47,276 nt of DNA. Source: an uncultured Clostridia bacterium (lineage in GTDB: Bacteria > Bacillota > Clostridia > Christensenellales > Aristaeellaceae). The notes below the pieces were generated by a model. The model saw nothing but the letters and a program-made list of their open reading frames with translations, did not search any database and was not told the DNA's origin. Position numbers and translations under genes: made by a program. The stretch is from contig CAMKJS010000018.1 of NCBI GenBank assembly GCA_946413245.1, positions 1-47,276 of the forward strand, in the 5' to 3' direction. Below, one piece after another: positions 1 through 47,276 of the stretch (its first letter is position 1; each line of letters opens with the position of its first letter).

Positions 1-174
1 AAGATCGAGTACATCGATTACAAGGATATCAATCGCCTGCGCCGCTTCACCAATGAGCGCGGCAAGATTCTGCCCCGCCGGATGAGCGGCAACTGCGCCA
101 AGCATCAGCGCCAGCTGAGTGAGGCCATCAAGCGCGCCCGTGCCATCGCGCTGATGCCCTACACGGTGGACTGA
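1..174 (+). CDS. rpsR: 30S ribosomal protein S18, 3' part
   Basis: The first 57 codons in frame 1 encode the C-terminal part of ribosomal protein S18, a small-subunit protein that binds 16S rRNA beside S6. Recognisable features are the [10 protein letters not shown] core, the [11 protein letters not shown] segment and the end [13 protein letters not shown], all conserved in the family. The gene runs in from outside the window, so the start is missing; only the last two thirds or so is present. In Firmicutes it normally closes an rpsF-ssb-rpsR operon, and the terminator just downstream fits that. The identification is firm. Confidence 0.96.
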
Positions 175-196
175 GTCTGCAATTGAATCCATCCAG

Positions 197-235
197 CCCG
201 GAAGCAGCGACTGCCTCCGGGTTTTCTGTTTTTTG
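197..235 (+). terminator. Rho-independent terminator after rpsR
   Basis: CCCGGAAGCAG (197-207) pairs with CTGCCTCCGGG (211-221) across a 3-nt loop with one A-C mismatch. It is followed by TTTTCTGTTTTTT. It ends the ribosomal protein operon before the MATE gene. Confidence 0.85.
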
Positions 236-276
236 ATTTTCCGCGGGCACATCAATCCCAGTCGGAGGAAACATCC

Positions 277-1689
277 ATGGACGGGAATCGTAAAGCGCTC
301 CGCCTTCGGGAAAGCTGGTTCGGAGACCGGGCTTTCTACCGGAGCGTGTTCTTCCTGCTGATCCCGATTGTGATTCAGCAGTTTATAACCTCTTTCGTTT
401 CCCTGCTGGACAACGTGATGGTGGGCAGCCTGGGGACGGAAGCCATCTCCGCCGCCTCCATCGCGAATTCCGTGCTGATGGTGCACATGCTGGCCGTGTT
501 CGGCGGCATGAGCGGCGCCGGCATTTTCGGCGCGCAGTTTTTCGGCAAGGGCGATATGGACGGCATGCGCCATACCTTCCGCTTCAAACTGTATTTCGCG
601 GTGCTGATTTCCGTCCTCGCGGTGGTGGTATACCGCCTGTACGGCAGCGTGTTCATCGACGCCTTTCTGCAGGGGGAGAGCAACGGAGGAGACCTGGAGC
701 TGACCTTCCGGGAAGGGGTTTCCTATCTGGACGTGATGCTGTGGGGCCTGCCGCCCTTCGCGCTGGGGCAGGTTTATACCGGAACGCTGCGGGAGTCCGG
801 GGAAACCAGGGTGCCGATGTTTGCCGGCATCTGCGCCATCGTTACCAACCTGTGCCTGAACTGGGTGCTGATTTTCGGCCATCTGGGCGCCCCGGCGCTG
901 GGCGTCCGCGGCGCGGCCATTGCGACGGTCATTTCCCGCTATGTGGAGCTGGCGGTGGTGGTGATTTACACCCACCGGCACCTGGACCGGTATCCCTTTA
1001 TGCAGGGGGTCTATTCCAGCCTCTATGTGCCGAAGAAACTGGCGGGGCGTATCGCGCGCACGGGCGTGCCGCTGCTGGTCAATGAAATTCTCTGGTCCCT
1101 GGGCATGACCTTTATCAATCAGCTGTATTCCACCCGCGGGCTGAACGCCGTGGCCGCGCTGAATATTACGGGTACGGCGTGGAACCTGTTCTGCGTGATT
1201 ATGTTCGGCATGGGGAGCGCCGTTTCCATCATGGTGGGGCAGCGCCTCGGCGCCGGGGAGATTCAGAAGGCCCGGGACGTGGACCGGAAGCTGATCGTGC
1301 TGACGGAGATCATGCATATCCTGATCGGCGGCGTCATGATCCTGGCGGCGCCGCTGGTGCCCCGGATGTACAACGTGACGGAGGAAGTGCGGGAACTGAC
1401 CCGGCAGATGCTGATCATCGCCGGCCTGTCCCTGCCGCTTCATTCCTTTGCCCATGTGACGTATTTCACGATCCGCTCGGGCGGCAGAACCATGATTACC
1501 TTTCTGTTCGACGCGGTGTATACCTGGGTGGTGACGGTGCTGCTGGCTTTCTGCCTGACGCGCCTGACGGACCTGGATATCGTGCGGATTTACTTCTGCG
1601 TGCAGTTTATCGACGTGGTGAAGCTCTTTATCGGCCTGGTTATGCTGCGCAGCGATTTCTGGGCCAGAAACGTCGTGAAGGACGACTGA
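277..1689 (+). CDS. MATE family efflux transporter
   Basis: This 470-residue integral membrane protein has about 12 hydrophobic segments and the length typical of MATE exporters, which expel drugs or metabolites in exchange for Na+ or H+. The N-terminal repeat carries the family pattern S-L-L-D-N-V-M-V-G-S-L-G near residues 41-52 and the G-A-G-I-F-G-A-Q-F-F-G segment near 80-90. The second half repeats the architecture, for example G-S-A-V-S-I-M-V-G-Q-R-L-G near 313-325. The ATG follows a CGGAGGAA ribosome binding site. It stands alone between the rpsR terminator and a dipeptidase gene, so the substrate cannot be inferred. Family assignment is firm; the transported compound is unknown. Confidence 0.93.
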   Translation: MDGNRKALRLRESWFGDRAFYRSVFFLLIPIVIQQFITSFVSLLDNVMVGSLGTEAISAASIANSVLMVHMLAVFGGMSGAGIFGAQFFGKGDMDGMRHTFRFKLYFAVLISVLAVVVYRLYGSVFIDAFLQGESNGGDLELTFREGVSYLDVMLWGLPPFALGQVYTGTLRESGETRVPMFAGICAIVTNLCLNWVLIFGHLGAPALGVRGAAIATVISRYVELAVVVIYTHRHLDRYPFMQGVYSSLYVPKKLAGRIARTGVPLLVNEILWSLGMTFINQLYSTRGLNAVAALNITGTAWNLFCVIMFGMGSAVSIMVGQRLGAGEIQKARDVDRKLIVLTEIMHILIGGVMILAAPLVPRMYNVTEEVRELTRQMLIIAGLSLPLHSFAHVTYFTIRSGGRTMITFLFDAVYTWVVTVLLAFCLTRLTDLDIVRIYFCVQFIDVVKLFIGLVMLRSDFWARNVVKDD

Positions 1690-1739
1690 TATAAACGAAA
1701 TCGGAATCCAAATACGGTATGGAGAAGGAGGAACCCGGA

Positions 1740-3203
1740 ATGCCCTGCACAACTGTATTGGTCGGAAGAAAGGCCAGCCATGACGGATCCACGATGATCG
1801 CCCGGACGGACGACGGAAGCTTCAACGTGAAAAAGCTCATCGTGGTGGAGCCGAAGGATCAGCCCCGGAAGTACAAAAGTACGATCTCCCACGCGGAGGT
1901 GGAGCTGCCGGATAATCCGCTGCGCTACACAGCCAGTCCCAACGTGGATCTGAAGGACGGCCTCTGGGCAGCCACCGGGATCAACGCGGCCAACGTGGGC
2001 ATGACGGCAACGGAAACCATTACCAGCAATTCCAGAGTGATGGCCGCGGATCCGATGGTGCGGCTGCAGAAGGCCAAAGCCCGGCGGGACCGGGAAGTGT
2101 CCGGCGGAATCGGCGAGGAGGATTTCCTGGTGCTGGTGCTGCCGTACATCCGCACGGCCCGGGAGGGAGTGCTGCGCCTGGCTTCCCTGCTGGAACAGTA
2201 CGGCACCTACGAATCCAACGGGATTGCTTTCAACGACGAGAACGAGGTCTGGTGGATGGAGACCATCGGCGGACACCACTGGATCGCCTGCCGTGTTCCG
2301 GAGGACCAGGTGGTGATAAACCCGAATCAGTTCGGCATGGACGCGTTCGACCTGGAGGATGCCTTCGGCAGCCAGGAAGCGCACCTGTGCAGCGCAGACC
2401 TGCGGGAATTCATCGCGGAGAACGGGCTGGACCTGAAAATGGATGGAGCTTTCAATCCGCGTGACATTTTCGGCAGCCGCCGGGATATGGATCACATTTA
2501 CAACACGCCCCGGGCCTGGTTCATGGGCCGGTATCTGACACCGTATTCCCATCGCTGGGACGGCGGGAACGCGGAATTCACCCCGGAAAGCGATAACATT
2601 CCGTGGTCCCTGAAGCCGGACCGGAAGGTGGCGGCGGAAGACGTGAAATACATGCTATCCTCCCACTACCAGGGGACTCCCTATGACCCGTACCTCAGCC
2701 GGGATACTGGGGTTCGGGGGCAATACCGTCCGATCGGCATCAACCGGACCGGTGTGACATCCATTTGCCAGATCAGGCCCTATGCCCCGGAGTGCGCCAA
2801 AGGCGTGGAGTGGATCTGCTTCGGTTCCACCACCTTCAGCGCGATGTTGCCGGTGTACGCCAACGTTCCGAAAATGCCGGACTACCTGAGCAAAGTGACC
2901 CTGGATGCGTCCACGGAGAATTTCTACTGGAGCAGCCGGATGATCGGTGCGCTTGCGGATCCGCATTTCCATGCCACAGTCCAGCAGGTGGAACGCTATG
3001 AGAACGCGGTGTTCACCGAGGGCCGGAAACTGATCCGGGAATATGACGCGAAGATCGCGGAAACCGGCGATCTCCGCCTTGCGGAGGAGACGGACCGCAG
3101 GCTGGCGGACATGGCGAAGGCGGAGACGACCGCCGCCCTGAACAAAATCCTGCAGACAGCCAGCGAACGGATGAGGAACCGGTACAGCCTGGCGGATCTG
3201 TAA
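1740..3203 (+). CDS. C69 family dipeptidase (PepD-like)
   Basis: The protein (487 aa) belongs to peptidase family C69, Ntn-hydrolase-fold dipeptidases. Cys3 in M-P-C-T-T is the expected catalytic nucleophile, followed by the conserved V-G-R-K-A-S-x-D-G-S-T-M-I-A-R-x-D-D block. Further family blocks are G-L-W-A-A-T-G-I-N-A-A-N-V-G-M-T-A-T-E-T near 77-96 and W-W-M-E-T-I-G-G-H-H-W near 171-181. An in-frame ATG exists at 1719, but AAGGAGG (1725-1731) lies downstream of it and 8 nt before the ATG at 1740, which also puts the cysteine at the extreme N-terminus; 1740 is therefore chosen. There is no signal peptide, so it is probably cytosolic and recycles dipeptides. A strong terminator follows. Confidence 0.9.
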   Translation: MPCTTVLVGRKASHDGSTMIARTDDGSFNVKKLIVVEPKDQPRKYKSTISHAEVELPDNPLRYTASPNVDLKDGLWAATGINAANVGMTATETITSNSRVMAADPMVRLQKAKARRDREVSGGIGEEDFLVLVLPYIRTAREGVLRLASLLEQYGTYESNGIAFNDENEVWWMETIGGHHWIACRVPEDQVVINPNQFGMDAFDLEDAFGSQEAHLCSADLREFIAENGLDLKMDGAFNPRDIFGSRRDMDHIYNTPRAWFMGRYLTPYSHRWDGGNAEFTPESDNIPWSLKPDRKVAAEDVKYMLSSHYQGTPYDPYLSRDTGVRGQYRPIGINRTGVTSICQIRPYAPECAKGVEWICFGSTTFSAMLPVYANVPKMPDYLSKVTLDASTENFYWSSRMIGALADPHFHATVQQVERYENAVFTEGRKLIREYDAKIAETGDLRLAEETDRRLADMAKAETTAALNKILQTASERMRNRYSLADL

Positions 3204-3207
3204 AAAA

Positions 3208-3250
3208 GGACGGTTCTGTGTGCCGGAGCACACATGAACCGTCCGATTTT
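3208..3250. terminator. Bidirectional terminator between convergent genes
   Basis: GGACGGTTC (3208-3216) pairs with GAACCGTCC (3236-3244), with a second inner stem TGTGTGC/GCACACA. A T-run follows on the plus strand and an A-run precedes it, so it can stop both the dipeptidase transcript and the leftward fructan operon, which ends at 3271. Confidence 0.88.
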
Positions 3251-3270
3251 TATGCTTTCAATGATGTAAA

Positions 3271-3966
3271 TCAGTAGAGAACGTTCAGCACCCGCTGCCA
3301 CGGGATCTCCACCATTTCATTGGAATTTCCGTCCTTCACGACGTCGAAATTCGTCTTGTAATCGGGGATCTCATCGTACAGGGTGATCACTTCGTCAAAG
3401 AAGGCCACTGCCCAGGAGCCGGGGCTTTCCTCGTCCCACAGCTCCAGATACAGTTCCTCGCCAATGAATTCATGCAGGTCGATGATGAAGGTGGCCATAT
3501 CCGCCCAGGAACCACCGACGCCTTTCTTGACGCTGGGGAAGCCGGAATCCTTGAAGTGACGGTTTCGGAAAAGGCCGACCTGAGTGCCGTCCGCCTTGAA
3601 GACTTTGACAGCAGCGGTGCGCCCGCCCATGCGGACGGTGATATAGCCGACGCCGCCCAGCATGAAGTGGGAGGACGTGATGTGCCAGGATTCAGGCTCG
3701 GGAATGGTGGTGGCCCAGCCATCCAGATGGTACTCGCCTGCTTGGTTGAAGGGCATCTCTTCCGCCCAGTAGGTCTTGTCCGAGCTGAGGCCCAGGGGAT
3801 TGCCGCTTTCGTCCACAGGCCAGCCTTCCGGCAACGTCCAACCGGTGAAATCGCCGGTTTCAAAGCCGCCGTTTTCTACCTGAAAGGGAATTTCGGATTC
3901 GGCAGCGGCGACAGCAAGGCTGCAAAGCACAGCGACGGCCAGCAGGACAGATAACCATTTTTTCAT
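3271..3966 (-). CDS. Small secreted protein, carbohydrate-binding-like fold
   Basis: This 231-residue protein is the last gene of the leftward fructan operon. It starts with a clear Sec signal (M-K-K-W, then a hydrophobic run ending A-V-A-A-A-E). The mature N-terminus carries N-G-G-F-E-T-G-D-F-T-G-W-T, a motif common at the start of secreted beta-sandwich modules that bind sugars. Later parts contain G-G-R-T-A-A-V-K-V-F-K-A-D-G and L-Y-L-E-L-W-D-E, again beta-rich. No catalytic motif is visible. The ATG at 3966 is chosen because AAAGGAG precedes it and it begins the signal peptide; a longer frame from a TTG at 4056 would bury the signal. I infer a role in binding fructan or holding it near the secreted GH32 encoded upstream; the exact family is not recognised. 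Confidence 0.78.
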   Translation of the reverse strand: MKKWLSVLLAVAVLCSLAVAAAESEIPFQVENGGFETGDFTGWTLPEGWPVDESGNPLGLSSDKTYWAEEMPFNQAGEYHLDGWATTIPEPESWHITSSHFMLGGVGYITVRMGGRTAAVKVFKADGTQVGLFRNRHFKDSGFPSVKKGVGGSWADMATFIIDLHEFIGEELYLELWDEESPGSWAVAFFDEVITLYDEIPDYKTNFDVVKDGNSNEMVEIPWQRVLNVLY

Positions 3967-4101
3967 GATACATACTCCTTTCGTTTGGAACACGAATTTG
4001 CTGAGGTGAGACAGAAACCAAAGGGCTGTGAACCGTGTGTTGTCTGCTTTCGGCAATCCCTCCCTTTTACGTCCGACACTCGGTGTGCAGGAGGACCCTG
4101 C

Positions 4102-6453
4102 TTATCGGTAAATGGAGGAAACCACACGAACCTGAAGCGAATTTACTGTAAGCGCACCGTCCGCGAACAGTCTGATCTCCTGCGCCTCCGGCGCGGCGTA
4201 GGAACGGATGCTGATGGATTTATCCGCGTTGAAGAAGCCCTCCACCAGGGAACGGTCAATGAAAATTTCCATAGTCAGCGTTCCGTCCCTGAGCGGAACA
4301 GGCCCTTCCACCACGGAGACAGCGGCGCCTTTTCCGCGATTGGCGGTATACCCGTCCATGCTTTCCTTCGCGGTATAATAGGTGAAGGTGGTATGATTCC
4401 GCCTTCCCTCCGCCTTGCAGATCAGGCCGAAGTTCTGCTGATCCTGCGGGGTAAGCACTGCTTTGATATACAGCATATCGCCGCTGATTCCGGCCAGCGC
4501 GGCGTTGGCTTCCTCTGGGGTGACGTTTTCCAGGGCAAGCAATTCCTCACCCAGAAGATCGTATACCCGCGGGTCGGGAGCGACGCACACGTCCGTGCCT
4601 TCATCATTCAGGCGGATATTCCGTGTCAGACCTGCACAATGCGCCCAGCCAGCGGCGGCTTCTTCAGGGCCTGTGCGCTGATCCTGCATGATACTGAATA
4701 CGCATACCCGTCCGGTTACAGGATCCTGCAGAACGCTGGGCCCGGTGAAGACATTGCTGCCAAAGTCCAGAATACGGGGCAGGCCGCCCATGCTTTCGTC
4801 CGGCGTGAATTTTCCGGTGCTTTTCTCAAAATCCCCGATGAAGTAATAGACCTTGTTGTCCGCGATACTGGCCGGAGCGGGAGAAATGAAGAAGGCGTAC
4901 CGGGTAACAGTGCCGGCCTGATTCGTCAGCGGCAGCAGAATGGGGAGCTCCCAGCTGGTGCCGTAGGTTACAGCCTGGTTTTCCATCTCATAGACAGGGC
5001 CTTTATACTGCCAGTCCATATCGATGGTACCGTCCGCTTTCACTTCCAGGGTATCCGTCACATACAGAAGCGCGGTGCCGCCGGAGCCTGTTTCGCTGCC
5101 GGAGCATACCAGCATATACCACCGGCCGTCTTCTTTCCAGATATGGGAATCACGGAATTCTCCCGGTCTGCCCTGGCCGGGCTGCTGAGCGACAGCCAGA
5201 TCGGAACAGATGATCCAGTCAGTCAGCTCAGGATCCGTGAGATCGGCAGGATAAGCGGCGCCGATGTTCTGGTTGGAGATCAGGCCGCCTTGGCGGAAGC
5301 TGTCGTTGCCCGCTGTGAAGAACAGGACGGGCACGCCGTTTTTGTCCAGGGCCGCGCCGCCGGACCAGACACCGTCAGGAACCACGGTGTTTTCCGTGGG
5401 CACGATGGCATCCGCCACGGGACGCCAGCGAACAGTGTCTTCGCTCACCAGATGGCCCCAACAGATATTGCGCCAGTAGGTGCCGATGGAATTGCTCTGG
5501 AAGAACAGGTGATACATGCCGTTGTAATACAGAGGGGCGTGGGGCTCGTTCATCCAGTGCTGATACGGGCCGCCGTGATACTGGGTTTTGTACACGTCGC
5601 CTGTCAGGATATTCTCCAGGGCGATTTTTTCATAGGGAATCGGAGCGGCTTCCCGGTCCGCCAGCGCGGCGACGTCGGCGTCGGAAAGCGCGGTGCCGAA
5701 AAGCCGGAATTCGTCCATCAATCCGGCAAACATCTGATAATTTCCGGCAGGGATCTGCTCGCCGTAGCTGTTTTTGCCGATGAGAAGCCTTTCGTTGACA
5801 GCGGGAGAAATCTCGGAATCCGGAAACACCGGTGTAGAGGCGGCCAGCTTGCCGTTCAGATACAGGGAGATGCGGCTGTTCTCTCCGTCGAATACAGCTG
5901 CCACATGGTTCCATTCGTTGCGGACCAGGCGTTCGTCATCCGCCCACAGCGTGAACCAGTCTTCCTCGGTGCCCACCTCGAAGCAAAGCCTGCCAAACCG
6001 TTGGTACCCCAGCAGGAAGCCCTGGTTGGCCCCTTTATAATACTGGCTTGCAATGGCGGTCAGGTGGGCGTTTCCGCTGAATTCACCGTTGGGATCGTCC
6101 CACTCAAAGGCCCGAGGCGCGACCCATACGCTGATGCTCAGCGCTTTCCCTGACACGCAGATTTCCTCAGGTGCATAGGAAATGTACGTGGAGCAGCCGT
6201 CGAACAGCAGGGAACCGTTTTCCACGCCGGCATCACGCCATTGGGGTTCCATTGGATCGGTATAGGCAGGGGTGAGATACTGGTACTGTACGTCCGCCGC
6301 CGGCAGATGTCCGCTCACGTCCTGAATCACCGCGCCCTGCCCCTCGTCAAAGGAGAGGTACAGCAATGCGGCGTCCGGTTGCGCTGTTTCCGCGGAAACA
6401 GTTACAATCATCAGCAGGCAGGCAAGAAGAATGAGGCAAAAGGTTTTCTTCAT
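4102..6453 (-). CDS. Secreted LamG-GH32 fructanase-like protein
   Basis: This 783-residue protein has a Sec signal (residues 1-21). A concanavalin-like LamG domain follows at about 25-265, with L-L-Y-L-S-F-D-E-G, W-N-H-V-A-A-V-F-D-G and a final M-D-E-F-R-L-F-G-T-A-L-S. A GH32 five-bladed propeller and C-terminal beta-sandwich occupy about 285-783. GH32 enzymes hydrolyse fructans such as levan or inulin. The usual W-M-N-D-P-N motif reads W-M-N-E-P-H (300-305), so the nucleophile position is Glu303. The R-D-P motif reads R-D-S (434-436), and the acid/base motif is W-E-L-P with Glu502. All three carboxylates are present, but two motifs differ from the canonical form. The ATG follows AGGAGG. It lies between the cytoplasmic GH32 gene (36 bp upstream) and the small secreted protein, so it probably acts on polymer outside the cell. 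The family is firm; substrate and activity are inferred. Confidence 0.9.
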   Translation of the reverse strand: MKKTFCLILLACLLMIVTVSAETAQPDAALLYLSFDEGQGAVIQDVSGHLPAADVQYQYLTPAYTDPMEPQWRDAGVENGSLLFDGCSTYISYAPEEICVSGKALSISVWVAPRAFEWDDPNGEFSGNAHLTAIASQYYKGANQGFLLGYQRFGRLCFEVGTEEDWFTLWADDERLVRNEWNHVAAVFDGENSRISLYLNGKLAASTPVFPDSEISPAVNERLLIGKNSYGEQIPAGNYQMFAGLMDEFRLFGTALSDADVAALADREAAPIPYEKIALENILTGDVYKTQYHGGPYQHWMNEPHAPLYYNGMYHLFFQSNSIGTYWRNICWGHLVSEDTVRWRPVADAIVPTENTVVPDGVWSGGAALDKNGVPVLFFTAGNDSFRQGGLISNQNIGAAYPADLTDPELTDWIICSDLAVAQQPGQGRPGEFRDSHIWKEDGRWYMLVCSGSETGSGGTALLYVTDTLEVKADGTIDMDWQYKGPVYEMENQAVTYGTSWELPILLPLTNQAGTVTRYAFFISPAPASIADNKVYYFIGDFEKSTGKFTPDESMGGLPRILDFGSNVFTGPSVLQDPVTGRVCVFSIMQDQRTGPEEAAAGWAHCAGLTRNIRLNDEGTDVCVAPDPRVYDLLGEELLALENVTPEEANAALAGISGDMLYIKAVLTPQDQQNFGLICKAEGRRNHTTFTYYTAKESMDGYTANRGKGAAVSVVEGPVPLRDGTLTMEIFIDRSLVEGFFNADKSISIRSYAAPEAQEIRLFADGALTVNSLQVRVVSSIYR

Positions 6454-6489
6454 GGTCGATCCTCCTGGCAGAAAGCCTGGGTAAACGTC

Positions 6490-7962
6490 TTATTTCAGGT
6501 GATGCGCTTCCACAGACAGGGCGATGGGAGCGTCGGCGGCAAAGCTGACGCCTTCCGCGTCCAGGGGGGTGGGAATCAGGGAGGTTACCACCCGCTCGCC
6601 GCCGTTGATAAACAGTTCGATGCTTTCCTTGTCCATCAGCAGCCGCAGGGTCAGATTCCCGCCTTTTACTTCCGCTTTTACATGGCGGGTATGGGCGATG
6701 TCCCGGTGGGAGCCTCCGTGGCTGCGGTCAAAAACCAGTTCGCCCCGGGCCAGGTCGCAACGGATCTGCACGTAGTGAACCGCGTCCCGGGCAACCTTCA
6801 GGGTAAAGCGCCGGCATGCGGTATTCCGGACGCTCAGGGTGACAGTCAGGTCCATCAGGCGGCCCTGCACTCCGGGAAGAGACGTTTCCTCACAGACCGT
6901 TACATCGTCATGCCGCACGGTATCCTGCCACAGTCCCCGGATTTCCCTCACGGGGCGCTGGCACAGGCGGCCGTTTTCAAGGTAAACTTCCCGCGGAATG
7001 CTCATCTGGGCGTACCAGGGATGGCGGCGGGGGGCTTCCTTGCAGGTTTCCCAGTTATCCATCCAGCCGATCATGATACGCCTGCCATCGGGAGCCAGTG
7101 CGGTCTGCGGGGCGTAGAAGGTAAGGCCGTGATCCACAGGCTGAATGCTTTCACGTGTAAAAGCATGCGTGCTTTTGTCATACTGCCCCAGAATGGCTAC
7201 GGTGCCGTAACCGGCATGAAACTCTTCCCGGGCGTGCATTTCCTGGGGGCTGACGATCAGGATGTGTTTTCCATCCATTTCAAAGAAATCCGGGCATTCC
7301 CACATGCGCCCGTATTCCCTGCGGCATGCGTCCAGTTCGGTGACAAAGCGCCAGTTTAAACCGTCCCTGCTTTCCATCAGCAGAACCGTTCCTGACTTTT
7401 CTTCATGCCGGTTGCCGACGACCAGGCGGTACATCCCATCTCCGTCACGCCACACCTTGGGATCGCGGAAGTCAAATTCACTGTACCCTTCGGGAAGATG
7501 CGCGTGGCGGATGACCGGATTGAGCAGGCTTTTTTCAAAATCCTTTCCGTCCCCGACGGCGACGCACTGAGCCTGGGTTTCCCGCCGGAAGGTGCCGGCA
7601 GGCTGCACGCCGGTATAGATCAGCATCAGCCTGCCGTCCGGCGTTTCCACGGCGCTGCCGGAGAAACAGCCTCCCGCGTCGGCGGCGGTGTCCGGGGCCA
7701 GCGCGCAGGGCATATACGTCCAATGCAGGAGATCGGTGCTTACCGCGTGCCCCCAGTGCATAGGGCCCCATTGCGTGGAAAAAGGATGATACTGGTAAAA
7801 CATGTGATATTGCCCTTTGTACCAGCAGAATCCGTTTGGGTCGTTCATCCATCCGACCAGAGGGGTCAGGTGAAACAGAGGACGTTCGTCGGCGGACAGC
7901 TTCATTGCCCGCTCCCGCTCATATTCTCTTACTCGTTCCAACGGAGTCGGATTTTTGCTCAT
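6490..7962 (-). CDS. GH32 beta-fructofuranosidase / sucrose-6-phosphate hydrolase
   Basis: A 490-residue cytoplasmic GH32 enzyme without signal peptide. It shows all canonical motifs: W-M-N-D-P-N-G with nucleophile Asp41, F-R-D-P-K-V with Asp167, and W-E-C-P-D with acid/base Glu222. Its length fits ScrB/SacA-type invertases, which split sucrose, sucrose-6-phosphate or short fructo-oligosaccharides into glucose and fructose units. Here uptake is by an ABC system rather than a PTS, so the substrate is more likely unphosphorylated. It lies 85 bp downstream of the solute-binding protein gene, beyond a strong hairpin. The ATG follows GGAGG. The fructose released would feed the kinase encoded at 12863-13813. 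Confidence 0.95.
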   Translation of the reverse strand: MSKNPTPLERVREYERERAMKLSADERPLFHLTPLVGWMNDPNGFCWYKGQYHMFYQYHPFSTQWGPMHWGHAVSTDLLHWTYMPCALAPDTAADAGGCFSGSAVETPDGRLMLIYTGVQPAGTFRRETQAQCVAVGDGKDFEKSLLNPVIRHAHLPEGYSEFDFRDPKVWRDGDGMYRLVVGNRHEEKSGTVLLMESRDGLNWRFVTELDACRREYGRMWECPDFFEMDGKHILIVSPQEMHAREEFHAGYGTVAILGQYDKSTHAFTRESIQPVDHGLTFYAPQTALAPDGRRIMIGWMDNWETCKEAPRRHPWYAQMSIPREVYLENGRLCQRPVREIRGLWQDTVRHDDVTVCEETSLPGVQGRLMDLTVTLSVRNTACRRFTLKVARDAVHYVQIRCDLARGELVFDRSHGGSHRDIAHTRHVKAEVKGGNLTLRLLMDKESIELFINGGERVVTSLIPTPLDAEGVSFAADAPIALSVEAHHLK

Positions 7963-7993
7963 GGGGACCTCCTGTATTGCGGAAAATCAGAAA

Positions 7994-8019
7994 CCGGGAG
8001 CCGGAAATCCGGCTCCCGG
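7994..8019 (-). promoter_or_regulatory. Intercistronic hairpin after the solute-binding protein gene
   Basis: CCGGGAGCCGGA (7994-8005) and TCCGGCTCCCGG (8008-8019) form a perfect 12-bp stem with a 2-base gap (a real loop would open one or two pairs). It lies between the solute-binding protein stop and the GH32 start and has no long T-run. Such hairpins often protect the upstream binding-protein mRNA or act as partial terminators, making the binding protein more abundant than the enzymes. Confidence 0.7.
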
Positions 8020-8047
8020 CAAATGAGATTATGGAAAACTCGTGTTC

Positions 8048-9667
8048 TTATTTTGCAGCTACGTAGCGATCGTATACCGTCTGATAAATATCCAGCAGTT
8101 CGCTCATGCCGCAGCGATTCAGGAAGGACTTGTAGCTTTCCCATTCCTCATCGGAGGGACCGCCCTCCTTGAGCCACTTGGCTTCATTTTCAGCTACAGC
8201 ACGCTCGAAGTCGGCACGGTAGAAGTCGATGTCGTCCAGCTCTGTTTCGGTGAAAACGCAGTCCTGGGGATAGAAGGAGAAGTCTTTCACGAACTGGAAG
8301 AAGTAGTCATAGGTGTCAGCCAGACGTTCCATGGCACGGTCTTCCATGTAGAAGTATTCATTGTAATACTGGGACAGAATCAGCTTCGGGCCGGCCACTT
8401 CGTTGGCAGCCTTGAGCTCGCCGGAGGACTTGCCGTACTTGGCCTGCGCTTCTTCGTTGGAGATGGACAGCCACATGCCCTTTTCGTCCTGCTCGGTGAA
8501 GAATACGCCGATGGGGCCGTACTGGAGCTGCATCACGATATCGCCCTGATACCAGAGGTCATAGAAGGAAAGCAGCTTGGCGGGATCCTTGCACTCTTTG
8601 GTGACGGAGAGCTGGCCGGCATTGGTGGCGCCGCCGGTGCGCAGGGTGACGTTGCTGGTGCCGTCGGGGCCGGTCAGGATCGGCAGGTACACATAGTCGT
8701 CTTTGTGGGGGCCGGTGATTTCGGGAATTTCCCACCAGGTGGTCACACCCACGCGGCCGCCGGTGACCTTGGCGATCAGCTGGTTGGTATCCTGGGAGAA
8801 CATTTCCAGGTCCATCAGGCCGTCGGCATACCAGTCGTGGAAGTAGGTAATCGCCGCGCGGTAGTTGTCGTCGTCGCAGACGAAATTCACGACGCCGTCC
8901 GCGTTCACGTTCAGGTCCATGCAAACGTCGTTGGGCCAGTTGGTAAAGCCGAAACCGGCATAGAACACGTTCTGCCCCCAGCACCACTGGTCGAAACCGG
9001 TGCTCATGGGAATAGTGGAACCGGCTTCATTGCCGTAGATCTTGGCGGACATATCGTTTTCCTTGAAGGCTACCAGGGCGGTGTGCAGCTCCTCCAGCGT
9101 GGTGGGAACAGCAAGGCCCAGGTCGTCCAGCCAGGCTTTGTTGATCATGGCGAACTGGGGTACGGAGAAGATGGAGAAATCCTTTTCCCGGCCGATACCG
9201 GCGGTGCCCATCTGCTCACCCGCGGGCAGGCCGTAGATCTTGCCGTCGCTCATGGTAATGGCGGCCTTGATTTCCGGATGCGCTTCCAGGATCGCGGAGA
9301 GATGCGGCATCACTTCGGGGGTGATGTAGGGGGTCAGATCGATGAAGGTTCCGGCAGCGCCGTACCGCATCAGGTCGAAATTGCTGAAGCCGACAGCCTG
9401 GAAGGCGTCGATGGGGTTCTTGCTGGCCGCATTGCCGCTGATGCGGGTGCCGACCACTTCACCCAGGGAGTCAGACCAGGTATCCCAGATGATTTTGATG
9501 CCGGCCTGCGCCTGCAGCTCGTTGAGGACGGGGTTGTTGTCGTAGCCGCCTGAAAGGGCGGAGATGCCGCTGAGGACGTTGAATTCTGTTTGCCCTTCCG
9601 CGGAAGCGAAAGAGACCATGCCCAGGAGCATCATGACAGCCAGGATAAGAGACGTGAGCTTCTTCAT
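8048..9667 (-). CDS. ABC transporter sugar-binding protein (LplA type)
   Basis: This 539-residue extracellular solute-binding protein is of the large type that pairs with LplB/LplC permeases and captures oligosaccharides. The N-terminus is a Sec signal (M-K-K-L-T-S-L-I-L-A, hydrophobic core, end S-F-A-S-A-E-G). There is no cysteine at the cleavage region, so it lacks the usual lipobox. Mature sequence features include N-E-L-Q-A-Q-A-G-I-K-I-I-W-D near 49-62 and an aromatic-rich ligand region with F-D-Q-W-C-W-G-Q-N. The ATG follows AAGGAGG. It sits directly after the two permease genes in the leftward operon, and its position upstream of two GH32 genes suggests fructo-oligosaccharides as ligand (inference). 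How it stays at the cell surface without a lipid anchor is open. Confidence 0.92.
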   Translation of the reverse strand: MKKLTSLILAVMMLLGMVSFASAEGQTEFNVLSGISALSGGYDNNPVLNELQAQAGIKIIWDTWSDSLGEVVGTRISGNAASKNPIDAFQAVGFSNFDLMRYGAAGTFIDLTPYITPEVMPHLSAILEAHPEIKAAITMSDGKIYGLPAGEQMGTAGIGREKDFSIFSVPQFAMINKAWLDDLGLAVPTTLEELHTALVAFKENDMSAKIYGNEAGSTIPMSTGFDQWCWGQNVFYAGFGFTNWPNDVCMDLNVNADGVVNFVCDDDNYRAAITYFHDWYADGLMDLEMFSQDTNQLIAKVTGGRVGVTTWWEIPEITGPHKDDYVYLPILTGPDGTSNVTLRTGGATNAGQLSVTKECKDPAKLLSFYDLWYQGDIVMQLQYGPIGVFFTEQDEKGMWLSISNEEAQAKYGKSSGELKAANEVAGPKLILSQYYNEYFYMEDRAMERLADTYDYFFQFVKDFSFYPQDCVFTETELDDIDFYRADFERAVAENEAKWLKEGGPSDEEWESYKSFLNRCGMSELLDIYQTVYDRYVAAK

Positions 9668-9718
9668 GGGAATCCTCCTTTTCTATGTTCGTTCAGGCAT
9701 CTTTACGATGCGGGAAAC

Positions 9719-10630
9719 CTAACCTTTAACAGCGCCGGCCATGAGGCCCTTCTCGAAGTACTTCTGGACGAAGGGGTAGGCGATCAGCATGGGAGCGGCA
9801 GCCACGATGATGGAGGAGAACTTGATCATTTCCGTCATCTTGTTCAGCTCTGCGTATCCGCCGGAAATCATACTGGCCTGATTGGCGGAGGCGGAGGACT
9901 TGATCAGGATGTTCCGCAGCACCAGGGGCAGCGGAGCCTGCTCGTTGGTCATGTAGATCAGGGCGGTGAACCAGTCGTTCCAGTAAGCCACCATGGAGAA
10001 TATGACCATGACGGAGAGGATCGGCAGGGACAGCGGGATAATCATCGAGAAGAAAATCCGGAAATGATTGGCGCCGTCGATACTGGCAGCTTCCTTCAGC
10101 GAACCGGGGATGCTGTTCTCAAAGTAGTTGCGGGCGATGATTGCGTTGCTGACCGCCACGCCGCCCGGCAGAAACATCGCCCAGATCGTCTGCATGATCC
10201 CGGTTTTCTGCACGATCAGATAGGTGGGGATCAGGCCGCCGCCGAAGTACATGGTGATAATGAAGAAAATACTGATGATCTTCTTTCCGGGGAGATCCAC
10301 AACCGACAGCGGGTATGCCACCAGGTAGATCATGGCTACCGAGAAGAAGGTGCCGACTACCGTATAAAGGATGCTGTTTCCGTAGCCCCTGACGATGTTT
10401 GGCTCGGCAAAGACTGCCTTATATCCTTCCAGCGTCGCCTGGCTGGGAAGGAGAAAGGTCTTGCCGGCGTAAACGTCATAAGGATCCGAGAAGGAAGCGA
10501 CGAGAACGTAGTACAGCGGATAGGCCACAATCAGCAGAATGATGACGGAGAACACAATCAGGATAATATCGCTCGTTTTGTCGCTCAGCCCGCCCAGTTG
10601 GCCCTGCTTTCTTCTGGAAAAAACGCCCAT
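9719..10630 (-). CDS. Carbohydrate ABC transporter permease, LplC-like
   Basis: A 303-residue inner-membrane permease with six predicted segments, starting after a short charged N-terminus. The cytoplasmic EAA loop that docks the ATPase is clear: E-A-A-S-I-D-G-A-N with a following F-F-S-M-I-I-P-L-S-L-P, near 187-210. The C-terminus Y-F-E-K-G-L-M-A-G-A-V-K-G is typical of LplC-type (CUT1) partners. The ATG follows AAGGAGGAAG. It is 17 bp downstream of the partner permease gene, so the two are surely co-transcribed. It would form the channel for the sugar bound by the protein encoded at 8048-9667. Confidence 0.95.
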   Translation of the reverse strand: MGVFSRRKQGQLGGLSDKTSDIILIVFSVIILLIVAYPLYYVLVASFSDPYDVYAGKTFLLPSQATLEGYKAVFAEPNIVRGYGNSILYTVVGTFFSVAMIYLVAYPLSVVDLPGKKIISIFFIITMYFGGGLIPTYLIVQKTGIMQTIWAMFLPGGVAVSNAIIARNYFENSIPGSLKEAASIDGANHFRIFFSMIIPLSLPILSVMVIFSMVAYWNDWFTALIYMTNEQAPLPLVLRNILIKSSASANQASMISGGYAELNKMTEMIKFSSIIVAAAPMLIAYPFVQKYFEKGLMAGAVKG

Positions 10631-10647
10631 CTTTTCTTCCTCCTTCC

Positions 10648-11577
10648 TTACACGAAGCTGACTTCGCCGTATTTTTTCGCGATGCGGTTTACAATCAGCA
10701 GCAGTACGATGTTGATAGCCGTATTGAACAGCCCCACAGCGGTACCGAGTTCATACTTGGCGCTGACGATACCCTGCTCGTACACATAGATGGCGATGAT
10801 ATCGCTTGTTGCACGGTTCAGGTCGGTCTGCAGGAGGTATGCCTTTTCAAAGCCGACGCTCATGAGGCCGGACGCGCTCATGATAAGCTGCAGGATAATC
10901 ATCGGAAGCAGGCAGGGGATGTCGATGTGCAGAATCCGCTGAAAGACGCTGGCGCCGTCTACGGTTGCTGCTTCGTACAGGGCCGGATCGATGCTGGACA
11001 GGGTGGCCAGGTAGATAATGGTGCCCCAGCCTGCTTCCTGCCAGATGCCACTGGCTACGTAGATCGTACGGAAGGCGCCGGCTTCGGTCAGGAAGTCGAT
11101 GTTCGTTCCGGCGATCAGGTTGATCAGGCCGCCGGACGGGGAAAGAAAGATCCGCAGCATACCGCAGATGACCATCGTGGAGATGAAGTGCGGCGCGTAG
11201 ATTACGGTCTGGACAGTCCTCTTCAGCCGCTTGAACCTCAGCTGGTTCAGAACCAGGCTCAGGATGATCGGGACAGGGAATCCCCACAGCAGGCTGAACA
11301 GGCTCAGCTTGACGGTGTTCCAGAGCATCCGGTCAAAGGTAGGGGCGCGGAAGAAGCGCTCGAACCACTTCCAGCCGACCCAGGGGCTTCCTGTAATCCC
11401 GAGGCCCGGATTGTAATTGCGGAAGGCAATCTGGATACCGTACATGGGCCCGTACTTGTATATGATTGTGAGGACCACGGGGATCAGAAGCAGCACGTAC
11501 AGCTGCCAGCTGTCGGCCATCCGCCTGCCCAGGCTTTTACGGTGCACTTTCCGCTTCGGGGCGGCAATCGTTGTCAT
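10648..11577 (-). CDS. Carbohydrate ABC transporter permease, LplB-like
   Basis: A 309-residue permease, first gene of the leftward fructan operon. It has six membrane segments, the typical LplB stretch Y-K-Y-G-P-M-Y-G-I-Q-I-A-F-R-N-Y near the N-terminus, and the EAA loop E-A-A-T-V-D-G-A-S with H-I-D-I-P-C-L-L-P. Two ATGs lie close together; the second (11577) is preferred because AGGAGG is 7 nt upstream, whereas the first at 11583 is only 1 nt from it. A LacI-type operator palindrome lies about 40 bp upstream. No ATP-binding subunit is encoded in the operon, so a shared MsiK/UgpC-type ATPase elsewhere is assumed. Confidence 0.95.
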   Translation of the reverse strand: MTTIAAPKRKVHRKSLGRRMADSWQLYVLLLIPVVLTIIYKYGPMYGIQIAFRNYNPGLGITGSPWVGWKWFERFFRAPTFDRMLWNTVKLSLFSLLWGFPVPIILSLVLNQLRFKRLKRTVQTVIYAPHFISTMVICGMLRIFLSPSGGLINLIAGTNIDFLTEAGAFRTIYVASGIWQEAGWGTIIYLATLSSIDPALYEAATVDGASVFQRILHIDIPCLLPMIILQLIMSASGLMSVGFEKAYLLQTDLNRATSDIIAIYVYEQGIVSAKYELGTAVGLFNTAINIVLLLIVNRIAKKYGEVSFV

Positions 11578-11618
11578 AAGCATTCCTCCTGTCGATAGGG
11601 CGGTCAGTAAAGGAATCG

Positions 11619-11632
11619 ATGAAACGTTTCAT
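11619..11632. promoter_or_regulatory. LacI-family operator palindrome
   Basis: ATGAAACGTTTCAT is a perfect 14-bp palindrome with the central CG typical of LacI/GalR operators. It lies downstream of the -10 region of the leftward operon, well placed to block transcription. A half-site CGTTTCAT recurs at 11659-11666, inside the spacer of the same promoter. Confidence 0.82.
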
Positions 11633-11645
11633 GAATTTCATGCTT

Positions 11646-11674
11646 AGATTATCATGATCGTTTCATCTTGTCAA
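11646..11674 (-). promoter_or_regulatory. Promoter of the fructan ABC/GH32 operon
   Basis: On the minus strand TTGACA (11674-11669) is a perfect -35 box. The -10 is either TAATCT (11651-11646, 17-bp spacer) or GATAAT (11653-11648, 15-bp spacer). The spacer contains a GATGAAACGATCAT operator-like sequence, and the full operator lies just downstream, so the LacI-type protein should repress it. Confidence 0.72.
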
Positions 11675-11754
11675 CCCTGTATAATCGTTTTTTTGAAATT
11701 TTTTCTATTTCGTTTTTGATTATTATCATATACAGATTTTAAATACTTCCCGGC

Positions 11755-11783
11755 TTGACATTGATTCATGAAACAATTATGAT
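11755..11783 (+). promoter_or_regulatory. Promoter of the lacI-type regulator gene
   Basis: TTGACA (11755-11760), a 17-bp spacer and TATGAT (11778-11783) make an almost perfect SigA promoter, about 50 bp upstream of the regulator's TTG start. The spacer contains TTCATGAAAC, resembling the operator half-site, which suggests autoregulation. Confidence 0.85.
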
Positions 11784-11794
11784 GTATTCATGAA
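11765..11794. repeat. Paired TTCATGAA palindromes over the regulator promoter
   Basis: TTCATGAA occurs at 11765-11772 and again at 11787-11794, 22 bp apart centre to centre, on either side of the -10 box. The distance is two helical turns, so both would face the same side of the DNA. They share the TGAA half of the operator at 11619-11632. Confidence 0.6.
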
Positions 11795-11835
11795 CAGATT
11801 GATGCTCATAAAACTGCTTTCCGAGGAGGATTATC

Positions 11836-12825
11836 TTGGCAAAAGAACGCAGCGGACCTACGATGGCAGATGTGGCAAGGGAGGCCGGCGTTGCTCTGGG
11901 AACTGTATCCCGCGTCGTCAACGGCGAACAGGTAGGGGAAGAATTCAGAGAGAAAGTAAACGCCGCTATTCAGCAGCTGGGCTATCAGTATAATACCAGC
12001 GGACGCGCACTGCGCACAGACCGTACCAATACGATTGCTTTGATCATCCCGAATACGATCAATCCCTACTTTGCCCTTTTGGTAAACCATATCAATATTG
12101 CCCTTGAAAAACGAAATTACAGGATGATGCTTTGCTTCAGTGAATATGACCGGGACCGGGAAGCGGAGTTTATCCGCATGGCCCGGCAGAACCGGGTGGA
12201 TGGGATTATAGCGCTGAGCTACAATCCGCGCCTTGAAATTCCGGAAGGGATTCCTTTCGTCACCATCGACCGTTTCTTCTCCTCTTCCGTGCCGTGCGTA
12301 GCCGCAGACAACTTCGGGGGCGGGCGCCTGGCTGCCGTGAAACTGAAGGAACTGGGCTGCACCCGGGTTGCGTTTATGCGCATCGGTTCCACGATAACCA
12401 ATGAACCAAGTAAAAGGAGAGACGGCTTTATCAGCGCCTGTGTGGAGCTGAATCTTCCTTTCGATCAGATTGCGCTGGAGGACGGGCAGCCGTATGAAGA
12501 GTTCGTAAAATTTCTGATCCGGAATACGGCGAAAGGGAAACTGGCGTTTGACGGTTTGTTTGTCGGCACTGACTCCCTGGCCTGGCAGATTATTCAGACG
12601 CTGAAACAAATGGGCATCCGTGTGCCGGAGGACGTGCAGGTCATTGGTTTTGACGGGATCCGGATGTTCGGGGATCAGGAACCTGTGCTTTCAACGATCG
12701 TCCAGCCGGCACAGGAGATCGCGGAGACCTGCGTCAGCATGGTGCTGTCCGGCCACATGTCCAACGTTCCCTCCCTGGTTTGCCTGCCGGTTGCCTATGC
12801 CGCAGGCGGCACCACGAGAGAATAA
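11836..12825 (+). CDS. LacI family transcriptional regulator
   Basis: A 329-residue regulator. The N-terminal helix-turn-helix spans residues 10-31 (M-A-D-V-A-R-E-A-G-V-A-L-G-T-V-S-R-V-V-N-G), followed by a hinge ending A-L-R-T and a periplasmic-binding-protein-like sugar sensor from about residue 65 (I-A-L-I-I-P-N-T-I-N-P-Y-F). The start is TTG, supported by AGGAGG 6 nt upstream. The gene is divergent from the fructan operon and upstream of a fructokinase gene, so it most likely represses both until fructose, a fructo-oligosaccharide or a phosphorylated derivative binds. The local palindromes fit its class. The exact inducer is unknown. Confidence 0.93.
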   Translation: MAKERSGPTMADVAREAGVALGTVSRVVNGEQVGEEFREKVNAAIQQLGYQYNTSGRALRTDRTNTIALIIPNTINPYFALLVNHINIALEKRNYRMMLCFSEYDRDREAEFIRMARQNRVDGIIALSYNPRLEIPEGIPFVTIDRFFSSSVPCVAADNFGGGRLAAVKLKELGCTRVAFMRIGSTITNEPSKRRDGFISACVELNLPFDQIALEDGQPYEEFVKFLIRNTAKGKLAFDGLFVGTDSLAWQIIQTLKQMGIRVPEDVQVIGFDGIRMFGDQEPVLSTIVQPAQEIAETCVSMVLSGHMSNVPSLVCLPVAYAAGGTTRE

Positions 12826-12831
12826 AAAAAC

Positions 12832-12848
12832 CTGAAGCGGAGCTTCAG
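12832..12848. promoter_or_regulatory. Hairpin just before the fructokinase ribosome binding site
   Basis: CTGAAGC (12832-12838) and GCTTCAG (12842-12848) form a 7-bp stem with a GGA loop. On the plus strand it abuts the AAGGAGG of the kinase gene and has no T-run after it. On the minus strand it is followed by seven T residues, so it could terminate antisense transcription. It may also limit read-through from the regulator gene or adjust kinase translation. Confidence 0.5.
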
Positions 12849-12862
12849 AAGGAGGTAAACAT

Positions 12863-13813
12863 ATGTACGACGTCGTTGCCCTGGGAGAACTGCTGATTGA
12901 TTTTGCGCCGAAGTCCGTCAACGAAGCGGGGTATCCGACCCTGGCGGCCAATCCGGGCGGTGCGCCGGGCAATTTTCTGGCTGCACTGACCAAGTACGGC
13001 TGCAGTACGGCTATGATCGGCAAGGTCGGCGACGATATGTTCGGCCGCCTGCTGCTTCGTACGCTGCGGGATGCAGGCATTGAAACCAAAGGTATTCTGC
13101 TGGATCCTGACTGGTTTACCACGCTGGCCTTCGTTTCCCTGGACGCGGAAGGCAACCGGGATTTCAGCTTTGCCCGCAAGCCTGGGGCGGACACCTGCCT
13201 GCGGCCGGAGGAGATCGATCCGTCTCTTTTGGCTGGCGCAAGGGTCTTCCATTTCGGTACGCTGTCCCTGACGGACGAGCCTGCCGCTTCCGCCACCCGG
13301 AAAGCCATTGACATTGCGAAGGGCAGAGGAATACTGATCAGCCTGGATCCCAACCTGCGCAAACCCCTGTGGAAGCGGGAGGAGGACGCGAAGGCTGCCA
13401 TCGAGTGGAGCCTGAAACAGGCGGATATCGTCAAAATCAGCGACGAGGAGATTGAATGGCTGTGGGGGATTTCTCCGGAGGAAGGCGCGCAAAGGCTGCT
13501 GCAGGAATATGGGGTTTCCCTGGTGTACGCTACCCTGGGCCCTAAAGGCTGCTATGCTGCCACCCGCTCCTGCCGTACGAAAGTGCAGAGCCCCTCCGGG
13601 ATTCAGGTGGTGGATACTACCGGAGCCGGCGATATCTTCGGCGGCAGCGCCATGAGCCGTTTCCTGCAGTACAAAAAAGCCCCTTCCGAACTGGCGGAGG
13701 AGGAATTGGCGGGAATTGTCCGTTTCGCCTGCACTGCCGCCAGCCTTTCCACCCAGAAGCATGGAGGCATCACAAGCGTTCCGGAGCTTTCCGAGGTGGA
13801 GAAATACCTGTAA
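12863..13813 (+). CDS. PfkB family fructokinase
   Basis: A 316-residue ribokinase/PfkB-family sugar kinase. The N-terminal signature is G-G-A-P-G-N-F-L-A-A-L with G-K-V-G-D-D-M-F-G (about 32-60). The C-terminal signature V-V-D-T-T-G-A-G-D-I-F-G-G (about 248-260) holds the catalytic aspartate and anion hole. These features match ScrK-like fructokinases that make fructose-6-phosphate from free fructose and ATP. The ATG follows AAGGAGG. It lies 37 bp after the LacI-family gene and probably shares its promoter. In this locus it would act on the fructose released by the GH32 enzymes. The specific sugar is inferred from context. Confidence 0.92.
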   Translation: MYDVVALGELLIDFAPKSVNEAGYPTLAANPGGAPGNFLAALTKYGCSTAMIGKVGDDMFGRLLLRTLRDAGIETKGILLDPDWFTTLAFVSLDAEGNRDFSFARKPGADTCLRPEEIDPSLLAGARVFHFGTLSLTDEPAASATRKAIDIAKGRGILISLDPNLRKPLWKREEDAKAAIEWSLKQADIVKISDEEIEWLWGISPEEGAQRLLQEYGVSLVYATLGPKGCYAATRSCRTKVQSPSGIQVVDTTGAGDIFGGSAMSRFLQYKKAPSELAEEELAGIVRFACTAASLSTQKHGGITSVPELSEVEKYL

Positions 13814-13840
13814 TTGAAAAACAAAAGCAGCCGCGGGCAC

Positions 13841-13869
13841 AATGTCATTAAGTTTACCAGTAATGACAT
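13841..13869. repeat. Inverted repeat AATGTCATTA / TAATGACAT
   Basis: ATGTCATTA (13842-13850) and TAATGACAT (13861-13869) form a perfect 9-bp stem with a 10-nt loop, 28 bp after the fructokinase stop. TAATGACAT recurs at 14816-14824 beside a second CCGCGG sequence, so the copies at 13861 and 14816 bracket the low-GC segment as direct repeats. Confidence 0.8.
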
Positions 13870-13880
13870 CCCCTCGCATC

Positions 13881-13920
13881 AATCTGGCTCCATCTTGAAA
13901 AAGGTGGAGTCAGATTTATT
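13881..13920 (+). terminator. Terminator-like hairpin downstream of fructokinase
   Basis: AATCTGGCTCCA (13881-13892) pairs with TGGAGTCAGATT (13905-13916) through 12 pairs including one G-T, with a 12-nt loop and a short weak T-rich tail (TATT). It could end the regulator-kinase transcript. Confidence 0.5.
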
Positions 13921-14168
13921 TATCCGTTTCTGTAACAGTTTTATAAGTACCAACCTGCCCACAGCAAAGCCATGGACAGCTTGCAGACCGGAATATAACG
14001 ATCCTACATCCGGTTTCTGACTGATGGATAACGCAAAACGGCATGGAAAACCATATCAGGTTTCCCACATCGTTCTATTTGCGTTAACCACAGCATGACT
14101 ACGACTACGACGACGGAGAGGCGATATTATTGCCACAAAAGGGACGGAGGAGGATGATAACCAAAACA

Positions 14169-14351
14169 TCATTTCCCTTCCGCAATCTCCTTCATCGGAG
14201 CCATATTTTCATTGACATAACGTTCGATGGCTTTCTCCACTACAGCCGTCTTGCTCAACCCGGATACTTTGCAGTATTCTTCCAGCATCCGGTAAACGTC
14301 AGTCGCGATTTTGCAGGAAAAATTCTCAGCTTCTTTTTTTGCTCTCGGCAT
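14169..14351 (-). CDS. Small ribbon-helix-helix type protein
   Basis: A 60-residue protein. It opens with a basic segment (M-P-R-A-K-K-E-A), then a short strand N-F-S-C-K-I and two helices separated by G-L-S-K-T-A-V-V-E-K-A-I-E-R-Y-V, the pattern of CopG/Arc-like ribbon-helix-helix DNA-binding proteins. The ATG at 14351 is preferred because GGAGG lies 9 nt upstream; another ATG at 14357 is only 3 nt away from it. It follows the stop of the upstream gene by about 16 bp, so the two form one unit. Proteins of this kind act as antitoxins or as repressors of mobile-element genes. A toxin is not recognised here. Confidence 0.65.
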   Translation of the reverse strand: MPRAKKEAENFSCKIATDVYRMLEEYCKVSGLSKTAVVEKAIERYVNENMAPMKEIAEGK

Positions 14352-14367
14352 TTGCATTATCCTCCAA

Positions 14368-14772
14368 TCAAACGAAGTCGCTTATTACTGAGTAAGTGTA
14401 TGGGATGAACGCATCATTCGGACCATATCTCTGTTTATAGAGATGTTCCAGTTGCTGATCGGATACTTTCTGAATAATAATGTTATGGATATGCGGGCTT
14501 CTCTGATACTTGATTACTAAATAGTCCAATGATCCGATATGCTTTTTCAAAGTATCAAGTATTTCCGCAACCCTGAACGGATATACAGGTTCTGTACCGT
14601 TTGATGTCCTCATATAGCACCCCAAAGAGGTGATATCTTCAACAAAAAACGTGATGAGCACTTCTTTATCTGGAAACCTCTGCATTATATTATTGCGGTA
14701 CAAAAAAACCCGCTCCGATTGGAAAGGGATTTCTTCTATACTGATCCTTAACTTAACGTATTTGGGAACCAT
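14368..14772 (-). CDS. Hypothetical protein paired with the RHH gene
   Basis: A 134-residue protein that I do not recognise. It is mixed alpha/beta, has no signal peptide or membrane segment and contains basic and aromatic residues throughout, for example V-I-K-Y-Q-R-S-P-H-I-H-N-I-I-I-Q-K. It is the first gene of a two-gene unit with the ribbon-helix-helix protein. The ATG at 14772 lacks a clear ribosome binding site, and the hairpin terminating the GH31 transcript lies just upstream. Its low GC matches the rest of the insert. It could be a toxin partner, a plasmid- or phage-type accessory protein, or a decayed gene. Confidence 0.5.
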   Translation of the reverse strand: MVPKYVKLRISIEEIPFQSERVFLYRNNIMQRFPDKEVLITFFVEDITSLGCYMRTSNGTEPVYPFRVAEILDTLKKHIGSLDYLVIKYQRSPHIHNIIIQKVSDQQLEHLYKQRYGPNDAFIPYTYSVISDFV

Positions 14773-14780
14773 TTTAGGGC

Positions 14781-14811
14781 AATTAAGAAAGCGGAGCGAT
14801 TAACTCCGCTT
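14781..14811 (-). terminator. Terminator of the leftward GH31 gene
   Basis: Read on the minus strand, AAGCGGAG (14811-14804) pairs with CTCCGCTT (14796-14789) across a 7-nt loop and is followed by TTCTTAATT. It lies about 55 bp after the GH31 stop. Confidence 0.75.
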
Positions 14812-14866
14812 ATCTTAATGACATTGGCCGCGGGCCTCTGTCCTGCGGCTGCATGTTTTATGCGGA

Positions 14867-16840
14867 CTATACACGTTCGAAGACCGGGATCACGTCCAGC
14901 GGAGCGGGAACCTCTGCGCGCTGCCCGCCGGGGATGATCTCGCCGGTATCCACGTTCTTCCAGGAAGCTCCGGCGGGGAAGTATACGCTGCGGCTGCGGG
15001 CGCCGGGCTCCATCACCGGGGCGACCAGGAAGCGGCTGCCGAACATGTACTGATCCCGCAGCAGGAAGCCGTTTTCATCCTCCGGGAATTCGTAGTACAT
15101 GCCCCGGAGCAGCGGCGTGCCCGCTTCGTGGGCTTCCTGCATCAGGGAGCGCACGTAGGGGCGGAGTTCCTCCCGGCGACGCATGTATTTGACCAGAATC
15201 GGGTATGCTTCCTCCCCGAAGCTCCAGACCTCGTTGTCGCTGCCGGTATTGAGCACCCGGGTACCGTCCTTCCGGTATACCGCCTGGGACGGCTGCCGGT
15301 CTCCGTGCAGGCGCATGACGGGGCAGTAGCAGCCCCACTGGAACCAGCGGATCAGCAGCTCCCGGAATTCCGGCTTCTCCGGGTTGCCCTCGAAGAACCC
15401 GCCGATGTCGGTGGTCCACCAGGGGATGCCCGCTGCGCCCATGCTCAGGCCCGCGCACAGCTGGCGGCGGAAATAGGTCCAGTTGCTCACGATGTCGCCG
15501 CTCCAGACCAGCGCGCCGTAGCGCTGACTGCCGGCCCAGGCGCAGCGCACCAGATTCACAGGGTTTTCCTGGCCTTCCGCCTTCATCCCGTCATAGAACG
15601 CGCGGGAATACATCTGGGGATATATATTCCCTGTCATCTGCGCGCTGCCTGCCTGATACCGGAAATGGCGGACGTCATAGGTGCCGAGTTCCGGCTCCGC
15701 CTCATCCAGCCAGAAGATCCGGATACCGTAGTCATAATAGTTCTGTTTGATTTTCTTCCATACATATTCCCGGGCCCGGGGATTGGTGGCGTCCCAGAAC
15801 ATGGAATCCTCCACGAAGCGCATGCCGATCTGTTCGCCGTAATCCGCCCGCATCAGCAGCCCTTGCTGTTTCATTTCCTCATAGTTTTCGCTGGTGAGAG
15901 CCACCTGAGGCCATACGCTGACCATGAGCTCGATGTCCATTTCCTTCAGCTCCTTCACCATGGCGGCAGGATCCGGGAAGAACTCGGGATCGAACCGGTA
16001 ATCGCCCATATGCGGCCAGTGGAAGAAATCGACCACGATCACGTCGATGGGCAGATTCCTTTTCCTGTATTCCCGTGCCACCTGCAGCAGCTGCTCCTGA
16101 TTCCAGTAGCGCAGTTTGCACTGCCAGAAACCGAGACCGTACTCCGGCATCATCGGCGCGTGGCCCGTGGCGTCCGCGTAGTTCCGGCTGATATCCGCTG
16201 GCCTGTCCCCGGCAGTGATCCAGTAATCCAGCTGGCGGCAGGCATCCGCGTGCCAGGTGGTGCGGTTTTTGCCGAAGGAGACGAAGCCCAGGGCCGGATT
16301 GTGCCAGAGGAAGCCGTATCCCCGGCTGGAAAGGACGAAGGGCACGCTGGCCTGGGAATTGCGGTGCTTGAGCTCCAGAGTACACCCCTTCCAGTCCAGC
16401 TGCTCCTCCTGATACTGGCCCATTCCGTACAGCCGCTCGCCATCCTGCCCCTCGAAGGTCAGGTTCAGCGCGAAGTCTCCGCCGGTCTGGGGCATATACT
16501 CCCGGGGTGTCAGGGAGAGGGTGCTGCCGCTGTCCGTTTCCCGGAGCAGCAGTTCTCCCTTCTGATTATAGAAGGACAGCCGGGCGTTCCGCTTCCAGCC
16601 TTCCGCTTCCACGACAGCCGTGATCTTTCCGTTGCGCAGCGTACCCCTTTCGTCTGTCAGGGTAATTTCGACGTCCTTTTCATCTTCTGCCGCGTCCAGC
16701 AGGGCGAAACGGTCGTCCCGGATTTCCGCCATCTGAGCTGCCCGCACGCGAAGGCTGTCCCGCCCCCAGGGCGTGACGGCCAGGGTTTCACCGTTATTCC
16801 GGAATATCAGCGTATGTCCTTCCTGTGCAAGATATCGCAT
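14867..16840 (-). CDS. GH31 alpha-glycosidase, alpha-xylosidase-like
   Basis: A 657-residue glycoside hydrolase of family 31 without a signal peptide. The nucleophile lies in I-F-W-L-D-E-A-E-P-E (Asp379) and the acid/base in W-S-G-D-I (Asp449). The W-L-D-x-x-E-P-E form resembles alpha-xylosidase and related GH31 subgroups more than the W-N-D-M-N-E form of maltase-type enzymes. A further segment, R-L-H-G-D-R-Q-P, follows. The ATG at 16840 is chosen because AGGAGG lies 7 nt upstream; a longer frame to 16936 lacks support. It is transcribed alone, towards the low-GC insert, and ends at a hairpin terminator. The substrate (xyloglucan oligosaccharides, isoprimeverose or an alpha-glucoside) is not determined. 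Confidence 0.9.
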   Translation of the reverse strand: MRYLAQEGHTLIFRNNGETLAVTPWGRDSLRVRAAQMAEIRDDRFALLDAAEDEKDVEITLTDERGTLRNGKITAVVEAEGWKRNARLSFYNQKGELLLRETDSGSTLSLTPREYMPQTGGDFALNLTFEGQDGERLYGMGQYQEEQLDWKGCTLELKHRNSQASVPFVLSSRGYGFLWHNPALGFVSFGKNRTTWHADACRQLDYWITAGDRPADISRNYADATGHAPMMPEYGLGFWQCKLRYWNQEQLLQVAREYRKRNLPIDVIVVDFFHWPHMGDYRFDPEFFPDPAAMVKELKEMDIELMVSVWPQVALTSENYEEMKQQGLLMRADYGEQIGMRFVEDSMFWDATNPRAREYVWKKIKQNYYDYGIRIFWLDEAEPELGTYDVRHFRYQAGSAQMTGNIYPQMYSRAFYDGMKAEGQENPVNLVRCAWAGSQRYGALVWSGDIVSNWTYFRRQLCAGLSMGAAGIPWWTTDIGGFFEGNPEKPEFRELLIRWFQWGCYCPVMRLHGDRQPSQAVYRKDGTRVLNTGSDNEVWSFGEEAYPILVKYMRRREELRPYVRSLMQEAHEAGTPLLRGMYYEFPEDENGFLLRDQYMFGSRFLVAPVMEPGARSRSVYFPAGASWKNVDTGEIIPGGQRAEVPAPLDVIPVFERV

Positions 16841-16961
16841 GACAGAACCTCCTGTTTGTCTGTATGATTGTTTCCGCCTGTCCAATAAATTCGCCGGAGG
16901 ATGGTTCGAACCCTTTTTCCGCCGCGAAAGGAGCACAACGAGATAAACAAATGCGTCCGAA

Positions 16962-16997
16962 CAAACGGGGGAACAGGATCATCCTGTTCCCCGTTTG
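16962..16997 (-). terminator. Hairpin downstream of the cysteine synthase gene
   Basis: CAAACGGGGGAACAGG pairs with CCTGTTCCCCGTTTG, leaving one bulged G and a 5-nt loop. It lies about 95 bp beyond the cysteine synthase stop and upstream of the GH31 gene. The T-run is poor (GTTTGTTC), so termination is likely but not certain. Confidence 0.5.
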
Positions 16998-17090
16998 CTA
17001 TCCTCATCCGGTTGACGGGACTATTGCTCCTTTCTATTCCGGCTCCCGGTTTTCCGGCACCATGGTATTCTGTAATCTGTCCGTTCCGGT

Positions 17091-18020
17091 TCATTCTCCG
17101 AAGAGCTGGGTGGAATAATAGCGTTCAGCCGTATCCGGCAGAACGGTGACCACGGTTTTCCCGGGGCCGAGCTTCTCGGCCAGCCGGATTGCGGCGGCCA
17201 CGTTCGTTCCGCTGGAGATGCCGCAGGCCAGGCCTTCTTCCCGGGCCAGCCGGCGGGCGGTCTCGATTGCTTCATGGTCAGTCACGACATAGATATCGTC
17301 ATAGATCTCCCGGTTCAGAATATCCGGGATAATGCCGTCGCCGATGCCCATCTGCAGATGGGTTCCGATGGTTCCGCCGGCGAGAATCGCGGCGTTCTCC
17401 GGCTCAACGGCCCAGATCTTGATATCGGGATACTGCGCCTTGAGTACTTCGCCGATACCCGTCAGCGTTCCGCCGGTGCCGATGCCGCTGCAGAAGCCGT
17501 GGATCGGCCTGGCAACCTGCGCCATAATCTCCAGCGCAGTGTGCTTTTTGTGCGCGAGGGTGTTGTTCGGGTTCTCAAACTGCTGGGGTACGAATACCTT
17601 CGGGTTTTTCTTCCGCATGTTCAAGGCGGCCTGCAGGCACTCATCCATGCACTTTCCGATATCGCCGGCGTCGTGGATCAGTTTGACTTCCGCCCCGTAA
17701 TGACGGATCAGCTTCCGGCGCTCCTCACTGACAGAGTCCGGCATAATGATGATCGTCCTGTATCCGCGAACGGCTCCGACGAGCGCCAGGCCGATGCCCT
17801 GGTTCCCGCTGGTCGGTTCGACAATGATGCTGTCCGGCCCGATCAGGCCTTCCTTTTCCGCTTCCAGGAGCATATTCATCGCAGTACGGGTTTTGATGGA
17901 TCCGCCGACATTCAGCGGCTCGACTTTGACCAGGATCTCCGCGCTGTTTTTCTTCGGGATCCGGTTCAGGCGGACGATCGGCGTGTTGCCGATTGCTTCC
18001 AGGATATTCTCACAGATCAA
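17091..18020 (-). CDS. cysK: Cysteine synthase family protein
   Basis: A 309-residue fold-type II PLP enzyme that joins sulfide to O-acetylserine to make cysteine. The PLP lysine is Lys43 in G-G-S-I-K-T-R-T-A. The substrate loop is E-P-T-S-G-N-Q-G-I, the phosphate-binding loop G-T-G-G-T-L-T-G-I-G, and the C-terminal segment A-C-G-I-S-S-G-T-N. The usual K-D-R and S-G-N-T-G forms are here K-T-R and S-G-N-Q-G, a variation I associate with a clostridial subgroup. The start is a TTG with GGAGG 8 nt upstream. It is divergent from the phosphatase-superfamily gene. A different beta-replacement reaction cannot be excluded. Confidence 0.87.
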   Translation of the reverse strand: MICENILEAIGNTPIVRLNRIPKKNSAEILVKVEPLNVGGSIKTRTAMNMLLEAEKEGLIGPDSIIVEPTSGNQGIGLALVGAVRGYRTIIIMPDSVSEERRKLIRHYGAEVKLIHDAGDIGKCMDECLQAALNMRKKNPKVFVPQQFENPNNTLAHKKHTALEIMAQVARPIHGFCSGIGTGGTLTGIGEVLKAQYPDIKIWAVEPENAAILAGGTIGTHLQMGIGDGIIPDILNREIYDDIYVVTDHEAIETARRLAREEGLACGISSGTNVAAAIRLAEKLGPGKTVVTVLPDTAERYYSTQLFGE

Positions 18021-18060
18021 TGGTCATTCCTCCGCTATGCTGATAAGATTACCGGCTGCC

Positions 18061-18089
18061 ATTGTAGCAGGAAACGGTATGTTTGTCCA
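18061..18089 (-). promoter_or_regulatory. Promoter of the cysteine synthase gene
   Basis: On the minus strand TGGACA (18089-18084), a 17-bp spacer and TACAAT (18066-18061) form a good SigA promoter about 40 bp before the TTG start. Confidence 0.75.
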
Positions 18090-18137
18090 TCCGGGAACGA
18101 ACCGTCGCTGCCGGAGCGCCGGCTGCTTTTCTTTTTA

Positions 18138-18165
18138 TTGACAGGGAAACATTCCTGTGTATGCT
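18138..18165 (+). promoter_or_regulatory. Promoter of the phosphatase-superfamily gene
   Basis: TTGACA (18138-18143), a 16-bp spacer and TATGCT (18160-18165). An in-frame ATG at 18157 overlaps this promoter, which supports the downstream start at 18223. Confidence 0.7.
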
Positions 18166-18222
18166 ATGTACAGATCCCTTTTCCGCCGGATCCCGGCGGA
18201 TGAGCAAACGGAGGTATTCCGC

Positions 18223-19410
18223 ATGAACGGTATGTTGTCCCGTCTTCCGGATTATGATTGCTGCCTGGTCAATCTGGCCAATTCCATCCTGAAAAAGTTC
18301 GGCGCGGAAACGACGGCGAAGACGCTTCCCCTGGCGGATCAGTATCTCGTCGGCACGTATAAGAACGTCGTGCTCCTCCTGCTGGACGCGATGGGCACCC
18401 CGATCCTGGAAAAGCATCTGGACAGGGATGGCTTTTTCCGGAGCCATCTTGCCGGCTCCTTTGATTCCGTCTATCCTCCGACGACGGTCGCCGCGACGAC
18501 CTCCGTCCTCAGCGGATTGTATCCGAACGAGCACGGCTGGCTCGGGTGGGACGTTTATTACCCTCAGCTCGGTAAAAACGTCACGGTCTTTACAAACAGG
18601 GAACAGATCCGGGAAAAGGCAGGCGCCGTCCCGGACGGCACGTATCCCGACGGGCGGAAAAAATGGACCGAACAGTCCCTGGAGGAGGCGCAGCCCGCCG
18701 CGGAGTTCAATGCCGGTTTTCAGTATACGCCGTATAAAAACATACTCGACAGGATCCGGGAAGCAGGCGGAACGGCCTGGCCTGTTACGCCCTTTATGCC
18801 CCCGTACCCACAGACGTTCAGAGCAATCCTGGACCGCGTCGGGGACCTCTGTGATGAGCCCGGGAACAAGTTCATCTATGCGTACTGGAACGAACCGGAT
18901 CAGACGATGCACAGAACGGGGACTGTCAGCGGGAATACGCATACGGTGATGACGGAGCTTGAGCAGATGGTGGGGCAGGCTGTTTCCGGATTGTCCGACA
19001 CGCTGTTCCTGATCACCGCGGATCACGGGCATATGGACAGCCGGAATCATTGCCTGCTTGATTATCCTGAGATCACGGACTGCCTGGTGCGTCAGCCGTC
19101 CATCGAGCCCCGCACGCTGAATCTCTTTGTAAAGGAAGAGTGCCGGGAGGCTTTCCCCGCCATCTTCCGCAAATATTTCGGCGACTCGTTCCTTCTCCTG
19201 ACCGGGGAGGAAGCGCTTCGTGAAAAAGTGTTCGGGCCGGGAAAGGATCGCAACGGCCTGGCGGAGATGATCGGCGATTATATCGCTCTGGCTGTTTCGG
19301 ACGTGAGCGTCTTCAACACCCATCTTGAGGCGCAGGAGATGCCGGGCGGACATGCGGGACTCACACGCGAGGAGATGACTGTTCCGCTGATCGTGATCGA
19401 AAAGAAATGA
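18223..19410 (+). CDS. Alkaline phosphatase superfamily / nucleotide pyrophosphatase-type phosphodiesterase
   Basis: A 395-residue cytoplasmic protein of the type I phosphodiesterase/nucleotide pyrophosphatase class (alkaline phosphatase fold). The metal site opens with V-V-L-L-L-L-D-A-M-G. The catalytic threonine lies in Y-P-P-T-T-V-A-A-T-T-S-V-L-S-G-L-Y-P-N-E-H-G, and later metal ligands in I-T-A-D-H-G-H-M-D and G-G-H-A-G. The ATG at 18223 follows GGAGG by 8 nt and lies downstream of the promoter. No signal peptide or membrane segment is seen. It is transcribed alone and ends at a bidirectional terminator. The natural substrate (a phosphodiester or nucleotide) is not predictable from context. 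Confidence 0.88.
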   Translation: MNGMLSRLPDYDCCLVNLANSILKKFGAETTAKTLPLADQYLVGTYKNVVLLLLDAMGTPILEKHLDRDGFFRSHLAGSFDSVYPPTTVAATTSVLSGLYPNEHGWLGWDVYYPQLGKNVTVFTNREQIREKAGAVPDGTYPDGRKKWTEQSLEEAQPAAEFNAGFQYTPYKNILDRIREAGGTAWPVTPFMPPYPQTFRAILDRVGDLCDEPGNKFIYAYWNEPDQTMHRTGTVSGNTHTVMTELEQMVGQAVSGLSDTLFLITADHGHMDSRNHCLLDYPEITDCLVRQPSIEPRTLNLFVKEECREAFPAIFRKYFGDSFLLLTGEEALREKVFGPGKDRNGLAEMIGDYIALAVSDVSVFNTHLEAQEMPGGHAGLTREEMTVPLIVIEKK

Positions 19411-19452
19411 ACGGCAGCCGGTGCCGAAAGAAAACAGGGACGATTCAAAAAA

Positions 19453-19485
19453 ACGGGCGGGAGCATGTGCATCCCGTCCGTTTTT
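19453..19485. terminator. Bidirectional terminator
   Basis: ACGGGCGGGA (19453-19462) pairs with TCCCGTCCGT (19472-19481) including one G-T, with T residues after it on the plus strand and A residues before it. It serves the convergent genes ending at 19410 and 19496. Confidence 0.85.
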
Positions 19486-19495
19486 CAGGAAACGA

Positions 19496-20287
19496 TTACT
19501 TTTCGATGGTCAGATGAGAGAGAATGTGATCGGCAGCGGCAAGGAAGTCTTCCTCCGACGGGATTTCCGCCGCGGGGGTGGAAGAAGCGGAACTCAGATA
19601 AATCAGCACGCAGCCGCCTTGTACGGAATCCGTATAGATGGTCATCTGCCGGTGGCCGACTGTCATCTCCGGCTTTTCTTCGGTGTCCTCGCTGCTGTCC
19701 GTTTCCGTGTTCTCGTCGTCGCTGACCAGCCCCTGGACCCAGACGGCGTTCAGCCCGCCGAGGGTGCCCTCCTGCCGGGCAGCCTCTCCGGAATAAAGCC
19801 CGTAACCGAGAATGGTATCCGCCATCTCCGCCGCGCTTCTTCCGCCCTGGACACCGGCGACATAGAATGATTTGACCGACGCAGTTTCATCGTCAGCCCT
19901 GCAGTAGAAGGTTTTCGCCAGCGTGTCGGACGTAGCCTTGTATTCCGGATCCAGGGTATATCCTTCCGGAACGGTAAAGGTGCCCATCTTGTAATACCGC
20001 GGCGAGGAAGAAGTGCCCTGGTTGCTGACGATCCAGTTATCCTGCACCCCCTGCAGATGGCCGAAGAAATTCGGAATTGATCCGCCCGGGCCGATGAAGG
20101 CCTTGCAGAGCAGCCAGACGGCAAGGATCAGAACGACGGCCGCGGGGATACCGATCGTAAGCTGCTTCCGGTACTTGTTCAGAAACGCCTGCCTCCTGGC
20201 GGTCTTTTCCCTGTATTTGGCGCGCTCCAGGTTTTTCTGATGCGCCTGCTTCGCAGCGGCATTGTGTTTCCTTTTCTTTCCAGCCAT
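19496..20287 (-). CDS. Single-pass membrane protein with extracytoplasmic domain
   Basis: This 263-residue protein is not recognised as a named family. It has a very basic cytoplasmic N-terminus (about 40 residues, M-A-G-K-K-R-K-H-N then many K and R) and one membrane segment at about 43-63 (I-G-I-P-A-A-V-V-L-I-L-A-V-W-L-L). An extracytoplasmic domain of about 195 residues follows, with an acidic linker (D-S-S-E-D-T-E-E) near 205-215. The ATG at 20287 is chosen because GGAGG lies 8 nt upstream; an upstream extension would be GC-rich and unsupported. The gene is monocistronic, and the smc promoter reads away from it. Confidence 0.75.
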   Translation of the reverse strand: MAGKKRKHNAAAKQAHQKNLERAKYREKTARRQAFLNKYRKQLTIGIPAAVVLILAVWLLCKAFIGPGGSIPNFFGHLQGVQDNWIVSNQGTSSSPRYYKMGTFTVPEGYTLDPEYKATSDTLAKTFYCRADDETASVKSFYVAGVQGGRSAAEMADTILGYGLYSGEAARQEGTLGGLNAVWVQGLVSDDENTETDSSEDTEEKPEMTVGHRQMTIYTDSVQGGCVLIYLSSASSTPAAEIPSEEDFLAAADHILSHLTIEK

Positions 20288-20444
20288 AAAAAACGCCTCC
20301 GGTCTGTTGATTTCTGAAATAACACCGGAGACTATTTTACTCAAAAACGGGGCACCGCGCAACCTGAAAAAACAGAACAGACGAAAAACAGGAGAACACG
20401 GGGGAAGAGCGCTTGCCCGGCGGGTTTCTGCCGGCCCGGGCGGA

Positions 20445-20473
20445 TTGTAACCTGCTCCGGATCGTGGTATAAT
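20445..20473 (+). promoter_or_regulatory. Promoter of smc
   Basis: TTGTAA (20445-20450), a 17-bp spacer and a perfect TATAAT (20468-20473), about 48 bp before the smc ATG. Confidence 0.85.
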
Positions 20474-20520
20474 GTGCGCTGATTGCACAGCGGAGGCTAC
20501 GCCGCTTTTCCGGAGGAACT

Positions 20521-23500
20521 ATGCGACTGAAGAAACTGGAACTGTACGGATTCAAGAGCTTTGCCCAGCGGACGGAGATCGTCTTTAACGAGGGAATTAC
20601 GGGCATCGTGGGTCCGAACGGCTCCGGAAAAAGCAATATTGCCGACGCGGTCCGCTGGGTGCTGGGGGAGCAGAGCGCCAAAACCCTGCGGGGCGCCAGC
20701 ATGCAGGACGTGATCTTCGGTGGCACCCAGTCCCGGAAGCCCCTGAGCTACTGTGAGGTTTCCCTGATTTTTGAGAACGAGGATCATTTCCTGCCGGTGG
20801 ATTACAGCGAGGTCATGGTTACCCGCCGGGTCTACCGCAGCGGGGACAGCGAATATTACCTGAACCGTACCGCCTGTCGCCTGAAGGATATCGTGGACCT
20901 GTTCCGGGACACCGGCGTCGGCAAGGAAGGGTATTCCATCATCGGGCAGGGGCGGATCGACGAGATTCTTTCCCGGAAGGGGGAGGACCGGCGCCTGGTG
21001 TTCGAGGAGGCGGCCGGCATCGTCAAATACCGGGCCCGGAAGGAAGAAGCGGACCGGAAGCTGGCGAAAACCCGGGAGAACATGACCCGGATCGACGATA
21101 TTCTCGAAGAACTGAACAGGCAACTGGTTCCGCTGGAGGAGCAGGCGAAGAATGCCCGGATTTATCTGGAAAAAGCGGCACAGCTGAAGGAGCTGGACCT
21201 GAATCTGTTCCTGGTGCGTTCGGACCGCATGGAAGCAAGGCTGCGGGAGGCGGACCGGGATCTACAGAATCTGCGTACCGTGCTGGAGCAGACGGAGAAT
21301 ACGCTGCAGGAGAAGACGGCTGCCCGGGACGCCTGCCAGGAAGAGATCAACGCCCTGGAGGAAAAGCTCCGGGTGACCCGGGAAGGGCTGCTGGCCGGCA
21401 TGGAGCAGGTTCACGCGGCGCAGGACGCGCTCCGCGCTGTGGAGGAGCGGCGGAAGAACCGGCAGGAGAACCGGCAGCGGCTGCAGTCGGAGCAGCAGGC
21501 AGGGAAACAGCGGCTGGAAGAGCTGGAAACGCTGTTTACCGAATCCCGGGAAGGCGGGGAATCCCGGTCCGAAACCCTGCGAAACCGGGAGGAAGCGCTG
21601 GAGCAGGCCCGGCAGGCGGAAACGGAAGCCCGGGAAAACGAGGAACAGAAGGAACAGGCGCTGGAGAGCCACAAGTCCGCCATGATGGACGTGATGAACC
21701 GCCGGGCGGCGGTACTCAGCGACCAGACCCGGCTGAACACCATGCTCTCCGCCATGGAAACGCGGCTGCAGGAAATCACGGTGAGCTGCGGGGAAATGAA
21801 ACAGGCGGAGATCACCCTGGAGGAAGCGCTGGCGGAGGCGCGGCGCCGGCTGCAGCAGGAGACGGCGCTGCAGAAGGAACGGAACACGGCGCTGGAGAGC
21901 ACCCGGGCGGCGCTGGAAACGGCGGACCGGAATGTGATTCACGCCCGGCAGGAATACGACGGGAAGCTGGCGGAAATGCGGGACATGGAATCCCGGCGGA
22001 AAATGCTGGCGGAAATGGCCCGGGAGATGGACGGTTATTCCAACGCGGTGAAATCCGTGATGAAAGCGGCGCGGGAGCAGAATCTGACCGGCGTCCGCGG
22101 CGCCGTGAGTCAGCTGCTGGAGGTTCCCCGGCAGTATGAAACCGCCATGGAAATGGCGCTGGGCGCCTCCCAGCAGCATGTGGTGACGGAGAACGAGGAA
22201 ACCGCCAGGGATCTGATCGAGTATCTGCGCCGGAAAAATCTGGGGCGTGCTACCTTCCTGCCCATGACGACAGTGAAATCCCGGCTGCTGACGGAGCGGG
22301 AGCGGGAAGCGCTGCGGCTGCCCGGCTGCCTGGGCGTGGCCTCGGAACTGGTGCGTTTCGACGAGGCTTACCGCGGTATCGTGGAAAACCTGCTGGGCCG
22401 GACCGTGGTGGCGGACAACCTGAACCACGGCATTGCCATCATGCGCAGGGGAAACCACGCCTTCCGGCTGGTGACCCTGGCGGGTGACGTAATGCATTCC
22501 GGCGGATCCATGACCGGCGGATCCGTGTCCTCCCGGACGGTCAACCTGTTCTCCCGGGAACGGGAACTTCGGGAACTGACGGAGGGCATGGAAGGGCAGC
22601 AGCTGGAGCTGGAACGGCTGCTGCGGGAGATGCAGAACGGGCAGGCGGAAAAGGACCGCCTGAAGGAAAGCGCCGCGGGCGCGCTGGAGGAACTGCATCA
22701 GCAGGAAATCGCGGTGGCCCGGGAAACCGAGCGGACCCGGAACGCGGAGGACGAGCTGCAGACCCATACCGTGCGCCTGCGGGAGATGGAAGCCGCCCGG
22801 GAACAGCTGATGGAATCCATGATGCAGATCCGGGAGCAGCTGTCCATGGCGGACCAGAACTCCGAGAAATCGGACGAAACCCGGGAAGAAATGGAAAAGA
22901 AGGCCGGAGAGCTGCAGCAGGCCCTGACCGACGCCCGCCGGAAAACGGAGGAACGGGCGGATGCCGCGCTGAAGCTGACCCTGGAGGTCAACGATCTCCG
23001 GCACGAACTGGAGGAGATGAAACGGGACCAGGCCCGCTTCCTGCAGGAAAAGGAACGCATGGAGCGGGAAGGGGAACGGCGGGAGCGCCTCCTGGCTGAT
23101 ATGGAGCACGAGGACGCCGGAGACGCCGCGGACGCGGCAAAGCGGTCCGCGGAGCTGGAAATGAAACAGCTGGAGCAGGCGCAGCGGGAAAGAATCACCG
23201 CTTCGCTGGAAGAGGACCGGAGCCGGAAACAGGCGGTTCTCAGGGAGATCCTGTCGGACATGGAAGCCCTGCACGAGAGCCATACCCGGGACAGCGACCG
23301 CGCCCACCGGCTGGAGCTGGGCAGGACCCGGACAGAAGGCGAACTGAAGGCGTTGCGGGACCGTATCTGGGATACCTACGAGATGACGTACGCCGGGGCC
23401 GAGGAATACCGGCGGAAGGAAAGCTTCAACCTGACCGAGGCGGACCGGCAGGCGGCCCAGCTGTCCACGGAGATCCGGGCGCTGGGGCCCGTAAACGTGC

Positions 23501-24087
23501 GCGCGGTGGAGGAATACGCCGACACCCGGGCCCGGGCGGAGGAAATGAACAGCCAGCGCCGGGATCTGGAAAAGGCGGAGGCGGATCTGCGGGAGCTGAT
23601 CGAACAGCTGCTGGAGCAGATGACGGCGACCTTCGTGGAAGGCTTTACGCAGCTGCAGGGCCACTTCTCCGAATGCTTCCGCCGCCTGTTCGGCGGCGGC
23701 CACGCGGAGCTGATTCTGACGGATCCCGGAGATCCCCTGAACTGCGGCATCGAAATCAACGCCCAGCCGCCCGGGAAAAAGCTGCAGCTTCTGTCCCTGC
23801 TGTCCGGCGGGGAGCGGGCGCTGACAGCCATCGCCATCCTGTTCGCTACCCTGAAGCTGAAGCCCACCCCCTTCTGCGTGCTGGATGAGATCGAGGCGGC
23901 GCTGGACGACGCGAACATCGGATATTTCGCGGATTACCTGGCGGAGTTCTCCGCTTCCACCCAGTTTGTGGTCATTACCCACCGGAAGGGAACCATGGAG
24001 CGGGCGGACAGCCTCTACGGCGTGGCCATGGAGGAGAAGGGCATCAGCAAGATGGTTTCCGTATCCCTGAAGGACTATGAAGAATAA
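20521..24087 (+). CDS. smc: Chromosome partition protein SMC
   Basis: A 1188-residue condensin ATPase, full length for bacterial SMC. Walker A is G-P-N-G-S-G-K-S at 31-38. Long coiled coils rich in E, R, Q and L flank a hinge at roughly 510-680 (G-V-R-G-A-V-S-Q-L-L, then G-G-S-M-T-G-G-S). The C-terminal half holds the ABC signature L-L-S-G-G-E-R-A-L-T-A-I-A and Walker B V-L-D-E-I-E-A-A-L-D-D. SMC with ScpA/ScpB compacts and segregates the chromosome. In many Firmicutes smc lies between rnc and ftsY; here it has its own promoter and is followed by a decarboxylase gene 20 bp away. The start follows CCGGAGGAACT. Identification is certain. Confidence 0.98.
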   Translation: MRLKKLELYGFKSFAQRTEIVFNEGITGIVGPNGSGKSNIADAVRWVLGEQSAKTLRGASMQDVIFGGTQSRKPLSYCEVSLIFENEDHFLPVDYSEVMVTRRVYRSGDSEYYLNRTACRLKDIVDLFRDTGVGKEGYSIIGQGRIDEILSRKGEDRRLVFEEAAGIVKYRARKEEADRKLAKTRENMTRIDDILEELNRQLVPLEEQAKNARIYLEKAAQLKELDLNLFLVRSDRMEARLREADRDLQNLRTVLEQTENTLQEKTAARDACQEEINALEEKLRVTREGLLAGMEQVHAAQDALRAVEERRKNRQENRQRLQSEQQAGKQRLEELETLFTESREGGESRSETLRNREEALEQARQAETEARENEEQKEQALESHKSAMMDVMNRRAAVLSDQTRLNTMLSAMETRLQEITVSCGEMKQAEITLEEALAEARRRLQQETALQKERNTALESTRAALETADRNVIHARQEYDGKLAEMRDMESRRKMLAEMAREMDGYSNAVKSVMKAAREQNLTGVRGAVSQLLEVPRQYETAMEMALGASQQHVVTENEETARDLIEYLRRKNLGRATFLPMTTVKSRLLTEREREALRLPGCLGVASELVRFDEAYRGIVENLLGRTVVADNLNHGIAIMRRGNHAFRLVTLAGDVMHSGGSMTGGSVSSRTVNLFSRERELRELTEGMEGQQLELERLLREMQNGQAEKDRLKESAAGALEELHQQEIAVARETERTRNAEDELQTHTVRLREMEAAREQLMESMMQIREQLSMADQNSEKSDETREEMEKKAGELQQALTDARRKTEERADAALKLTLEVNDLRHELEEMKRDQARFLQEKERMEREGERRERLLADMEHEDAGDAADAAKRSAELEMKQLEQAQRERITASLEEDRSRKQAVLREILSDMEALHESHTRDSDRAHRLELGRTRTEGELKALRDRIWDTYEMTYAGAEEYRRKESFNLTEADRQAAQLSTEIRALGPVNVRAVEEYADTRARAEEMNSQRRDLEKAEADLRELIEQLLEQMTATFVEGFTQLQGHFSECFRRLFGGGHAELILTDPGDPLNCGIEINAQPPGKKLQLLSLLSGGERALTAIAILFATLKLKPTPFCVLDEIEAALDDANIGYFADYLAEFSASTQFVVITHRKGTMERADSLYGVAMEEKGISKMVSVSLKDYEE

Positions 24088-24107
24088 AAGGAAAGGAAGA
24101 GAGAACC

Positions 24108-25364
24108 ATGCCGAATTTCACGCTGGCGGACGACGTCTTTGAAGGCGCGGCGGAGCGCTTTCCCACCCCTTTTCATCTGTATGACGAGCAGTGCATCCGG
24201 GACCGGGCACGGCAGCTGAAGAAAGCCTTCGCCTGGTGTCCGGACTTCCGGGAGTATTTCGCGGTGAAAGCCCTGCCGAACCCGGCGATTCTCCGGATTA
24301 TGAAGGAGGAAGGCTGCGGGCTGGACTGCTCCTCCTCTACGGAGCTGACCCTGGCGAAGGTATGCGGTTTCCGGGGAGATGAGATTATTCTTTCCGCCAA
24401 CGCCATGCCGCCCGAGGAGTTTACCCAGGCGCGGGCGCTGGGCGCCACCGTCAATCTGGACGATCTGACGGACGTGGATACGCTGCGCACCCACGGCGGG
24501 ATTCCGGCGTGCGTCTGCCTGCGCTACAATCCGGGCGGACACTTTTCCATCGGGAACACGATCATGGGCAACCCGGGAGAGGCCAAGTACGGCATGACCC
24601 GTCCGCAGCTGCGGGAAGCGCTGGATATGCTGCGGGCGGACGGCGCCGTAGCCTTTGGTCTGCACGCGTTCCTCTCCTCCAATACCACGGATCCGTCCTA
24701 TTTCCCGTCCCTGGCGGAGCTGCTGCTTTCCCTGGGCAAGGAGCTGGCCGCGGAAACGGGAATGCGTTTCGCCTTCATCGATCTTTCCGGCGGCATCGGC
24801 ATTCCCTACCGGCCGGAGCAGGAAGCGGCGGATATTTTCTTTGTGGGCGAAGGGGTGCGCAAAGCCTTTGAAACAGTAAACCCCGGCCCGGGGGTCGGGG
24901 TGAAAACGGAACTGGGCCGCTGGATGACCGGGCCCGCGGGCTGGCTGGTGACCCGGGCCGTGCACGAAAAGAAGATCTACCGGGATTACATCGGCGTGGA
25001 CGCCAGCGCGGTGAACCTGATGCGCCCGGCTATGTACGGGGCGTATCACCATATCACGGTGTGCGGCAAGCGGGACTGGCCGGAGGATCATGTGTACGAC
25101 GTGACCGGGAGCCTCTGCGAGAACAACGACAAGTTTGCCATCGAGCGGAAACTGCCCCGGATCGATCTCGGGGATCTGCTGGTGATCCACGACACGGGTG
25201 CCCACGGATATTCCATGGGATACAACTACAACGGCCGGCTGCGCTCCGCGGAAATCCTGTACACCGCGGAAGGGGAGTACCGGATGATCCGGCGGGCGGA
25301 ACGACCGGAGGATTACTTCGCGACGCTGGACGGGGATCCCGCCGCCGCGGAGCTGGGCTTATAA
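24108..25364 (+). CDS. lysA: Diaminopimelate decarboxylase
   Basis: A 418-residue fold-type III PLP decarboxylase that converts meso-diaminopimelate to lysine, the last step of lysine synthesis. The PLP lysine is Lys54 in Y-F-A-V-K-A-L-P-N-P. C-S-S-S-T-E-L follows. The C-terminal active-site cysteine lies in G-S-L-C-E-N-N-D-K-F-A, and the substrate region is H-D-T-G-A-H-G-Y-S-M-G-Y-N-Y-N-G-R. It lies 20 bp after smc with a purine-rich ribosome binding site and is probably co-transcribed. Its stop overlaps the stop of the convergent radical SAM gene. Related decarboxylases for other diamines share the fold, but the motifs fit LysA best. Confidence 0.9.
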   Translation: MPNFTLADDVFEGAAERFPTPFHLYDEQCIRDRARQLKKAFAWCPDFREYFAVKALPNPAILRIMKEEGCGLDCSSSTELTLAKVCGFRGDEIILSANAMPPEEFTQARALGATVNLDDLTDVDTLRTHGGIPACVCLRYNPGGHFSIGNTIMGNPGEAKYGMTRPQLREALDMLRADGAVAFGLHAFLSSNTTDPSYFPSLAELLLSLGKELAAETGMRFAFIDLSGGIGIPYRPEQEAADIFFVGEGVRKAFETVNPGPGVGVKTELGRWMTGPAGWLVTRAVHEKKIYRDYIGVDASAVNLMRPAMYGAYHHITVCGKRDWPEDHVYDVTGSLCENNDKFAIERKLPRIDLGDLLVIHDTGAHGYSMGYNYNGRLRSAEILYTAEGEYRMIRRAERPEDYFATLDGDPAAAELGL

Positions 25365-26525
25365 CACGATATCGCCGGGCCGGTAACCGGGGGGAAGGGG
25401 CTCTTCCGCCACGAAGGCGAAGTCCGGATCCTCCAGCACCGGCAGGAAAGCTTCATAGGGAATGGATTCAAACTCGCAGCCGTAGGCGGTCTGGCCGAAC
25501 CAGCCGCCTTCGGCTGCTTTCAGGTGCAGATCCCGGGCAAACTTGGTGCGGTTGGAACAATCGTGCACGACAATGGGCCAGTTTTCCTCCGCGGCAGTCT
25601 TCATGACGGCCAGGGTCAGATCCCGGCTGAAGATCGGGCTGAGATATCCCATGCGATGGAAATAAAGGTTTTCGCCCCAATAATTGGGCAGGTTGTTTTC
25701 GTTCAGGTGCAGTTCCGCGCAGTTCATGAAATCGATGCCCGTATCCAGAATCTGTTTCTTTTTCCGGAAAAGCACGTCATAAAACTCCCGGGTCATGGGG
25801 GTTTCGACGCCAACCCGGGGGATATACCGCTTTGCCACGGCCATGGCGGCAATGACCCGGTCCGAGGCGCCGGTTGCGCCGAGATTGAAGCGCAGCTCGT
25901 CCAGCCCGGCTTTGCCCAGCGCCCGGAGATTCTCCTCATTTGCCAGCGTTCCGTTGGTGTACATATGCTGGTGAATGCCCGCCTCGCGGAACAGCCGGAT
26001 GACGCCGTAATACTTTTCAATCTCCATAAAAGGTTCCAGATAGACATAGGAAATGCCGGTCGGCTTCCGCTGCAGCGTGAAGAGAAGCGGCAGATCCTCT
26101 TCCCGGTACCTGCCCCCGCCGATTTCCCACAGCCCTTCCCCGATGGGCGGAATGGCGTCCAGCTGGCCGTAATCGTAGCAGAAGGGGCAGGCCGCGTTGC
26201 ACCGGTTGGTGCGGCGGACGGCGGAAAGCCCGGTGCCCAGCAGACAGCTGCGGCAGCCCGGGGGGAACCGGTCTTCCGGACCGACGAACAAGGTGCATAC
26301 GGGATCCTCCGGACCGCAGGGAACCCCGGTTTCACAGCCCGGTACGATGCCTTTCAGCCCCGGAATCTGCCGGAGCAGATCCCGGCGCCGGGTTTCCACG
26401 GCGTCCTCGATCTGGAAAAAGACCGCGGAAGCCAGCTCCTGCTGGCGTGGTCCGAGGGGCGTGTCGTCCGGCAGGGAGGCAAAGAAACGGAACCAGTTCA
26501 GAGCGTCTTTCCGGGGGATGCGCAT
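25359..26525 (-). CDS. Radical SAM protein of unknown function
   Basis: A 388-residue protein with the radical SAM cluster motif R-C-N-A-A-C-P-F-C (Cys109, Cys113, Cys116), which binds a [4Fe-4S] cluster for SAM cleavage. Extra cysteines lie before it (C-E-T-G-V-P-C near 64-70, C-R-S-C near 91-94). The following barrel has Y-L-E-P-F-M-E and N-L-G-A-T-G-A-S-D. The start at 26525 is preferred because AAGGAG lies 8 nt upstream; the longer frame lacks support. It converges on lysA, and the two stop codons share the hexamer TTATAA (25359-25364). No substrate peptide or partner is visible nearby, so the reaction is unknown. Confidence 0.87.
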   Translation of the reverse strand: MRIPRKDALNWFRFFASLPDDTPLGPRQQELASAVFFQIEDAVETRRRDLLRQIPGLKGIVPGCETGVPCGPEDPVCTLFVGPEDRFPPGCRSCLLGTGLSAVRRTNRCNAACPFCYDYGQLDAIPPIGEGLWEIGGGRYREEDLPLLFTLQRKPTGISYVYLEPFMEIEKYYGVIRLFREAGIHQHMYTNGTLANEENLRALGKAGLDELRFNLGATGASDRVIAAMAVAKRYIPRVGVETPMTREFYDVLFRKKKQILDTGIDFMNCAELHLNENNLPNYWGENLYFHRMGYLSPIFSRDLTLAVMKTAAEENWPIVVHDCSNRTKFARDLHLKAAEGGWFGQTAYGCEFESIPYEAFLPVLEDPDFAFVAEEPLPPGYRPGDIVL

Positions 26526-26635
26526 GGGGAGGTCTCCTTTCAGAATTTGACTTTCCGGGACAAATCGGATATCATACAGGAGGGACGGGACAGCCGGAGG
26601 CGGAGCCCTGCCCGGATCAGGAGGAAGAATCGGCA

Positions 26636-27601
26636 ATGAAAAAAGCATTCGCTGTGCTGCTTGCGCTGCTGCTGATTACGCTGGGAATCTGTCCCGGCGC
26701 GCTGGCGGGCATCCATAAAGATGAAAACGGGAATTACGTGGACGATGACGGAAACCCCGTCATCGATTATTGGGATGAGGAACAAGGCATCTATATCGAC
26801 GAGGACGGGCAGGCCCACACCATTGAGGATACGGACGACGGCTCCGATTCGGGCTCTCAGGGGGATCCGGAGGGGATGACGATCGGGTCCGGAGAATACG
26901 GAACCGGGGAAGAGGAGGAATCCTCTCCCGGGCTGACCCAGGAGGAATGGGAGGCCCGGATGCGCGCTGCCCTGAACCGTAACGGCGGCATCACCGCGAC
27001 CTATTATCTGGGGCCGGAAAAGGATCCGGTGCCGGTAACCGTGATCTACATGGGGCTGGCCCGGTCCAAGATTCAGATGCGCGGCAAGGAACTCCTGGTT
27101 CATACCAGCGACCTGATCTGGGATTCGGACGCTCCGGAAAGCCAGGCCCTGGCGGTCATCAACGCCAACCGGGTGGGATACGCCAACCTGCGCGCGAAAA
27201 CGAGCCAGAAATCCTTTATCATGGATCACTGCCTGACCAACCGCGTGGTGCGGGTGATCAGCGTGGGGAAGACCTGGAGCAAGGTGGACTATAATGGGAT
27301 GCGGGGCTATGTGCTCACCGGCGCGCTGACCTTCTATCCCAACGCGATGCGCACCTATGATTCCGGCGTCATCAGCCGCAAGGGGAAAACGGCCGGAAAG
27401 GGCACCATCAATGTCCGGGCCAATCCGAAGAACGGCTCCCGGATTCTCGGGGATTATACCCTGGGCACGCCGCTCACGATTCTCGAGTGGGGCGAGAAAT
27501 GGTGCGAGGTGGACGTGGAAGGCTGGCACTGCTTTATCCTGACCGAATATGTGACCCTGGAGGGACAGGACGAGGAGGAAGCCTTCTCCGCAAAGAAATA
27601 A
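26636..27601 (+). CDS. Secreted SH3-domain protein
   Basis: A 321-residue secreted protein. The Sec signal runs over residues 1-24 (M-K-K-A-F-A-V, hydrophobic core, G-A-L-A-G). An acidic low-complexity region follows with a D-E-N-G-N-Y-V-D-D-D-G-N-P pattern and a run of E, D, G and S to about residue 100. The C-terminal 200 residues look like two bacterial SH3 modules, with A-N-L-R-A-K-T-S and I-N-V-R-A-N-P-K-N-G-S-R-I-L-G-D-Y as the typical N-x-R-x-x-P/T turns. Such domains bind peptidoglycan. The ATG follows AGGAGGAAGA. It is divergent from the radical SAM gene and ends at its own terminator. No catalytic domain is present. Confidence 0.82.
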   Translation: MKKAFAVLLALLLITLGICPGALAGIHKDENGNYVDDDGNPVIDYWDEEQGIYIDEDGQAHTIEDTDDGSDSGSQGDPEGMTIGSGEYGTGEEEESSPGLTQEEWEARMRAALNRNGGITATYYLGPEKDPVPVTVIYMGLARSKIQMRGKELLVHTSDLIWDSDAPESQALAVINANRVGYANLRAKTSQKSFIMDHCLTNRVVRVISVGKTWSKVDYNGMRGYVLTGALTFYPNAMRTYDSGVISRKGKTAGKGTINVRANPKNGSRILGDYTLGTPLTILEWGEKWCEVDVEGWHCFILTEYVTLEGQDEEEAFSAKK

Positions 27602-27618
27602 TCGACGGATTCTTTTCC

Positions 27619-27649
27619 GGAAGCTGCCTGTGAGCGGCTTCCTTTTTTT
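27619..27649 (+). terminator. Terminator of the SH3-domain gene
   Basis: GGAAGC (27619-27624) pairs with GCTTCC (27637-27642), extended inward by a GC pair after a mismatch, followed by seven T residues. Confidence 0.85.
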
Positions 27650-27659
27650 GATTCCCGGC

Positions 27660-28877
27660 TTATTCCAGATTCTCGAAGAAATCCCCGGCGCCCGTATCCT
27701 CGCCTACCAGGGAGCGGTACAGGCCGAAGAGACGGCAGTCGCAGGAGCCGAAATCCTCTACCCTGTAATCCGTCTTCTGCTGGGAAACATGGCAGCGGAA
27801 GGCTTCCCGGGCCACCTCGACGCCTGTTTTCCCGCCGAAGGCGTCCAGTGGAACACTCCAGTCCATCGTGACCTGGTTTTGCCCGTACAGGTGCAGGTAG
27901 CATTTCGGCACGTCCCAGGTGCCGTGCTCCCGGACGGAATCGGGCCATTTTTCACTGTCCGCGGCGTACCGCAGGGCATACTGCACCGCGTCCGCGCAGG
28001 CCCGATGCGCGCCGTGGCCGTATTCGCCGTTGATTGCGTGGGTCAGGAGCACATCCGGATGAAAGCGGCGAATCCATTCGGTGACCTGCTTGTACAGCCG
28101 GTTACGGTTCCAGTAGGTATACTGCTTTTTCAGGGTGGCGGAGAATTTATCGCTGAACTTGCCCCAGACGGGGTAGTTCCGCACGCCGCAGGTCCACAGG
28201 CAGTCCAGCAGCTCCAGCCGGCGGTAGGGCATGGTGGGAACCACCATGCAGACCTGGCATACTTTCCCGCGTTCACCGGCGTAGACCGGCAGGGCACCGC
28301 CGAACCAGAGTACTTCGTCGTCCGGGTGGGCGGCCAGGAGCATCAGGTCCGCCTTTGCGGCGGGGGACTCCCACTGCTGCACTTCCGCGGGCAGGGTACC
28401 GCTGCTATAAATATGCAGCTCTGTGATCCGCATCCGGGAAGTTTCCTTTTCGGGATTGGCGATCCGGAAATGGTTCGTGCCTTCCGGAAGGGGAAGATAT
28501 TCAGAGAGATACGCGCCTTCCGTGTGTTCTGTTTCCGTCCAGGCGCCGGAGGCATCCTGAACCTGCAGGGCCCAGGGATGATTGCGGTCGTACCACTGAA
28601 GCCAGACGCCGGAGGCGGTTTCCTGCTTCGGCAGCGTCACCTCGATCCAGGCTTTCGCCCCGCCGGGAGAGGACCAGTACGTCTTGTAATCCCGATCCTT
28701 CAGCTTCTTCAGGCTGTTTTTTCCGGAAGCCACCTTCAGGGTGCAGCGGGAGGTGAGATCCGCTGCGGCAGCTTCTTCCGCCTGAGCGCGGACCGCCGGG
28801 AAGGCACAGCAAAAAAGCGCCGCCAGCAGCAGGCAGAGTAAGCGGGAGCGGAACCGGGACGGCAGGGTGTTCTTCAT
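27660..28877 (-). CDS. Secreted PIG-L family deacetylase with discoidin-like domain
   Basis: A 405-residue protein with a Sec signal (about 1-33, end V-R-A-Q-A). An N-terminal beta-sandwich at about 40-165 resembles a discoidin (F5/8-type C) domain, with D-R-D-Y-K-T-Y-W-S-S and W-I-E-V-T-L-P. A PIG-L/LmbE deacetylase domain follows from about 175. Its zinc motif is A-H-P-D-D-E at 183-188 and the second metal/active segment is N-G-E-Y-G-H-G-A-H with His288 and His291. PIG-L enzymes remove N-acetyl groups from sugars, so a secreted form may act on cell-wall or host glycans. The ATG follows AGGAGG. It is transcribed alone. The substrate is unknown. Confidence 0.88.
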   Translation of the reverse strand: MKNTLPSRFRSRLLCLLLAALFCCAFPAVRAQAEEAAAADLTSRCTLKVASGKNSLKKLKDRDYKTYWSSPGGAKAWIEVTLPKQETASGVWLQWYDRNHPWALQVQDASGAWTETEHTEGAYLSEYLPLPEGTNHFRIANPEKETSRMRITELHIYSSGTLPAEVQQWESPAAKADLMLLAAHPDDEVLWFGGALPVYAGERGKVCQVCMVVPTMPYRRLELLDCLWTCGVRNYPVWGKFSDKFSATLKKQYTYWNRNRLYKQVTEWIRRFHPDVLLTHAINGEYGHGAHRACADAVQYALRYAADSEKWPDSVREHGTWDVPKCYLHLYGQNQVTMDWSVPLDAFGGKTGVEVAREAFRCHVSQQKTDYRVEDFGSCDCRLFGLYRSLVGEDTGAGDFFENLE

Positions 28878-28978
28878 ACGTTCCTCCTGAATATTGCGAA
28901 CGGAAAACCGGGATCATTGTAGCGCAAGCGCTTTTGCCCGTCAAGCACGGGAGATTCTTCCCGGTATTTCGACGCAAA

Positions 28979-29006
28979 CGGCCCTCTGCGCGATAGCAGA
29001 GGGCCG
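28979..29006 (-). terminator. Strong hairpin after the LRR remnant
   Basis: CGGCCCTCTGC (28979-28989) and GCAGAGGGCCG (28996-29006) form a perfect 11-bp stem with a 6-nt loop, 15 bp after the stop of the surface-protein remnant. The following sequence (TTTGCG on the minus strand) is only weakly T-rich. Confidence 0.65.
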
Positions 29007-29020
29007 GGGAACCTGGCTGG

Positions 29021-29671
29021 TTATTCCTTGAAGACAGCCTTCTTTGTCAGGCCTTTCTTCAGAAGCAGCGCCTTATAGGTTTTCAGCATCCCTTTCGGGC
29101 AGGTGACTGTCACCCTGCTGTATACGCCCTTGAAGGCGTTCGCCCCGACGGTGCTGGCCTTCAGCAGCTTCGTTTTGATCACGATCTTCTTCAGATTCGC
29201 GCAGCTGCTGAAGGCGTTCTTCCCGATTGCTGTCACGGCTTTACCGATGGTTACGGAGGCCAGCTTCTTCAGCCCCTTGAACGCCTTATCCGCGATCCCG
29301 GTCACTTTGTAGTTCTTTTTATTCGCCTTGACAGCCTCCGGAATCCTGATACTGGTCACCGACGTTTTTGCCGCGCCGGTAACGGTGGCCGTCTTCGCTT
29401 TGTGATCCAGTTTATAGTTCAGCCCGCTGACGGAGACCTCGTCTTCCGTCACCGTGATGGTGCAGGTGGCTTTCTTCTTGCTTCCGTCATTGGCCGTGGC
29501 GGTAATCTTGCAGGTTCCGGGCCCTTTAGCCGTTACCTTTCCGGTCTCGCTGACCGTGGCTACCTTGGTATTGCTGCTCTTCCAGCTCACGGAAGTATCC
29601 GTCGCGTTCTTGGGAGAGACGACCGCTTTCAGCTGTGCGGTGGGATTCTTTTTCTTCAGCGTAAACTGTAT
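29021..29671 (-). pseudogene. 3' remnant of a Big_2 / leucine-rich-repeat surface protein
   Basis: The open frame encodes 217 residues bounded upstream by an in-frame TAA at 29672-29674. The first part is a bacterial Ig-like (Big_2) domain that begins in mid-domain (K-K-K-N-P-T-A-Q-L-K-A-V-V-S-P, then V-S-W-K-S-S-N-T-K-V-A-T-V). The second part is a BspA-type leucine-rich repeat with K-A-F-K-G-L-K-K-L and N-A-F-S-S-C-A-N-L-K-K, ending in the usual lysine-rich cap. No proper start or signal peptide exists; the first possible start (GTG at 29590) falls inside the Ig-like domain. The N-terminal part of a large secreted protein has therefore been lost. The break coincides with the edge of the lower-GC sigma/anti-sigma region. 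Confidence 0.75.
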
Positions 29672-29701
29672 TTATTATTCTTTTTACATGCTTCATACTG
29701 A

Positions 29702-31519
29702 TTATTGGAATAACGCATCAATCAGCTTTCCATTCACCGCATTGAACACCGCCCAGCTATCAAAACCTTTTTTCTCACCGGATTCATCTTCATAGATCAC
29801 TTTCCAGACCGGCGCGAACACCATACCTTCCTTCTTATTCTCCGCACGGACCGGCATATGAGTCAATTCAACCGTCCTGATGCGGACAACCTTTTCACCG
29901 TTTCTGGATCTGGCTACCTCTTCATACAGACGTTCAACCGCCTTCCCGGATGTGATCAGCGTGTCGGGAGCTTCTGCTTTTTCTCCCATCATGTAATAGC
30001 ACCGGACTTCCGCATAGACGATTCCCCTCGACGTGATGAAGAAAGATGCTTCGCGCCACGATTCATCAAGTCCCGCTGCACTCGTCTGCGTATAGATCAG
30101 ATAATAACCTTCGTCTTCAGCGGTAGCGAGATCATAATCATATCTAGGCGAGTTTGTAAATGCTGCTCCGCTTTCATACCAGTATTCGTTGTATTCTTTT
30201 CCCAGGGTTTTGATTCGGTCGAGATCCATATCCAAAGCCCAGGTTAATTCATACCCGGAAAGGTGCAGAAGATCCATCATCTTTTTTGCGCTTGTATTCG
30301 CATCCTCAAAGGACAGATAGGTCAGCTGCTTTTTCTCAAACGTTGTATCTTTTGCGAAATCGTCTCCCCAGTTCACAAAAGAAGCAACTTCAGCGATGTT
30401 ATAGGAGAAAGCCTGCTTGTCACCCCAGGCCGGTTCAAGGTTGGGATCATCGACCTCACGCGCATGCCAGTTGTAGTCAAATTGTTCGTCCGTATATTCC
30501 CTGTAGCCGACGTATTCAGGCGCAACATCCAGAACAGCATGATCATTGAAAACATAATATGCAGAACCCGTATCAGACTCTTCCTTCAGGAGCCCTCTCT
30601 GGTTGAACCATTCCGGACGAACAATCTTTGAGAAGTCATTCTCCACCGCCTGATAATACGGAAGCGTCCCGGTTTCCCGATATTCATCAGGCACAATGAT
30701 CTCATAGCCATCCTGCGGAATAGTCTCCACAGTGGTTGCTATACTCTCCGGTTCTTCTGTCTTTTCTGCCACCATGACAGGCATAAAGGATACAGTGCCG
30801 GATTGCAATTTGAAGCTTCCTTCCGCCTGCTTTCCGTCAGGCGTAAGCTCTTTGGTTTCATAGTCGAGCACCACCTGATAACTGGTTCCGTCTTCCAATG
30901 TGTATCCGCTTGCCTCAAAGGAGAAGGTGATTGACCCATCATCATTCCGGACATTGTATACGCCGGCATCCACAGTGAGCATGGTTCCCTCATCAACGCC
31001 GATCTTGTTCGGAACACAGTTGACAGTAATCAGTTTTCCATTGGTCGCAGCAGCCAACGAGATCAGGGCTTTTCCTTCTTCATTCTGAAAGCAGACAGAC
31101 CAGTCATCTGCCAAATCCATCGGCACCAGCACATTTTTCGAATCTACAGGCTTGGCAGTGCCTACTCCATAGATCCCACGCTCCCGATATACAACTTCAT
31201 CCAGCGTGAAGACAACGTCTCCGACCGTTAGCGATTCTCCAACCTGAGCAATCTTCCCTTCCTCCAGCCAGTCTCCCATATCCTTTCCCCAATACTGACG
31301 GAAGAAATCCGCCACATGAGAGGAAGCAATAAGAGCACATGCTGTTCCGATGATGGCAATCCCCAATACAATACATAATACCAGGGCAAGTGATATTTTT
31401 CTTTTCACGGGTTTTTCTCCTTTCGCTTGCGCTATCACACGCTGAGCCAGGAACGGATTTTCCTGCAAGCCGGAAAGAGAATGGTTCAGCATGTTTTGCA
31501 TTTTGCGTTTATCATCCAT
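29702..31519 (-). CDS. Membrane-anchored anti-sigma-like protein
   Basis: A 605-residue protein encoded directly after an ECF sigma factor. The N-terminal cytoplasmic part (1-40, M-D-D-K-R-K-M-Q-N-M-L-N-H-S) precedes one membrane segment at about 42-65. A large extracytoplasmic domain of about 540 residues follows, with no named family I recognise; its C-terminus (W-K-V-I-Y-E-D-E-S-G, then N-A-V-N-G-K-L-I) looks PepSY-like. The ATG at 31519 has AAAGGAG 8 nt upstream and overlaps the sigma stop by 8 nt, implying translational coupling; an ATG at 31537 lacks a ribosome site. Gene order and topology suggest it restrains the sigma factor and senses an external signal, but no zinc anti-sigma motif is seen. 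GC is lower than in flanking genes. Confidence 0.78.
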   Translation of the reverse strand: MDDKRKMQNMLNHSLSGLQENPFLAQRVIAQAKGEKPVKRKISLALVLCIVLGIAIIGTACALIASSHVADFFRQYWGKDMGDWLEEGKIAQVGESLTVGDVVFTLDEVVYRERGIYGVGTAKPVDSKNVLVPMDLADDWSVCFQNEEGKALISLAAATNGKLITVNCVPNKIGVDEGTMLTVDAGVYNVRNDDGSITFSFEASGYTLEDGTSYQVVLDYETKELTPDGKQAEGSFKLQSGTVSFMPVMVAEKTEEPESIATTVETIPQDGYEIIVPDEYRETGTLPYYQAVENDFSKIVRPEWFNQRGLLKEESDTGSAYYVFNDHAVLDVAPEYVGYREYTDEQFDYNWHAREVDDPNLEPAWGDKQAFSYNIAEVASFVNWGDDFAKDTTFEKKQLTYLSFEDANTSAKKMMDLLHLSGYELTWALDMDLDRIKTLGKEYNEYWYESGAAFTNSPRYDYDLATAEDEGYYLIYTQTSAAGLDESWREASFFITSRGIVYAEVRCYYMMGEKAEAPDTLITSGKAVERLYEEVARSRNGEKVVRIRTVELTHMPVRAENKKEGMVFAPVWKVIYEDESGEKKGFDSWAVFNAVNGKLIDALFQ

Positions 31520-32039
31520 CCCGCTCACTCCTTTCATTACTGCTCAGCGCTTTGCGGAGCTTCTTCCTTGCCCGCATCAATCGGCTTGAAACCGCTTGCT
31601 GGGATATCCGGAGAGTCTCCGCAATTTCATTAGTGCTCATATCCTCGAAATAATAGAGTAAGACAACTTCCCTCAGACGAATCGGCAGATTCATGACTTC
31701 TACGGATACTGAGTCATCCTCGGGATTTGATTCCTCAGCACGTGGCGGCAGTGTATCGACTGAAACCGAACGGTCTATATGCCGGAACCAGCTTCCCCGG
31801 GTCATATCCCGGCAGCAATTGATCGCAATGGCTGAAAGCCAGGTCTTTACATTCGAGTTTCCCTGAAACTGATCCAGTTTCCGATATGCCTTCAGAAATG
31901 TCTCCTGAACAGCATCCTCCGCCAGTGCCTGATCATGCAGATAGGCAAAACACAGACGCAGCAGTGCGAGCTGATGTGTTTCAACCAGATACGTGATTTC
32001 TTCCTCAGCCGAACGGCAAGGGCCCTTTACCGTTTCCAT
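31512..32039 (-). CDS. ECF RNA polymerase sigma factor
   Basis: A 175-residue extracytoplasmic-function sigma factor. Region 2 includes L-C-F-A-Y-L-H-D-Q-A-L-A-E-D-A-V-Q-E-T-F-L-K-A-Y (about 28-51), which melts the -10 element. Region 4 has L-R-E-V-V-L-L-Y-Y-F-E-D-M-S-T-N-E-I-A (about 122-140) and a helix-turn-helix with Q-Q-A-V-S-S-R-L-M-R-A-R-K-K-L. The ATG is preceded by GGGGG at a rather long spacing. A TATAAT box lies about 50 bp upstream on the minus strand (32091-32086), but no good -35 was found. It is followed without a gap by the membrane partner. Target promoters are unknown. Confidence 0.93.
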   Translation of the reverse strand: METVKGPCRSAEEEITYLVETHQLALLRLCFAYLHDQALAEDAVQETFLKAYRKLDQFQGNSNVKTWLSAIAINCCRDMTRGSWFRHIDRSVSVDTLPPRAEESNPEDDSVSVEVMNLPIRLREVVLLYYFEDMSTNEIAETLRISQQAVSSRLMRARKKLRKALSSNERSERDG

Positions 32040-32140
32040 GGCACCGCATACCCCCTTTCACCTGTTTAGACGCAAGCATATAACGATTATACAACATTCC
32101 CGAAAAAAATATGTCGAAAAACCGCATGGAATCTGCATGC

Positions 32141-32169
32141 TTGTCAGCAGGGGGTGAAGGGTGTATAAT
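32141..32169 (+). promoter_or_regulatory. Promoter of murA
   Basis: TTGTCA (32141-32146), a 17-bp spacer and a perfect TATAAT (32164-32169), about 37 bp before the TTG start. Confidence 0.85.
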
Positions 32170-32205
32170 AATTGGAACGAATGAGGTGCCGGGAGGTGAC
32201 ACGCG

Positions 32206-33474
32206 TTGGCGGGCAAGGAACGGATGCTGGTGACAGGCGGTCACGCGCTGGAAGGACAGGTTCGCGTCAGCGGAGGAAAAAATACCGCGGTTGCGGTGAT
32301 TCCGGCAACGCTGCTGTCCGACGAGCCCTGTACGGTGGAAAACCTGCCGGACATTGACGACGTGCACGCTCTGGCGGATATTCTGACGGAGCTGGGAGCC
32401 AAGGTGGAATATGAGCCCGGCAAGTCGATGCGGGTAGATCCCCGGCCGGCGGAAGGAAACAGGGTATCCTACCGGAACGCGCAGCGCCTTCGTGCCAGCT
32501 ACTATCTGCTGGGGGCCTTGCTGGGGCGCTGCGGGAAGGCCTATGTGCCTACTCCCGGGGGATGCGAGATCGGGTCACGGCCTGTGGATCAGCATCTGAA
32601 GGGCTTTCAGTCTATCGGGGCGGAAGCGGGGGAAATCGGAGGCCTTCTGACCGCGGAGAGCGACTGCCTCACCGGCGGAGACGTGTTCTTTGACATGGTG
32701 ACCGTCGGCGCTACGGTCAATGTGATGCTGGCGGCGGTCAAGGCGAAGGGCAACACGGTAATCTACAACGCGGCGAAAGAACCGCACATCGTCGATCTGG
32801 CCAACTTCCTGAACAGTATGGGCGCCCGGATCAAAGGCGCCGGTACGGACATCATCCGGATCCGCGGCGTGCAGCGGCTGCACGGAACCACCTATGCCGT
32901 GATTCCGGATCAGATTGAGACCGGCACCCTGATGATCGCCGCGGCAGCGACCGGCGGAGACATCATCGTGAACGGATGCATCCCCACCCATATGGACGCC
33001 CTGAGCGCGAAGCTGCTGGAGATGGGCGTCAAGGTGACCGATTATGACGACGCCATCCGGGTGCACGTGGTGGGCCCGCGGCGGGCGATCAACGTTAAGA
33101 CCCAGGTATATCCCGGCTTCCCGACGGATCTGCAGCAGCCCATGAGCGCGCTGCTGACCACCGCCAGGGGAACCAGTATCGTGACGGAAACGATTTTTGA
33201 GTCGCGTTTCCGCCATCTGGACGAAATCCGGCGCATGGGCGCCCGGGTCCGGGTGGTGGAGCGGACCGCTATTATCGAAGGCGTACAGGAACTGTACGGC
33301 GCTCCGATGACCGCCACGGATCTGCGGGCCGGAGCGGCGCTGATCATCGCCGGGCTGATGGCCCGGGGCGTGACAGAGATTTATGAACCGGAGTTTATCG
33401 ACCGGGGATATGAGCATATAGAAGACAAGCTTCGCTCCCTGGGCGCCGTGATCAGCCGGGAGGAGTTCTGCTGA
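32206..33474 (+). CDS. murA: UDP-N-acetylglucosamine 1-carboxyvinyltransferase
   Basis: A 422-residue EPSP-synthase-fold enzyme that transfers enolpyruvate from PEP to UDP-GlcNAc, the first committed step of peptidoglycan synthesis. Recognisable parts are the N-terminal G-Q-V-R-V-S-G-G-K-N (about 17-26), the active-site loop P-T-P-G-G-C-E-I-G-S-R-P with catalytic Cys120, and C-terminal T-D-L-R-A-G-A-A-L-I-I-A-G-L. The cysteine is the residue targeted by fosfomycin in the family. The start is a TTG with GGGAGGTG 7 nt upstream; an ATG at 32224 is the alternative. The gene overlaps the next start by one base. Confidence 0.95.
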   Translation: MAGKERMLVTGGHALEGQVRVSGGKNTAVAVIPATLLSDEPCTVENLPDIDDVHALADILTELGAKVEYEPGKSMRVDPRPAEGNRVSYRNAQRLRASYYLLGALLGRCGKAYVPTPGGCEIGSRPVDQHLKGFQSIGAEAGEIGGLLTAESDCLTGGDVFFDMVTVGATVNVMLAAVKAKGNTVIYNAAKEPHIVDLANFLNSMGARIKGAGTDIIRIRGVQRLHGTTYAVIPDQIETGTLMIAAAATGGDIIVNGCIPTHMDALSAKLLEMGVKVTDYDDAIRVHVVGPRRAINVKTQVYPGFPTDLQQPMSALLTTARGTSIVTETIFESRFRHLDEIRRMGARVRVVERTAIIEGVQELYGAPMTATDLRAGAALIIAGLMARGVTEIYEPEFIDRGYEHIEDKLRSLGAVISREEFC

Positions 33475-34010
33475 TGAGCAATCCCTTTGAGGCGCTGGAG
33501 CTGACGCCCTTTGCCGACCCGGAGGAGATCCGCGCGGCATACCGGAAGCTGGTGAAGCAGTGCCACCCGGACATGATTCAGGATCCGGAGGAAAAGAAAC
33601 AGGCCCAGGCGCGCATGGTGCAGCTGAACCTGGCCTATGAGGAAGCGTTGCGGATGGCGGTGCCGAAGCCCCGGGCGTCAACCACGCCGGAACTGACGAA
33701 GGAAGACGCCATCGCCCTGGCGGAGAAAATGCTGGCGCGGGACAATCCGGAAAGCGCGCTGCGCCAGCTGCTGCGGGCGGAAAGCCGGGACGCTTTCTGG
33801 CACTACACCCAGGGGCGGGTGCTGATGCGCATGGAGCAGTACGACAGCGCGCACCAATCCTTTCGGGAAGCCATCCGGATGGATCCGGAGAACCGGGAAT
33901 ACCGTCGGAGCGCGCTGGATGCCACCATCGCTCTGCGGAAATCCCAGACGCTGCAGGGGAAACTGAAGAAGTTCTGGAAGGATATTTCCGTGATCGGAAA
34001 GAGAAACTGA
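33474..34010 (+). CDS. J-domain protein with TPR-like C-terminus
   Basis: A 178-residue protein. Residues 1-65 form a J domain with the H-P-D motif in K-Q-C-H-P-D-M, the part that stimulates DnaK ATPase. The remainder (about 78-178) is helical and TPR-like, with A-L-A-E-K-M-L-A-R-D-N-P-E-S-A-L-R-Q-L and Y-D-S-A-H-Q-S-F-R-E-A-I-R-M-D-P-E-N. There is no glycine/phenylalanine linker or zinc finger, so it is not a general DnaJ. Its start overlaps the murA stop (TGATG), so it is translationally coupled to murA. The client protein is unknown. A terminator follows at once. Confidence 0.87.
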   Translation: MSNPFEALELTPFADPEEIRAAYRKLVKQCHPDMIQDPEEKKQAQARMVQLNLAYEEALRMAVPKPRASTTPELTKEDAIALAEKMLARDNPESALRQLLRAESRDAFWHYTQGRVLMRMEQYDSAHQSFREAIRMDPENREYRRSALDATIALRKSQTLQGKLKKFWKDISVIGKRN

Positions 34011-34014
34011 GAAG

Positions 34015-34057
34015 CTGTGAAGAGAAGACGAAAGAAGTCAGCGCTTCACAGTTTTTT
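34015..34057 (+). terminator. Terminator of the murA operon
   Basis: CTGTGAAG (34015-34022) pairs with CTTCACAG (34044-34051), with a 21-nt loop and TTTTTT following. Confidence 0.8.
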
Positions 34058-34123
34058 CGTGTCATAAAAGGATTTTTCTGCTATTCTGTCTGCAAGACAG
34101 AGAGCGGGAAGGGGACAGACGGT

Positions 34124-35350
34124 ATGAACAGCGGGAAGAGAAACGAGCGGCTGATGCTGACCGCAATATTTCTGTTCTGGTTTTCGGTCTATACGTATCC
34201 GTCCTTTCTGACGACGTACGTAACGAACACCCTTGGCGCGGCGAAGGTTATGGCCGGTATGATCGTCGGCAGCTACGGCCTGACGCAGATGCTCCTGCGG
34301 ATTCCCCTGGGTATCCTGTCGGATGTGATGAAAAAGCGGAAGCTGTTCGTGGTGATCGGCTTTGTCCTGTCGATTGGCTCGTCGGCAGGCCTGACGGCAG
34401 CGGCAATGCTGGCAGGACAGGAGAATGTTCCGGAAAGCCTGCTGTTCGCCGTGCTGATTTTCCGGGGAATGGCCGGAATGACGGCAGCGACCTGGGTGAA
34501 CTTTTCCGTGCTCTATGCTTCCGGCTACAGGGGAGAACAGGTCGCCGCCGCCATGAGCCGGATTACGGTTCCGCAATGCGGTTCGCAGATTGTCGCCATG
34601 CTCCTGGGCGCGCAGCTCGCCGGATATGTCGGGGAGGTCTGGGCGTTTGTTCTGGCTGCTGCCGCGGGTATTGCGGGGCTCATCGTCGTGATCCGGGTGA
34701 AGGAACAGCCGCCGGAAGGCGAACCCATGACGCTGAAGGGGTTCGTGGAAGTCGCGAAAAATCCCCGGCTGATTTCCGGCACGACTCTGGCGATCCTGTA
34801 TCAGCTGGTTACCTGGGCGACGGTGCAGGGTTTTGTGCAGAACTGGGCGAAGGACGTAGTGGGAATGACGACAGCTCAGCTCGGATATCTGTCCGTTGCC
34901 AATCTTCTGCCGACAACGATCCTGTCCCGCTTTTCCGGCACGGTGCTGGAACCGAAATTCGGGAGGCGGCCGGTGCTTGCCGCGGGCTTTGCGGTGATGG
35001 CTGTCGCCTGCTTCCTGTATCCGACAACGTCTTCCATGGCTTCACTCATAGCCGTGCAGGCGCTTCTGGGCTCCGGTGTGGGACTGCTGATGCCGCTCAC
35101 GATGGCCAGCGCCATTGAGACCGTTCCGGATGCGAAACGCGGCGCCGCCATGGGAATTTATCAGGCGCTCTACGGGATCGGAATGTTCCTTGGACCCGTG
35201 ATCGGCGGTATGGTGATTGAGAAGTTCAGCGGACCGGCGGCGGATCCTGTTCCGGTTCAGGGCTATATCGCAAATTTCTATGCGGCTATGGGGATCGCGC
35301 TGGCGGGCGGGGTTCTTGCGGTCGTGATGAAGAGCGGGAATAAAAGATAA
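34124..35350 (+). CDS. MFS transporter
   Basis: A 408-residue major facilitator with about 12 membrane segments. The first loop between segments 2 and 3 holds R-I-P-L-G-I-L-S-D-V-M-K-K-R-K, a form of the family G-x-L-x-D-x-x-x-R-K motif. The N-terminus (A-I-F-L-F-W-F-S-V-Y-T-Y) and the segment G-M-T-A-A-T-W-V-N-F-S also fit. The ATG follows GGAAGGGG. It is monocistronic and bounded by hairpins. The substrate is not deducible from sequence or neighbours. Confidence 0.93.
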   Translation: MNSGKRNERLMLTAIFLFWFSVYTYPSFLTTYVTNTLGAAKVMAGMIVGSYGLTQMLLRIPLGILSDVMKKRKLFVVIGFVLSIGSSAGLTAAAMLAGQENVPESLLFAVLIFRGMAGMTAATWVNFSVLYASGYRGEQVAAAMSRITVPQCGSQIVAMLLGAQLAGYVGEVWAFVLAAAAGIAGLIVVIRVKEQPPEGEPMTLKGFVEVAKNPRLISGTTLAILYQLVTWATVQGFVQNWAKDVVGMTTAQLGYLSVANLLPTTILSRFSGTVLEPKFGRRPVLAAGFAVMAVACFLYPTTSSMASLIAVQALLGSGVGLLMPLTMASAIETVPDAKRGAAMGIYQALYGIGMFLGPVIGGMVIEKFSGPAADPVPVQGYIANFYAAMGIALAGGVLAVVMKSGNKR

Positions 35351-35351
35351 A

Positions 35352-35373
35352 CCGTTCTTCTCAGACAGAACGG
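35352..35373. terminator. Weak bidirectional terminator
   Basis: CCGTTCT (35352-35358) pairs with AGAACGG (35367-35373) across an 8-nt loop between the convergent MFS and NlpC/P60-like genes. T-runs are short on both strands. Confidence 0.55.
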
Positions 35374-35384
35374 CGTATCATTGT

Positions 35385-36332
35385 TTACTGGTTTCCGTAT
35401 TTGTACCAGCAGAATTCCTCGATGTTCTCCCATGGCATGACAGTCAGCCAGGTGCCGTCCGGCAGGGTGAAGTACCAGGTGTCCTGCAGCTGGGCGGTCA
35501 CGTGCATCGGAGCGTCCTTCGGGTCCACCCCGAGGATGGAAACCATGACGCCGCCGTCGGTGACGGAGGCTACGTGATACTTGGCCAGGCCGTTGTGAAT
35601 CAGCCACTGGAAACGGGCGGCAATGGAGGCGTTGTTGGAGGTGTGCAGCACCAGCGGATAATCCAGATAGGCATCCAGCTCCGGCACCTGCTCCGCCGTA
35701 TAGCCGAACTGCCGCAGGGTGCCCAGATACATGCCGGTGTGAGTGTTCGGGTTGCGGCGGACAAAGACGTCGCCCGGATGCAGAGCCTGCGCGACCTCCT
35801 CCCAGGGAGGCAGCGGAGCGGACTGATCGAAAATATGATAGGAGCGGACGACGAGCAGCCGGTCGACTCCGGGCCAGCCGTAGCCCTTATCCTTTTTCCA
35901 TACCCAGTTGACATAGCCGACGCAGTCAAACCCGTAGACGTAGAACGTATTTTTCTTATACCAGACGGGGCTGTTCATCCAGGCCTTCTGCACGATGTAG
36001 TCCGGCTCCTTGGCGAACACGTGGCTGGCGGCGCGGCCGCCGAAGAAATAGGGAACGCCGAAGGCCAGCCGCGGCGTGACCTCCGCGCCGGTAAGCAGGT
36101 TATACCGCTCCAGGAAGGGATTGCCTTCCTCCAGCAGGGACAGAGCGATATCCAGCGTCTGACACCGGGTAACGGAGCCGTCCCGGAGCACCTGGGCCTT
36201 TTCCTCCTCCGTCCATTCCGCCGGCGCGGGAAAGCGGAAGTCGAAATCTGGCTCCCACTGATCAGCGGCTGACGCGGCGGACAAAAGGAAGCACAGCAGG
36301 AGCAGCAGTGCCGGGAAGCGGAATCGTGTCAT
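35385..36332 (-). CDS. Secreted NlpC/P60-like cysteine hydrolase
   Basis: A 315-residue protein with a Sec signal (about 1-23, end S-A-A-S-A-A-D). The central part has G-F-D-C-V-G-Y-V-N-W-V (Cys137), which matches the NlpC/P60 pattern D-C-x-G-F/Y-x-x-W. A later H-P-G-D-V-F-V-R-R-N-P-N-T-H-T-G-M-Y-L-G has His198 at the expected second catalytic position. Such enzymes cut peptide stems of peptidoglycan. The segment between the two residues is longer than in minimal P60 domains, so a divergent relative or an amidase-type CHAP fold is possible. The ATG at 36332 has GGAGG 10 nt upstream. It is divergent from the phosphodiester glycosidase gene, with separate promoters in the shared gap. Confidence 0.75.
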   Translation of the reverse strand: MTRFRFPALLLLLCFLLSAASAADQWEPDFDFRFPAPAEWTEEEKAQVLRDGSVTRCQTLDIALSLLEEGNPFLERYNLLTGAEVTPRLAFGVPYFFGGRAASHVFAKEPDYIVQKAWMNSPVWYKKNTFYVYGFDCVGYVNWVWKKDKGYGWPGVDRLLVVRSYHIFDQSAPLPPWEEVAQALHPGDVFVRRNPNTHTGMYLGTLRQFGYTAEQVPELDAYLDYPLVLHTSNNASIAARFQWLIHNGLAKYHVASVTDGGVMVSILGVDPKDAPMHVTAQLQDTWYFTLPDGTWLTVMPWENIEEFCWYKYGNQ

Positions 36333-36487
36333 ATACAAGGAACCTCCGTGATGAAAGGGTTGCCGGCAGGATGACCGAGGAAACGGCGCAGTCGTACAGA
36401 TGATTCCGGGCCGTACTAAAGAACGGGAAGACGGCGGGCAGCTTTTTCGCCGGCGCTGCATGCCTCGCTGTGTTTGACGGTTGCTCC

Positions 36488-36516
36488 ATTATTCCACGTT
36501 CACCGGCGTTTGTCAA
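36488..36516 (-). promoter_or_regulatory. Promoter of the NlpC/P60-like gene
   Basis: On the minus strand TTGACA (36516-36511), a 17-bp spacer and AATAAT (36493-36488) form a strong SigA promoter. The leader is about 150 nt. Confidence 0.75.
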
Positions 36517-36527
36517 CGAGACCGGGC

Positions 36528-36556
36528 TTGAGAAGCCGGGCGGAATGGTGTAAAAT
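36528..36556 (+). promoter_or_regulatory. Promoter of the phosphodiester glycosidase gene
   Basis: TTGAGA (36528-36533), a 17-bp spacer and TAAAAT (36551-36556). Its -35 lies only 11 bp from that of the divergent promoter, so the two may compete for polymerase. Confidence 0.75.
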
Positions 36557-36579
36557 AGGCCTGAAAGGGGAGTTGCGCA

Positions 36580-37500
36580 ATGAGAAAACGGTGGATCTGT
36601 CTGCTGGCCGCGCTGTGGCTGTGCCTGCTGCCGTTTGCGGCGTTCGCGGAGGAGGAAGCGCAGCTGCCGGAAATCCCGGACAAACCGGAACCGCCGGCGG
36701 AATACGCGTATTCCGGCAAGACGGTCCGGGAGTATGATTCGGACACCCTGAGGTATACGGTGGAAAAGGTGAAGATCGACCGGGTGGTCTGCTACCTGAG
36801 CAAGATCTGGGTGCAGGATCCGGCGAAGCAGATCGTGAAGCAGACCGCGGTGTGGCGCAAGAACATTCAGCTACCCGTCAACATGGCCAAGAAGGTTCCC
36901 GGGGCGGCGCTGGTGATCAACGGGAGCGGCTATGTGAGCCCCACCTATCCCTGGATTCCGGAAGATTATCCGGGAACCGGCAAGGATTACTATTACACGC
37001 CGCTGGGGTCGCTGACCGTGACCGGCGGAGAAGTGTTCCGGAATCTGGAGGGCGTGCCCTATTACGGGCTGACCCTGGAGGCGGATGGCCTGCAGATGTA
37101 CGCGGGGGAGAACAACGAGACGGTGCTGGCCCGGGAACCGCTGGAAACCTGGTCCTTCTACGTCAATTGCCCGATGCTGCGGAACAATGAGGACCTGCTG
37201 CCGGAGGACTGGTCCTTTGCGGATAAAGCTGCCCGGCGCACCGTGATCGCCCGGGTGAACCGGAACAATTACCTGATCCTCTCCGTGAGCAACGAAGGAG
37301 GAAGAGGCCTGACCCTGCGCCGCGTCAGCGCGTTCTTTCAGGAGAACTTTACGGCCGAGTGGGTGTACAACCTGGACGGAGGCCCGTCCTCCGCGCTGAT
37401 CTGCCGCGCGAAGGGCAAAAAGACGCTGAAGACGATCATGGGAGGTTCCGCGAAGGACGCGGATATCATGGCCTTCCGGGAACTGCCGGAGGAGCCGTGA
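36580..37500 (+). CDS. Secreted phosphodiester glycosidase family protein
   Basis: A 306-residue protein with a Sec signal (1-23, end A-A-F-A-E). It carries the phosphodiester glycosidase (NAGPA, formerly DUF2233) features: A-L-V-I-N-G-S-G-Y near 110-118, P-L-G-S-L-T-V near 141-147 and the hallmark N-L-D-G-G-P-S-S-A-L at 264-273. Family members hydrolyse sugar-1-phosphodiester bonds, such as N-acetylglucosamine phosphodiesters, and in bacteria may modify wall or capsule polymers. The gene is followed after 44 bp by a GtrA-type gene and probably shares its transcript. Family firm, substrate unknown. Confidence 0.87.
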   Translation: MRKRWICLLAALWLCLLPFAAFAEEEAQLPEIPDKPEPPAEYAYSGKTVREYDSDTLRYTVEKVKIDRVVCYLSKIWVQDPAKQIVKQTAVWRKNIQLPVNMAKKVPGAALVINGSGYVSPTYPWIPEDYPGTGKDYYYTPLGSLTVTGGEVFRNLEGVPYYGLTLEADGLQMYAGENNETVLAREPLETWSFYVNCPMLRNNEDLLPEDWSFADKAARRTVIARVNRNNYLILSVSNEGGRGLTLRRVSAFFQENFTAEWVYNLDGGPSSALICRAKGKKTLKTIMGGSAKDADIMAFRELPEEP

Positions 37501-37544
37501 GGGGATCCGTGGCAGTACAGAAAAGGAATACGAGGCACTGAAGG

Positions 37545-37982
37545 ATGGAGAAAAAGGAGAATCGGGTCTGGGAGATGCTGCGCTTCGCGATTTCCGGCGG
37601 CGTATGCTTCCTGATTGAGCTGGCGGCGCTGATGCTGCTGCGGGACCGCTGCGGGCTGGATACGCTGATCGCGACGCCTATCGCGTTTCTGATTTCCGTC
37701 GTCGTGAACTACCTGCTGTGCGTGCGGTGGGTGTTTCACGGCGCGGCGGAGCAGAAAAACGCGGCGAAAATGGGCTTCCTGATCACCAGCGTGGCCGGGC
37801 TCCTGCTGAACGAAGGGCTGATGTATCTGTTCCGCCTGATCCTGGGGGAGGACGCGGTGGTGCTGACCGTTTTCTCCTACGCGGTGAAGATGGTAATGAT
37901 CAACAAGGCCCTGGCTACCCTGATCGTGATGATCTGGAACTATTTTACGAAGCGGCTGATTCTGCGGCGCTCCGTCAAATAA
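37545..37982 (+). CDS. GtrA family membrane protein
   Basis: A 145-residue membrane protein with four predicted segments. It has the GtrA-like beginning R-F-A-I-S-G-G-V-C-F-L-I-E-L and V-V-N-Y-L-L-C-V-R-W-V-F after the second segment. GtrA proteins are thought to move undecaprenyl-phosphate-linked sugars across the membrane or to assist wall glycosylation. The ribosome site is weak (AAGG). Position after the phosphodiester glycosidase gene and before a strong terminator suggests a two-gene unit linked to surface glycans; this link is inference. Confidence 0.88.
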   Translation: MEKKENRVWEMLRFAISGGVCFLIELAALMLLRDRCGLDTLIATPIAFLISVVVNYLLCVRWVFHGAAEQKNAAKMGFLITSVAGLLLNEGLMYLFRLILGEDAVVLTVFSYAVKMVMINKALATLIVMIWNYFTKRLILRRSVK

Positions 37983-37984
37983 AA

Positions 37985-38023
37985 AACAAAAAAACCGGTC
38001 CGCCCGATCAATGGGCGGACCGG
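37985..38023. terminator. Strong bidirectional terminator
   Basis: CCGGTCCGCCC (37995-38005) pairs with GGGCGGACCGG (38013-38023). An A-rich tract precedes it, giving a T-run for purC on the minus strand, and AATTGTTTT follows it for the GtrA gene. Confidence 0.9.
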
Positions 38024-38030
38024 AATTGTT

Positions 38031-38744
38031 TTATGCGTGCTCCTTCAGCCGGCGCATGATTTCCTGATAGGCGTCTTCCACGCCGCCCAGGTCCCGGCGG
38101 AACCGGTCCTTATCCAGCTTCTCGTGGGTTTTGGAATCCCAGAGGCGGCAGGTGTCCGGGCTGATCTCGTCCGCCAGCACGATGGTCCCGTCGCTGAGAC
38201 GGCCGAACTCCAGCTTGAAATCCACCAGGGTGACGCCGGCTTCCAGCCAGAAGGCCTTCAGAAAGTCGTTCACCGCGAAGGCGTACTTCTTGATGGTCTC
38301 GATTTCCTCCCGGGTGGCCAGGTTCATGGCGATGGCGTGATACGCGTTCATCAGCGGATCGCCGAGCTCGTCGTTCTTATAGGAGAACTCAATGGTGGGG
38401 GCGGAGAAGACCACGCCTTCCTCCACGCCGTAGCGCTTGGAGAAGGAGCCCGCGGCGATATTCCGGATAATGACCTCCAGGGGAACGATGCTGACGCGGC
38501 GCACCAGCGTATCCCGCTCGGAAAGCTCCTCCACGAAGTGCGTGGGGACTCCGGCTTTCTCCAGCCGCTTCATGAGCTGGTTGCTCATCTGATTATTGAT
38601 GACGCCCTTGCCGACGATGGTGCCCTTTTTCAGGCCGTTGAAGGCGGTGGCGTCGTCCTTATAGGAAACGATCAGCAGTTCCGGATCATCGGTCCGATAC
38701 ACTTTCTTGGCTTTTCCCTCATAGAGCTGTTCTCCCCTGGTCAT
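38031..38744 (-). CDS. purC: Phosphoribosylaminoimidazole-succinocarboxamide synthase
   Basis: A 237-residue SAICAR synthetase, which joins aspartate to CAIR with ATP in purine synthesis. Family features are Y-E-G-K-A-K-K-V-Y near the N-terminus, [23 protein letters not shown] and [14 protein letters not shown]. Length is standard. The ATG at 38744 is chosen because GGGAGGG lies upstream; an extension to 38813 would run through the promoter. It stands alone rather than in a pur operon and ends at a strong terminator. Confidence 0.97.
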
Positions 38745-38775
38745 GGCTGCATCCCTCCCGCTTGATTTCGAGTGC

Positions 38776-38804
38776 ATTATCCCGCATTTCCGCTGCCCTG
38801 TCAA
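38776..38804 (-). promoter_or_regulatory. Promoter of purC
   Basis: On the minus strand TTGACA (38804-38799), a 17-bp spacer and GATAAT (38781-38776), about 32 bp before the ATG. No PurR box or guanine riboswitch was recognised. Confidence 0.85.
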
Positions 38805-38832
38805 TGGAACCATCGGGCGAAAAACGGGGAGA

Positions 38833-38916
38833 AAAAAACAGAGCCGGAAGCAAGTGAAGAGATTTGATTTGCCTTTGGCAAATCAATCAGGCAGAAAATA
38901 AAAAACAGAGCCGGAA
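38833..38916 (+). repeat. 17-bp direct repeat with central inverted repeat
   Basis: AAAAAACAGAGCCGGAA occurs at 38833-38849 and 38900-38916. Between the copies a perfect stem TTGATTTGCC/GGCAAATCAA (38864-38873 and 38877-38886) with a TTT loop is present. The second repeat copy forms one arm of the DegV terminator, so the first looks like a duplicated half terminator. Confidence 0.7.
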
Positions 38917-38927
38917 AACCGGCTCTG
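38896..38927 (-). terminator. Terminator of the DegV gene
   Basis: CAGAGCCGG (38906-38914) pairs with CCGGCTCTG (38919-38927) across AAAA. On the minus strand the stem is followed by TTTTTTATTTT. Confidence 0.88.
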
Positions 38928-38937
38928 AAAAAAGACA

Positions 38938-39810
38938 TCAGGGATTGCGGGGTTTGGTGCCCAGGAAGCACACGGCTGTGGTGCCCGGGCCGCAATGGGC
39001 GCCGATCACGGGGCCCACATGCTCGATCATGACGTTGGCGCCGGGCAGTTTCTGCAGCACCAGCACCTTGAGCCGCTCCGCGTCCTCCTCGGCGTCGGCG
39101 TTCAGCACGAGGATGGGGCTTTCGGCGGGATCGGGAGCGAACTCCATCATCCGTTCCACCAGGGTGGCCAGGGCCTTTTTCCGGCCGCGAACCTTATCCA
39201 CGGACTGCAGGGTTCCGTCGGAAGCCTCCGCGATAATCGGCTTCAGGTCCAGCATGGTACCGATGGTGGCGGCAGCGGAAGAGATTCTGCCACCGCGCTT
39301 CAGATATTTCAGGTCATCCACGGTGAACACGCCCTGGGAGCGGAGCTTGTTGGCCTCCACCCATGCAGCCACCTCTTCCATGGACTTACCGGCCCGGTAC
39401 AGCTCATGGGCCTTCAGCACCAGCAGGGTCATAGGACCGGAGATGCTCAGGGTGTCCACCACCGTGAACTTCCGTTCCGGATACTTCTTCAGCAGCTTTT
39501 CCCGGGCGGAATAGACCGCCTGCAGCGTGCAGCTCAGCTTGCTGGAAAAGGCGATAAACAGGAGATCCTTCTCCTGCAGGATCGGGTCAAAGTATTCCAG
39601 ATACGCTTCCTCGTTCAGGGCGGAAGTTACCGGAACCGCGCCTTCGCGCATCATGTTGAAGTAGCTTTTATGATCCAGCATCTGGCCGAGATCGTCAAAA
39701 TACTCCGTGCCGTTGAGCGCATAGGGCATGTAGACAACAGGAATGTCGTACTGCTGTTTCAGATGAAACGGCAGATCGCTGTCGCTGTCGGTCATCAGAA
39801 CGTATTCCAT
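38938..39810 (-). CDS. DegV family fatty-acid-binding protein
   Basis: A 290-residue DegV/FakB-like protein. The N-terminus Y-V-L-M-T-D-S-D-S-D-L-P and V-V-Y-M-P-Y-A-L-N-G mark the family. T-S-A-L-N-E near 54-59 and S-S-K-L-S-C-T-L-Q-A follow. The last third has I-G-T-M-L-D-L-K-P-I-I near 190-200 and V-I-G-A-H-C-G-P-G-T near the end. Members bind a fatty acid and present it to a FakA kinase; no fakA-type gene is in the window. The ATG at 39810 follows AAGGAGG. It has its own promoter and terminator. Confidence 0.93.
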   Translation of the reverse strand: MEYVLMTDSDSDLPFHLKQQYDIPVVYMPYALNGTEYFDDLGQMLDHKSYFNMMREGAVPVTSALNEEAYLEYFDPILQEKDLLFIAFSSKLSCTLQAVYSAREKLLKKYPERKFTVVDTLSISGPMTLLVLKAHELYRAGKSMEEVAAWVEANKLRSQGVFTVDDLKYLKRGGRISSAAATIGTMLDLKPIIAEASDGTLQSVDKVRGRKKALATLVERMMEFAPDPAESPILVLNADAEEDAERLKVLVLQKLPGANVMIEHVGPVIGAHCGPGTTAVCFLGTKPRNP

Positions 39811-39857
39811 GGGTCGTGCCTCCTTGAGAATAAAAGAATGAATCAATAAACATCCCT

Positions 39858-39886
39858 ATTGTAGCCCAGGAGCGCCTAAAAATCAA
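39858..39886 (-). promoter_or_regulatory. Promoter of the DegV gene
   Basis: On the minus strand TTGATT (39886-39881), a 17-bp spacer and TACAAT (39863-39858). Confidence 0.75.
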
Positions 39887-39915
39887 GCCTGCGACACGTT
39901 CCGAACATCAGATGA

Positions 39916-42006
39916 TCATTCGGCGGGGTCCGGGATCCGGCATTCCGGAAAGTCCTTCGGAGCGGTAAAGGACCGGCGGAGGGACGGCCCCGCGGCAGCG
40001 GTGATCCGGGTGATCTGATCCGGAGACGGACTGGGATCCGTGCCGTCGTCCCGGTAGAAATCGTACGCCGCGCCGTCCGGAATCCAGCCGAGAGCGGTCA
40101 GGCGCGTGTCGTCCAGGGTTTCGGCGCTTTCTCCGCCGGGACAGAGGAGAACGATCCGGTTTTTGCGGACGAAGAGCGGGAACTCGTGCAAAGCCAGCTC
40201 CACATAATGATCTCCCTTCTCCAGCGGGATCAGGTCGTAATCAACCGCGGAGCGGAAGCGGATCATCAGCATATCCTCCGGCAGGTACACGGAACGGCCA
40301 AGGGCATTCGGCTCCAGGACCGGGGCGATCATGCAGCTCTCTCCCAGCAGGAGCTGATCCTCCACCCGGCAGGCCCGGGGATCATCGGACCAGTCAAAGG
40401 CCAGGGGACGGAAGTACAGCCCGTCGGACAGGGCAGCCTTCATGAACTCGCTGTAGAGGAAGGGGAGCAGAGCGTAGCGGACGGTGACCGTGTCCCGCAT
40501 CTTCTCCCAGGTGGAGAAGCGGTAAATTTCCTGATCCCGGGTGTGGATGGCGGAATGGTTGCGCATCAGCGGCGTGAAGACGCCCAGCTGCAGGAAGCGG
40601 GCCAGGAGATCCTCGGTGGTATCGCCGGCGAAGCCGCCTAGGTCGCAGCCGCAGAAGAGGAACCCGCAGAGGTTCATGTTTGGCAGCATCTGCAGCGCGA
40701 GCTTCAGGTGCTGCCACCAGGAGATATTGTCCCCTTGCCAGAGACCGCCGTACCGGTGAGCGCCGACGAAGGAGGAGCGGGAGAAGAGGAGCCAGCGCTT
40801 TTCCGGGCCGAAGCGGCGCAGGCCTTCGGCGGTGGCCCGGGTCATGCCGGCACCGTACAGATTGTGCACTTTGTCGTGCCGGATCAGGCGGTCTCCCACC
40901 CGGTGATAAAAGCGGCGGTAGTCCTCCGGGCTGTTGGCGAGGCTGCCCAGGGCGGACCGCAGGGCTCCCATGATCTCCGCGTCCCCGGCGCCTTCCTTGC
41001 GGGCGTCCAGCACCGAGAAGCACTCCGCCAGGCCCTCGTCCGAATAGAAGAGCGAAGGCTCATTCATATCGTTCCAGAAGCCTTCCACGCCGGCTTCCAG
41101 CAGCGGCCGGTACTGATCGCCGAACCAGGCCCGGGCTTCCGGATTCAGGAAGTCCGGGAAGCAGCAGCGGCCGGGCCAGACGGCGGCCACAAAGAGAGAG
41201 CCGTCCGCCTTTTTGCAGAAGGCGTCTTCCCGGACGCCGGAATCATACGCGGCATAACCTTCTTCCAGTTTGACACCCGCGTCGATAATGGGAATCAGGC
41301 GGACATGATCCCGGCGCAGATCCGCATTCAGGCCTTTCAGATCCGGGAAGGTCCCCCGGTTCCAGGTGAAGTTCCGGAAGCCGTCCATATAATCGATATC
41401 CATGCAGACGCCGTCCAGCGGGATATGCCGCTTCCGGTGCTCGGCGACGACGGTGCGGATGTCCTCCTCGCTGGCGTAGCCCCAGCGGGACTGGATATAC
41501 CCGAAGGCCCAGCGGGGCGGAAGATAACTCCTGCCGGTAAGCCGGCGGAAGGAGCGGGCCAGTTCGTTCAGGCTCTCCTCTTCCAGCAGGTACAGGTTCA
41601 GGTCTCCGTTCGCGGAGGTGATGACAGCCTGATCGGAGCGCGTGAAACCCAGATCCCAGGTGACCAGGCCCGGATCGTCCAGATAGACGGCAAAGAGGCG
41701 GCCGGGGCCGAAGACGACCAGCAGGTTATGGGAGGCATAGATGTTCTGCCGGTCGTCCGTGTGCTGGGTTTCGTCCACGTTCCAGGAGCGGTAGCGGCCG
41801 CCCCGCTTGTTCATGCCCCGCAGGGTTTCCCCCAGACCCCAGAGGATATCCTCCGGATTCAGATTCAGGGTGAAGGCAACCGTGCCGGGTTCACCGCCCT
41901 CCGGAAAAGAAACGGAGAAAAAAGGAAGATCTCCGGCTTCCGCCGGGATGCTTTGCACAACCGCGCCGGTATCCGCCGGAGAACCGAAGGTGTATTTACG
42001 TATCAT
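39916..42006 (-). CDS. GH31 alpha-glucosidase
   Basis: A 696-residue cytoplasmic GH31 enzyme. The nucleophile is Asp313 in G-F-W-N-D-M-N-E-P, the form typical of maltase/alpha-glucosidase members. I-Q-S-R-W-G-Y near 171-177, D-I-D-Y-M-D-G-F-R-N-F-T-W near 203-215 and D-L-G-G-F-A-G-D are further GH31 landmarks. It differs clearly from the W-L-D-E-A-E-P type at 14867-16840. The start ATG has a weak AAAGG upstream at long spacing. It lies between the DegV gene and an nfeD-floA operon with a terminator on its upstream side, so it is probably independently transcribed. The likely substrates are malto- or isomalto-oligosaccharides. Confidence 0.92.
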   Translation of the reverse strand: MIRKYTFGSPADTGAVVQSIPAEAGDLPFFSVSFPEGGEPGTVAFTLNLNPEDILWGLGETLRGMNKRGGRYRSWNVDETQHTDDRQNIYASHNLLVVFGPGRLFAVYLDDPGLVTWDLGFTRSDQAVITSANGDLNLYLLEEESLNELARSFRRLTGRSYLPPRWAFGYIQSRWGYASEEDIRTVVAEHRKRHIPLDGVCMDIDYMDGFRNFTWNRGTFPDLKGLNADLRRDHVRLIPIIDAGVKLEEGYAAYDSGVREDAFCKKADGSLFVAAVWPGRCCFPDFLNPEARAWFGDQYRPLLEAGVEGFWNDMNEPSLFYSDEGLAECFSVLDARKEGAGDAEIMGALRSALGSLANSPEDYRRFYHRVGDRLIRHDKVHNLYGAGMTRATAEGLRRFGPEKRWLLFSRSSFVGAHRYGGLWQGDNISWWQHLKLALQMLPNMNLCGFLFCGCDLGGFAGDTTEDLLARFLQLGVFTPLMRNHSAIHTRDQEIYRFSTWEKMRDTVTVRYALLPFLYSEFMKAALSDGLYFRPLAFDWSDDPRACRVEDQLLLGESCMIAPVLEPNALGRSVYLPEDMLMIRFRSAVDYDLIPLEKGDHYVELALHEFPLFVRKNRIVLLCPGGESAETLDDTRLTALGWIPDGAAYDFYRDDGTDPSPSPDQITRITAAAGPSLRRSFTAPKDFPECRIPDPAE

Positions 42007-42063
42007 CGGGAGGCCCGCCTTTCAGAATTTGTCCGGAAACATCTGGCAGGGAAAAAGCGCAAA

Positions 42064-42094
42064 ACGATCCGCCGGGATGAACCCGGTGGATCGT
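42064..42094 (-). terminator. Terminator of the nfeD-floA operon
   Basis: ACGATCCGCCGGG (42064-42076) pairs with CCCGGTGGATCGT (42082-42094), 13 pairs with one G-T, and a 5-nt loop. On the minus strand TTTTGCGCTTTTT follows. Confidence 0.85.
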
Positions 42095-42101
42095 GAAAAA
42101 G

Positions 42102-42557
42102 TTACCGTGAAAGGGTTTTCCGCTTCAGAACCTCGCTGACCACGAGCCCGCGAACGATTTCGTCACCCGTCCAGCGCAGGGACAGGCCCGGAATCTCCTG
42201 AGGCTCCGCGACATGCTCCGAAGTCAGGGAGGAGAGACTTTCCATCTGCTCCTCGTGGCAGGGGTCAAACCCTTCGGTGGAAAGGCTGCCCAGGCTGCCG
42301 GCATAGGACGTGTGATCATGCTCCCACAGGGAGCCGCCTTCCCCCAGGGGCTGCTGCAATGAGGACTCCTTCCGGTCCGGGAAGGCTGAGGCGGGGAATT
42401 TCTCCCCCGCTGCCTTCGGTTTTTCCGCAGGCTTGTTCCCGCCCTGGGCGGAAGCGTTTTTCCGCTGGGCGGCCTTTTTTGCCGCGGAAGAGGGAAGGAT
42501 CACGAACACCAGCACGAAGAGGACCAGCATAATCAGCGGAGAAAGGGAATCGGACAT
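42102..42557 (-). CDS. Small single-pass membrane protein in the floA operon
   Basis: A 151-residue protein of no family I recognise. It has one N-terminal membrane segment (about 7-22, L-I-M-L-V-L-F-V-L-V-F-V-I-L-P). A lysine/alanine-rich linker (K-K-A-A-Q-R-K-N) and a low-complexity middle follow, and then a C-terminal piece (I-P-G-L-S-L-R-W-T-G-D-E-I-V-R-G-L-V-V-S-E-V-L) that looks like a short folded motif. The ATG follows GGAGG. It lies 30 bp downstream of floA and shares its terminator, so it is probably a membrane-domain accessory protein; this is inferred from position only. Confidence 0.72.
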   Translation of the reverse strand: MSDSLSPLIMLVLFVLVFVILPSSAAKKAAQRKNASAQGGNKPAEKPKAAGEKFPASAFPDRKESSLQQPLGEGGSLWEHDHTSYAGSLGSLSTEGFDPCHEEQMESLSSLTSEHVAEPQEIPGLSLRWTGDEIVRGLVVSEVLKRKTLSR

Positions 42558-42587
42558 TATGGCACCTCCGTTTCCGGCCCCGCGGGA

Positions 42588-43592
42588 TTATTTCTTCGCG
42601 CGGGGAGTTTCAGGCGTAGCCTGCTGCGGCGCGCTGGCCTTGGCGATGGATTCCCGCATCTCGGTGTCGGCGATGGTGTTCTTCATCTGATAGTAGTCCA
42701 GCACACCCAGCTTGCCGTCCTTGAGGGCGGAAGCCATGGCACGCGGCACTTCGGCTTCGGCTTCGACCACCTTGGCGCGCATCTCCTGCACGGAGGCTTT
42801 CATTTCCTGCTCGCGGGCGACAGCCATCGCGCGGCGCTCCTCGGCCTTGGCCTGAGCGATCCGGCGGTCGGCTTCCGCCTGATCCATCTGCAGCTGGGCG
42901 CCGACGTTCCGGCCCACGTCCACATCCGCGATGTCGATCGAAAGAATTTCATAGGCGGTTCCGGCGTCCAGACCCTTGTCCAGCACGGTACGGCTGATCA
43001 GGTCCGGATTCTCCAGCACCTGCTTGTGGGTTTCGGCGCTGCCGACGGTGGTAACGATACCTTCGCCGACGCGGGCGATAACGGTTTCTTCTCCGGCGCC
43101 GCCCACCAGGCGCTCAATGTTCGTCCGCACGGTGACCCGGGCCTTGGCCCGCAGTTCGATACCGTCCTTGGCAATGGCGGCGACCACGGGGGTCTCGATG
43201 ACCTTGGGGGTAACGCTCATCTGTACGGCCTGGAATACGTCGCGGCCGGCCAGGTCGATGGCGCAGGCTTTTTCGAAAGCCATATCGATGTTGGCACGCT
43301 GGGCGGCGATCAGGGCGTTGATGACCCGGTCCACGTTACCGCCGGCCAGGTAATGGGTTTCCAGCTGGGAAATCGTCAGGTTCAGGCCGGCTTTGTTTGC
43401 CTTGATCAGCGGGTAGACGAGGCGATGGGGCTGAATCCGGCGGATCCGCATGCCCACCAGGGCGCTGATCGGGATATGCACGCCGCTGGCCAGTGCGGAA
43501 ATCCACAGGCCCATCGGCACAAAGTGCAGGAAGATGGCCAGAACCAGGATGATCAGGACGATAATAAAGGGAATCAAAATCTGGGATGGCAT
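42588..43592 (-). CDS. floA: Flotillin-like protein FloA
   Basis: A 334-residue flotillin-like scaffold protein that organises functional membrane microdomains. It has a short hydrophobic N-terminus (about 5-34) and the conserved M-R-I-R-R-I-Q-P and [12 protein letters not shown] block. An SPFH-like domain includes [13 protein letters not shown], followed by a coiled coil rich in A, E, R and M (about 220-300). The ATG follows AAGGAGG. It is preceded by an nfeD-type gene, the usual pairing in Firmicutes, and followed by an unknown membrane protein. Confidence 0.96.
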
Positions 43593-43631
43593 ACAAGAAA
43601 CCTCCTTCTAAAAATGTACAAGCTTACAGGA

Positions 43632-44120
43632 TCAGCATTTCTGCACCAGGACATGGTCGCCTTCCGTACCGGTGACGGATACGGACTGGCCTTTGTCCAT
43701 AAAGTCCCCTCCGCTGGCGGCGGGAACGCGGCGGCCGCTGATTTCCACTGTACCGCCGGGACGCAGCGCGGTCACGGTGATCCCTTTCAATCCCACCAGG
43801 GAGGCAAGGGGATGTTCACCGGCGCCGCCCACCTCCTGCGTATCGTTCAGGATCAGCGCGCTCTGGCTGAGGCGGCCCTTCATGGCGCTCCTGTAGGACA
43901 GGAACACCGCGCAGCCGATCAGCACCAGCACACCCAGTGTGAGCAGCAGCGCGAAGACGACGCCGTGGGTGTTCCAGGCCGCGTAGATCGCGATGACCTC
44001 CAGCACGACGCCGGATATGCCCGCGATCCCAAACCCGGGCATGAACGCCTCCAGGATCACCAGCGCGGATCCGATTACCAGCGACAGGATCATCACCAGA
44101 TCGCCGGAAATAGTTGGCAT
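43632..44120 (-). CDS. NfeD family membrane protein
   Basis: A 162-residue NfeD-type protein, the usual partner of FloA. Three hydrophobic segments (about 8-85, with L-E-A-F-M-P-G-F-G-I-A-G-I-S-G in between) lead to a C-terminal OB-fold domain with L-V-G-L-K-G-I-T-V-T-A-L-R-P-G-G-T-V-E-I-S-G-R-R. The ATG at 44120 follows AAAGGAGG by 7 nt; a slightly longer start at 44141 lacks a ribosome site. It is the first gene of the nfeD-floA-unknown operon. It lacks the ClpP-class protease domain of long NfeD proteins. Confidence 0.92.
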   Translation of the reverse strand: MPTISGDLVMILSLVIGSALVILEAFMPGFGIAGISGVVLEVIAIYAAWNTHGVVFALLLTLGVLVLIGCAVFLSYRSAMKGRLSQSALILNDTQEVGGAGEHPLASLVGLKGITVTALRPGGTVEISGRRVPAASGGDFMDKGQSVSVTGTEGDHVLVQKC

Positions 44121-44263
44121 GCAGATTCCTCCTTTCAACATGGCTCAGTTCATAAAACCGGTTTCCGGATGTTTTTCCGTGGTTCAAGCATACGGGAAAA
44201 AGAAAGAAGAATACAGGAAATATTCCGAAAAATAACGGGGGATATTTTCCCGGGACAGGCGGA

Positions 44264-44725
44264 TTATTCCGCGGCGCCGCAGGATTTTGCCTCGATGGCC
44301 ATAATCATGTCCACCCGCCGCTGATGGCGGCCGCCCTCGAAGGAGGCGGTCAGCCAGGCGTCCACGATCATCTTGGCCATTTCGATGCCCACCACCCGCG
44401 CGCCGAAAGCCAGCACGTTGCTGTTGTTGTGCATGCGGGAAAGCTTGGCGGAATAAGGCTCGCTGCAAACGGCGCAGCGGATGCCCCGCACCTTGTTGGC
44501 CGCCAGGGAGATGCCGATGCCCGTGCCGCAGATGGCGATGCCCAGATCCACCTGGCCGGAGGCGACGGCGTTGGCGACAGCCTCGCCCGCCAGCGGGTAA
44601 TCATAGCTTTCAGACTGGTCCGTGCCGAAATTTACCACTTCATATCCGTAGGTCTCCCGGATATGCTTCGCGATTTCCTGCTTGTATTCCACAGCGGTAT
44701 GGTCGTTGCCGATTCCGATTTTCAT
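44264..44725 (-). CDS. rpiB: Ribose 5-phosphate isomerase B
   Basis: A 153-residue RpiB/LacAB-type isomerase that interconverts ribose-5-phosphate and ribulose-5-phosphate. Features are G-N-D-H-T-A-V-E-Y-K near the start, Y-P-L-A-G-E-A-V-A and the catalytic Cys66 in I-C-G-T-G-I-G-I-S. H-N-N-S-N-V-L-A-F-G-A-R and a final G-G-R-H-Q-R-R-V follow. The ATG follows GAGGTG. It has its own promoter and no sugar-phosphate neighbours. Allose-6-phosphate isomerase activity is possible in this family. Confidence 0.94.
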   Translation of the reverse strand: MKIGIGNDHTAVEYKQEIAKHIRETYGYEVVNFGTDQSESYDYPLAGEAVANAVASGQVDLGIAICGTGIGISLAANKVRGIRCAVCSEPYSAKLSRMHNNSNVLAFGARVVGIEMAKMIVDAWLTASFEGGRHQRRVDMIMAIEAKSCGAAE

Positions 44726-44779
44726 AAGCGCACCTCACAGGTCTTACAGGATATGAAACAGGTCGGGTTGTACAGACTG

Positions 44780-44808
44780 ATTATAGCAGAAAGGAAGGTA
44801 CATTGCAA
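44780..44808 (-). promoter_or_regulatory. Promoter of rpiB
   Basis: On the minus strand TTGCAA (44808-44803), a 17-bp spacer and a perfect TATAAT (44785-44780). It starts right behind the gltX terminator. Confidence 0.82.
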
Positions 44809-44810
44809 AC

Positions 44811-44840
44811 AAAAAAGGCGGAAATCCCGAAGGATTTCCG
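44811..44840 (-). terminator. Terminator of gltX
   Basis: CGGAAATCC (44819-44827) pairs with GGATTTCCG (44832-44840) across CGAA. On the minus strand CCTTTTTTG follows. Confidence 0.85.
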
Positions 44841-44855
44841 TGAAAACGCGGGTAT

Positions 44856-46307
44856 TCAGCCCAGTTTGCGCAGGCTTTCGCCGAGGCGGCGGAGCGTTTC
44901 TTCCTTTCCGAGGAGGTACGCGATCTCAAAGGCGCCGCCGGGGGTGGATTCCTGTCCGGAAATGGCGATGCGCATGGGCCAGAGCACGGTGCCGTTCTTC
45001 TTGCCCCACTCCTGGATCTTCGCGATGACCGTGTCGTGGATATTCTGCTCGGTCCAGTCCTCAATGCCCTCCAGCACGGGAATCAGCAGGGGGAGAACCT
45101 CCCGGGCCGTATTCTCGTCACTCTTCTGCTTCTTGTTGAAGAAGATGGCGGTATCGTATTCCGGCATTTCCGCCAGGAAGGCGATCTTCTCCGGAATACG
45201 GCTGAAGATGTCCGTGCGGCTCTGCATGAGCTCCGCCAGGCGGCGGTAATCCATCCCTTTGCCGGCAAGAACCTGATCGAACCACGGGGTTGCCATGGCC
45301 AGATACTGTTCGAAGTCCATCTTCGCGACGTACTGGCTGTTCATCCACTCCAGCTTGTTGACGTCAAAAATGCCGGGGGAGTTGTTGATCCGATGGATGT
45401 CGAAGGCTTCCACCAGCTCCGGCAGGGTGAAGAATTCCCGGTCCGTGCCGGGATTCCAGCCCACCAGCGCCAGATAGTTGATCAGCGCTTCGGTCAGGAA
45501 GCCCTTTTCGATATAATCGGAATAATAGGCGTCCCCGTCCCGCTTGGAGAGCTTGTGAGTGGCGTCCCGCATGACCGTGGGCAGATGAATATAGGTCGGG
45601 ATCTCCCAGCCCAGGGCGGTGTAGAGGTAGTTGTACCGGGGCGTGGAGGAAAGGTATTCCATGCCGCGCATCACATGGGTGATGCCCATCAGATGGTCGT
45701 CGATGACGTTGGCGAAGTTGTAGGTGGGCATTCCGTCCTGCTTGATGAGAACCATGTCGTCCATGGACTCAGCGTTTTTGAAAGTCATGTCGCCGAAAAC
45801 CACGTCGCTGTAGCTGGTTTCGCCCTCCGTCGGCGCGTTCATGCGGATGGTGTACGGGATGCCGGCGGCCTTCTTCGCGGCGATCTCTTCAGGGGAAAGA
45901 TGCAGGCAGTGCTTGTCGTATTTCCAGGTGCCGCCGGCGGCTTCCACTTTCGCCTTCCGCTCCTCGATCTCCTCCTTGGAGCAGAAGCAGTAATAGGCGT
46001 GACCGGACTGCACCAGCTGCTCGGCGTAGGGGAGATAGGTGGATTTGCGCTCGGACTGGATATAGGGGCCGCAAGGGCCGCCGATGTCGGGGCCTTCGTC
46101 CCAGTTCAGGCCGCAGGCGCGGAGCGTGTCGTAGATGACCTCGGTGGCGCCTTCGACGAAGCGCTCCTGGTCGGTATCCTCAATCCGCAGGATGAAGCTG
46201 CCGCCATTCTGTTTGGCATAAAGGTAGGCGTAGAGGGCGGTGCGAACGCCGCCCAGGTGCATAAAGCCCGTGGGGCTGGGGGCAAAACGGGTGCGAACCT
46301 GTGACAT
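44856..46307 (-). CDS. gltX: Glutamate-tRNA ligase
   Basis: A 483-residue class I aminoacyl-tRNA synthetase that charges tRNA-Glu. The HIGH-type motif is in F-A-P-S-P-T-G-F-M-H-L-G-G (8-20) and the KMSKS-type motif in H-K-L-S-K-R-D-G-D-A-Y. I-R-M-N and Y-N-F-A-N-V-I-D-D-H-L-M-G match GluRS. The C-terminal anticodon-binding helices are present and the length is normal. The ATG follows GGAGG. It lies 170 bp downstream of glnS; the gap holds a structured element rather than a standard terminator. A distinct GlnRS is encoded just upstream, so this enzyme probably need not be non-discriminating. Confidence 0.97.
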   Translation of the reverse strand: MSQVRTRFAPSPTGFMHLGGVRTALYAYLYAKQNGGSFILRIEDTDQERFVEGATEVIYDTLRACGLNWDEGPDIGGPCGPYIQSERKSTYLPYAEQLVQSGHAYYCFCSKEEIEERKAKVEAAGGTWKYDKHCLHLSPEEIAAKKAAGIPYTIRMNAPTEGETSYSDVVFGDMTFKNAESMDDMVLIKQDGMPTYNFANVIDDHLMGITHVMRGMEYLSSTPRYNYLYTALGWEIPTYIHLPTVMRDATHKLSKRDGDAYYSDYIEKGFLTEALINYLALVGWNPGTDREFFTLPELVEAFDIHRINNSPGIFDVNKLEWMNSQYVAKMDFEQYLAMATPWFDQVLAGKGMDYRRLAELMQSRTDIFSRIPEKIAFLAEMPEYDTAIFFNKKQKSDENTAREVLPLLIPVLEGIEDWTEQNIHDTVIAKIQEWGKKNGTVLWPMRIAISGQESTPGGAFEIAYLLGKEETLRRLGESLRKLG

Positions 46308-46336
46308 GGTGATTTCCTCCGAAATTGTAATTCTGC

Positions 46337-46465
46337 AAGGGGGCTTTCCGATCGATCCGCAACCTCAACAGTCGCAATTCCCCACAGGGGAATTTGCTCC
46401 TTTTCGGTTGAGCTCGCAGCTGACAAGACTACCGCCACTGGCGGTTGTCAGCTGTTCGCCCCCTT
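46337..46465 (-). other. Highly structured element between glnS and gltX
   Basis: AAGGGGGC (46337-46344) and GCCCCCTT (46458-46465) close a 129-bp element. Inside are two domains. One is CAGCTGACAA/TTGTCAGCTG (46417-46426 and 46445-46454) with an inner CCGCC/GGCGG. The other is CTCAAC/GTTGAG (46364-46369 and 46407-46412) around a perfect AATTCCCC/GGGGAATT hairpin (46376-46383 and 46387-46394). The arrangement resembles a multibranched RNA. It has no start-stop frame of note and no clear T-run. It could be a regulatory leader for gltX, a processed spacer RNA or a palindromic mobile repeat. I do not recognise it as a known riboswitch or T-box. Confidence 0.6.
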
Positions 46466-46477
46466 AGACCTCTTCGG

Positions 46478-47276
46478 TCATTTAGTTAATTTTGCAAAGG
46501 TGTCCCGCAGGCCGACGGTGCGGTTGTACACCGGCAGGGCGTCGGTGGAGTCGGGATCCTTGCAGAAATATCCGACCCGCAGGAACTGGAAGGACGCTCC
46601 GGTCTCCGCGCCGGCGATCACCTTCTCGGCATAGCCGCGGCAGACCTTCAGGCTTTCCGGATTCAGGCGGGAGATAAAGTCTTTCTTGTCCGCTTCGGCC
46701 TGCTCGTCGTCCAGATCGTCGTTCAGCAGGGGATCATAGAGCCGGGCTTCGAAGGGAATGCAGGCGTCCGCGGGCACCCAGTGCAGGGTTTTGCCCTTGA
46801 TTTTCCGGTCCGCTCCGGCGCTGCCGGAGAAGGAATCAAGATCCACGGTGCAGTGCACCTCGGTGACGTTCCCGTCCGCATCCTTCACGCAGCTGTCGCA
46901 GCGGACGATGTAGGCGCCCTTCAGCCGGACCTCGTTCCCGGGGAACATGCGCTGGTACTTCTTGACCGGAACCTCCATGAAGTCTTCCCGGTCGATCCAG
47001 ATCTCCCGGCCGAAGGGAATCACGCGCTCGCCCATTTCGGGATGGTTCGGGTGATTCTCCAGGGTCACGTCCTTCGTTTCGCCTTCGGGCCAGTTGGTGA
47101 GCACCACTTTCAGGGGATTCAGCACGGCCATGGCCCGGGGAGCGGTATCCCCCAGCACGTCGCGCACGCAGTGCTCCAGCACCGCGTAATCCACGACGGA
47201 ATCCGCCTTGCTCATGCCGATGGTGTCCACAAAGTTCCGGATGGCCATGGCGGGATAGCCGCGGCGGCGCATGGCG
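46478..47276 (-). CDS. glnS: Glutamine-tRNA ligase, 3' part
   Basis: The last 265 codons or so of glutaminyl-tRNA synthetase, running off the window end. The visible part covers the end of the catalytic domain (G-Y-P-A-M-A-I-R-N-F-V-D-T-I-G) and the two beta-barrel anticodon-binding domains. Landmarks are V-L-N-P-L-K-V-V-L-T-N-W-P-E-G, F-G-R-E-I-W-I-D-R-E-D-F, K-G-K-T-L-H-W-V-P and F-Q-F-L-R-V-G-Y-F-C-K-D. The start and the HIGH and KMSKS motifs lie outside. Its presence beside gltX shows direct charging of tRNA-Gln in this organism. The stop TGA is at 46480-46478. Confidence 0.96.
   Translation of the reverse strand, partial: AMRRRGYPAMAIRNFVDTIGMSKADSVVDYAVLEHCVRDVLGDTAPRAMAVLNPLKVVLTNWPEGETKDVTLENHPNHPEMGERVIPFGREIWIDREDFMEVPVKKYQRMFPGNEVRLKGAYIVRCDSCVKDADGNVTEVHCTVDLDSFSGSAGADRKIKGKTLHWVPADACIPFEARLYDPLLNDDLDDEQAEADKKDFISRLNPESLKVCRGYAEKVIAGAETGASFQFLRVGYFCKDPDSTDALPVYNRTVGLRDTFAKLTK

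Follow-up and report, generated by a model that had tools for sequence, protein, structure and literature searches.

A probably mobile structured repeat of about 107 nt nested in a small hairpin between glnS and gltX of an uncultured Clostridia bacterium

The gap between glnS and gltX in an uncultured Clostridia bacterium holds a strongly folded patch, and the question it raises is whether this patch serves the two synthetase genes as a regulatory RNA or has arrived there as a mobile repeat. In the window (the whole 47,276-nt stretch of DNA that was analysed) 170 bp separate the 3' end of glnS (46478) from gltX. A sequence-only reading had placed in this gap an element at 46337-46465 with an 8-bp closing stem, a 10-bp stem plus inner stem, and a 6-bp stem around a perfect 8-bp hairpin; gap, element and stems are all present as claimed. 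The transcript (minus) strand of the patch has a folding energy of -74.3 kcal/mol, whereas that of 200 shuffles is -51.7 +/- 3.9 (z -5.8, with no shuffle as good), and the plus strand gives z -4.3. The features of the locus are:

44856-46307, minus strand: gltX, the downstream cistron (Pfam PF00749 and PF19269)
46478-47276, minus strand: 3' part of glnS, the upstream cistron (Pfam PF03950 and PF20974), with its stop codon at 46480-46478
46337-46465, minus strand (the transcript strand): structured patch, from its fold and stems
46355-46461, minus strand, sense being the transcript strand: 107-nt dispersed structured repeat, positions 1-107 of the covariance model R1 (113.8 bits, E 1.9e-22)
46412-46459, minus strand: domain A, from the fold and the family covariation of helices 1 and 2
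46454-46445 with 46426-46417, minus strand: basal helix of domain A, from the fold
46459-46458 with 46413-46412, minus strand: two extra pairs of domain A, beyond a tandem G.A and an A.C mismatch
46444-46432, minus strand: tip hairpin of domain A, CCGCCAGTGGCGG; the domain also has a 5-nt 3' bulge
46360-46410, minus strand: domain B, from the fold (helices 3 and 4)
46410-46406 with 46364-46360, minus strand: outer helix of domain B, CAACC/GGTTG
within 46360-46410, minus strand: inner hairpin of domain B, around AATTCCCC-TGT-GGGGAATT, from the fold
46458-46465, minus strand: 5' arm of the outer hairpin of the small repeat, AAGGGGGC
46337-46344, minus strand: 3' arm of the same hairpin, GCCCCCTT
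46345-46354, minus strand: remaining interrupted loop of the small repeat, CGATCGGAAA

The patch is composite, a 107-nt unit nested inside a small hairpin repeat. It had been described as a single 129-bp element; the structure so described stands, whereas its unity does not, as the 107-nt unit recurs across the genome and the outer 8-bp stem belongs to the other, small repeat. The feature is considered, with a probability of roughly 0.8, to be a mobile structured interspersed repeat of about 102-107 bp inserted in the loop of the small hairpin between glnS and gltX. Across the 107-nt unit, CGATC (46354-46350) and CGAAC (46458-46454) are alike in 4 of 5 bases and constitute a possible target duplication. 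The small repeat, GGGCGATCGGAAAGCCC, occurs 16 times without mismatch in the window's genome and at 29 places when up to two mismatches are allowed, the reversed-pattern control giving none; six of the 29, the window copy included, are right-hand remnants of a hairpin split by the 107-nt unit. The glnS-gltX gap of a relative whose gltX is 92% identical (L035) contains only an intact small hairpin, GCGGGGGCGATCGGAAGCTCCCGC. A more distant relative (L071, gltX 74% identical) also carries the small hairpin repeat between the two genes, with CCGAAGG before it and a GC-rich companion hairpin after it.

By gltX, the nearest relatives are MAGs of Clostridia, most of them from ruminants; 80 of their gltX loci were fetched, and R1 finds the 107-nt unit in none of the 70 that were searched. 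A glnS match lies upstream of gltX in 73 of the 80, at a distance of at most 63 nt in 45 of these and of more than 500 nt in nine. The insertion at glnS-gltX is evidently not common to the relatives sampled, from which the genomes nearest this one may be missing.

Elsewhere the unit is abundant. The window's genome (3.23 Mb in 134 contigs, 78.6% complete) gives 28 matches at E<0.01 in a DNA search, window copy included; R1 was built from 28 copies, one of them that of the window (G000:C18:46355-46461, also L125), and returns 36 own-genome copies at E<1e-6, three of which form a tandem array with a period of 103 nt on contig C4. In a search with R1 all 45 genus genomes carry the unit, at 1 to 43 copies each. 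The family sample has matches at E<=0.001 in 57 of 250 genomes and 15 of 50 genera, strong in genus g30 (to about 1e-22) and weak in several other genera (about 1e-4), and in the class sample of 341 genomes the sole match at E<=1e-5 is the window's own genome; both large searches used strict filters under which weak relatives may be missed. Among the genomes sampled, the unit is confined to one Clostridia family; it is dispersed, with sites that differ between species. The copies fetched for further analysis are mostly the best-scoring ones and not the full set. Open-access titles and some abstracts hold no description recognised as this 107-nt repeat, and the family is apparently undescribed so far. 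In L156, L172, L173, L174 and L210 identical unit cores have common flanks (ATGGACGGCTGTARCAT before, AGGYATT after), which suggests that the unit also travels within a larger repeat. L020 (reverse strand, about 1712) and L030 (reverse strand, about 1504) combine a B-like domain with a different upstream fold, and by this resemblance they are a related repeat with another A domain.

The dispersed copies carry a strong record of compensatory change. In the alignment of the first 28 copies (A1), which was not aligned to the model, 27 of 37 pairs show two-sided changes; in the alignment of 99 distinct copies (A2) the figure is 30 of 37 with 92.8% of cells paired, counts that lean towards the model as A2 was aligned to R1. 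None of 500 shuffles reaches the covariation of A2, and slid registers score far lower. Helices 3 and 4 of domain B are paired in 95-99% of cells, with two-sided changes in 11 of 17 pairs in A1 and 12 of 17 in A2. These patterns show that both domains of the unit are kept folded by compensatory changes. Of 128 distinct copies, 86 have G.A/A.G at the tandem position in the basal helix and 30 have two Watson-Crick pairs there; exchange of tandem G.A with Watson-Crick pairs is as expected of an RNA motif, and tandem G.A can form in DNA too. Mismatches read on the sense strand are G.T in 35 cases and A.C in 14 when each cluster and pair is counted once over 28 clusters (p 0.004), or 41 and 16 in the raw count; both counts omit two X pairs (13 A.C and 2 G.T cells), whose inclusion gives 43 against 29, and all of these counts omit the lower pairs (model 3-6). 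The G.T excess favours selection on the sense RNA, with strand-biased mutation as an alternative cause.

These results bear on the view that the patch acts in cis, as a regulatory RNA or an attenuator that belongs to the glnS-gltX operon alone. Its place on the transcript strand between both genes and its very stable fold would suit such a role; however, the unit is missing from the 70 gltX loci of relatives searched, 45 of the 73 gaps behind a glnS match measure at most 63 nt, it stands at dozens of unrelated loci, and there is no U-tract 3' of the fold, which leaves this explanation very remote. A locus-specific riboswitch or T-box was also considered and rejected, as there is no Rfam match and the relatives lack the unit. 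Rfam 15 at curated thresholds gives no match over the whole window, only two sub-threshold scores (14.8 and 14.5 bits) on the element, and only tRNA and rRNA matches on 20 copy loci. The earlier proposals for this gap were a regulatory RNA, a processed spacer or a palindromic mobile repeat. The tie to two related synthetases is not supported, and the option of a palindromic mobile repeat is borne out by the many copies at unrelated loci and by the unit's absence from the relatives' loci searched; the statement that the element is neither a T-box nor a known riboswitch holds as far as Rfam goes, no family reaching threshold. On the suggested covariation check, compensatory change is strong, but among dispersed copies. 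As the covariation is seen across dispersed copies, it is at the level of the family, and not at glnS-gltX, that the fold is conserved.

The settings of 139 copies were classed by simple codon-model gene calling, with the partial hits L157, L192 and L238 and repeat views omitted, and with two loci, L244 and L245, outside one of the searches feeding this set. Both neighbours share the orientation of the unit in 45 copies, 21 are antisense to both, 13 lie between converging and 4 between diverging genes, 3 are inside genes (one of them, L183, by a frame of weak score, 20, which may be spurious), and for 53 at least one side has no gene called within 250 nt. The stop codon of the upstream gene falls within the first 14 nt of the unit in 24 copies; when the 21 stop-overlapping cases are taken out of the sense class, 24 sense copies stand against 21 antisense ones without a clear orientation bias, which speaks against a general mRNA role.

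By gene end, the 24 stop-overlap copies comprise 13 with KG-stop (a motif we take to be typical of sugar ABC permeases), 3 FGGY kinases, 2 with VRYMDGI/VRYLDGI, a GMP synthase and a similar end (L154), an amino-acid kinase, and 3 singles. Pfam supports PF02782 in L153 (FGGY kinase), PF00958 in L142 (GMP synthase) and PF00696 in L111 (amino-acid kinase); the gene in L127 whose stop is overlapped by the unit is a phage-type major capsid protein (PF09950), and the gene end in L159 is closely similar. Filled and unfilled sites can be compared for two of these genes. At the 3' end of the FGGY kinase (30 of 40 matches fetched) the unit is present in 5 of 30 loci (L330, L335, L342, L344, L346); no unit match is found at the stop codon in 22 of the 30, L351 has a weak match (34 bits) on the other strand and further on, and L337, L339 and L340 resemble deletion scars. 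At guaA (30 of 34 matches fetched) the unit lies across the stop codon in 3 of 30 loci (L360, L375 and L389, the last weak at 72 bits), and L371 and L372 have a unit match further downstream. The left flanks of L143, L148 and L155 hold a guaA end, AGTGGGAATGA, beside the units after sequence that is not GuaA-like, as if these were the far ends of islands integrated at guaA.

Copies are also found within reading frames. A 1107-aa frame in the window's genome, GH3-like by motif, contains the unit in frame as 34 added residues (102 nt), directly followed by an Fn3-like domain (PF14310); 29 other aligned rows of orthologues, from 27 distinct sites, are without the insert. A peptide search finds more copies in long open frames, among the matches listed those of 869, 938 and 1013 aa. 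In L152, L162, L183, L184 and L243 (about 1500-1610) the unit is followed by CAGGGGTTCGAYTCCCCT, which resembles a tRNA T-arm, and most of these units are preceded by a CAATGCGAAGCATTG-like hairpin; ARAGORN finds no tRNA or tmRNA at the element in these five loci, a tRNA-Ala gene lies 100-360 nt away in L162 and L243, and the T-arm-like sequence may mark an integrated island, as a duplicated 3' end of a tRNA.

Some of these settings would suit a multi-copy operon module, that is, an mRNA-processing or stabilising stem-loop that tunes the ratio of cistrons, for example sugar permease versus binding protein. Among 13 sampled copies that start at a KG-stop end, the next frame has a signal-peptide-like start in 10, and the next gene in L112, the one case examined, encodes a solute-binding protein (PF01547); the FGGY copies of three species keep their pairing although their arms differ. 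Stem-loops are reported, in the accessible part of the source, to set the stoichiometry of ABC importers in cellulolytic Clostridia (PMC9045158). Set against this are the absence of the unit from most FGGY and guaA loci fetched, the three apparent deletion scars, the copy inside a gene, the 21 of 139 copies antisense to both neighbours, and a null Pfam result on a 100-aa piece of the permease-like gene of L112. A role of this kind is possible but not the favoured explanation, and it is compatible with a mobile repeat, the two not being exclusive.

The stop-codon copies reveal a further property of the unit. They were defined as copies into which the same-strand upstream gene extends by 6 to 14 nt, with only within-gene positions counted and with larger overlaps, of which there are at least four (L010, L122, L212, L219), excluded. 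In these 24 copies the 3' arm of the element matches 97% of native positions by Watson-Crick, G-U or tandem G.A pairing, against 60% +/- 4% in an arm-swap control (maximum 74% in 2000 shuffles); without tandem G.A the values are 81% against 48% +/- 4% (maximum 60%). When one copy is taken from each of the seven gene-end groups, 96-98% are matched in three draws against a maximum of 69% over 1854 derangements. The native origin of the stem positions rests on unfilled orthologues for FGGY and guaA and is assumed for the other genes. The FGGY copies of three species, L115, L153 and L158, pair at 10, 9 and 10 of 10 native positions through their differing arms. For this subset, the comparison indicates that the stem is completed from the host, its 5' strand coming from the end of the upstream gene and pairing with the complementary 3' arm of the element.

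How the arm comes to match its host gene is a separate matter. Copies whose B-stems are 0-5% apart have arms that differ by 19%, those 5-10% apart by 33%, with a plateau near 37%; the arms are nevertheless paired at 97.5% of positions despite this divergence between copies. One tentative proposal, which we consider rather doubtful, is that the element builds half of its stem from the target, the facing arm being either a guide that chooses the site or a strand rewritten from it. This would explain the fast divergence of arms that stay 97.5% paired, together with arms that match WDNN-stop, IEWE-stop and VRYMDGI-stop ends. Compensatory mutation, slow or fast, and reshuffling of the A and B domains are possible alternatives; reshuffling between copies is seen, for example, in L151 and L214, and explains part of the arm divergence, though not by itself an arm matched to a particular gene end. 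If the arm does arise at insertion, the unit would be a small element with target choice or integration through base pairing.

Flanking direct repeats were tested against chance on copies with a located 3' end; for the 69-site and by-class tests, tandem and near-duplicate sites were removed as well. With the register fixed at GG over 134 copies, the flanking repeat averages 3.45 of 13 against 3.32 +/- 0.10, without average excess; with a free offset over 69 sites, flanking repeats are weakly positive (p 0.036 to <0.002 in four settings). The signal is above chance only in the non-CGAA class: 22 such sites have a mean match of 4.09 against 3.22 +/- 0.20 (0 of 2000 shuffles), with at least 5 nt in 6 of 22, one of which (L122) has its repeat from a tandem partner where the contig ends, whereas the 47 CGAA sites average 3.32 against 3.17 (p 0.09). 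Short flanking direct repeats are seen, for example, in L139, L145, L155 and L159. L137 (G000:C5:12270-12376) has a 15-nt flanking direct repeat, GGATGAAGATCTTTC, which is not generalised to other copies; its tandem neighbour L135 is nearly identical to it outside the basal stem and bulge. A classical MITE would have terminal inverted repeats in common with an insertion sequence, and a target site duplication; in A1 the ends of the unit (GGG.., ..GCGG) are not mutual inverted repeats, and a target site duplication is possible in view of the flanks.

Two known kinds of mobiliser were considered. REPs and REPINs are palindromes scattered through genomes, with a possible action as RNA hairpins, and the unit could be a REP/REPIN mobilised by a RAYT transposase, being itself palindromic and dispersed in a genus where 28 of 45 genomes have Y1/RAYT transposases. 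These genes, however, do not follow copy number: G014, G015 and G018 have 17, 33 and 20 copies and no Y1 match, in assemblies that are incomplete. R1 has no match at any of 15 picked Y1/RAYT loci, and mobilisation by RAYT is considered unlikely. The six such loci that were read (L315-L318, L321, L324) carry other flanking sequences, mostly short inverted repeats, for example around GACAAGGGGACGGTTCTTTTGTC, that probably make up a distinct REP system of this genus. An equally improbable origin is a SINE-type, retroelement-like RNA moved by a reverse transcriptase, with which the structure, the sense-strand G.T excess and the variable-length flanking repeats of some copies would agree; RVT_1, the one family that the search covered, is present in 14 of 45 genus genomes but is not found in the high-copy genomes G001, G002, G021 and G032 (34-43 copies).

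For the mobile structured repeat that we favour, the following course is proposed. The unit would have been moved by transposition of some kind, and the form under selection is likely to be its sense RNA. Co-transcribed copies would form tight folds in mRNA, which may change decay, processing or read-through, and copies would persist where harm is small; at glnS-gltX its effect is probably no more than an additional stable fold in the shared transcript. A little-known group of rumen bacteria thereby gains an abundant, well-folded repeat family, and a false lead on glnS-gltX regulation is removed, while the stop-codon copies provide natural pairs of filled and empty orthologues for studying the effects of an inserted fold on operon expression.

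In behaviour, the basis on which they are compared here, the unit resembles the ERIC, RPE and BOX repeats. A REP measures 20-40 bp and is tagged at one end by GTAG or CGTC, whereas the unit is 107 nt and two-domain with CGTC inside a stem and no terminal GTAG in A1, and no searched RAYT locus carries it. CGTC-tagged repeats among the GTAG/CGTC repeats are described as lacking a dedicated transposase, with palindromes that may act as RNA hairpins (PMC3733652, as far as its accessible text goes). ERIC/IRU sequences are 127 bp, palindromic and co-transcribed, with an orientation-dependent effect on upstream mRNA, and RPE are structured repeats of 105-146 bp that occur both intergenically and, fused in frame, within conserved protein genes (PMC2229807, in the part available). 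The unit is similar to ERIC/IRU in length, palindromic character and co-transcription with its neighbours; it differs in having two unlike hairpin domains where ERIC has one long palindrome, in showing no TA ends, and in its host-matched basal stem. Its in-frame insertion in a protein gene, verified for one GH3-like gene, recalls RPE, although host group and fold are different and no 12-bp terminal inverted repeat is seen; the GH3-like insert of 102 nt is a multiple of three, and copies one base longer (A1) would shift the frame. BOX of Streptococcus pneumoniae, likewise modular, structured and found at gene 3' ends, overlaps coding sequences at the gene 3' end in 36 of 58 cases, with BOX giving the stop codon, and the accessible text on it mentions no matching of an arm to the host gene (PMC3049150). 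Effects on mRNA, in-frame insertion, stop codons given by the repeat and the lack of a dedicated transposase are thus all on record among ERIC, RPE, BOX and GTAG/CGTC repeats, as far as the accessible portions of these sources describe them (PMC2229807, PMC3049150, PMC3733652). Compared with ERIC, RPE and BOX by their descriptions, the host-matched arm is the new part of this repeat.
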